38,129 nucleotides of DNA from a virus. The stretch covers positions 1 through 38,129 of the IMG/VR virus record IMGVR_UViG_3300023179_000257; one strand, written 5' to 3'. The translations under genes were made by a program, and so were the position numbers. Positions 1-38,129 of this stretch are shown one piece after another (within the stretch, counting starts at the first letter, position 1; each line of letters opens with the position of its first letter). Below the pieces are notes generated by a model that was not told the DNA's origin, made no database searches, and saw only the letters and a list, made by a program, of their open reading frames with translations.

Positions 1-1005
1 CGAGCCACCGGCACCACCATTTCCGCTATTACCACCACCACCACCACCACCACCTCCTAAATTTGCCGGAGCTGCAGAACCTGCCCCATTGGTATTTCCA
101 TTTGCTCCTCCTCCTAAACCGCCTGTGCCCAGAGCATAACCGGCCTGTCCATCAGAACCACCGCCACCGCCACCACCATAGGTAACCAAAGTTCCAGTTA
201 TATTTGAGTTCGCACCGATTCCGCCGTTACCAGCTTTAGCTGGTGAAGCTGTTCCGTTCGCTCCTACCGCACCAGCTCCGCCGCCACCACCAGCGCCTCC
301 AGTAGTGCTTCCTGACCCTGAACCGCCTGCATTTCCTTGACTGGGAGAAGTACTTGGTGTATTGCCAGCTGGACCAGCTGTAGTAGTGTTAGATCCATTA
401 CCGCCACCGGACCCACCAGAACCTCCAACTACTGAAGAATTATAGCCGCCGCCGCCATAGCCACCACCTGCTGATGTAATAGTGGAAAATATTGAACTAC
501 CACCATTTGATCCTGGTGCTCCGTTCGGTGATCCACCACCAACTCCACCTGCTCCGCCGCCGCCGATAGTAACACTGACTCTTGTTCCAATGGCATAAGT
601 TAAAGTACCAGTTCTAAATCCGCCTGCTCCCCCACCGCCACCATGCGTAGACCCAGCACCACCTCCACCAGCAACAACCAAGTATTCCACTGCTATTGAG
701 GTTAGTGTGCTGGTTATGCCCGATACTGTAATCCACCCTGCCACAGTGGCGTCATAGTATTCTACACGATCTAGGTCGGTGTTGAATCGCATATACCCGT
801 CTGCAACCGAGGTTGGGCGTTGGGCTGTGGTACCGCGGGGTAAACTAAAGAATCCTGTGCTGGTATTGTTTCTATCGCTGACGTCAGCGGGTCCGGTTAT
901 GGTCTGACCAGACTTGACCCAGCTATTGCCGTCATAGCGCCAGACTATACTGTTGTATGTATATGTTTGACCTGTTGTGGGGTTTGAGGGAAAACTTACT
1001 GGCAT
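1..1005 (-). CDS. Glycine-rich tail-fibre/adhesin-like protein, 3' end missing (cut by window edge)
   Basis: The minus strand is open from an ATG at 1005 to the left edge with no stop (335 codons seen), so the C-terminus is missing. The first 30 residues (MPVSFPSNPTTGQTYTYNS, then WRYDGNSWVKSG) resemble the start of the neighbouring glycine-rich fibre. Next comes a segment with TTAQRPTSVADGYMRFNT and VEYYDA, also shared with that neighbour, and then from about residue 109 a glycine-rich domain opening with YLVVAGGGG. Such domains are common in phage fibres, where they are thought to form rigid beta or polyglycine II-like tips that touch the host surface. It lies 10 bases downstream of the other glycine-rich gene. 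A CTTAAATA motif overlaps the upstream stop, but there is no good Shine-Dalgarno. Fibre role is inferred from composition, paralogy and position; receptor unknown. Confidence 0.85.
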   Translation of the reverse strand, partial: MPVSFPSNPTTGQTYTYNSIVWRYDGNSWVKSGQTITGPADVSDRNNTSTGFFSLPRGTTAQRPTSVADGYMRFNTDLDRVEYYDATVAGWITVSGITSTLTSIAVEYLVVAGGGGAGSTHGGGGGAGGFRTGTLTYAIGTRVSVTIGGGGAGGVGGGSPNGAPGSNGGSSIFSTITSAGGGYGGGGYNSSVVGGSGGSGGGNGSNTTTAGPAGNTPSTSPSQGNAGGSGSGSTTGGAGGGGGAGAVGANGTASPAKAGNGGIGANSNITGTLVTYGGGGGGGSDGQAGYALGTGGLGGGANGNTNGAGSAAPANLGGGGGGGGGNSGNGGAGGS

Positions 1006-1012
1006 AATCTAG

Positions 1013-1020
1013 TATTTAAG
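1013..1020 (-). promoter_or_regulatory. TAAATA motif overlapping fibre stop
   Basis: CTTAAATA contains the TAA stop of the three-module fibre and lies 7 bases before the ATG of the next glycine-rich gene. Same geometry as at 4441 and 36045; promoter activity uncertain. Confidence 0.2.
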
Positions 1021-4000
1021 TGAATGTGACAGTACCGGTTCCCGCGGTCACAGTATATGTTCTATAACCGGTTTGGCTGGTTGATAGTGAAGTAGTTAAT
1101 CCAGCTGAGAATGTGGCTGTGTACAAGTTTGGTATGCGTAAGATGACTATGCCAGAACCACCACTGCCGGCTGCTGAAGAACTTGAACCAGTTCCGCCAC
1201 CACCTCCACCACCTCCACCGGTATTAATAGATCCTACAGTAGCAGCAGTAGCATTATTTGATCCAGCACCACCACCACCTAACCCACCACCACCTGCTGT
1301 TCCACCAACACTACCCCCACCTCCGCCACCTGCGTAAGTGAGTGTAGTTCCTGAAATCGCAGAATTTGCCCCTATACCACCGTTGCCTCCGGCAGATCCA
1401 CTAGCACTTCCGCCTACAGCATTATATCCGCCACCGCCGCCGCCACCGTAATTTGGTGCTGCTGTACTTGCACTTGTGCCTCCTGCACTTCCTTGTCCGG
1501 ATACGGCGGTGCCACCGCCTCCGCCGTTTCTACCGCCACCACCTGATCCGCCATTGGATCCTGCAGTAGTTCCTAATGCACCTCCACCTCCACCTCCGCC
1601 TGTGGCGGTGATAGAACTAAATATAGAATCGGAACCATTGGCACCATTTGTTCCAGCTACAGTTGGCCCTGATCCACCTGATCCAATGGATATAGAATAA
1701 AGAATACTTGTTAATATATTAGTTAACGTACCTGCTAGTAAACCACCAGCGCCACCGCCACCGGCCCCTCTATCTCCATTGTAAGTACATCCGCCTCCGC
1801 CCCCACCAGCGACCACCAAATAATCCACTGTGAGTGGTGGTGTGGTGGTAAAACTAATCTGCCCAGTGCCGGCGGTAAATCTTGTGTATTTCTCCGCCCC
1901 ATTTATCTGTACGGTTTCTGCGGTAAGCCCGGTTCCCAAATTGATATAGTAGTTGGTTGAATAGCGTAGAATCACGATGCCAGAACCACCTGCACCACTT
2001 GTTGCTCCACCGGTAAGCCCACCACCACCACCGCCGGTGTTAGTTATTCCAGATCTAACGTTTGTAGGATTGAAGTACCCACCACCACTTCCGCCACCAC
2101 CATTACCTCCGCTACCAGCATAGTCTCCGCCACCTCCTCCGCCTCCAGCATAAATTATCGATGTGCCGGATATAGAAGACTCTGAGCCGGATCCACCGGA
2201 ACCACCTTGACTGGGCGAACCTGCACCGCCTATAGATCCTGCACCACCTCCACCACCGCCATTGGTTACGCCTTGAGATGTTCCTCCATTATTTCCTTGA
2301 GAGGGTACAGTGCTAGGCGTATTTCCAAGACCTCCAGAGGCAGCACCACCACCTGCCCCGCCTCCCGATCCACCATTTGTACCAGATTGACTTACAATAC
2401 CTCCGCCACCGCCCCCAGCAGAAATAATTGTACCAAACAAGGAACCATTGCCCACTGAACCTAGTGTACCACCGCTTACCCCGGCACCACCTGCCCCGAC
2501 TGTAACTGTGTAGGTTATATTAAGTTGTATGTTGCTTTGAGTTCCTGTACGAAATCCACCAGCGCCACCACCACCACACGCTTGATTTAGTTGCCCGCCA
2601 CCGCCACCGCCACCAGCAACAACAAGATATTGAACATCTATAGGAGGTGATGTACTAAATGATACTGTGCCGGTACCGGCAGTAAATGTTGAGATTTTGA
2701 AACCACCCGTGATGACTGTGCTTGCGGTTAATCCTGCGGCAACGGTTATATAATAACCAGCTGGATATTTAAGGATGACTATACCAGAACCACCTGTTGC
2801 TGCTGCACCACCTCCGCCGCCTGTATTTGTTAGTCCAGAATTTTGTCTTGCGCCCCCACCACCAGCACCACCAGCACCACCAGTGGTTCTTCCTCCCCCG
2901 CCCCCTCCAGCATAAGTTATCGTGGTTCCTGTTATTGCTGAATTAGCTCCGATACCACCATTTCCTCCTGTTTGGTTAACGCCATCTGAACCCGCGCCGC
3001 CGGCACCACCCCCACCTCCACCGGAATCACTACCGCCACCAGAACGATTACCGCCGTTATAACCTTGCCCAGGTGTACCCGAACCACCAGTATATGAAAG
3101 ATCAGCAGCTCCGGCTCCCCCACCAGAACCACCAGAACCACCGTTTTGTCCACTACTTGAACCTGGAACGCTTCCACCATAACCGCCGCCTAATGCAGTT
3201 ATAGAAAATGCCGAAGATGGATTTCCATTACCAGATATAGATCCTGCACCACCTATTGTTATATTATAAGTTGTATTAACTACTATATTATTAAATGTTC
3301 CAGCTAACAATCCGCCGGCACCCCCACCGCCTCCGCCACTTGGACTACTGAAACCAATTCCGCCTCCACCACCACCAGCTACTACAAGATATTCAATTTC
3401 AAATTGTGCTGCGCCACCACCAGCAGTCCGATTCACAGTCATCCATTGTGCAAATGCACTATCATAATATTCTACATTTAAAGTCGTAGTATTATATCTT
3501 ATATAACCACTAGCCGGGCTCACCGGACGTTGTGCTGTGGTTCCTGAGGGAATACTAAAGAAATCTGTGGCAGTATTCTGTTGACCACTGACTGCTGTGA
3601 CATTGGCTGTACCACCTCCACCGCCTACCACAGCCCAGGCATTGCCAAAATATACGTTAAGATCACCGGTTTCAGAATTTAACCATAGGTTACCTTCTAT
3701 GGTTCCACCTGGCCTAGCGCTGCTAACTGTGACACTAGCACCACCCCCGCCCGAACCTGCGGGACCTGTGGCACCGGCAATGCCGGTAGCGCCTTGCGGT
3801 CCTACGTTGCCTTGTGCACCGGTGGCTCCCTGTGGTCCAGTGGCACCGGTAATGCCGGTAGCGCCTTGCGGTCCTACGTTGCCTTGTGCGCCAGTGGCTC
3901 CAGTGACACCCGCACCGGTGGCTCCCTGTGGTCCAGTGGCACCAATATTGCCAGTGGGACCTTGCACACCAACTACTGCTACCCAACTGTTGCCCACATA

Positions 4001-4435
4001 AGCACGTAGGTCAGCAGTTTCATCATCTAACCACAAACTGCCTATGCTGGCACCAGCTGGTGCACTATTACTAACTGTCACAGTAGCACCACCTATGCTC
4101 TGCCCAGCTATGGTTGATCCAGCAGGTAATACCACTGTGTTGCCGGTGCTGCTGATTGTTGCGGCACCTAAATATATACTATTGCCTGACAGGTATAGAT
4201 CGCGCCAACGCAAACTAGCTGTGCCCAGATCATAAGTGACATTGCTGTTGGGGATTAGACTTGAGCTAACTGCCAATAAGTTTGGCAAGGGTCCAGTGGC
4301 GCCGGTTGACCCTTGAACACCAGTGGCACCAGCACTGATTCCAGCCAACCACACGGTACCATCCCAGGTATAACTGGTTGTACCTGCTGTGAATGTCTGC
4401 CCTAGACTTGGACTATTGGGAAAATTGATTGCCAT
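1016..4435 (-). CDS. Glycine-rich tail fibre with three YLVVAGGG modules
   Basis: The protein is 1139 residues from the ATG at 4435. An in-frame ATG 14 codons upstream lies inside the preceding protease gene, and the 4435 start makes the N-terminus ([18 protein letters not shown]) align with the next fibre's (MPVSFPSNPTTGQTY). Order: N-terminal WDG domain; collagen-like GATGPQG runs at about residues 150-235; a [18 protein letters not shown] module at about 300-335; then three glycine-rich modules starting YLVVAGGG near residues 350, 603 and 873. Each ends in an SGIVILRY-type strand, and a GLT...[11 protein letters not shown] linker leads on to the next. The modular repetition suggests expansion by internal duplication. 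Likely a distal fibre or adhesin; the receptor cannot be read from the sequence. Glycine codons give long GGN runs, so the opposite strand looks open and proline-rich, which is a shadow effect. Confidence 0.88.
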
Positions 4436-4440
4436 CTGTG

Positions 4441-4448
4441 TATTTACC
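4441..4448 (-). promoter_or_regulatory. TAAATA motif overlapping subtilase stop
   Basis: GGTAAATA contains the subtilase TAA stop and is 5 bases upstream of the next fibre ATG. Only a partial match to the late consensus, and too close to the start for a normal leader. Noted because two other genes show the same layout. Confidence 0.2.
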
Positions 4449-6075
4449 GGGTAGAGCGCACTCGAGGTCTTGGCCATACGCGACCAGCACTGGGTCTAGT
4501 AAGGCTATTGATCTTGGGCCACACAGATCCTGTACTGCTGCGTTCTTCTCTATAGTAGAGATATCGGTTGGGGCCTGACTGCAGACTGGTAAAATCACTG
4601 TAGCTGCCTGCTGTGTCACCAACTTGCCCTGTTTTGGCTATGGCAGTCAGGTAGCTACGCACATCTGCCTGCCGCATACCGGGATAGGTTTCCAGCACAC
4701 AGGCCAATACACCTGTGACCTGTGGACTGGCCATGCTGGTTCCTGATATTTTGCCAATCACATAACTGGCATTTCTAGTGTCTGATACGCCACCAAAACT
4801 GCCGCTGCTGTTAAAACTGCTGATTATATTCTGTCCAGGTGCATAGATATCAACGCCGGGTCCGGTCATGCTAAATGTGGCCTTGACTTCTGAACTGAGA
4901 CTGCTGACTGCACCAACGCTGACTACATTGGGTGTGCTGGTAGGGGCTCCGCCTCTATGATAGTAGACAGCAGATCCCGAATATACAAAAAAATTGTCGT
5001 AGTCTAGACCACCAGGAACATCAATCTTACCATAATAATTGCTGGCAGCACCTACCATGATGATGCCGTCATTCATGGCGTCAGTAATATCAGCTTCAAC
5101 CGCAGCATAACGTGCCAGTGGATAAGCATAGCCACCGGTATTGTATATGCCATAGTTCAACAGAGTACCAGAACTATAGGGAGTAGCACCACCTATTGTG
5201 GCGCCACGATAGTAGATATTGGTAATACTGCTGATGGCCAATTCATACACATAACCCCAACTGTTGTTACAGATAGTGGGATTACGACGTCCGGTTGCAG
5301 GATTTATCTGTTTGTTGTTATGAAAAGCACGTATATAATCAAACAACAGTTCGGCATTTAGTGCATTTGGATCTGTACCATATGGATTAATATTATAGAT
5401 ATTGGCTGATCTGGCCCATCCTTGCGTGTTTCCGGCACAGGTGCCAGCCACATGAGCACCATGATTATTGTCAGACGTTCTATTGGCATTGCCAGCATCT
5501 ACATATGGTGTGTAGACATAGTTGCCTGTGCCCGAGCCTAGATTGTGTTGTAGCCAATTGTACTGAACTACACGACTGCCACCCGAACCATCGGCGTTTA
5601 CCGCATATTCTGGATGTGCAGGATTGATCATACCGTCCACAACCACTAGATCAACATTACGTGCTTCGGCATTGACTGTGACTGTACCGGTTTGACTGTC
5701 GGTAGCATCTGATCCCCAGCTGGCACGTTGTAGTCCTTCTGTGCAGCGTAACAAACCCCAATTTTTATGTGTGTTGGTGTTGCTGCTGGATCGATTCCAA
5801 AAACTGCTGGTTTGTGTGTACATTGGACGTACTTTTATGCCCAATTCACTGGGTCTCAGTTCGCAGGCCAGGACTCTGGGATCAGCCCTGACACTGGCAG
5901 CTTCAGCATCAGTCAGATAGTAATGTGTGTTACGACTATTGGGTCTGCGTAGGGCCAGATCCACACTACGATCTGGAATATAGAGATCACCGCCCGGCGT
6001 TTCCATATCCTGGTAGAACAGGTCCAAATCTTCGTAGTCATACAAAGTAACTACATATTCGCGTAGATCACTCAT
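4444..6075 (-). CDS. Subtilisin-like serine protease (S8 family) in the fibre operon
   Basis: The 543-residue protein carries all the subtilase signatures: Asp147 in [14 protein letters not shown], His205 in NHGAHVAG, oxyanion Asn271 in CNNSWG and nucleophile Ser447 in [11 protein letters not shown]. It is therefore predicted to be catalytically competent. Residues 1-80 read like an inhibitor I9-type propeptide ([13 protein letters not shown], then [21 protein letters not shown]), suggesting a zymogen that folds and self-cleaves near residues 80-90. No signal peptide or membrane segment is seen. The C-terminus is a basic Arg/Pro-rich tail. Its ATG overlaps the stop of the collagen/cupredoxin fibre gene (ATGA at 6072-6075), implying translational coupling, and its own stop sits 8 bases before the next fibre's ATG. 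It may process fibres or be a virion enzyme acting on host surface protein. It is unrelated to the gp21 prohead protease further upstream. Family assignment is firm; substrate is inferred. Confidence 0.93.
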
Positions 6076-8405
6076 ACTTCAGTCTGTACTAGGGTTAGGG
6101 TTACAGTAATTATGGTTGTGGATCCTGATTTATTGGTCACAGCCATGGGAATTGAGGTGGTTGGCACAGTTTCATTGTTGAATCCAATGGCAGCTGGCGC
6201 TATAACAATAGTATTTGCTCCTGTGGTAATAACTTCGGCCACTACACCGGCATTTACGCCAGGGTCCTGAGTTTCTAAACGTGTGCTGTCGGCACTGCGA
6301 CTGGCGGTGTCGGTATAGATTCTGACCCAGCTGGCCGCACTGGTCTGTATCTTGTACAGAGCATAGCCCTTGTAGCCAGACAGATTGATGTTGCCTGTGG
6401 TTGTGTTGGCCAAACTTGCGGTGTTACCAGAAATCGTAGTACGGCTGGCCAAACCAATGGTGTTTGCTGGTGCTGCCACAGCACTGACCCATTGGCTGCT
6501 GTCGCCGTCGTTGTAGTAGAAAAACAGTGTACCAATGTTGCTGTTCCACCATAAGCTGCCGGCAGTGGGCGAACCTGGTGCTGCATCACTGATAGAAATT
6601 GTGTAGATAGGCCCAGTGCTACCAGTGGCACCAGCTGGTCCTGTTGAACCCACTGGTCCAGTAGCTCCTGTGCTGCCTATATTACCCTGAACGCCCTGAA
6701 CACCAGTGGCACCAGTGGCTCCCAATCCCGTAGCGCCAGGTACGCCTGTAGCACCTGTTGAACCTGTGTTGCCTTGTACACCAGTGGCGCCAGTTGGTCC
6801 TGTTGAACCCACTGGTCCAGTAGCTCCTGTGCTGCCTATATTACCCTGAACGCCCTGAACACCAGTGGCGCCAGTGGCTCCCAATCCCGTAGCGCCAGGT
6901 ATGCCTGTAGCACCTGTTGAACCTGTGTTGCCTTGTACACCAGTGGCACCAGTGGCTCCACCTGGTGATCCTGCAGCTCCTGTAGCTCCTGTGGCACCAA
7001 TGGGTCCCACCCCGCCTACTGGCTGGATCCATTGCGTGCTGTCACCATCATTGTAGTAGACAAACAGTTCACCGGTATCACTCTGTAACCATAATGATCC
7101 TATGCTGGATCCCGCAGGTTCACTGTTGGATATGGTGATTGATGCACTGGTTCCGCCAGCACCGGCACTACCCGCAACAAATGGCGCTCCGTTGGAAAAA
7201 TAATAACCCGATGCATAAACACGATTGGCAGTGACATTGCCCGAAAACACCGGATTGCTGTTGACACTAAATCTAATGCTTTGATAAGGGCTGGCGTTGG
7301 CATTGCTGGTAATAGTAATGTTGTTGCCGCTGTTGATGACCACATGATCTAGTCCAGTGGCTACCAATTGATCGCTGCCAGCCACATCCCAATACTTGAA
7401 TGTGCTGTTCATGGCTACCAGCACATTGCCGGCCCCTCTATTGGTCACAGCAAAGCCAGAATCGTCATCAAATTCCAGACTGGTAACATTGCTGACAGTG
7501 ACCAAAGGTTGACTGTTGGCATATAGACTACGTACAGTAAAACCTATAAATGATCCAGTGGCTCCTACAGGGCCTGTGGCTCCAGTAGCTCCTGCGCCAG
7601 TGGCTCCTACAGGGCCTGTGGCACCAGTTGATCCAATATCGCCTACAGGTCCAGTTGATCCGGTACTGCCTACGGGTCCGGTGCTGCCTACTGGTCCAGT
7701 TGATCCGGTACTGCCTACAGGGCCAGTTGATCCGGTACTGCCTACGGGTCCAGTTGATCCGGTACTGCCTACGGGTCCGGTACTGCCTACAGGTCCAGTT
7801 GATCCGGTGCTGCCTACAGGGCCTGTGGCTCCGGTACTGCCTACAGGGCCTGTGGCTCCAGTACTGCCCACAGGACCAAAGTCTCCAATGGCCAGCACGC
7901 CCACCATGCTGCCATGATATTGGCAAATATAGTATAAGGTGCTGGGTGCATTAGCAGGTACTGTAAAGGTTATCAGTCCGTTATCAGTACCATTATTGAC
8001 TATACCCGGATAGGCATCACCGGTGCCTGTGGTCTGCGAATTTTTAATCCAGAATGGATGTCCACCGGCCTGAATGGTAAAATAGTAGGTAAAACCTCTG
8101 ATCAGTGTCAGTGTGGGATTGTTAGATCCGTTGATTATATAGGCACTGGCACCTGCATTGGTAACTGTATAGGCAACACCACCTACAATTCCAGTGGCAC
8201 CTGTTGACCCCTGTGGCCCGGTACTGCCTGTGACTCCTGTGGCCCCAATGGGACCAGTACTGCCTGTAGGACCAGTGGCTCCGCGCAGAGCTGCTACACT
8301 GGTAATGGCTGTTAGTACAGTATTGCTGTTAAGATTGTCAGTGGTCAGTACCTGCGAATTGGCAGTGTTATCTAGACCTCTAAGATCAAACTTTTTAATT
8401 GTCAT
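6072..8405 (-). CDS. Collagen-like tail fibre with embedded cupredoxin-like domain
   Basis: 777 residues. A short N-terminal region ([20 protein letters not shown]) is followed by Gly-X-Thr collagen-like repeats (about 41-73). A beta domain (about 76-174) has His116 in GGHPFW and Cys161, His164 and Met167 in [16 protein letters not shown], the C-X2-H-X2-M spacing of amicyanin-type blue-copper sites. Further collagen-like blocks flank a beta domain with [19 protein letters not shown] near residue 340, which is almost copied from the 2198-residue fibre. Two modules of the SLW-(N/Q)S-(D/N)xGxLFxYYNDGDSxQW type follow, and a jelly-roll-like C-terminal end (about 660-777). Start: ATG at 8405 right after the preceding gene's TGA, with AAGG a few bases upstream. 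It is coupled by ATGA overlap to the subtilase gene. Fibre assignment is inferred from collagen repeats and operon position. Metal binding is predicted, not shown. Confidence 0.88.
6621..6938 (-). repeat. 159-bp tandem duplication in collagen segment
   Basis: Two adjacent copies of a 159-bp unit (53 codons, in frame) start at 6621 and 6780 and differ at only a few third-codon-type positions; a third partial copy begins at 6939. Recent in-frame expansion of the collagen-like stalk of the 777-residue fibre. Confidence 0.85.
7267..7430 (-). repeat. Copy 1 of a 164-bp near-identical segment shared by two fibres
   Basis: Inside the 777-residue fibre, encoding the [19 protein letters not shown] beta domain. 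It matches 11993-12156 at all but about four bases, while the flanking sequence is much more diverged. Confidence 0.9.
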
Positions 8406-8409
8406 TTAA

Positions 8410-11400
8410 TCAAACCTTAACATAACTTGACTGTAACTTGACAGTGTTAGCCAAACCTGTGCCTGTGCCGCGAAATCTAACCTGTCCTCCAACTATATCT
8501 GTCGTAAACTGCATAATCGCTGTGTTACCTGTATATATGGTCGCATAGGTAACCAACTGCGATGTTATAGAATTATGCACAATCATTGCTTCTGTGGCCT
8601 GGTATTCTGTGGCCGAACTCACAGAAACCACATACTTGGCTGTTCTATACAAACTGGTGCTGAATGTATCTAGTGTTACTGCCACATTGCCAACTGCAAT
8701 GCCCGGCGGGTCAGCTACAATGGCATCACCTAGGGTATTGTTGAAACTCTGTGCTACAATTTCTGCATTGGCATCGGGCACCGTGGTAAAAGTCAGCTGT
8801 GCACCGCTGGTGGTAAAATCCGTGCCAGGAATCTGATAGACACCATCAACAAACACAATGGTACTGAGACTGCTTAGTGTTGTACCACTTAGAGTGAAGT
8901 TAGACTGTACACCATTACCCGTAAATGTGTCAACAAAACCATCTCTACTGGAATAATTACCAAAACTACGCACACCAATCACAGCACCAGAATCTGGTGC
9001 CGATGTAAATGACAATGTGGTGCCCGACACTGTATAGTTATTGGGTGTCAGCTGAATCACTGTGTCCACTGTTACCAGTAGATCTGTGGCTGCTACTGCA
9101 CTGGTTAAGGTAAAATTGGTCTGTGCACCGTTGCCGGTAAATGTCTGGTTAATAGTTGGCGTAACAATGCCGGTGGCTGTTACTGTAACTGTGACATTGC
9201 TGCCCACGGCATTGGCTGTGATGCCCGGTCCAACAAAATTAATAGCAGTTACCGCTGTGGTCAGTGCCAGACCTTCATCATAGACAGTGATATTGGCACT
9301 GGTTCCTGCTGGTCCAGTGCTACCAGTGACACCTGTGGCTCCTGCTGGTCCAGTAGCACCTGTGGCACCGTCTAGTCCGTTAGCACCAGCTGGTCCACTA
9401 GGCCCGGTACTACCAGTGACACCTGTGGCACCTATTGATCCTGCAGTACCGGCCGCACCTGTGGCTCCGGTGGCTCCCTGTGTAGCGGCTGGTCCTGGAT
9501 CACCAGCTGGACCCTGTGGTCCTGTGGCTCCTGTGGCACCATTGATACCGGCTATGCCCTGTGTGCCGGTAGCTCCTGTTGGGCCGGTAGCTCCTGCTCC
9601 GGTAGCACCTATAGGGCCTGTGGCACCAGTTGATCCAATTGGCCCTGTGGCACCTGTTGGGCCTGTGGATCCCAATGGACCCGTGGCCCCTTGTGTCCCT
9701 GCTGACCCAGTGGCCCCTTGTGGTCCAGTAATGCCCTGAGCACCCGAAAGATCAGACACATAGCTGTAGACTGCACCATTCCATAGGTACAATCTGGAGT
9801 TTTCTGGATCCGAATTGTAGTTACCATTGTCAATTATGGCAAACTGTCCGGCCACAATAGCAGTTGGGCTGGTATCTGCAGTAAGTGCTGCCACACTGGC
9901 ATAGGTCTTGGCTATGCTAAAGCCCAGACCGGTTGGACCAGTAGCGCCTGTGGGTCCAGTAGCGCCTGTAGGCCCGGTGTTTAGATATGGAGTACCGTTG
10001 GCATAGAAATAATAGTTGCTGTATATGGCACTGTTGGCTGTGATAATGTTGGCTGTGATATTACCAGTGCTGGTCAGAGCACCTACTGTCACAAAGTCAT
10101 TGGCACTGAGTAAACTACTGGATCCACCAACACCAACCCAGGCATTGCCCAGATAGACGCTGAGTATGGCATTATCAGTATCTAGCCATAGCTGTCCGTT
10201 GACAGCTGAGTTGGGCGCAGCATTGCTGACCTGAACATTAGCGGTACCGCCGCCTATGACGCCGGTACTGATAGCATGTTGTACAACAATCTCACTGTTG
10301 GCTGCTGGTGCTGGACTAAATGAGATCCAGCTGGCATTGGCACTAAAATTTACACCAGGAACCTGATAGATACCATCTACGTGTACAACCAATTGGCTAA
10401 CTGAACTGATATTGCCATTGAAATTAAAATTGCCGGTGGTGCCATCGCCTATAAACACATTGGCAAAGGCTTCGGTCTCAACTTCCAATCTATAGGTATT
10501 GTTGACTATGGTTACATTGCCGGCACCGCTTAGATCTACATCATTGACCCAGTTTGTTCCATTGTATTTTAGTATTTCCCCAGCAACAACATTGCTGATA
10601 ACCACATCAGTTAGATCATTCAGACTGCTGACATTGCTGCTACCGCCACCGCCGCCCACAAACGGTGTGCCATTGGCATAATAGTAGTTGTTGGTATATA
10701 CTGCACCAGCATAGACATTGCCTTGTATACCTGCACCACCTGCTATCTGTAGGGCGCCAGATGTGGTACTGGTACTGATGCTAGTGTTAGTTGTAACTAT
10801 ACGTAGGTTGGTAGTACCAGTAAATGCACCTGTGGCACCCGCAGCACCTGTGGCACCGGCTGGACCAGTAGCTCCTACAGCACCAGTGGCTCCGCCAGGG
10901 TTACCAGCTGGTCCCTGTGGCCCAGTTGCACCTGTGCTACCTATGGGTCCAGTGATACCAGTGGCACCACCAGGATCGCCAGGGTCGCCTTTGATACCTG
11001 TGGCACCTGTGCTACCAGTGGGACCAGTTGCACCGCCGGGGCTACCCGGATTGCCCGAAGGCCCTGTGGCTCCTGTGGCACCATTGGATCCTGCAGCACC
11101 TGGACTGCCCGGGGTACCAGGATCGCCGTTGGAACCGGAAGGTCCTGTGGCTCCAGTGGCTCCTATGTCACCCGGATCCCCAGGGGTACCGCTAACACCT
11201 GTGGCACCTGTGGCACCACCTGGATCACCAGCTGGGCCAGTAGCACCTGTGGCACCCGAAACACCAGTGGCACCACCTGGAGTACCCGGCGAACCTTGCG
11301 GACCTGTGGCTCCGGTGGCTCCTAGGCCTGTGGCACCCTGTACACCAGTGGCACCTTGATTGCCTGTTAATCCGGTGGCACCTTGTGCACCTGCAGGACC

Positions 11401-14400
11401 TGTACTGCCAATTGACCCAGCTATGCCAGTGGCACCAGTAGCGCCTATGGGACCTGTGCTGCCACTAGCTCCACGGATACCGGTAGATCCTGCTGCGCCC
11501 GGTGTTCCAGGACTGCCGGTGGCTCCAGGACTGCCGGTAGCTCCGGTTATGCCTGTAAGTCCTAGTCCTCCTGTGGCACCCGTGGCTCCTGTGCCGCCTG
11601 GTCCTGTGGCACCCGTGGCGCCTTGTGGACCCACATTGCCCTGTGCGCCTGGAGTAGTTGAACTGATATCTAGCCAAAATGTATCATATTGATTGTTGGT
11701 ATAGATATAGAGTACATCATTGTCGGTGTTGTACCAGTAGTCTCCGGTCATGTTACCAGCTGGTGCACTATTAGATACAGTAATCTGGGCCGGCCCGGTT
11801 GAACCAGTGGCTCCAGTTAGCCCGGTAGCACCAGTGCTGCCTTGAGGTCCTGTAGCGCCCATAACGCCGGTAGCACCTGTGACGCCTGTAGCACCAGTGG
11901 CTCCAGCAAATGGCAGTCCATTGGCCGTTAGATAACTGTCGGTATAGATTGCTCCCACATAGACATTGGCAAATGTGGGATTGGCCACAGTGCTAAATCT
12001 AATGCTTTGATAAGGACTGGCGTTGGCATTGCTGGTAATTACAATGTTGTTGCCGCTGTTGATGACCACATGATCTAGTCCAGTGGCTACCAATTGATCG
12101 CTGCCAGCCACATCCCAATACTTGAATGTGCTGTTCATGGCTACCAGCACATTGCCAGATCCACGATTGCTGATCTCAAACCCACTGTCTTCGTCAAATT
12201 CCAAAGCAGTGACATTGGTCACTGTCACATGCGGCTGCAGGTTACCTATGTGCAGACTACGTACAGTGATTCCTGTGATCAATGGTTGGCCATTGGCATT
12301 AAAATAGTTATTGGCGCTGATATTGCCAGTGGTAATGGTATTGGCGCTGATATTGCCAGTGGTAATGGTATTGGCGCTGATACTGGCAATTATGGCACTG
12401 TTGACAGTGATAGTGCCGGTGATAATGGTATTGGCCCGTATATTGGCCACACCCGAATCTAGTAATGCTCTGGCATCAACATTGGTATAACTGGTAAACG
12501 GCTGTCCATTGGCTGTATAATAGTTGTCGGTATAGATGGATCCGGTGTAGAGATTTCCACTGATACCTGCGCCACCTATGACCTGAAATGCTCCACTATT
12601 GGTACTGCTGCTGCCTATATTGCCATCAACTATTAGTGTTGCAGTATTACCGGTAAAAACTCCAGTAGCACCGGTACTGCCTATGGGACCTGTAGAACCC
12701 TGTGGACCTGTGGCTCCTGTGCTACCAGTGTCACCACGATCACCAGTACGTGCAAATGTAATAACTATATCTTGATTGTCGGCAAAACTAACAGCACTGC
12801 CGCTGACCCAGGCACTGTTGATAGTAAAAAACCCAGACTGCTCTACCACATTACTGACTGTAAATAGAGCAAAATCATTGGCATTAAGTTTGTCGCTTAC
12901 ACGATAATGTCCTTTTATCAGACTGGAACTGTCGTTGATGGCACGTAGAAATACCTGTATGTCAAATGGACCATCTTGTTCATCGTCGATAATCAGCTGC
13001 GACGCTGTGACCACATTGGCCGTATTAAAACGTAATCTGCCAGGACCTGGATCTGTTATGCCTATATTGGCATCAAACGTATAGTCGAAGCTGGCGCCAC
13101 CAAATACGCCCTGTGGTCCTGTACTACCTTGAATACCAGTGGATCCCACAGGTCCAGTAGCACCAGTGCTGCCCTGTATACCCCGAACCCCTGTGGCACC
13201 TGTGGCACCTGGACCTGTGGCACCCACAGGTCCTATGTTACCTTGAATGCCAGTGGCACCCACAGGTCCTATGTTACCTTGAACGCCAGTGGCACCCACA
13301 GGTCCTATGTTACCTTGAACGCCAGTGGCACCTGTGGCTCCAGCACCAGTAGCACCTACAGGTCCAGTGGCTCCTGTAGATCCTGTAGATCCTGTGGCTC
13401 CAGCACCAGTGGCGCCTATAGGTCCAGTGGCACCAGTAGCTCCTGTAGATCCCGTGGCTCCTGCAAGGCCAGTGGCTCCGGTGGCTCCTCCTGGATCACC
13501 AGCTGGACCTTGTGCACCGGCAAAACCGGTGGCACCCACAGGTCCTGTGGCTCCAGTAGCACCTAGATCTCCAGTCAGTCCCTGTACACCTGCCACACCA
13601 GTGGCACCAGTGCTGCCTATTGATCCTGTGAGACCAGCAGCGCCTGTGGCACCAGTGCTGCCAATTTGCCCAATACCAGGAATACCCTGTGGGCCGGTGG
13701 CACCTGTGCTGCCTATATCGCCGGGCAGTCCAGGAGTTCCTGAAATACCAGTGGAACCAGTACTGCCCGGACTACCTGTAGGACCCTGTGGACCGGTGGC
13801 TCCAGTGCTGCCTAATTCTCCTATGCCAGCTGGTCCCTGTGGCCCTGTGGCACCAGTGGATCCATCTATACCAGTCAGCCCTGTGCTGCCTGTGGGGCCA
13901 GTGGCGCCGGTGCTGCCTGCTGATCCTGCAGGCCCAGCTGCACCTGTGGCACCTGTGGACCCTGTGGCTCCAACTCCAGGAACACCCTGTGGCCCAGTGG
14001 CACCAGTGGATCCATCTATACCAGTCAGCCCTGTGCTGCCTGTGGGGCCAGTGGCGCCGGTACTACCTGCCGATCCTGCAGGCCCAGCTGCACCTGTGGC
14101 TCCGGTACTGCCCGCACTACCCGCTGCACCGGTCAGACCAGATGCACCAGTGGCTCCGGTCAGACCTTGTACGCCCAATGCACCAGTGGCTCCAATGGGT
14201 CCAGTGGCGCCAACGGGTCCTAGCCCACCAGTGGTGCCTGTGGCACCAGTTAGCCCTGTGGCACCAGTCAGTCCCGGTGCACCTGTGGCACCAGCATTGG
14301 CATAGGCAGCGCCATTGCTGAAAAAAATCTGATTTGTATAAATACTACCGGCATAGATATTGCCTTGTATGCCTAGACCACCGGCTACAGTAACAGCGCC

Positions 14401-15006
14401 AGTGATGGTACTGGTAGCAGCAGTGGTACCGCTGACCACAATGTTACCAACAGCAAAAGTACCCGGAGTTCCTGTGACCTGTCCAGCAGCCACTGTGGCA
14501 TTGGTCAGATAGACCAACTGTTGGGTCTGATTGTCCCATCCTAGAAATGCACGATTATCTGAACCTTTGTAGTAGTGTATCAGTAGACCCAGATCTTGAC
14601 CATCATCTACCGACAGTGCACCACCACCAGCACCGGTGTGTATGTCAAACAATGCATTGGTCACATAGGTATTGTTGCTGGCCACAGTGGTTGTGTTACC
14701 AAGTACAGCCAGATTGCCTGTGACAGTAAGATTGATGGCACTGAGATTGGCCTGTAGGCCAATACTGGTAATGTTTGGCTGTGCCGCTGTAGTCAGTGTG
14801 CCCGATAGGCTAGTAGCAAATAGATTTAGAGCATGTACGTTGCCCTGTACGCCAACACCTCCACGAACTTGCAACAGTCCAGATGTGGTACTGGTACTGA
14901 TTAGGTTACCAGTTAATGTTAAAGGTGTGCCCAGTACAGTATTGGTAACATTACTAGCGGCAGCTAGATTGTTCAGTACCGCCGGATGTCTAATCAAACG
15001 AATCAT
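8410..15006 (-). CDS. Giant collagen-like tail fibre protein (2198 aa)
   Basis: Residues 1-240 form a beta-rich head with [20 protein letters not shown]-type modules and [13 protein letters not shown]. Then come three long collagen-like blocks of GATGPQG/GSTGATG triplets at roughly 240-640, 1110-1400 and 1680-1905. Between them are globular beta modules: the SG(A/L)xQ(I/V)xGGxGIxGNxY...YYxANGxPF module occurs at least four times, and a DTFTGNGxQxNFTL...VDGxYQxPGxDF module occurs three times, including twice near the C-terminus. The [19 protein letters not shown] domain is shared with the 777-residue fibre. Triplets use mostly Gly-(Ala/Ser/Pro)-Thr, as in other phage collagens, which form trimeric stalks. 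The ATG is 7 bases past the stop of the 118-residue gene. Likely a long trimeric fibre; I cannot say whether it is a side-tail or whisker fibre. Confidence 0.9.
11993..12156 (-). repeat. Copy 2 of a 164-bp near-identical segment shared by two fibres
   Basis: Inside the 2198-residue fibre. Compared with copy 1 it has one synonymous serine-codon change and one Thr-to-Val codon change (three bases). Confidence 0.9.
12310..12369 (-). repeat. 30-bp tandem repeat
   Basis: Two exact 30-bp units (10 residues, [10 protein letters not shown]) plus a diverged third, within a beta region of the 2198-residue fibre. Confidence 0.85.
13219..13326 (-). repeat. 36-bp tandem repeat, three units
   Basis: Three 36-bp units starting at 13219, 13255 and 13291, encoding [12 protein letters not shown]-type collagen triplets in the 2198-residue fibre; nearly identical. 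Confidence 0.85.
13835..14100 (-). repeat. 150-bp period duplication in collagen segment
   Basis: Copies of 116 bp at 13835-13950 and 13985-14100, offset by 150 bp (50 codons), differing at about four positions. In-frame stalk duplication in the 2198-residue fibre. Confidence 0.85.
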
Positions 15007-15012
15007 AGTAGG

Positions 15013-15369
15013 TTAGCTCATAACCTCATATGATATCACATACTGTAGTATTCCTGCCAGATTGGCTGCAATTCTGAGTTGATCACCTTCTTCTAGATAG
15101 ATACCGGTGTCTTTGGCTATAGGCACGCTGCTGGTGCCTACAGAAACCAGACTGGCATTTACTATAGCATAGGCTGTGCCGCCGCGGTAAAAATCCACTG
15201 TGACAGTGGCATCTTGTGCACCTAGATTACTCACATAAAGACTATTAATCCTAAAAACTTGGCTACTGTTGTTAGGATTATTCAAAATTGCAGTTGGTGT
15301 TATGGTAATCCAATTTGCATTTGTTTTTCCTATAATCGAAGTTGCACTGATTATATTAGGTGCGGCCAT
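15013..15369 (-). CDS. Small beta-rich virion protein (118 aa), paralogue of the 106-aa protein
   Basis: A compact 118-residue protein with alternating hydrophobic strands. It contains LYVSNLGAQDATVTVDFYRGG and near the C-terminus IYLEEGDQLRIAAN. The same arrangement (xLYICNSGSLPVHFNIYAVPNGG, then LILENGDALYAN) is present in the 106-residue protein at 27819-28139, so I regard them as paralogues with one beta-sandwich fold. A CATAAATA late-promoter-like element lies about 33 bases upstream, so it may head the transcript for the fibre block. It is followed after 6 bases by the giant collagen fibre. Function unknown; small structural proteins of this type occur in environmental T4-like phages, perhaps as fibre or tail decoration subunits. 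Confidence 0.8.
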   Translation of the reverse strand: MAAPNIISATSIIGKTNANWITITPTAILNNPNNSSQVFRINSLYVSNLGAQDATVTVDFYRGGTAYAIVNASLVSVGTSSVPIAKDTGIYLEEGDQLRIAANLAGILQYVISYEVMS

Positions 15370-15401
15370 AGCTGATCCAATCTAATTAATTTAATAACTA
15401 G

Positions 15402-15409
15402 TATTTATG
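15402..15409 (-). promoter_or_regulatory. Late promoter-like element before the fibre block
   Basis: CATAAATA in the 71-base gap before the 118-residue gene, 32 bases upstream of its ATG. It would drive the small protein and the collagen fibre genes behind it. Confidence 0.55.
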
Positions 15410-15440
15410 TACCCAAGCTATGCATCAGGGGCCGCAATGT

Positions 15441-16829
15441 CTATAGTTTCACAGCAGTGATAGTATAACCAAGTGGAATATAAGTTATTGGACTACCGTC
15501 GGCATTTTCTATAGTAAAATATAGTAGTTCGTTGACGAATCTGCTGCTCACTGCAAATTCCATAACTGAATCATCGTCAACCACTGTGATATTGGCCTGT
15601 ATTCTGTACTGTGCCAGTAGATCTTCAATGGTGACCGAAACTCTAACACTGGGAAAATTGGTCAGTGCTACTGTAAAAATCTCGTCGCCTTCGTCCACAT
15701 AATCAGGAAATATAGCAGCGGTAAAGCTGTCTGTGCCAATCTGTGTGCTAGAATTGGTGTTGACACGAAATTTACCAGTTAAACTGCGTATATTCAACTC
15801 GGCTGCAGCAGCACTGGGCTCTACAGTATAGAATAGCTCTTCTGATGCCAACTGTGAACTCAACTCAAAACTCAAGGTCTGTGCGTTAGCTACTGTACTA
15901 GCTGTTTGTTTGTTGTCTGCATATCTGCCAACTATGGAATAGGTACCAGGTATGATGTCTCGATTATAAAAATCATTGACAGTAATGTTGGTGCCGGTAA
16001 TAGAGTAGTCAAATTCGGTGCCATCAACGTAACCAACCGATGTCAATGTGATTACCACCAGGTTGCCTTCCGGTACTCTGACTCGGCTTGTGGCCAGAGT
16101 CAATGTGCGCGGCGGACTAGGTTGGACTACTTCTATTCTAATGCATCTAGGCGGACCAATCTGTCCATGTTGGGTTATCATTGTATAGCTAAAACTGTCG
16201 TTACCACGAAAATTTCTCGGTGGCACATAGAGCAGATTTCTACGATTCTGAGTCACACGCACATAACCCCAATCGGGCTGGCGCAACACTATGGGTTCGG
16301 AGTACAAAGCCACACCAACACGAGCTCTTAACTGTGTATTTGACCACCCTTGACTGTTGACAGTATTGCCGTCATAGCCCACAGCATATCTATAGGGCGT
16401 GAATCTTTGTTCAAATCTATCATAACTTTGTATGTTATCAAACTCAATGATCAATCCCTGCAGAGACACATTGGCTGTGGTCTCCGGCAGAGGATTGACT
16501 ATGGTGTCTGAAATCACAGTGATGCTGCCTGTTTGCGGCTGCGAAAAAACTATATTACCGTTGCGAAACGTATAGGCCTCTGTGGGCACTGCTGCGGTAT
16601 GACGTGTGGGATAGACCGGATTTATGACCCTCAATTGATTAATATAGACCTCTACCCAGTCTACACTCAATGGTCTGAATGGTAGTGCAAATTCGGTTTG
16701 ATTGTTCAAGGTGCCGGTGACCACATTGGCCAGTCGTTCGGTGCCGGGTCCTGTAATACTGTTGGCTTTAAAATAGCTGCGTTCTTGGGTAGCAGGAACC
16801 AGCACCTGATGATTACCAATTACTAACAC
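15441..16829 (-). CDS. Virion structural protein with cadherin/Calx-beta-like domains (462 aa)
   Basis: The start is a GTG at 16829, placed 3 bases after the TAG of the upstream 2065-residue gene. A strong GGAGG sits about 8 bases before it, and no ATG alternative fits. The N-terminal 120 residues include a module with QTEFALPFRPLSVDWVEVYINQLRV that resembles the phage GNGxQTxFTL/VfvNGv domain. Residues about 195-235 (LLYVPPRNFRGNDSFSYTM) match the YxPxxNFxGxDSFxYTV strand pattern of cadherin-like/Big repeats. The second half has two Calx-beta-like stretches ending in DYVDEGDEIFTVALTNFPSVRV and NITVVDDDSVMEF, a typical acidic calcium-binding pattern. Likely an extended, Ca-stabilised tail or fibre component acting with the large protein encoded just upstream. 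Confidence 0.8.
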   Translation of the reverse strand: MLVIGNHQVLVPATQERSYFKANSITGPGTERLANVVTGTLNNQTEFALPFRPLSVDWVEVYINQLRVINPVYPTRHTAAVPTEAYTFRNGNIVFSQPQTGSITVISDTIVNPLPETTANVSLQGLIIEFDNIQSYDRFEQRFTPYRYAVGYDGNTVNSQGWSNTQLRARVGVALYSEPIVLRQPDWGYVRVTQNRRNLLYVPPRNFRGNDSFSYTMITQHGQIGPPRCIRIEVVQPSPPRTLTLATSRVRVPEGNLVVITLTSVGYVDGTEFDYSITGTNITVNDFYNRDIIPGTYSIVGRYADNKQTASTVANAQTLSFELSSQLASEELFYTVEPSAAAAELNIRSLTGKFRVNTNSSTQIGTDSFTAAIFPDYVDEGDEIFTVALTNFPSVRVSVTIEDLLAQYRIQANITVVDDDSVMEFAVSSRFVNELLYFTIENADGSPITYIPLGYTITAVKL

Positions 16830-16832
16830 CCA

Positions 16833-19800
16833 CTATCCTCCTCTAATCAACCAGGTAACTGGGAATCTCAGACCCGATCTTGGATAACAGACATGGCTAG
16901 TGTCAAAATAAATCCTATAGTTCCAATAGTCTGTGCCTACTATTTGAATGGCCTCTGCTGTTACATACTTAGCTGCAACCACTGCTGCTGATTGCTGTGA
17001 CACAAAGGCCGCTGGACCGTAGGACCAGCTTCTCTGATAAAAAACAAATGGCAACTGGCTGGGATAGTTGGGTCGATCACCACCACGACCCCCATCGGCA
17101 TACATACCAATGTAAGTTGATGCTGTGGTCTGCTGATCCAATAACAGACTTTCATGTAGGTAGTCTTGGTATAACTCAAAGTCAAATTTCACTGGAACCG
17201 GGCGATAATCTAGCTGTATTGGAACTAGCTGAACAAAAGATCCCACTGGGTCTAGTCTAACAATGTTAAAGTCATTTAGTATAATATGCTCTTGTACAAC
17301 CATTGGTGCCAACTCTGGATAAAACAACATGGGCCTATATAATTCAGGATCCAGGTCCTGAGGTATAAAATTGTGCAGCTGATATTCGTTGTCAATGGCA
17401 TTGACAATGAGACCATTGATTAGATATTCTGCTGTAAATTCTGGCAGTAGCTGAGTATTCTGTAGATATTCTGCTGTAAATTCTGGCAGTAGCTGAGTAT
17501 TCTGTAGATATTCTGTTGCGAACTCAATGAACACCTGTGTTTCAATCACAGGTTCTGCAGCAAATGCTGTATAAATTTGATTGATTTGTTCAAAATTGCT
17601 GTCAATAACCGACTCTATCATAGTAGCCGGTAACACATGCTCACTGACAAAATTAGGCTGTTCTATTACAGTGTAATAGATAAACAGACTGTCCTGTGCA
17701 GCAGTGAACAGACTTGGTACAAAAAGACTATCGGCCGAGCTGCTGTCAAAAAATTCAGTGACCTGAACAATTTCTGGTTCTGTGCCGGAACTAAAGACAG
17801 TTATCTGTACAGCACCAGGGTCTGCCTGTGTTAGATCAATGAACATTGTGGCCGGACCTAATAGGTTTTCTATGTTAAATGAGCTGAACAGTGTGGACTG
17901 GATGCTGGTTACCAATTGTAGAGGACCGGTAAATATCCCTGCTAGCTCCTTAAATTGAGGCTCGCTGCTGCTCTGTCTGATCAGAGTTGAAGTCTCTAGT
18001 AGTTGAGATTGAGGCATGCTATGATAGCTGACAGTTATAGGATCTGCTATTGTTGCCACTGGCATATGCCAGACAAATTGTCCCTGTTGTACAATCGGCA
18101 TGTCCATACTGATGGTCTGTGCAAAATTCCAGCTGGGGCTAGTAAAATGTTCGGCACGTATTTGATCCACTAGAATCAGAGCAAACTGTAGTCTGTTGCT
18201 GTCGAATTCCAGTCTAGAAGGCACAATTGTATAGGTACCTGGCAGACGTTCTACATCAATTTGATCCACCAGGAACCAGGTACCGTCATTGGGTACACCT
18301 TCACTGCTGATTGTATGGACAGATCCGGTCACTGCTGTGATCAATTGACTACCAAAAGTCTGTGACAGAGCCAGATGCGATCCAGTCCATTCACTGGCTA
18401 TGGTATTGACCAGAATTGTAGTATAACTGCCAACGAAATCGGTCAATATTTGTCTAGTGCCTGACCCAGCAATGCTAGATACCAATTCCTGGGCCAGACT
18501 GGTCAGAATCTGATCCGACTGGTCAACCAATTGACTGGCCAAATTGGCAGCTATATACCTGTTGGTGTCTATAATTGGTTCTAGATCCGGCTGGATTATT
18601 GTGGCAACATCAATGTCAGCAATACTAGAAATAATTTTATTTTCTATATTCCAAGATCCAATGTCCACATAAACATTGCCAGCATCTATTAGATCTTGGT
18701 ATATCTGATAGACAGTGACCGGCTGTTCTGAATAGGTCGGCACGGTCCATTGTAGTGCTAGATTTGACCCAGATGTGACTGTATTGGCCTGTCCTGACGC
18801 TAGACCATTAATAACCAATTCTACCCCTGCACCGGTGGCAAAAACCAATGCCGATGCAGGACCTGATGCCAGAATATTTGCAGTTCTATAGTAGGGCAAT
18901 CCTGGAGCCCAGTCATCAACATAACGCACAAATGGCTGCACCAGTGTTGGATAATCAAATCTGGCAAAAGTTGCATCTCCGGCTGTTCTGGTACGATAGA
19001 TCAGTGTACGCGGACCATTGATTACTATATCTCTAGTGTCAAATTTCCTAGCACTGGAAAACTGATTGACTACACTAATGGTATCGCCAGCCGACAGCTG
19101 ATAATAATTGCCCACTGTGAGATTGGCCACTGTGCCTGATATATTGGCCTGGAATATATAATCAAGTCCAGTATTGTTGTATTGACTTTTGTACAACACA
19201 GGTAGCATATAGAGTCCTGTGGTGGCAATGGTAATAGTAGAGTTGGCCAGGGTTTCTCTGGGATAATTGTTTTGTAGATTGATATCTGTAGGAATCGTAG
19301 AGATCGTGTTGGCCGGCGCAGTAGGCAAAGGCAACTGATAATCACCTATGCCCAACACACTGACACTGGGTCTTAGTGTAGAACCAAAAGGCACATAAAT
19401 GGTCAGCTGATCATTCTTGGCCAGATTCTGCGTGCCATCGTAAAATCCACCATTTAGATATAATCGGCCATAGTCTAGGCTAGCTCTGACATTGGCGAAA
19501 ATGGGAATTTCTTGATCTATATAGGCCACATAACCAAGTTCGGTAGGATCTAGAGTGCGTTCTATTTGAAATCTTGGAGTCCTTGGATTAAATCCTGAAT
19601 TGTCACTGCTAAAACTACCTGTTCCCAGATAGCGCCAGATGCCGTCGGTTGACTCACTGCCAAATAGTACACTAGTACCTGACGCAGTGGTCACTGGCAT
19701 TCTGGCATTGGGCTTGGTAATATCGCCGGCTGCAGGACCAATATTGGCTGTAGATGAGTGTGTGGCTCGATCATAATAGAGTTCTATGTACTGATAATTG

Positions 19801-22800
19801 CGTCCTGCATATAGACCAACCTCATAGCTGTAGGTAGGAGCTGGCACATTGGCCTTAAACAGCAGACTAGTAGCAGAACTGACAGTTGCTGTGTTGTTGA
19901 CCTCTACAAAATTACCAGACAACACCAGTGTTGTGGCACTGCCAATGGCAGGCACTGTTGAATCGGCAGTTAGTGTATGCAGTTCGTAGACCGCTGTGCC
20001 CGAAACCAATGGTATACTTGCAAAACTAATCGATGTTTTTTCTAGATTGATAACATCGGCATTGGACAGAGTCTGAGCAGCTGCCACATCAATATAGTAT
20101 TCGGTAAAGCTGGCTGAGGCCGTTTTTGGTGTAATTATACTGGTGCCTGAGTCAACTAGGTCAACAGATACCGACAATGGTACACTATACCCAGGATAGA
20201 TATTGGCCAGACTAAAAGTCACGGTTTCTGTGCCTTCTATCAGTGCATCACTATTGGTAACAAACAGTGCCGACATGGTGGATCCCACAGTAAATGTGCC
20301 TGTGGTTGATCCAGATACCAGATCGTTGGCATCAAATCCTGGCCCGATAAGACTATAGTTATAGCCCGAGCCTGCTGCCACATTAGTTGTGCTTAGACTA
20401 AATGCCACTGCATTGCCTTCCACCACTGTTGTGGCATTGGCTGTGAGAACAAATGTTTTGACCACTGTGCGACGCCCAACAATACTGGTAGATGTTAGAT
20501 TGGCACCAAAGATTGTTTGGTTTAGATAGACCTGATTATAGTCACTTAAATTGACCTGAATCGCAGTGTTGGCCACTACACTACTGATACTGGTTATTGT
20601 GTAGGCCTGTCTGACAATGCTGGCAGCTCCTATCTGTTTTACTCCACCAAATTTATAGATCCAGCTGCTGTCAACTGGGCCAGGACTGATGCCATCAACG
20701 ACCACAGTACCAGCAACTTGAGACAATACTGTATTACCGTTGATAATGGTGCTAGAATTGGCCAAGACCGTTGCAATTTTGGTGCCAGAAATACTGATAT
20801 TGGCGTATTTTGGCGGTGTTATGGAATCACTTACCAAAAAAGTATTGGTGGTAATATTGCTGCCGTAGGTTGTGGCAGTGTTGGTGTAGGAATATTTGCT
20901 CACTACCTGTGTGCTGACCACTATGCCATTACCACTCACATAGTCATTGACATTGACCAAATTTATATCATCAATGGGTATTTGATTATACGAACTGATT
21001 GATGTGACCACATTGGCCAGATTACCCAATGGGTAGTGCCTCATTGAGGTTCCTACCCAACGAATTCTATAGCCACGAAACTCCCCCAACAACTGCGGTT
21101 TTACATAGATTGTGGGCACTTCAGCACTGTCTAGCCGACCCTTTTTAATATTCATTGGATCGGTATTGTCTATGGGATAGTCCTGTAGTAGATCACCAGG
21201 TTCAACAAATATGGCATCAGTCAACAGATCTCCATACTGTTGATTGGCTGTATGTGTGGTGTAGGAATCAAATGTCAGATAACCATTGGTACTAACATTG
21301 ATATTAGAGTAGATTGAACCCCACATGTTGATAGTAAACCCAATGCTGTCTAGTATGGTAGTACCTTGATCGTAATTTCCTATGTCTGGCGGATCGTAGA
21401 TACCATATACTGGTGTTAGACGATGCAGTGCAGTGGTAGCTGTGTAGTGATCTAGTATACTAGAACTGGTCACCACGGTGGTAGTATAATCTATGGCAGT
21501 CTCGCCCAAAATAAAACTGTTGGTAAAAGTGCCAGATCTTATGGCTCTGTAACTGACTGAAAAATAATCTTGACTATTGACTATGCCATTCATTATACCA
21601 TTGGTCCAACAGACCAAATTTGGACCCGGAATGGGACTAATAGGTGAGCCCAGCATCAATGGTTGCACTGGTCTTGTGCCAATATGATTTACGGGTCCAG
21701 TTCTATCTTCTACTCTAAACGGAATGACCTTATAAATTCCCGGCGTATCCAGAGTGTCAAAATACTGCAGGGCATGAATGCCAATTATATCATTGCCTAA
21801 TACACTAACCAGTGTGACTCTACGAAAAAAATCATAGCGATTATACGTATTGGCAGCAGTAAATTGATAAACACTGTTGGTATCATGCCCAGTTACCCAG
21901 AGGCTGTTGTCAAACGCTCTACAGTAGGCAGGAACAAACTCAGGCGTGGTCCAGATGGTATAGGTTCCAGCACTGTTAAAAATCAATAGACGTTGTTGAT
22001 TACCTTCGGGCACTGCCACTGTATTGGTGCCCGGTACTTGATAGGGGTGTCCTAGAGCCGAACTTGAGTAGACCAGATTAAATGTGTTTGGCAAGTTCAT
22101 AATATAGACACGATGTGTTTTAGTGGTTACCAATATGGCACCATTGCCAAACGCAGCTACGTGCATTATGTCCTCGCCAGACAATGTGGCTGTAATAATA
22201 ATATTATAGTTGATATCAGTCACAAACAGACTATTAGATCCGGCTACAATAATGCTATTACCAACAACATCTAGTGCTTTGATAATAGGAAATAGGCCTG
22301 CACGTCGTCGTTTTCTAGCTAGGTTTTCAAAACTGCCTACTGTGGGTATGTCCTCGGTATAGGGCAAGTTATCTAGGTCCACAATATTGACCACCCTAGG
22401 GTCAAATTGATCACTGGACACATATTGATTGTCAAACCTGATTCGATACAACCGACCATCATTGGCCAAGATCAATAGATCTTGTGTATAGGTACCTATA
22501 GCAGAGTAATTTATTTTTCTGTAGTCGATGGGACCGGCCGGTAAACCAACCTCGGCTATGAACATGTATTGATCATAAAAATACACAGTCTGATTCCAAT
22601 GGTCCAGTACCACGTGCAGACTGTCTACATCTATTAGATCTCTATTCATTCCAGTGCTGGCATTGACATCATACCCAGTACTGTATCTAGATACCGTAAT
22701 ATGTTCCTCAGGATAGTTATACCAACGACGTTGTGCGTCGGCAGATTTAATTGTGGGATTGTAGTTATTTCGATTAACTACTGCAAAACTATTGTGTCTT

Positions 22801-23030
22801 GAATCTATGGTATAGGATATAAATTGATAATCAAGATATCCCGGTCCGGTGGTAACCGATGCCGATACCAAATTGCCCGGAAATACTGCAATTGGTCTGG
22901 CGGCAACTATAGATCCGTCTAGCCTAACAGTGACATTAGTTGATATATCAAGATTGTGTCTGGTGCTGGCAGTATAGCTGGTGTTGGCAGTACTACCAGG
23001 AATGCACGAGGAGACGCTGCTGAACATCAT
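16833..23030 (-). CDS. Giant multidomain virion structural protein (2065 aa)
   Basis: I do not recognise a single family over the full length. Residues about 150-470 contain repeated strand patterns (DLLILANDGRLYRIRFD, NSIIVAGSNSLFVTDI, NGAILVTTKTHRVYIMN, FDNSLWVTGHDTNSVYQF) that look like blades of a beta-propeller. Around 575-700 a segment with INVSTNGYLTFDSYT and GYRIRWVGTS resembles nidogen-like beta domains. At about 855-960 a Calx-beta-like domain ends in NSDALIEGTETVTFSLANIYPG. The last 400 residues are acidic/aromatic and include an exact 14-residue tandem repeat (LQNTQLLPEFTAEY) near residue 1850. Two adjacent ATGs follow GGGAG at the 5' end; the second has the better spacing. It precedes the 462-residue protein by 3 bases. 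Probably a tail, baseplate or fibre hub component; function inferred only from size and location. Confidence 0.8.
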   Translation of the reverse strand: MMFSSVSSCIPGSTANTSYTASTRHNLDISTNVTVRLDGSIVAARPIAVFPGNLVSASVTTGPGYLDYQFISYTIDSRHNSFAVVNRNNYNPTIKSADAQRRWYNYPEEHITVSRYSTGYDVNASTGMNRDLIDVDSLHVVLDHWNQTVYFYDQYMFIAEVGLPAGPIDYRKINYSAIGTYTQDLLILANDGRLYRIRFDNQYVSSDQFDPRVVNIVDLDNLPYTEDIPTVGSFENLARKRRRAGLFPIIKALDVVGNSIIVAGSNSLFVTDINYNIIITATLSGEDIMHVAAFGNGAILVTTKTHRVYIMNLPNTFNLVYSSSALGHPYQVPGTNTVAVPEGNQQRLLIFNSAGTYTIWTTPEFVPAYCRAFDNSLWVTGHDTNSVYQFTAANTYNRYDFFRRVTLVSVLGNDIIGIHALQYFDTLDTPGIYKVIPFRVEDRTGPVNHIGTRPVQPLMLGSPISPIPGPNLVCWTNGIMNGIVNSQDYFSVSYRAIRSGTFTNSFILGETAIDYTTTVVTSSSILDHYTATTALHRLTPVYGIYDPPDIGNYDQGTTILDSIGFTINMWGSIYSNINVSTNGYLTFDSYTTHTANQQYGDLLTDAIFVEPGDLLQDYPIDNTDPMNIKKGRLDSAEVPTIYVKPQLLGEFRGYRIRWVGTSMRHYPLGNLANVVTSISSYNQIPIDDINLVNVNDYVSGNGIVVSTQVVSKYSYTNTATTYGSNITTNTFLVSDSITPPKYANISISGTKIATVLANSSTIINGNTVLSQVAGTVVVDGISPGPVDSSWIYKFGGVKQIGAASIVRQAYTITSISSVVANTAIQVNLSDYNQVYLNQTIFGANLTSTSIVGRRTVVKTFVLTANATTVVEGNAVAFSLSTTNVAAGSGYNYSLIGPGFDANDLVSGSTTGTFTVGSTMSALFVTNSDALIEGTETVTFSLANIYPGYSVPLSVSVDLVDSGTSIITPKTASASFTEYYIDVAAAQTLSNADVINLEKTSISFASIPLVSGTAVYELHTLTADSTVPAIGSATTLVLSGNFVEVNNTATVSSATSLLFKANVPAPTYSYEVGLYAGRNYQYIELYYDRATHSSTANIGPAAGDITKPNARMPVTTASGTSVLFGSESTDGIWRYLGTGSFSSDNSGFNPRTPRFQIERTLDPTELGYVAYIDQEIPIFANVRASLDYGRLYLNGGFYDGTQNLAKNDQLTIYVPFGSTLRPSVSVLGIGDYQLPLPTAPANTISTIPTDINLQNNYPRETLANSTITIATTGLYMLPVLYKSQYNNTGLDYIFQANISGTVANLTVGNYYQLSAGDTISVVNQFSSARKFDTRDIVINGPRTLIYRTRTAGDATFARFDYPTLVQPFVRYVDDWAPGLPYYRTANILASGPASALVFATGAGVELVINGLASGQANTVTSGSNLALQWTVPTYSEQPVTVYQIYQDLIDAGNVYVDIGSWNIENKIISSIADIDVATIIQPDLEPIIDTNRYIAANLASQLVDQSDQILTSLAQELVSSIAGSGTRQILTDFVGSYTTILVNTIASEWTGSHLALSQTFGSQLITAVTGSVHTISSEGVPNDGTWFLVDQIDVERLPGTYTIVPSRLEFDSNRLQFALILVDQIRAEHFTSPSWNFAQTISMDMPIVQQGQFVWHMPVATIADPITVSYHSMPQSQLLETSTLIRQSSSEPQFKELAGIFTGPLQLVTSIQSTLFSSFNIENLLGPATMFIDLTQADPGAVQITVFSSGTEPEIVQVTEFFDSSSADSLFVPSLFTAAQDSLFIYYTVIEQPNFVSEHVLPATMIESVIDSNFEQINQIYTAFAAEPVIETQVFIEFATEYLQNTQLLPEFTAEYLQNTQLLPEFTAEYLINGLIVNAIDNEYQLHNFIPQDLDPELYRPMLFYPELAPMVVQEHIILNDFNIVRLDPVGSFVQLVPIQLDYRPVPVKFDFELYQDYLHESLLLDQQTTASTYIGMYADGGRGGDRPNYPSQLPFVFYQRSWSYGPAAFVSQQSAAVVAAKYVTAEAIQIVGTDYWNYRIYFDTSHVCYPRSGLRFPVTWLIRGG
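17421..17504 (-). repeat. 42-bp exact tandem repeat
   Basis: Two identical 42-bp units (17421-17462, 17463-17504) plus the start of a third, encoding LQNTQLLPEFTAEY twice in the C-terminal part of the 2065-residue protein. Confidence 0.95.
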
Positions 23031-23054
23031 GCACTCCCATAGTAAGACTAAACA

Positions 23055-24224
23055 TTAATCACGAGCACTTTCTTCTGCTGCGCTTGCCTTGGTCAATACC
23101 ATTAGTCTCATGCCGGTACCATACTGTTTGTTGCTGTATAGTGCGGTATACTGTCTACTATTGATACTTTCCCCATAGACTGTTACATTAATGGTAGTTC
23201 CAGGACCGATTACTTCGGCACCAACTGTGCCCAACATATCAAGTTCGTCACCGTATCTATAACGTGCCGTACTCAAGTTGTTGACAAATGTAACCACAAA
23301 TTCGCCAGTTTCGGTAATACTCTGCTGTTGATAGGGATTAATCAGTGCCGGACTGTCCTCGGTGGCCACAGCAGCCGGTTTCTTGGCACTAGGTGTTAAC
23401 ACATCATTTTCTCTTACCACAAATTTTTTGTACTGATTGGGCTGTCCTGTGCCAAATAAAGCAAACACTGGGCAACGACTGGTCTCCACTGCTGGATTGA
23501 CATTGCCACGCATGGCAGAACCTCCACGAACGTTACCAGTAATACGATCAACCGGTCTCTGAACCAGCAGCCAACGAATCGGACTGTTGCCGTAGACCTT
23601 CTCTAAATTAGTAAATCCAGTTGTTGGACTAGGATCAGTAGGCACTTCCTCCTGATTGTCCTCCCATACTGTGAGAAATACACCACGATTAGTCATGGTT
23701 AAGGTATAGTTCATTGGATAGGCATTTACTGACAAATTCTGAGTTGGATCTCGATTTAACCAAACTTCGTCAAAATTGTTGTCCATTGGAACTGGATACA
23801 CTGTACCAGCCACAGTTTTTGTATCGGACCATACACTGGTATTCATTGATCCTGGTGGTTCTCGATAGCTAGGAGTGCCCACATAAGCTCTGTTACTGGC
23901 ATAGGCCACTGTGGTGAATGTGACATTATCGGGATATTGTAGCTCGGTGCCAGCATGTGCTGTGACACGATAGAGATCGTGCATCCAAAATCCCAATCTC
24001 CAGCCATAGCTTATGGGACTGATGTTAGCATTGATATAATCAGACAAAGGATCTACATTGGCAGTGGTTTTGTACAATAAAATATTACCAGCGCCCGATG
24101 TTTGGGTAGTAGCTTTGACAAAATAGGTGACTCCACTGTGTGGTGTTGTTAACTCAAGATCAATGTCCGACATCAATGATGTCACCGTTGTAAAACCGTA
24201 TTTGGTTACTGAATAGCAAGCCAT
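23055..24224 (-). CDS. Virion structural protein (389 aa), paralogue of the 698-aa protein C-terminus
   Basis: ATG at 24224 with a good GGAG about 10 bases upstream. The C-terminal 230 residues share a distinctive series of motifs with the preceding gene: YPMNYTLTMTNRGVFLTVWE, VQRPVDRITG, CPVFALF, KFVVRENDVL, FVVTFVNNLSTARYRYGDELDM and a closing GTGMRLMVLTKA. The N-terminal 150 residues are unrelated. The YPMNY...NRG.F..VWE family occurs among virion proteins of marine T4-like phages, usually without assigned function. No signal or membrane segment is seen. With its neighbour it probably forms part of a tail or neck sub-assembly, perhaps a hetero-oligomer derived from a duplicated gene. Next gene: the 2065-residue protein, 24 bases downstream. 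Confidence 0.8.
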   Translation of the reverse strand: MACYSVTKYGFTTVTSLMSDIDLELTTPHSGVTYFVKATTQTSGAGNILLYKTTANVDPLSDYINANISPISYGWRLGFWMHDLYRVTAHAGTELQYPDNVTFTTVAYASNRAYVGTPSYREPPGSMNTSVWSDTKTVAGTVYPVPMDNNFDEVWLNRDPTQNLSVNAYPMNYTLTMTNRGVFLTVWEDNQEEVPTDPSPTTGFTNLEKVYGNSPIRWLLVQRPVDRITGNVRGGSAMRGNVNPAVETSRCPVFALFGTGQPNQYKKFVVRENDVLTPSAKKPAAVATEDSPALINPYQQQSITETGEFVVTFVNNLSTARYRYGDELDMLGTVGAEVIGPGTTINVTVYGESINSRQYTALYSNKQYGTGMRLMVLTKASAAEESARD

Positions 24225-24242
24225 TTTATCATAAACTCCTAA

Positions 24243-26339
24243 TTAGACCACATCTCTTAGTACACAAATCCTTAGACCTGTGTTATAGGGCTTGTTGGCC
24301 GGTAATGCCTTGTAGGCTCTTTGCCCACTTTCCTGATAGGCAGTGATCAGTACATCATTGCCAGCCATACAGACATCAGCTGATGTCTGCCCGATCATGT
24401 CTAATTCTTCACTGTACCTGAATCTTGGTGTGGTCAGATTATGTAAAAAACTGATTAGATATTTGCTATTCTCGCTTAGAGCAATTTGATTTGTGGTATT
24501 TAATATGGCAAAGCTGTCATCAGTATGTTGGTCTGCAGGCACCCGATATGGGGTTGTCTGTACCACGACGTTTCCGCTGTAGGTATAGGTATAGCTGGTC
24601 TGTTCAGGATCGCCTTGTGTTGGATGTAGAACATCGCGTTCGCGCACAATAAACTTCCAGTAATTATAGCCAACACTGTTAATACAAAATACAGGTGCAC
24701 GACCAGCAGTCAGCACTCGACCAGTAATACGATCAACTGGTCTCTGAACCACAAACCAATTGAACCAATTGTTACCATTGGCCGCAAACTGCGCCGCGGA
24801 CCTGTGTATGGCACTCCAACTGCCTTCCCAGACACCAAAAAACATACCTCGGTTATTAAGTGTTACTGCATAATTCATAGGATAGGCTTCGGGATAGCTG
24901 CCTACACGCAGACTGCGATTGACAAAACCCTGGTCCACATTACCAACAGTTATGCGTTTGTCCACGACTCTACCGCCTACCGTAATATTACTAGTGGGCA
25001 AATTGCCCATTATACCAGCATGATCTATGACTTCACCGTTGTAATTAGTAACACGAGCAATATTGCCATTGTCTTGAAGCTGTACATGGGTAGCTGCGTA
25101 GATATTGAGAGTCTGACTATCAATGACATCAAAGGCCAATCGCCATGGTTGCAGATAATCTGGATCAAATCTGATGTTGGCAGTGGCGCCGGATGATAGA
25201 CTAATTGGAGTACTCAAAACCAAATTGGCGGTGCCGGTGACTATATTGACGTTTGCTGACACAATTGTGCTGTTAGTTGATCCAGAATTGAACAATTGGC
25301 CAGCATAGACTTCGGCAGGAACCCCACCGATACCTCCGGTTAGGCTTGTTAACTGTACCTGAGTATTGGCTGATACTGTGGCGGCCAAGGTACCCTGTAC
25401 TGTGGCAGAACTTGCCAAGGGATTGATTCTACCATTAGACTCTACAATAGCTGTAAACTTGTTGGGCACACGGTACTGATTGTCTTTGAGTAACGCACCG
25501 GTTCCCCTAAAATAGAGCGTGTCGCCATTATTAACTGTAATACTGTTACTAAACCTTAGAGTAATCCTAGTTGTTGCACCAATAACATTAGCAGCAATTT
25601 GTGCTACTGTTGTATTGGCCGGAATAGTGCTGTTGACGTTGGCAGTTGGACCTAAAAATACTTCTTGTCCTACCAATAGACCATTGGGGATAGATTTTGT
25701 TCCGCCTATACCTGATGTACCGCCTTGACCTAGTCCAGTGGTACCATCGTCACTGACTTGACCAGCTAGAGCCAGTGTACAGAATTCTGTATAGTCTTGA
25801 TTCACTACCGGAGTTGCTGTAGACACACGTGCCTTATAGGTCAATGCCTTGCTGGCCGACGCTGTGCTGGATCCGGTGGTGGTATAGTAACTGCCTGAAT
25901 TTAGAATTTCAAATCCAGTAATACCACCGGTCATTGAATCAATAGATGTAACACGAATTTCCACATTATTGGTTGTGTTTGCTATGAGATGTGTCAGACT
26001 AGCACCAACGGCATAGCCCACCCCTGGGGTAACAATTGTACGCACTCGTTCTGAGGTATTGGAATCCGAAATTCCCAATAACACATTACTGGCTATTGTT
26101 ATGCCGCTGGTATGAGAATTTACAGCATTGGCCAAAACTTGACTATTAGAATTGATTGTTTCAATTAGTTTAAAAGATTTTAGATCGCATACACCCAGGT
26201 CTGTGACTAGTAGATTGGTAAAATCGTAGACCAGATCACTGACTCTTACGAAACCGGCTCGCTCCTCCGAATAAAAACCACGAGTGGCTCTCTTGTCACT
26301 CTTGTTTACATAATAGATTTGTGGACTAATTACAGGCAT
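24243..26339 (-). CDS. Virion structural protein (698 aa) with TRGFYSEERAG N-terminus
   Basis: The start has GGGAG about 12 bases before the ATG. Near the N-terminus KRATRGFYSEERAGFVRVSDLVYDF is recognisable as the opening of a virion protein type seen in environmental T4-like phages. Residues about 60-430 are Ser/Thr/Asn-rich beta repeats (for instance AATVSANTQVQLTSLTGGIG). Residues about 490-698 form the domain shared with the next gene: YPMNYAVTLNNRGMFFGVWEG, VVQRPVDRITG, APVFCIN, KFIVRERDVLHP, YLISFLHNLTTPRFRYSEELDM and GLRICVLRDVV. A GATAAATA late-promoter-like element and a 6-bp stem-loop lie in the 57-base gap upstream, so it may begin its own transcription unit. Function unknown beyond structural. 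Confidence 0.8.
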   Translation of the reverse strand: MPVISPQIYYVNKSDKRATRGFYSEERAGFVRVSDLVYDFTNLLVTDLGVCDLKSFKLIETINSNSQVLANAVNSHTSGITIASNVLLGISDSNTSERVRTIVTPGVGYAVGASLTHLIANTTNNVEIRVTSIDSMTGGITGFEILNSGSYYTTTGSSTASASKALTYKARVSTATPVVNQDYTEFCTLALAGQVSDDGTTGLGQGGTSGIGGTKSIPNGLLVGQEVFLGPTANVNSTIPANTTVAQIAANVIGATTRITLRFSNSITVNNGDTLYFRGTGALLKDNQYRVPNKFTAIVESNGRINPLASSATVQGTLAATVSANTQVQLTSLTGGIGGVPAEVYAGQLFNSGSTNSTIVSANVNIVTGTANLVLSTPISLSSGATANIRFDPDYLQPWRLAFDVIDSQTLNIYAATHVQLQDNGNIARVTNYNGEVIDHAGIMGNLPTSNITVGGRVVDKRITVGNVDQGFVNRSLRVGSYPEAYPMNYAVTLNNRGMFFGVWEGSWSAIHRSAAQFAANGNNWFNWFVVQRPVDRITGRVLTAGRAPVFCINSVGYNYWKFIVRERDVLHPTQGDPEQTSYTYTYSGNVVVQTTPYRVPADQHTDDSFAILNTTNQIALSENSKYLISFLHNLTTPRFRYSEELDMIGQTSADVCMAGNDVLITAYQESGQRAYKALPANKPYNTGLRICVLRDVV

Positions 26340-26358
26340 TTTATTAAAATCTCCCTGG

Positions 26359-26375
26359 CTAGTCGCTAAGACTAG
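26359..26375. repeat. Stem-loop in the leader of the 698-aa gene
   Basis: CTAGTC and GACTAG arms separated by five bases, a perfect 6-bp stem between a late promoter-like element and the GGGAG ribosome site. There is no T-tract. It may stabilise the 5' end of the mRNA. Confidence 0.4.
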
Positions 26376-26384
26376 ATATAAAGT

Positions 26385-26392
26385 TATTTATC
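26385..26392 (-). promoter_or_regulatory. Late promoter-like element before the 698-aa gene
   Basis: GATAAATA in the 57-base gap upstream, about 45 bases before the ATG, one mismatch to TATAAATA. The resulting leader would contain a 6-bp stem-loop and a GGGAG ribosome site. Confidence 0.5.
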
Positions 26393-26396
26393 AAAA

Positions 26397-27212
26397 TCAA
26401 TTTAATGCTACCCATCCGGTAGGACCATAGACATAAACACGATTGTCTGAGGTCAGATAGGCCATTTTTCCTATATAAACCGCACTGGGCAGAGTGTTGA
26501 CCACTTCTAGTATGGCGCCGCTGTCTGTTACAGCTGGATAATAGAATAATTCTATGTCAACACCCTGACCAGGACCATAGTTGTCCAGACTGGTCAGGGT
26601 TAGATATATATTCTGTGTAGGCGGTTCCTCAAAGTTTGCCCAAATACTATATTGTCTGCTCTGGAAACTGCTGCCATCATTGAGATATACTGTGCCATCA
26701 TCAGTTCTATGATCAGGAGTACTGATAAAAGTATAGGGATTGACATCGTCTCTGCTGGGGGTAGTAAATGCTTCTAGCCTTATTTGTCGATTGGCAGTGG
26801 GCATGACTGTGACCGCATAAACTATGCTGGCGGTGCCCAAATTGAATGTTACATTGGCTGACCCGTAGCCTAGTAGGCTGTTGACTGTGTACTGAAAACG
26901 CCGCCGACGTATGCCGGTGCTGGGCGGTGCTGGCCCCCAGAATGTTTCGCTATTGGGGCCGCCCGTGGCAACCAATACACTGTTGTTGGGTGGTTCATAG
27001 GTGGGCAGACTGTATAACCGATCTACTATTACCCGACCATCAATAATAACATTGCCGCGCACATCCAGGGCCTGCCTAGGTGTACCGGTGTTGATACCAA
27101 CACGACGACGTGTAACATCAAAATAGATTAGATTACCATCAACGCTTAGATCCAGGCCCTGTCGCTCCAGATTGCGTAGCAGCATGGGCCCGGAAATTCT
27201 ACCAATGGACAT
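26397..27212 (-). CDS. Virion structural protein (271 aa), SIGRISGPMLLRNLERQG family
   Basis: The N-terminus MSIGRISGPMLLRNLERQG, followed by DLSVDGNLIYFDVTRRRVGI and ALDVRGNVIIDG, is a characteristic opening of phage fibre or neck proteins: a beta-helix-like repeat with GINTGTPRQALDV, comparable to trimeric fibre shafts. The C-terminal part is beta-rich and ends with AYLTSDNRVYVYGPTGWVALN, a pattern often seen at the tips of phage tail proteins. Its ATG shares one base with the stop of the upstream gene (TAATG), indicating translational coupling. The exact virion location cannot be read from the sequence. Confidence 0.8.
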   Translation of the reverse strand: MSIGRISGPMLLRNLERQGLDLSVDGNLIYFDVTRRRVGINTGTPRQALDVRGNVIIDGRVIVDRLYSLPTYEPPNNSVLVATGGPNSETFWGPAPPSTGIRRRRFQYTVNSLLGYGSANVTFNLGTASIVYAVTVMPTANRQIRLEAFTTPSRDDVNPYTFISTPDHRTDDGTVYLNDGSSFQSRQYSIWANFEEPPTQNIYLTLTSLDNYGPGQGVDIELFYYPAVTDSGAILEVVNTLPSAVYIGKMAYLTSDNRVYVYGPTGWVALN

Positions 27213-27817
27213 TAGACAGACTCCACAGTGTAGTAGATGGTTTCGCTTTGATTAAATGTGCTGACATCAAATCGCAGTGTTTGACCGGCAGCAACATCAT
27301 TGATGTCGCCACCTGTATAGTCGTCGGTAGCTACGATTGAATAGCCAGGACTAAAGCTGTTGGTGAAATAATTGGTCCAATAGGCTGGAATTGGTTCGCT
27401 GTAGTCCCCGGTTACCAGTCCGTGTAAAACTACAACAGGATGCCCATCTGGCGGCGGTGAAGTAAACACCAGATCATAGTTGTTGACCACATAGCTGACA
27501 CCAGGGTTTTGAAATACATTATGTATAAACACAAATATGTACAGCTCATTGCCTGCCGGGTAGCTAAAACGCATGGGGGTGAAAACTGTCTGCGAGCCAT
27601 TGCCATAAAAGGTATCCTTATAGGGATATTCTATGTCACTGCCGGTGCCAATTGGACGCCATTTGTTTCTAAAATAGACTTCCGGGCGTGCCAGTATAAA
27701 ATTATATCTAATTAGTCCATCTACAGGATCATTGGGACCAATGGCCGAACTGCCCACAGGCAGGCGTATGCTATAGCTGGCCGATCTCAGTTCTCTATTC
27801 TTGGCATATCGCCCCAT
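27212..27817 (-). CDS. Virion structural protein (201 aa) with fibre-type GNGSQTVFT domain
   Basis: I chose the ATG at 27817, one base after the TAG of the 106-residue gene; an in-frame TTG four codons earlier would overlap that gene. Residues 10-60 contain SYSIRLPVGSSAIGPNDP and a GLIRYNxxxARPEVYFRNKW strand pair, the 'RYN...E.Y....W' element also seen in the glycine-rich fibres. Residues about 65-140 (DTFYGNGSQTVFTPMRF, then LYIFVFIHNVFQNPGVSYVV, then LVFTSPPPDGHPVVV) are the same beta module that occurs three times in the 2198-residue fibre. So this small protein is a single-module relative of the giant fibre. Stop and next ATG overlap by one base. Confidence 0.8.
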   Translation of the reverse strand: MGRYAKNRELRSASYSIRLPVGSSAIGPNDPVDGLIRYNFILARPEVYFRNKWRPIGTGSDIEYPYKDTFYGNGSQTVFTPMRFSYPAGNELYIFVFIHNVFQNPGVSYVVNNYDLVFTSPPPDGHPVVVLHGLVTGDYSEPIPAYWTNYFTNSFSPGYSIVATDDYTGGDINDVAAGQTLRFDVSTFNQSETIYYTVESV

Positions 27818-27818
27818 A

Positions 27819-28139
27819 CTAGACCCCAATGGTGCTTACAGTTGATACCACACGCACTGTGACATTAGGAGCTAGATCTATGTTGGCATACAGGGCATCG
27901 CCATTTTCTAAAATTAATTTTTCGGTATCTATTACATAGGTATCATTGATAGTCAAAGGAATTGAAAAATAGATTGTGTTGGTACTGTCTGGAGTACCAC
28001 CGTTGGGCACAGCATAGATATTAAAATGCACCGGCAAGCTGCCTGAATTGCAGATATAAAGTACAGTAACAGCATTGGAACCCACACTGGTAAAAATACT
28101 AGCAGGCACATTAGAAATAGATGTATTGGTTAATGCCAT
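27819..28139 (-). CDS. Small beta-rich virion protein (106 aa), paralogue of the 118-aa protein
   Basis: 106 residues with no signal peptide, rich in short beta strands (VTVLYICNSGSLPVHFNIYA, KLILENGDALYANIDLAPN, VRVVSTVS). The LILENGDALYAN segment and preceding VHFNIYAVPNGG correspond to IYLEEGDQLRIAAN and VTVDFYRGG of the 118-residue protein at 15013-15369. It sits in a tight operon: 8 bases after the 208-residue gene and one base before the 201-residue gene. Likely a small virion subunit of unknown location. Confidence 0.75.
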   Translation of the reverse strand: MALTNTSISNVPASIFTSVGSNAVTVLYICNSGSLPVHFNIYAVPNGGTPDSTNTIYFSIPLTINDTYVIDTEKLILENGDALYANIDLAPNVTVRVVSTVSTIGV

Positions 28140-28147
28140 AACAGGTC

Positions 28148-28774
28148 CTATAATATCAAAGCATAGACCAATGCTTTGCGTTTGGTGATTAGCTCTTGAT
28201 CGTTAACCAACGAGTTGCTGACATAGAGTCCGGTTTGCCCTGCTGCAGGTTCTCTACTGACTATAACAGTGCTGTTGGCTGCTGCTGCGGAACTGGTAGT
28301 GCTATTATAAATTCTAATACCCTTTGTGGCCTGGGTGCCGTCCCAGCCTGGTCTTAGTTCTATGTGCTGCGGTGGTTCGGATCTTATCTCCCAGCCATTG
28401 ACATACAGATGTCCGCCTAGATGTGGATCAGGGTCATCTTGGACCCTGGTCATTATATTACCCCAGTTGTAGCCATCGTTGGTAATTTGCCAACGATCTA
28501 TAGATTCGTTCCAGTGCACTCCAACTGTAGGGCTAGTTCCTCTGCGTACATCAATACCAGAATCTAAATAGGGCGTGGCAACAGTACCGGAATTAAGTAC
28601 AATAATATTATCAGTGATTTCGGTATCTATACTTTTGACATCAGTAAGTTTACCAATAATTACCACATTACCTCTTAAGACAATGCTACCGAACCCGCGA
28701 TCGGCTGTGACAAATACACTGCCTTCCAGCGTGTCTAAATAATAGTCACTGTTGATTCTGTCGTAAGAGCTCAT
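28148..28774 (-). CDS. Virion structural/fibre-like protein (208 aa)
   Basis: Begins MSSYDRINSDYYLDTLEGSVFVTADRG. A beta-helix-like stretch, GSIVLRGNVVIIGKLTDV followed by TEITDNIIVLNSGT, resembles shaft modules of fibre proteins. Then comes DSGIDVRRGTSPTVGVHWNE with DRWQITNDG, and a C-terminal region with TVIVSREPAAGQTGLYVSN and ELITKRKALVYALIL. The last two features are typical of T4-like phage structural proteins in which a shaft repeat precedes a short tip. A CATAAATA element begins about 17 bases upstream of the ATG and a terminator for the preceding unit lies just before it, so this is probably the first gene of a transcript. No clear Shine-Dalgarno is visible. Specific role unknown. 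Confidence 0.78.
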   Translation of the reverse strand: MSSYDRINSDYYLDTLEGSVFVTADRGFGSIVLRGNVVIIGKLTDVKSIDTEITDNIIVLNSGTVATPYLDSGIDVRRGTSPTVGVHWNESIDRWQITNDGYNWGNIMTRVQDDPDPHLGGHLYVNGWEIRSEPPQHIELRPGWDGTQATKGIRIYNSTTSSAAAANSTVIVSREPAAGQTGLYVSNSLVNDQELITKRKALVYALIL

Positions 28775-28790
28775 AATCGGAGATTTTAGA

Positions 28791-28798
28791 TATTTATG
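28791..28798 (-). promoter_or_regulatory. Late promoter-like element before the 208-aa gene
   Basis: CATAAATA directly after a terminator and 16 bases before the ATG of the first gene of the structural operon. One mismatch to TATAAATA. The leader would be short (about 10 bases). Confidence 0.55.
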
Positions 28799-28810
28799 CT
28801 AAAACTCTAG

Positions 28811-28839
28811 AGAAAAAAATAGCACCCCAGGGTGCTATT
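28811..28839 (-). terminator. Rho-independent terminator after the 139-aa gene
   Basis: A 9-bp stem (AATAGCACC paired with GGTGCTATT) with a tight loop, followed on the minus strand by seven T. It sits 19 bases past the stop of the 139-residue gene and before the promoter of the next operon. Confidence 0.88.
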
Positions 28840-28857
28840 ATTGAGTCTAGTAGCTGG

Positions 28858-29277
28858 TTAGGCCACGTTACCGGTAATGTCCACATTGCCTGTGAATACA
28901 CTGGTATTACCAGCCTCTTCAACTTGAATATAGGTGTCTGTGGTAGATACACTAAAGTTCCAGGGACCGGTAAAAATCACTGTTCCTGCGGTGTTGACTG
29001 CTGTGATCTTGCGACCAGAAATTTTTCCAACATAGCCTAATGTGCCATCGTCGGCCTTGACCTTGATAGTCATTTCGCCTGCAGCCAGACTACCGTCAGC
29101 TTTGGCAACTAATCTGCAGCTGGCTGTGGTTCCTGCGGCATCTACACAGATAAATGTCTTGCTGCCACGTTGACGCTGAATAGCACCATCCACACTGGCA
29201 GTGCCATTGTGAAAACGCACACGAATATTGTCGTTGTTATCAAAACCAAAAAATTTCTTATTAATCGGACGTCCCAT
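28858..29277 (-). CDS. Small virion protein (139 aa), GRPINKKFFG family
   Basis: I start it at the ATG at 29277, because AAGGAG lies about 9 bases upstream and the resulting N-terminus (MGRPINKKFFGFDNNDN) matches the 'GRPxNKKYFG' opening of small structural proteins in marine T4-like phages. An in-frame ATG 16 codons earlier would place the ribosome site inside the gene. The rest is beta-rich (VDGAIQRQRGSKTFICVD, LGYVGKISGRKITAVN). It has its own perfect TATAAATA promoter 68 bases upstream and a strong terminator just downstream, so it is probably a monocistronic late gene, suggesting high copy number. Decoration or minor tail protein would fit; neither is proven. Confidence 0.8.
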   Translation of the reverse strand: MGRPINKKFFGFDNNDNIRVRFHNGTASVDGAIQRQRGSKTFICVDAAGTTASCRLVAKADGSLAAGEMTIKVKADDGTLGYVGKISGRKITAVNTAGTVIFTGPWNFSVSTTDTYIQVEEAGNTSVFTGNVDITGNVA

Positions 29278-29345
29278 TTGTTTTCTCCTTGGTTGGCGTT
29301 CTAGGCCTACGTGGTTGGGCTCCACATAAGTGATTACGAACTAGG

Positions 29346-29353
29346 TATTTATA
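29346..29353 (-). promoter_or_regulatory. Perfect T4-type late promoter for the 139-aa virion gene
   Basis: TATAAATA exact match read on the minus strand, 68 bases upstream of the chosen ATG at 29277. It forms a divergent pair with the plus-strand element. Confidence 0.75.
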
Positions 29354-29362
29354 CTCTGCAGG

Positions 29363-29370
29363 TATAAATA
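29363..29370 (+). promoter_or_regulatory. Perfect T4-type late promoter for the lipoprotein gene
   Basis: TATAAATA exact match, 28 bases before the lipoprotein ATG, leaving room for a leader with AAGAGGT. It is back to back with a matching element on the other strand, 9 bases apart. Confidence 0.75.
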
Positions 29371-29398
29371 ACTGATACAACCCAAAAGAGGTAATCCT

Positions 29399-30340
29399 AT
29401 GCGTTCAATTATTATCATTTCAATAGCAGTAGCAATGCTACTAACAGGTTGCAGTACCACAGACTACAAGATGTATTCAGAAACACAGCAGAAGATCGCT
29501 CAAGCATACGCTGTGGCCGAAACTGCCAGATACAATGCTCTAGCCGAAATTGCCAAAAATGGTGACAGTGCTGCCAAAGTAGCGGCTGTGTTAAGCATAC
29601 AAATGGGCGGTGGTGGTAATAATCAACGACCACAACAGCAGGTATCTGCACCTGAGACTCTGGCAGATTCCGCCCTCAAATGGACCAGCGTACTATTACC
29701 TACTTTTGCTCAATTTTATACTGTAAATCGCAACAGTGCTGTGGCCATGCGGCAAAGCGACAATCAAGCAGCCGTCGCTATCAGCACAAACAGAGCATTT
29801 ACTGACATGAACGCAGCAGGGCATACAGCCAATCAAACAATTGCCAACAGTGGCTTCTCGGCTATTAATCAAACTTCCTCTGCAGGGTTCGCAGCTCTGG
29901 GTTCGCAGAGCACAGCAGCATTTAACAGTCTGCAGGGCATGAGCATTGCAGGACTCAATGCACTTAAGGACAGCAACAGTGCCGGACTTACAGCAGCCAC
30001 CAATCTAGGCACAGCCGGTATCAATGGTGTTGCCAGCACTGCTGGTACCGGATTCACAGCAGCCACCAATCTAGGCACAGCCGGTATCAATGGTGTTAGC
30101 ACAGCCGCCGGCGCAGGAATCACTGCCATAACCAGTATCAATGCTGCCAATAACACAACTTTGCAGACATTAGGCAGTCAGGCAGCTGGTAGCTTGACCG
30201 CCTTGATTAATGCCAACAAAGACATGGTCAACACAGCCACTAGTAAACTAACAGGCACCACTACCACTACCACTACCACTACCACCAATACAACTAATAC
30301 AACTAATACTACTAGTAATAATACCGGTGGTGGCGGTTAG
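29399..30340 (+). CDS. Repeat-rich phage lipoprotein (313 aa), only plus-strand gene
   Basis: The N-terminus is a signal peptide with a lipobox: MRSIIIISIAVAMLLTGC, with Cys18 as the predicted lipidation site, so the mature protein should be anchored to a host membrane. Residues 20-70 are helical and charged. Residues about 130-270 are Ala/Ser/Asn/Gly/Thr-rich degenerate repeats, including an exact AATNLGTAGINGV duplication with a 22-residue period. The C-terminus is a Thr/Asn run (ten Thr in a row, then NTT repeats) ending in GGGG. A perfect TATAAATA lies 28 bases before the ATG and AAGAGGT 7 bases before it, so it is expressed late. The stop interlocks with that of the endonuclease gene. 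Possible roles: superinfection exclusion, envelope change or lysis; no family recognised. Confidence 0.82.
   Translation: MRSIIIISIAVAMLLTGCSTTDYKMYSETQQKIAQAYAVAETARYNALAEIAKNGDSAAKVAAVLSIQMGGGGNNQRPQQQVSAPETLADSALKWTSVLLPTFAQFYTVNRNSAVAMRQSDNQAAVAISTNRAFTDMNAAGHTANQTIANSGFSAINQTSSAGFAALGSQSTAAFNSLQGMSIAGLNALKDSNSAGLTAATNLGTAGINGVASTAGTGFTAATNLGTAGINGVSTAAGAGITAITSINAANNTTLQTLGSQAAGSLTALINANKDMVNTATSKLTGTTTTTTTTTTNTTNTTNTTSNNTGGGG
29990..30097 (+). repeat. 66-bp period repeat in lipoprotein gene
   Basis: A 42-bp stretch at 29990-30031 is repeated exactly at 30056-30097 (22-codon period), encoding TAATNLGTAGINGV twice. Confidence 0.92.
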
Positions 30341-31827
30341 GCTGAGAATTTATTAACATAGCAGCCAACGCCACAGTCCCAGATCCTGTACATTTTCTTT
30401 TCGCGCATGATCTCGTGTTCGGATAAATTAGGATCGGCACCATTCTTGACCAGGCTGCTCTTTGTGAACTTGGACCTGTGATAGCGTTGTACGAAATCTG
30501 TATAGCTGTAGCCGACCCCATTGGCTTTGACTTGCTCAAATCCCAGTCTTTGATATAGATTACCAGTACCCCAGCGCAGATCGCAGTAGCTTATGATATT
30601 TTTAGGGTCGTGCTGTTTGACAAATGCCGATAACAGTCGACCAGCACCGCCTACTACTGTGCCTATACTTGCATATCTGATTAATTCGTATTCATAATGC
30701 CGATTATACCTGGGTCGGCCAAATGTCATTACAGCAACTAATTTACCTTCAAAAAAACACCCATATGCATATCGACATTGACTGTGTCCTTGTATGTGGT
30801 GTTGCTCGGTGAATTCTCTTGCCAATGCAATTGCAATGGGGTTTACTAGACACTTTCTAGCATATATTTTCGACGTTGCTCCTAGTATGGCACGTAATCT
30901 GTTTTCCACGATTGGCCTGCGATGAGTCCATTCGTCTTCGAAAATTGTAATTAATCTAAGACCTTGTTGTTTGCACAATTTTAATTTATTTGCATGATAA
31001 TTAGGATCAGGCTGATTGTATTCACTATGCCAAAATAGTCCACAATATTCAATCGCTAGTTTTTTACTAGGAACAACAATGTCTAATTCATAAGGTGCGA
31101 TTATTTTTTTATTACTCTGTTCGGCATCAGGGACTAATCCAGCAACAAATTCATAGACAGCGGTTTCTTGCCCGCTGACATATTCAGGCTTATACGGATT
31201 GCACACACGACATTTGGGTATATGGCCGTTATCTATATAATCTCTAAATTGATTACTGCATTCCTGGCATTCAAATTCATAATATACTTGATTACTGACA
31301 CCGGTATATAGAGATTCTGGCGTTAGGAATCTGATGTTGAATCGCTGAAATTTTTTATTTAATTTTTCATAACTGCTCAATGATTTTCTTTTGGGCTTTC
31401 GAACAGCAGCATAATAGTCTGCATGACGTTGTCGAGCTGCTGCTGTTTGTCCAACATTTAATACTCCATATCTTTCAAGATTGGTTGACCTTCTTAGCTC
31501 TAGAGACTGTTGTCGTTGATCCGCGGTTTGGTTTAGTTTAGCAGATCTAACATTCGCCGATACCTGCAGTCTGGCACATTCACATTTGCCGGCAGGACCG
31601 CAGTTTCTATATCCGGTACTAATATCCGTGAATTTTTTTATTTGCCCATGCACACATCTATTATCTTTTTTATTTAATGCACTGTATATTTTTTCTGCAA
31701 AATTGTCAGTGTCTACCAAACAATTATCATTGACCCATTCTGCTAGATCAGGTCTTTTGGCTATCATACGACTGTAGTGCCTGGGATTGGCCTCTATTAA
31801 TTCACCTATTTGTGTTTGCTTGTCCAT
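30337..31827 (-). CDS. Homing-endonuclease-like protein (Vsr/EDxHD-type nuclease)
   Basis: 496 residues. N-terminal part: a Cys cluster (C58, C76, C82, C84) and an NLERYGVLNVGQ motif of the kind repeated in phage homing nucleases. Middle: a zinc ribbon with Cys187, Cys190, Cys206 and Cys209. Then the nuclease core: Glu221 in GQETAVYEF, Asp249 in YELDIVVPSKKLAIEY, and GLFWHSE (His267), with KQQGLRLITIFEDEW. This is the layout of Vsr-like, PD-(D/E)XK-related EDxHD homing endonucleases. The C-terminal domain (EQHHIQGHSQCRYAYG, VVGGAGRLLSAF, ISYCDLRWGTGNLYQRLGF) is the GNAT-like module often fused to them. It sits just past the capsid gene terminator. No Shine-Dalgarno is visible. A free-standing selfish gene is the best reading; its cleavage site is unknown. 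Confidence 0.85.
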   Translation of the reverse strand: MDKQTQIGELIEANPRHYSRMIAKRPDLAEWVNDNCLVDTDNFAEKIYSALNKKDNRCVHGQIKKFTDISTGYRNCGPAGKCECARLQVSANVRSAKLNQTADQRQQSLELRRSTNLERYGVLNVGQTAAARQRHADYYAAVRKPKRKSLSSYEKLNKKFQRFNIRFLTPESLYTGVSNQVYYEFECQECSNQFRDYIDNGHIPKCRVCNPYKPEYVSGQETAVYEFVAGLVPDAEQSNKKIIAPYELDIVVPSKKLAIEYCGLFWHSEYNQPDPNYHANKLKLCKQQGLRLITIFEDEWTHRRPIVENRLRAILGATSKIYARKCLVNPIAIALAREFTEQHHIQGHSQCRYAYGCFFEGKLVAVMTFGRPRYNRHYEYELIRYASIGTVVGGAGRLLSAFVKQHDPKNIISYCDLRWGTGNLYQRLGFEQVKANGVGYSYTDFVQRYHRSKFTKSSLVKNGADPNLSEHEIMREKKMYRIWDCGVGCYVNKFSA

Positions 31828-31849
31828 GTAACATTTGAGCTTGTGTAAT

Positions 31850-31855
31850 ATTATA
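31850..31855 (-). promoter_or_regulatory. Possible sigma70-like -10 box for endonuclease gene
   Basis: TATAAT on the minus strand, 22 bases before the endonuclease ATG and after the capsid terminator. No well-spaced -35 box is evident, so this is a weak candidate for a separate early or middle promoter. Confidence 0.25.
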
Positions 31856-31872
31856 TATGATTTTCTGCCAAC

Positions 31873-31897
31873 AAAAAACCGCCCTAAGGCGGTTTTT
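31873..31897. terminator. Bidirectional stem-loop terminator after major capsid gene
   Basis: A 10-bp stem (AAAAACCGCC paired with GGCGGTTTTT) around a CTAA loop, giving a T-tract on both strands. It lies about 30 bases after the capsid gene stop and separates the capsid operon from the endonuclease gene. Confidence 0.88.
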
Positions 31898-31927
31898 CGT
31901 CCTTCCCATCCCTTTGAGAAGCTTTGA

Positions 31928-33103
31928 TTAAGAGAACGTTAGATTGCTAACACTGATTTCGCCGAGATAATCTGCGGCGTTACCGAGCGAGCTGGCAGTA
32001 TTTGTCAACTCAACATATCCATAACGTGTCATAAAACCAACCACCGGTTCGAAGGTTGCTGGATCTAGAACAACACCGCTGCTCATCAATGGCACATATG
32101 GGCAATAGAATGCAGCAGCATCAGCTTCGCTAGTGCCTTTGTAGCCAATCAGCACGTCAGTACCTGCTTGGGCATAGGTGTCAACATAGATCTTCATAGC
32201 ACCATTGAGTGTACCAACAAATTTATTGTTAGTAGGAGCTTCAAAGGTACCTTCTGTGGTACGAGCAAACGCACTGGTAGTAGCACTCTGTAGCACGGTA
32301 AGAGCCTCGGCACTGACCACTGCCCAGTTAGCAGCACCGCGACGTGTGCGTTGAGCAATCAGATTTGCACCACGATTGATTTGAACAGCCAATGCGGCAT
32401 GTTCGTCACCAACAAATGTAGCGGTACCACTCACTGTGGCCTGATTGAATTGGCCGATGTTAGGAGCCAGGCTACGCAAGCTAGCTAGAATTTCTTGATC
32501 AATTTCAACTGTGATTTCTTGAGCTAGAGCAGCCATGATTTCTGCTTCAACATCTAGACCATGCATGGCTTGTGCATCTTGTGCAGCTTCGAATGTCCAA
32601 CGTGCGCTTAGTTTGCGAGTTTTGGCTTCAACAACCTGCTTCATGATTTGCACGTTCATGCGGCGACCAGGTACACCTTCAAGAGTGGCTGTGCTGTCTG
32701 CACGGCTGGTAGTCAAGTTACCGCTGTAGGCAGTGGCAATACGAAACGGGCTTAGAGCTTCGTCACCAGCTGTGGTACCATCAGTGGTAATGGTTGCAGC
32801 AGCAGTATCAGCATAACGAACACGCAGTGTATGAATCTGCGCTACTGGACCAGTCATTGGCTGAACACCAACAATCTCGTTGGCAATAACTGTGGGCATT
32901 ACACGACGAATCACTGGCAGAATCACACGGTTTAGTGTGCTGATGTTACCGGACTGTGTGGCACCCGATGTGGCATTTTCCATGAGACTTCTACGAGTAT
33001 TTTCTAGAATCACACCCATGGTAGTACGACGATTACCTTGCAAGCCTTCTAACAGGGCATCTTTAGTTTCGCCCCAACGGCTTTCTAATAGTTCTTGTGT
33101 CAT
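31928..33103 (-). CDS. gp23: Major capsid protein (T4 gp23-like)
   Basis: 391 residues, clearly T4 gp23-like: LNRVILPVIRRVMPTVIANEIVGVQPMTGPVAQIHTLRVRY near the N-terminus, then the E-loop region, KLSARWTFEAAQDAQAMHGLDVEAEI and FYCPYVPLMSSGVVLDPATFEP at the C-terminus. It is shorter than T4 gp23 (521 residues), as in many environmental T4-like phages that lack insertions. Several L/I-x-E sites suitable for the gp21 protease lie in the first 45 residues (LLE 5-7, LLE 17-19, ILE 32-34, LME 40-42). Cleavage after Glu42 would remove a propeptide and expose NATSGATQ. ATG at 33103 has an AAAGGAAAG ribosome site. A stem-loop terminator follows. It forms the hexameric shell. Confidence 0.97.
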   Translation of the reverse strand: MTQELLESRWGETKDALLEGLQGNRRTTMGVILENTRRSLMENATSGATQSGNISTLNRVILPVIRRVMPTVIANEIVGVQPMTGPVAQIHTLRVRYADTAAATITTDGTTAGDEALSPFRIATAYSGNLTTSRADSTATLEGVPGRRMNVQIMKQVVEAKTRKLSARWTFEAAQDAQAMHGLDVEAEIMAALAQEITVEIDQEILASLRSLAPNIGQFNQATVSGTATFVGDEHAALAVQINRGANLIAQRTRRGAANWAVVSAEALTVLQSATTSAFARTTEGTFEAPTNNKFVGTLNGAMKIYVDTYAQAGTDVLIGYKGTSEADAAAFYCPYVPLMSSGVVLDPATFEPVVGFMTRYGYVELTNTASSLGNAADYLGEISVSNLTFS

Positions 33104-33130
33104 TATTTTCTTTCCTTTAAGGTTTAACTA

Positions 33131-34237
33131 TTATTTCAACCCTGCTAAACGCTTGAGCTCAACCACATTGCTTTCTTTGGCAGTGTCTTGATCTTGTGCT
33201 AGTTTAACAGTTTTATCTCCTGTGACTTGACTGCGACTTTCGCTTAACAGGCTTTTTTGATCCTGTCGACTAGAGACGCTGTTGAGTACAGCAGGTAGAT
33301 ACTTTTCAAATGCAGTCTTCAATTTTGTAGTCTGCACACTCTCTAGAAGTTCGCGCATTACCGCTTGCTTCTCTTTTACCAGAGTACTCAGTAGTTCGTC
33401 CATTACTTGACGACGGTCCTGGTTCTCTTTGATCACGCGAATCTCGCGGTCACGGCTTTCAACAATACGCTCAGCTGCAATCTTGGCCTCTGCGGCCTCA
33501 ACCAGCTGTTGCTCCTGCTGTTCGATTAATTTTTTTAGCTTTTGCAGTTCTCGACTTTCATTCAAATGTGTCAATGAAAACTCGCTGGCAAATGCCTCAA
33601 AAATACGACGACCAAACAGATTCTCACGAGCCTGTTGTATGTCTTCTTTCAATTGATTCAGTTCGGTACTTAGTTTGGTACCAATTGATTCCTTGACCAA
33701 TTTGGCACTCTGCTTGACAAAACGCTTTTGCAGTTGATCTAACTTGATGCCTGCTTCTGCGACCAAACGTACCTTGGTTTCTACTACGGCCTTTTTGTCT
33801 TGACTAAATTCACGTATTTCCTCTGCTAGTGCACGAACAATAAACTTTTCTAGACGTTGATAATTTTGTTGTTGAACTTTACGATCGGCATGTAGCTCTT
33901 GTACTTCTTCAGCCAACTTGTTAACCATAAAATTGTCGAAACGCACAGCACTTTCCATCATATGGTTTTTGAATTTTACACGATCCTCAACCATTGCCTG
34001 CTTTTCACCAACAAATTCTTCTATTTCTTTGGCCAGACTTTCTGTGACCATTTTGTCTAGTGCCGAGACCATTAGTTGCTTGTCATGCTCATAACGGCCG
34101 GCCATCTCCTCACGAAGTTCGCTGCGAATCTGTTCACGTGCCTCATTGAGCCGAGATTGCCAGGCTTCATTGATGGCTGTACGTGTGTCTTCGTTAATTA
34201 GACCGCTATCTAGCAATGGTTTTAATGCATCAAACAT
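33131..34237 (-). CDS. gp22: Prohead core scaffolding protein (T4 gp22-like)
   Basis: 368 residues, dominated by charged heptads predicted as long coiled coil from about residue 20 to 300 (runs such as LAKEIEEFVGEKQAMVEDRVKF and LAEEIREFSQDKKAVVETKVRL), as expected for an internal scaffold. Position between gp21 and gp23 and the start MFDALKPLLDSGLINEDTRTAI fit T4 gp22. Many L/I-x-E sites (for example LAE, IEE) allow degradation by the gp21 protease after assembly. GGAG about 9 bases before the ATG. The C-terminus (DTAKESNVVELKRLAGLK) is a basic amphipathic tail of the sort scaffold proteins use to bind the shell. It is 11 bases from the protease gene, in the same operon. Confidence 0.95.
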   Translation of the reverse strand: MFDALKPLLDSGLINEDTRTAINEAWQSRLNEAREQIRSELREEMAGRYEHDKQLMVSALDKMVTESLAKEIEEFVGEKQAMVEDRVKFKNHMMESAVRFDNFMVNKLAEEVQELHADRKVQQQNYQRLEKFIVRALAEEIREFSQDKKAVVETKVRLVAEAGIKLDQLQKRFVKQSAKLVKESIGTKLSTELNQLKEDIQQARENLFGRRIFEAFASEFSLTHLNESRELQKLKKLIEQQEQQLVEAAEAKIAAERIVESRDREIRVIKENQDRRQVMDELLSTLVKEKQAVMRELLESVQTTKLKTAFEKYLPAVLNSVSSRQDQKSLLSESRSQVTGDKTVKLAQDQDTAKESNVVELKRLAGLK

Positions 34238-34248
34238 TGCAATATCTC

Positions 34249-34884
34249 CTATATTTTCAAGTCTCTAATCAGACGAACTACTTCGTCCTTTAGATACCGT
34301 TGCACTTTTTGATTTTCTACAGCTTCACCGGCTATTTCTAGCGACCTATGACCATAACGCATGTTAATTAGGCCTTCATATATGGCTCGAGGATAAGCAT
34401 GCGGAGCACTGGGTTGTGCCACCACATCCACGGTGATAATTTCAAACTCACTGACGTGCCCAGTGGATTCTGATACGTTGCCGCTACCACGGCTGCTAAC
34501 ACCCAATTTGACTCCACTTTCTAGCATGGTTTTGACCAGCTGTCCCATGGGTGTTGGTAGGATTTTTAATTTACCATGCCCAGCAGGCCCATCCATCCAC
34601 ATTTGTTCAATCATATGGCTCACACGATCTAAATTGATTTTTAGATCGTCTGGATGGTCTACTTCTCCTAATACACTGTATCCACCTTTGATCTGTTCGT
34701 TAATGGTATTGACCGCCTTGGCAATTTCCTGTACAGGGTAAACACGCTGATTGGCATTTTTTACTCCGCCTTCAATAAAAATGCCTTTCATGTACAGATT
34801 CTTACCGGAGCCATCCGAATTATCCTCATGCAAGATCTGCATCTTGGCATGATCAAATGTTAGATTTTCTCTCAGGTAAGTCAT
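34249..34884 (-). CDS. gp21: Prohead maturation protease (T4 gp21-like)
   Basis: 211 residues from the ATG at 34884. A TTG three codons upstream is also in frame, but MTYLRENLTFDHAKMQ reads as the normal gp21 N-terminus. The family signatures are GVKNANQRVYPVQEI, GEVDHPDDLKINLDRVSHMI and LGVSSRGSGNV. His77 (in VDHP) and Ser130/Ser131 (in VSSRG) are the candidate catalytic residues by comparison with T4 gp21 and herpesvirus-type assemblins. The C-terminal tail from about residue 165 is helical and probably removed by self-cleavage. The gene directly follows the acidic core protein gene. It matures scaffold, core and capsid proteins inside the prohead. Confidence 0.95.
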   Translation of the reverse strand: MTYLRENLTFDHAKMQILHEDNSDGSGKNLYMKGIFIEGGVKNANQRVYPVQEIAKAVNTINEQIKGGYSVLGEVDHPDDLKINLDRVSHMIEQMWMDGPAGHGKLKILPTPMGQLVKTMLESGVKLGVSSRGSGNVSESTGHVSEFEIITVDVVAQPSAPHAYPRAIYEGLINMRYGHRSLEIAGEAVENQKVQRYLKDEVVRLIRDLKI

Positions 34885-34893
34885 AGTATACAA

Positions 34894-35715
34894 TTATCTG
34901 GCCAGTGGGCTCTTGGTGTTTACATCTGCTTCACTGTCTTTGGTGCCAGATTTATGTGCATAGCCTTTGGTCTTGGCACCGGGAACATTTTCAAAACTGC
35001 CGGCATGTTTGACCTGGCCTTGCCCGCGAGTATACTCGTTGTTGGGCTTGGGCATTGGCTTTCCATCAGCTGCCTGTTCACTACCACCCTTGACAATATT
35101 ACCAGCGGTGCCTCCCATGTTGTTGGCCTTTTGTAGCCCTGGGCTCTTGGCATGTACGCTGGGTTTGTTGCTGGCACCGGTTCCAACTGTTTGGCCTTCG
35201 GTGTTCGAAGGATGTGCTACTTTGTCCACGTATTCGCGGACCAGACTTTCTTTGGGCTCTTTGCCGCCAAACTCAGGATCTTCTTCACCGTCGTGGTGTT
35301 CGGGCTCGCTTTCTTCGTCGGCCATTAGTGCATCAAATTCAGCTTTGAGTTCATCTAATGCGCTTTCTAGATCCATGACACGATCTTCTAGTTCATCTTT
35401 GTCGTCCGTGCTATCCATGTTCATGCCATCCATGTCCGTGCTATCCATGCCCGGTTTATCCATGCCCGGTTCATCCAAATTGGGCATTTCTGCGTCTATT
35501 TCTAGCTCGTCGTCGGCTTCGGTCATGCCTTCTTGATCAGCATCAATTTCGTCTATTAGATGGTCGACTTCATCGGTCCCAACCAATGGTTCTTCGTCAA
35601 TGAGATTCTCATAAATTTCACGACTTTTCTCAACCACAATCTGATGGAAAAGCTCACGAGCCTTATCTTCCTGCTCATTGATAATATATTCAATCAACTT
35701 CTCATAATTGTTCAT
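34894..35715 (-). CDS. Acidic prohead core protein (T4 gp68/gp67-like)
   Basis: 273 residues. The N-terminal 45 residues (NNYEKLIEYIINEQEDKARELFHQIVVEKSREIYENL) form the short helical domain seen at the start of T4 gp68-type core proteins. What follows is very acidic (EADDELEIDAEMPNLDEP) with GMDxPGMDSTDMDGMNMDS repeats, a helical ELEDRVMDLESALDELKAEFDALM, and a Gly/Lys/Asn-rich tail. T4 uses two small core proteins, gp67 (acidic) and gp68; here one longer gene may do both jobs, which is inference. A TGTAAATA element lies 39 bases upstream and AGGAG precedes the ATG. It should fill the prohead core and be cut by gp21. Confidence 0.82.
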   Translation of the reverse strand: MNNYEKLIEYIINEQEDKARELFHQIVVEKSREIYENLIDEEPLVGTDEVDHLIDEIDADQEGMTEADDELEIDAEMPNLDEPGMDKPGMDSTDMDGMNMDSTDDKDELEDRVMDLESALDELKAEFDALMADEESEPEHHDGEEDPEFGGKEPKESLVREYVDKVAHPSNTEGQTVGTGASNKPSVHAKSPGLQKANNMGGTAGNIVKGGSEQAADGKPMPKPNNEYTRGQGQVKHAGSFENVPGAKTKGYAHKSGTKDSEADVNTKSPLAR

Positions 35716-35754
35716 TATTAATGACTCCTGGTAAATTATGTACTACGTTATAGG

Positions 35755-35762
35755 TATTTACA
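35755..35762 (-). promoter_or_regulatory. Late promoter-like element before acidic core gene
   Basis: TGTAAATA in the 96-base gap upstream of the core protein gene, 39 bases before its ATG, leaving a normal leader containing AGGAG. It matches the T4 late consensus at six of eight positions and adjoins a 20-base perfect palindrome. Confidence 0.5.
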
Positions 35763-35780
35763 TAATATTGTAATATTATG
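35761..35780. repeat. AT-rich perfect inverted repeat
   Basis: CATAATATT-GT-AATATTATG: 9-bp arms with a two-base centre, in the intergenic gap between the 75-residue gene and the core gene, touching the upstream edge of the TGTAAATA element. It lacks a T-tract directly after a GC-rich stem, so it is not a standard terminator; protein-binding site or RNA-processing hairpin are possible. Confidence 0.5.
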
Positions 35781-35811
35781 CTTGTAATGGCGTGTTTTCG
35801 GGGGATTTGGG

Positions 35812-36039
35812 TTATAAACCAGGTACAACACCCGCTGCTGCGGCAGGTCTATACTGTTGTGAAAGGCCTTTGACCTTTTTTTGCTGTTCGTATTTTTTAA
35901 GATCATTCATCATACGCAGACGTTTGATCTGTGCCAGAGTAAGACGACTTTTGCGTAGTTCGCCCATTTTTTTAATACTATTATCCCGCTGTTGATCAAC
36001 AGCAAGATCAGAGTCCTCAAATATATCTAATATAAACAT
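35812..36039 (-). CDS. Small basic protein between portal and core genes (75 aa)
   Basis: A 75-residue protein with a basic helical middle (KKMGELRKSRLTLAQIKRLRMMNDLKKYEQQKKVKGL) and a Pro/Ala/Gly tail. The RKSRLTLAQIKRLRxMND pattern occurs at the same spot, just after the portal gene, in marine T4-like phages, usually with no assigned function. Position suggests a portal- or core-associated assembly factor, occupying the slot where T4 has gp67. No Shine-Dalgarno precedes the ATG, and a GATAAATA motif 5 bases before it overlaps the portal stop codon. Confidence 0.7.
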   Translation of the reverse strand: MFILDIFEDSDLAVDQQRDNSIKKMGELRKSRLTLAQIKRLRMMNDLKKYEQQKKVKGLSQQYRPAAAAGVVPGL

Positions 36040-36044
36040 AGAGA

Positions 36045-36052
36045 TATTTATC
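36045..36052 (-). promoter_or_regulatory. Late promoter-like motif overlapping portal stop
   Basis: GATAAATA, whose TAA is the portal stop codon. It lies only 5 bases upstream of the next ATG, so a transcript starting about 6 bases downstream would be essentially leaderless. It may be a coincidence of a TAA stop followed by ATA. Confidence 0.3.
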
Positions 36053-37808
36053 CAGCAGCAGCAGGAGCAGCCGGTGCACTACCCAGTGGACTAGCTGTGC
36101 CTGTTCCTGGAACAGCAGCCGATATACCTGCAGCAGGTGCAGTACCAGTGGCCAATTGATTGTCTTGAACTTCGGCACCGCCTTCGGCGGCTGTTTGTTG
36201 ATCTAGAGACTGCAATGCCTGCATATCTCCGGCTAAGCCCCCTGGAGTAATACCTACACTACGTAGTCCAATATCAGTACCTCCTGCTGAGTCACCTTGT
36301 TCTTGCAACCACATTTCTTCGTTATCTTTCATTTCCTGCTCATCTAAACCAAGATAGCGTTTCATCAGAAAACGTTTGCTGAAATAGGGGACCTGTTCCA
36401 GTTGTGTAAACACATTGATTCGAGCAGCATCAATTTCAACCTGTCTGTACTGTGCAAAATTCTGCGGTTCATTTAATTGCAGACTAAACAATTGTCCGTC
36501 AATATTAATACCGCGCCAGCGCATAAACAGCTTGAATTCCTGATCTAACTTGTTGGCAATCCTGGTCTGTAGTCTGATACAATATCTGTTAAACCGCCAT
36601 TCTTGTATTAGTGCTGTGCCCACACGTCCGTCATTATAATTTTGTGTGCCGTCGTCTACTCCGGTGGGCAAGTAGCTGCTGGGAATACGCAGCCCACGAA
36701 ACAGTTTGTTAGTAAAAAAGCGCAGATCTGTGATTTCTCCAAGATTTTGTCCCCCGGCTAATGTTTCTACACTGCTGCCTCGACCATCGGCAGTCTGCGG
36801 AAAAAAGTAATCTTCGTTGGTACTAAGGGGATTATAGGTAGCATCCATCATGTTAACACCGCCCCCGGTCTGCGTGGGTATACGACGTTGATGTATTTCA
36901 TTTTTGATGCGTTCTACAAAGGCCATGGCCATATGATTTGGCATGTTGCCTACATCAATCTTGAAAATTCTGCGTTCAGGTGCTCGCTGAACACGATAGA
37001 TAATAATGGCATCTTCCAGTAGCTCTTTCTGCTTAAAAACCTTAAAGATATTTTCCAATACACTGTTGCCAAAAGGCCAGAATATGTCCAGTCCTTCAGT
37101 TAAACTTATATGCATAATATGCTCGGCAGCTACTGCCACTTCATTTTGTGCATGACTGAACCTACTGCCCCCAGTAAACGGTGCATTAGGCTGCACATAA
37201 GCACCGGTAGGTCCGCCCACCTGCGGGTGGTTTATATAAGTGTCTGATGTGCTTACCACAGTGACTGTGAGATTTTGTAGATTAGGTTGAATGTCTTTAA
37301 GCACATATTGCTCGGGCTCTTTGCCCTTGGCCTCATTGACAATGATCTTGGTAACCTTACTCATTTCCACCCAGTACAACTGGAAAGTTTCAGGATCTCT
37401 AACAAAAATTTGATCTCCATATTTGATAGTGTTGCGTACTATTTTAAATATTCTACGATCCAGCTCATTGAGACTGATCCACTGCTGTAGTTGCTCTTTG
37501 ATAATTTCCACTTCAGTATCGGTAGGCTTGTCGTTATACTTGATGTTAAAAGGCAGACCATTGGTATTGTTGGGCTGACTACTAAATTCAGCTAAGATAT
37601 CCAAGGCAGCATTAACTTCGCTGTCCATATCCATCTGCTCATATTGATTATAACGTTCGATACGATTAGGATGTCCAGTATAGAGCTCAGGTAAATTGCT
37701 CTGATAGTTGCGATAGGTTGGGCTACTTGATGCGGCAGAATTTATACCAGTACCAACAGCGCCCATTAGAGAGGAATTAGGTGATTTAAAGTATTTACGC
37801 CAGGTCAT
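36048..37808 (-). CDS. gp20: Portal protein (T4 gp20-like)
   Basis: 586 residues, typical for the family (T4 gp20 is 524). Recognised from MTWRKYFKSPNSSLMGAVGTG, RIERYNQYEQMDMDSEVNAALDILAEF, NTIKYGDQIFVRD, the stem/clip region with VYRAPERRIFKIDVGN-like VQRAPERRIFKIDVGNMP, and QTADGRGSSVETLAGGQNLGEITDLRFF followed by FRGLRIPSSYLP. The C-terminal 90 residues are Gln/Ala/Gly-rich low-complexity sequence. A CATAAATA element lies 18 bases upstream of the ATG with a weak GGGA ribosome site. It forms the 12-fold ring through which DNA enters and on which the prohead core assembles. Confidence 0.97.
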   Translation of the reverse strand: MTWRKYFKSPNSSLMGAVGTGINSAASSSPTYRNYQSNLPELYTGHPNRIERYNQYEQMDMDSEVNAALDILAEFSSQPNNTNGLPFNIKYNDKPTDTEVEIIKEQLQQWISLNELDRRIFKIVRNTIKYGDQIFVRDPETFQLYWVEMSKVTKIIVNEAKGKEPEQYVLKDIQPNLQNLTVTVVSTSDTYINHPQVGGPTGAYVQPNAPFTGGSRFSHAQNEVAVAAEHIMHISLTEGLDIFWPFGNSVLENIFKVFKQKELLEDAIIIYRVQRAPERRIFKIDVGNMPNHMAMAFVERIKNEIHQRRIPTQTGGGVNMMDATYNPLSTNEDYFFPQTADGRGSSVETLAGGQNLGEITDLRFFTNKLFRGLRIPSSYLPTGVDDGTQNYNDGRVGTALIQEWRFNRYCIRLQTRIANKLDQEFKLFMRWRGINIDGQLFSLQLNEPQNFAQYRQVEIDAARINVFTQLEQVPYFSKRFLMKRYLGLDEQEMKDNEEMWLQEQGDSAGGTDIGLRSVGITPGGLAGDMQALQSLDQQTAAEGGAEVQDNQLATGTAPAAGISAAVPGTGTASPLGSAPAAPAAAG

Positions 37809-37826
37809 TGATATATTCCCATAACT

Positions 37827-37834
37827 TATTTATG
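37827..37834 (-). promoter_or_regulatory. T4-type late promoter-like element before portal gene
   Basis: CATAAATA, one mismatch to the T4 late consensus TATAAATA, ends 18 bases before the portal ATG, in the short gap after the tape-measure-like gene. It would head the capsid transcript. Assigned from motif and position only. Confidence 0.55.
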
Positions 37835-37837
37835 GAA

Positions 37838-38128
37838 TCACACTGTGTGAATAGCAATTAACTGATTTGATGATCTTAGATCGTTCATATAATCCTTGAC
37901 ATCGCGTGTTTCTGCTAGCATTTCTCGGTTAATGGCCAACTGTTCGCGCATAATAGATATGATATTCTCATTGGCTGCAGCAGTTGATCTACGTTCAGCA
38001 TCAATACCCGACATAATTTGACTGTTACTGGTAACGGTGCCCGAGCCAGACATTTTTAACAATTCTGGTCCGCGCTCGCCAACAAGATAGCTACTTCCTG
38101 GTAATACCGGACCACCGGCTGCTCTACC
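37838..38128 (-). CDS. C-terminal end of a tape-measure-like tail protein (partial)
   Basis: The frame is open from the right edge to a TGA at 37838, so the 5' end is missing; 96 codons are visible and the first in-frame ATG (38062) is internal. The visible part contains GGPVLPGSSYLVGERGPELL, the YxVGERGPELF motif found near the C-terminus of many tail tape-measure and minor tail proteins. It then ends in a helical segment (ERRSTAAANENIISIMREQ, AINREMLAETRDVKDYMNDL) predicted as a coiled coil. In T4 the portal gene follows the tail tube gene (19), so this arrangement differs. It could also be another tail-lysin or baseplate-type protein with the same tail motif. Confidence 0.72.
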   Translation of the reverse strand, partial: GRAAGGPVLPGSSYLVGERGPELLKMSGSGTVTSNSQIMSGIDAERRSTAAANENIISIMREQLAINREMLAETRDVKDYMNDLRSSNQLIAIHTV

Positions 38129-38129
38129 T

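Follow-up and report, generated by a model that had tools for sequence, protein, structure and literature searches.

A reversed lipoprotein gene beside gp23 of a T4-like virus: a probable long member of a phage family that usually stands third in the spanin cassette

What does a phage do with a single lipoprotein gene that runs against all its neighbours? The question arises from a 38,129-bp metagenomic fragment of a T4-like virus with T4-type gp20 and gp23, here called the window. The gene is the only one on the plus strand; every other substantial gene of the contig lies on the minus strand. A sequence-only reading had correctly noticed this opposition and had spoken of a "38-kb late region", a description that is not proven for the whole, the contig being a fragment. 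The phage is likely affiliated with Far-T4 (PMC4360716). Our answer, which we hold with a probability of roughly 0.52, is that the protein is a long member of an outer-membrane lipoprotein family usually encoded third in the spanin cassette, and most likely aids the spanins in lysis. The relevant features are:

28858..29277, minus strand: neighbour (MGRPIN... protein), a flank conserved in the reversed arrangement
29346..29353, minus strand: divergent TATAAATA box of the neighbouring minus-strand gene
29363..29370, plus strand: T4-type late promoter of the lipoprotein gene, a perfect TATAAATA box; (C/T)ATAAATA kept there in relatives
29387..29391, plus strand: ribosome-binding site AGAGG, from the sequence
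29399..30340, plus strand: lipoprotein gene, 313 aa, supported by ATG start, relatives and dN/dS
29399..29452, plus strand: signal peptide with lipidated Cys18 (LLTGC) and Ser at +2, outer membrane predicted; from the sequence, Cys and lipobox being kept in the alignment
29453..29803, plus strand: conserved domain, residues 19-135; residues 19 to about 85 homologous to the small third spanin-cassette lipoprotein
29744..30253, plus strand: predicted long helix, residues 116-285, with 11-residue repeats from about 140 to 285
29979..30110, plus strand: two tandem 66-bp (22-residue) copies, 85% identical
30254..30337, plus strand: low-complexity Thr/Asn/Gly tail, residues about 287-313, from sequence and model
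31928..33103, minus strand: gp23 major capsid protein, likewise a conserved flank

Between gp23 and the lipoprotein gene lies a homing-endonuclease-like gene (30337-31827, minus strand; phrog_3339, E 4e-102, with a weak Mom-like region), the stop of which overlaps that of the lipoprotein gene by 4 nt. This insertion is found in the window only; in relatives the two genes are directly convergent. The window also holds two very large, structural-looking ORFs, probably of the tail-fibre type (8410-15006, 2198 aa, and 16833-23030, 2065 aa, both on the minus strand).

The protein begins with a type II signal peptide, its lipobox LLTG-C occupying residues 14-18 of 313. A serine at position +2 predicts, by the sorting rule, the outer membrane; lipidation and transport to that membrane are thus predicted. 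The combination of lipobox and outer-membrane sorting characterizes Rz1-like o-spanins, and the window protein has both, the sorting as a prediction. A C-terminal transmembrane segment, as demanded of a u-spanin, is absent from the window protein, which ends in the Thr/Asn/Gly tail. The lipobox, the predicted membrane anchoring and the low-complexity tail had all been recognized from the sequence alone. The "22-residue exact repeat" claimed there is indeed a tandem unit of 66 bp, but the copies are 85% identical in DNA and only 14 residues (TAATNLGTAGINGV) are repeated exactly. The pair lies within a more extended 11-residue periodicity that covers residues 140 to 285 or so; the identity at lag 11 was matched by 3 of 5000 shuffles for the window protein and by none of 5000 for the relative L002. 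AlphaFold2 builds residues 116-285 as a single helix, most of 180-285 having a pLDDT above 90. The pTM is 0.31, so only the local helicity of the window protein is credible. At 0.15 nm per residue, the roughly 170 residues of this predicted rod would measure about 25 nm, which is near the depth of the periplasm and might allow the rod to span it. The model of the short form was poor (pTM 0.19) and was left out of the analysis.

The dN/dS values range from 0.02 to 0.18 in the domain and from 0.06 to 0.45 in the repeats, which mostly evolve faster. In view of the low values in the domain, the lipoprotein gene is real and under purifying selection.

Late timing, as already proposed, is supported by the promoter motifs. 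The TATAAATA box sits 36 bp ahead of the ATG and predicts a late transcript start near 29377, seven of the eight NATAAATA sites in the window are found no more than 150 bp upstream of a gene on the same strand, and the reversed-type relatives keep (C/T)ATAAATA at the equivalent position. Three of these relatives (L006, L118 and L122) have, in addition, a near-consensus sigma70 promoter, TTGAC(A/C)-N17-TATCAT, overlapping the late box CATAAATA. The pattern suggests dual early and late expression, and some early or host-driven transcription is therefore possible in these three.

To whom is the protein related? A first scan of genome contigs gave no match. Iterated searches then retrieved at least 193 relatives from aquatic viral contigs, as compared to two matches in 85,000 cellular species genomes, both in metagenome-assembled genomes. 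A cellular housekeeping lipoprotein, the outcome that would have refuted the sequence-only reading, is thereby excluded. Neither Pfam nor PHROGs has a family that covers the window protein, in line with the first impression of an unfamiliar sequence, and the family is also absent from NCBIfam. Nor did tblastn with the window, long, short and small forms find a match in INPHARED (50,697 isolate phage records), a search that does recover spanins and endolysins. The deep sampling is one of viral contigs, and the frequencies given here describe the closest relatives among the matches listed. Sequence comparison delimits a phage-specific family without prior description, united by its conserved N-terminal domain. 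The hallmarks of this family are the lipobox, a helix of the type Y..Y....K.A.A.A.TARY.ALAEIAK.GD..AKVAAV and the stretch P.....ALKW..LLP...Q...N....MRQSDN; each record holds one strong copy. Most members have about 185-205 residues and the short ones lack the long helix; the T4-like members reach about 290-355 residues by added 11-residue repeats and a Thr-rich tail. Long members (e.g., L006, L129 and L119) carry one of two interchangeable C-terminal ends, either of the NTGGG type or CPAGQTFTGG.CQ with two Cys, and both ends occur across both genomic arrangements described below. Matches to DUF6491, like those to Cor in relatives, concern mainly the signal peptide, and a sequence search of the PDB yielded TAL-effector repeats, a designed repeat protein and T4 spackle (E 0.06), which were judged to reflect chance or the signal peptide.

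In T4-like contigs the gene is met in two main arrangements. In the first, it is a solitary reversed gene with gp23 on one side and the MGRPIN protein on the other; this holds for the window, L002, L003, L006, L115, L116, L118, L119 and L122, and for L117 as far as the contig reaches. In the second, it runs in the same direction as an i-spanin-like and an o-spanin-like gene and follows them immediately, in many cases with a GH19 endolysin upstream (long forms in L120, L121, L123, L124, L125, L128-L131 and L245). In six cases of the second arrangement, the gene begins within the last four bases of the o-spanin gene (ATGA). Spanins were assigned by PHROGs 456, 8821, 2536 and 312, the endolysin by phrog_181; the o-spanin of L078 weakly matches annotated spanins of Burkholderia phages. 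The 400-kb genome G009, whose gp23 is 77% identical to that of the window, has the second arrangement, and G012 shows a third location. Homologues in the same place as in the window, as had been anticipated, thus exist in one group of close relatives and not elsewhere in the family. The idea of a fixed neighbour of gp23 had to be given up: no member lies beside gp23 in L132-L211, the 80 gp23 relatives among the matches listed, some of whose contigs end too soon. On the tree of the mature domain, the location of the gene changed at least three times with respect to the reversed arrangement, and the window groups with L129 and L245 of the spanin-linked arrangement, at identities of up to 82%. 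Yet in all members of the reversed type the signal peptide begins with MRSII, a hint of recombination into an already resident locus.

The spanin-linked position is not restricted to long forms. Among the matches listed, the gene next after the o-spanin is a family member in 61 of 80 loci (37 of 52 after dereplication), as judged by a profile built partly from those same loci; by lipobox pattern alone, the count is 60 of 80, as opposed to 3 of 359 other genes of the o-spanin loci. The 19 loci of the 80 listed that have no third lipoprotein imply that the third gene is not essential. Most third lipoproteins are small (73-92 aa), with P(K)KNW(L/F)G(L/F) or a similar motif at their C-terminus. 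With signal peptides removed, hhalign relates small and long forms with a probability of 97.9% (E 4e-13; column-shuffled controls below 1%), and hmmsearch with the mature domain reaches E values down to 8.8e-16, the window protein scoring 6e-13. The latter is thus homologous to the third lipoprotein; its gene lies beside gp23 and not directly behind i-spanin and o-spanin. In short, the window protein has the domain of the family, not its usual place. Three large genomes with a gp23 75-78% identical to that of the window (G029, G030 and G031, 352-525 kb) harbour the small form in the spanin cassette. In G013 (188.8 kb; L233:1091-1492, minus strand) the slot behind the o-spanin is occupied by a non-homologous lipoprotein of 133 aa, with a 4-nt overlap.

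Outside the T4-like contigs, an endolysin gene lies no more than 2.6 kb downstream of the short form in 30 of 35 loci after dereplication, versus 88 of 216 for other genes there, a linkage moderately above the local control. Many of these loci have GTA-type holins and a pair of conserved membrane proteins between lipoprotein and endolysin. The membrane-protein pair (phrog_32327 and phrog_31287; L034:5693-6142 and 6139-6756, with equivalents) recurs between lipoprotein and holin or endolysin in many non-T4 freshwater phages and could possibly stand in for spanins.

Since the smaller relatives usually sit right behind two spanin genes, the window lipoprotein probably serves as an additional component of the lysis machinery, with its gene relocated in this virus. 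The "lysis aid" proposed from the sequence, as one form of a change to the host envelope, fits the presence of spanin, holin and endolysin genes beside most relatives, and it is this gene linkage that points to a role in lysis. In the family's usual setting of i-spanin, o-spanin and lipoprotein, the protein would be produced late, acquire its lipid at Cys18 and end up on the inner face of the outer membrane, where it most likely helps the spanins to disrupt this membrane at the end of infection, be it as a third subunit, a scaffold or a timing factor. In the lineage of the window, the gene would have been relocated between gp23 and the next virion gene and would use its own late promoter. The window record yields no spanin match, in particular no i-spanin gene overlapping or adjoining the lipoprotein gene; in relatives, the part of the o-spanin falls to a separate gene. 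No spanin gene lies on the window or on any other reversed-type contig, all of which are fragments, and coupling to spanins can therefore not be shown in the window phage. Moreover, the cassettes already contain a normal spanin pair, which leaves room for a different function of the third gene. Like Rz1 in the two-component system of lambda (Rz/Rz1), the family provides an outer-membrane lipoprotein of a late lysis cassette and is, in relatives, translationally coupled to the i-/o-spanin pair. It is, however, a third gene besides a recognizable o-spanin, to which no homology was detected, and the window gene is alone and reversed and its product much longer. With the u-spanin of T1 (gp11), the window protein has in common the N-terminal lipid anchor and a length sufficient to cross the periplasm; it differs in having the Thr/Asn/Gly tail in place of the transmembrane segment.

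An alternative that we consider rather unlikely is superinfection exclusion: the lipoprotein would block an outer-membrane receptor from the periplasmic side, as Llp of T5 or Cor do, and would shield released phage from debris. Llp and Cor, too, are phage-made outer-membrane lipoproteins facing the periplasm; the accessory distribution of the family, the sigma70-like TTGAC-N17-TATCAT promoter of the three relatives and weak PHROG Cor matches in relatives (best E 0.0027) would agree. These matches, however, fall mostly within the first 25-55 residues, mainly the signal peptide, and the window protein has neither a phrog_1119 match nor a Cor/Llp profile match beyond the signal peptide. Llp and Cor have about 60-80 residues, and Llp is disulphide-bonded, is encoded beside its receptor-binding gene (PMC9586334) and is early, going by the title of reference 22 in that paper; the mature window protein is far longer, has no second Cys, belongs to a family linked to spanins and other lysis genes instead of a receptor-binding protein, and has a late promoter motif. 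The same domain is also carried by widely differing phages, for which a common receptor is unlikely. Exclusion, already suggested from the sequence alone, did not gain specific support.

Still less probable is an envelope tether or stabilizer akin to Lpp or OprI, which would brace the outer membrane or compete with host tethers and so tune lysis time or guard against lysis from without. The alanine-zipper lipoproteins are likewise helical and Ala-rich, weak NCBIfam Ala-zipper matches were obtained (18.6 and 19.7 bits), and the predicted rod of about 25 nm would suit the task. Yet the 18.6 bits of the window protein are far under the 43-bit cut-off of the family, the lysine needed at the C-terminus for linkage to peptidoglycan is missing, the repeats are of 11 residues and not heptads, and short members have no rod at all.

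Lambda bor adjoins Rz/Rz1, and by analogy the gene might be mere cargo, a moron without a role in lysis that was inserted by chance at operon ends. Its sporadic presence, three locations (beside gp23, in the spanin cassette and in L225) and several moves would be compatible with this; the same slot in most o-spanin loci, the ATGA coupling and the strong purifying selection render it very unlikely. That the protein is a virion or tail component, or a decoy displayed on released debris as once imagined, is highly improbable: the window gene lies among structural genes, but this location is not conserved across the family, the protein has a lipobox, no structural homologue was found, and nothing supports the decoy.

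If the lysis reading is correct, a wider one may be put forward tentatively: many large T4-like freshwater phages might use three-part spanin systems, in which a dedicated lipoprotein would act at the outer membrane besides i- and o-spanin and would in some have grown into a periplasm-crossing rod of about 25 nm that can be expressed away from the cassette. In the survey of spanins, the systems have one or two components, lipoprotein genes are rare in phages, and 31 genomes have a lipoprotein without a linked i-spanin (PMC6139136). Our literature search found no paper describing a third spanin-cassette lipoprotein. A third lipoprotein, conserved and coupled, in the majority of the aquatic o-spanin loci sampled, belonging to no named family and seen in no isolate, would be an unrecognized part of Gram-negative lysis or, alternatively, an exclusion factor that travels widely with lysis operons.
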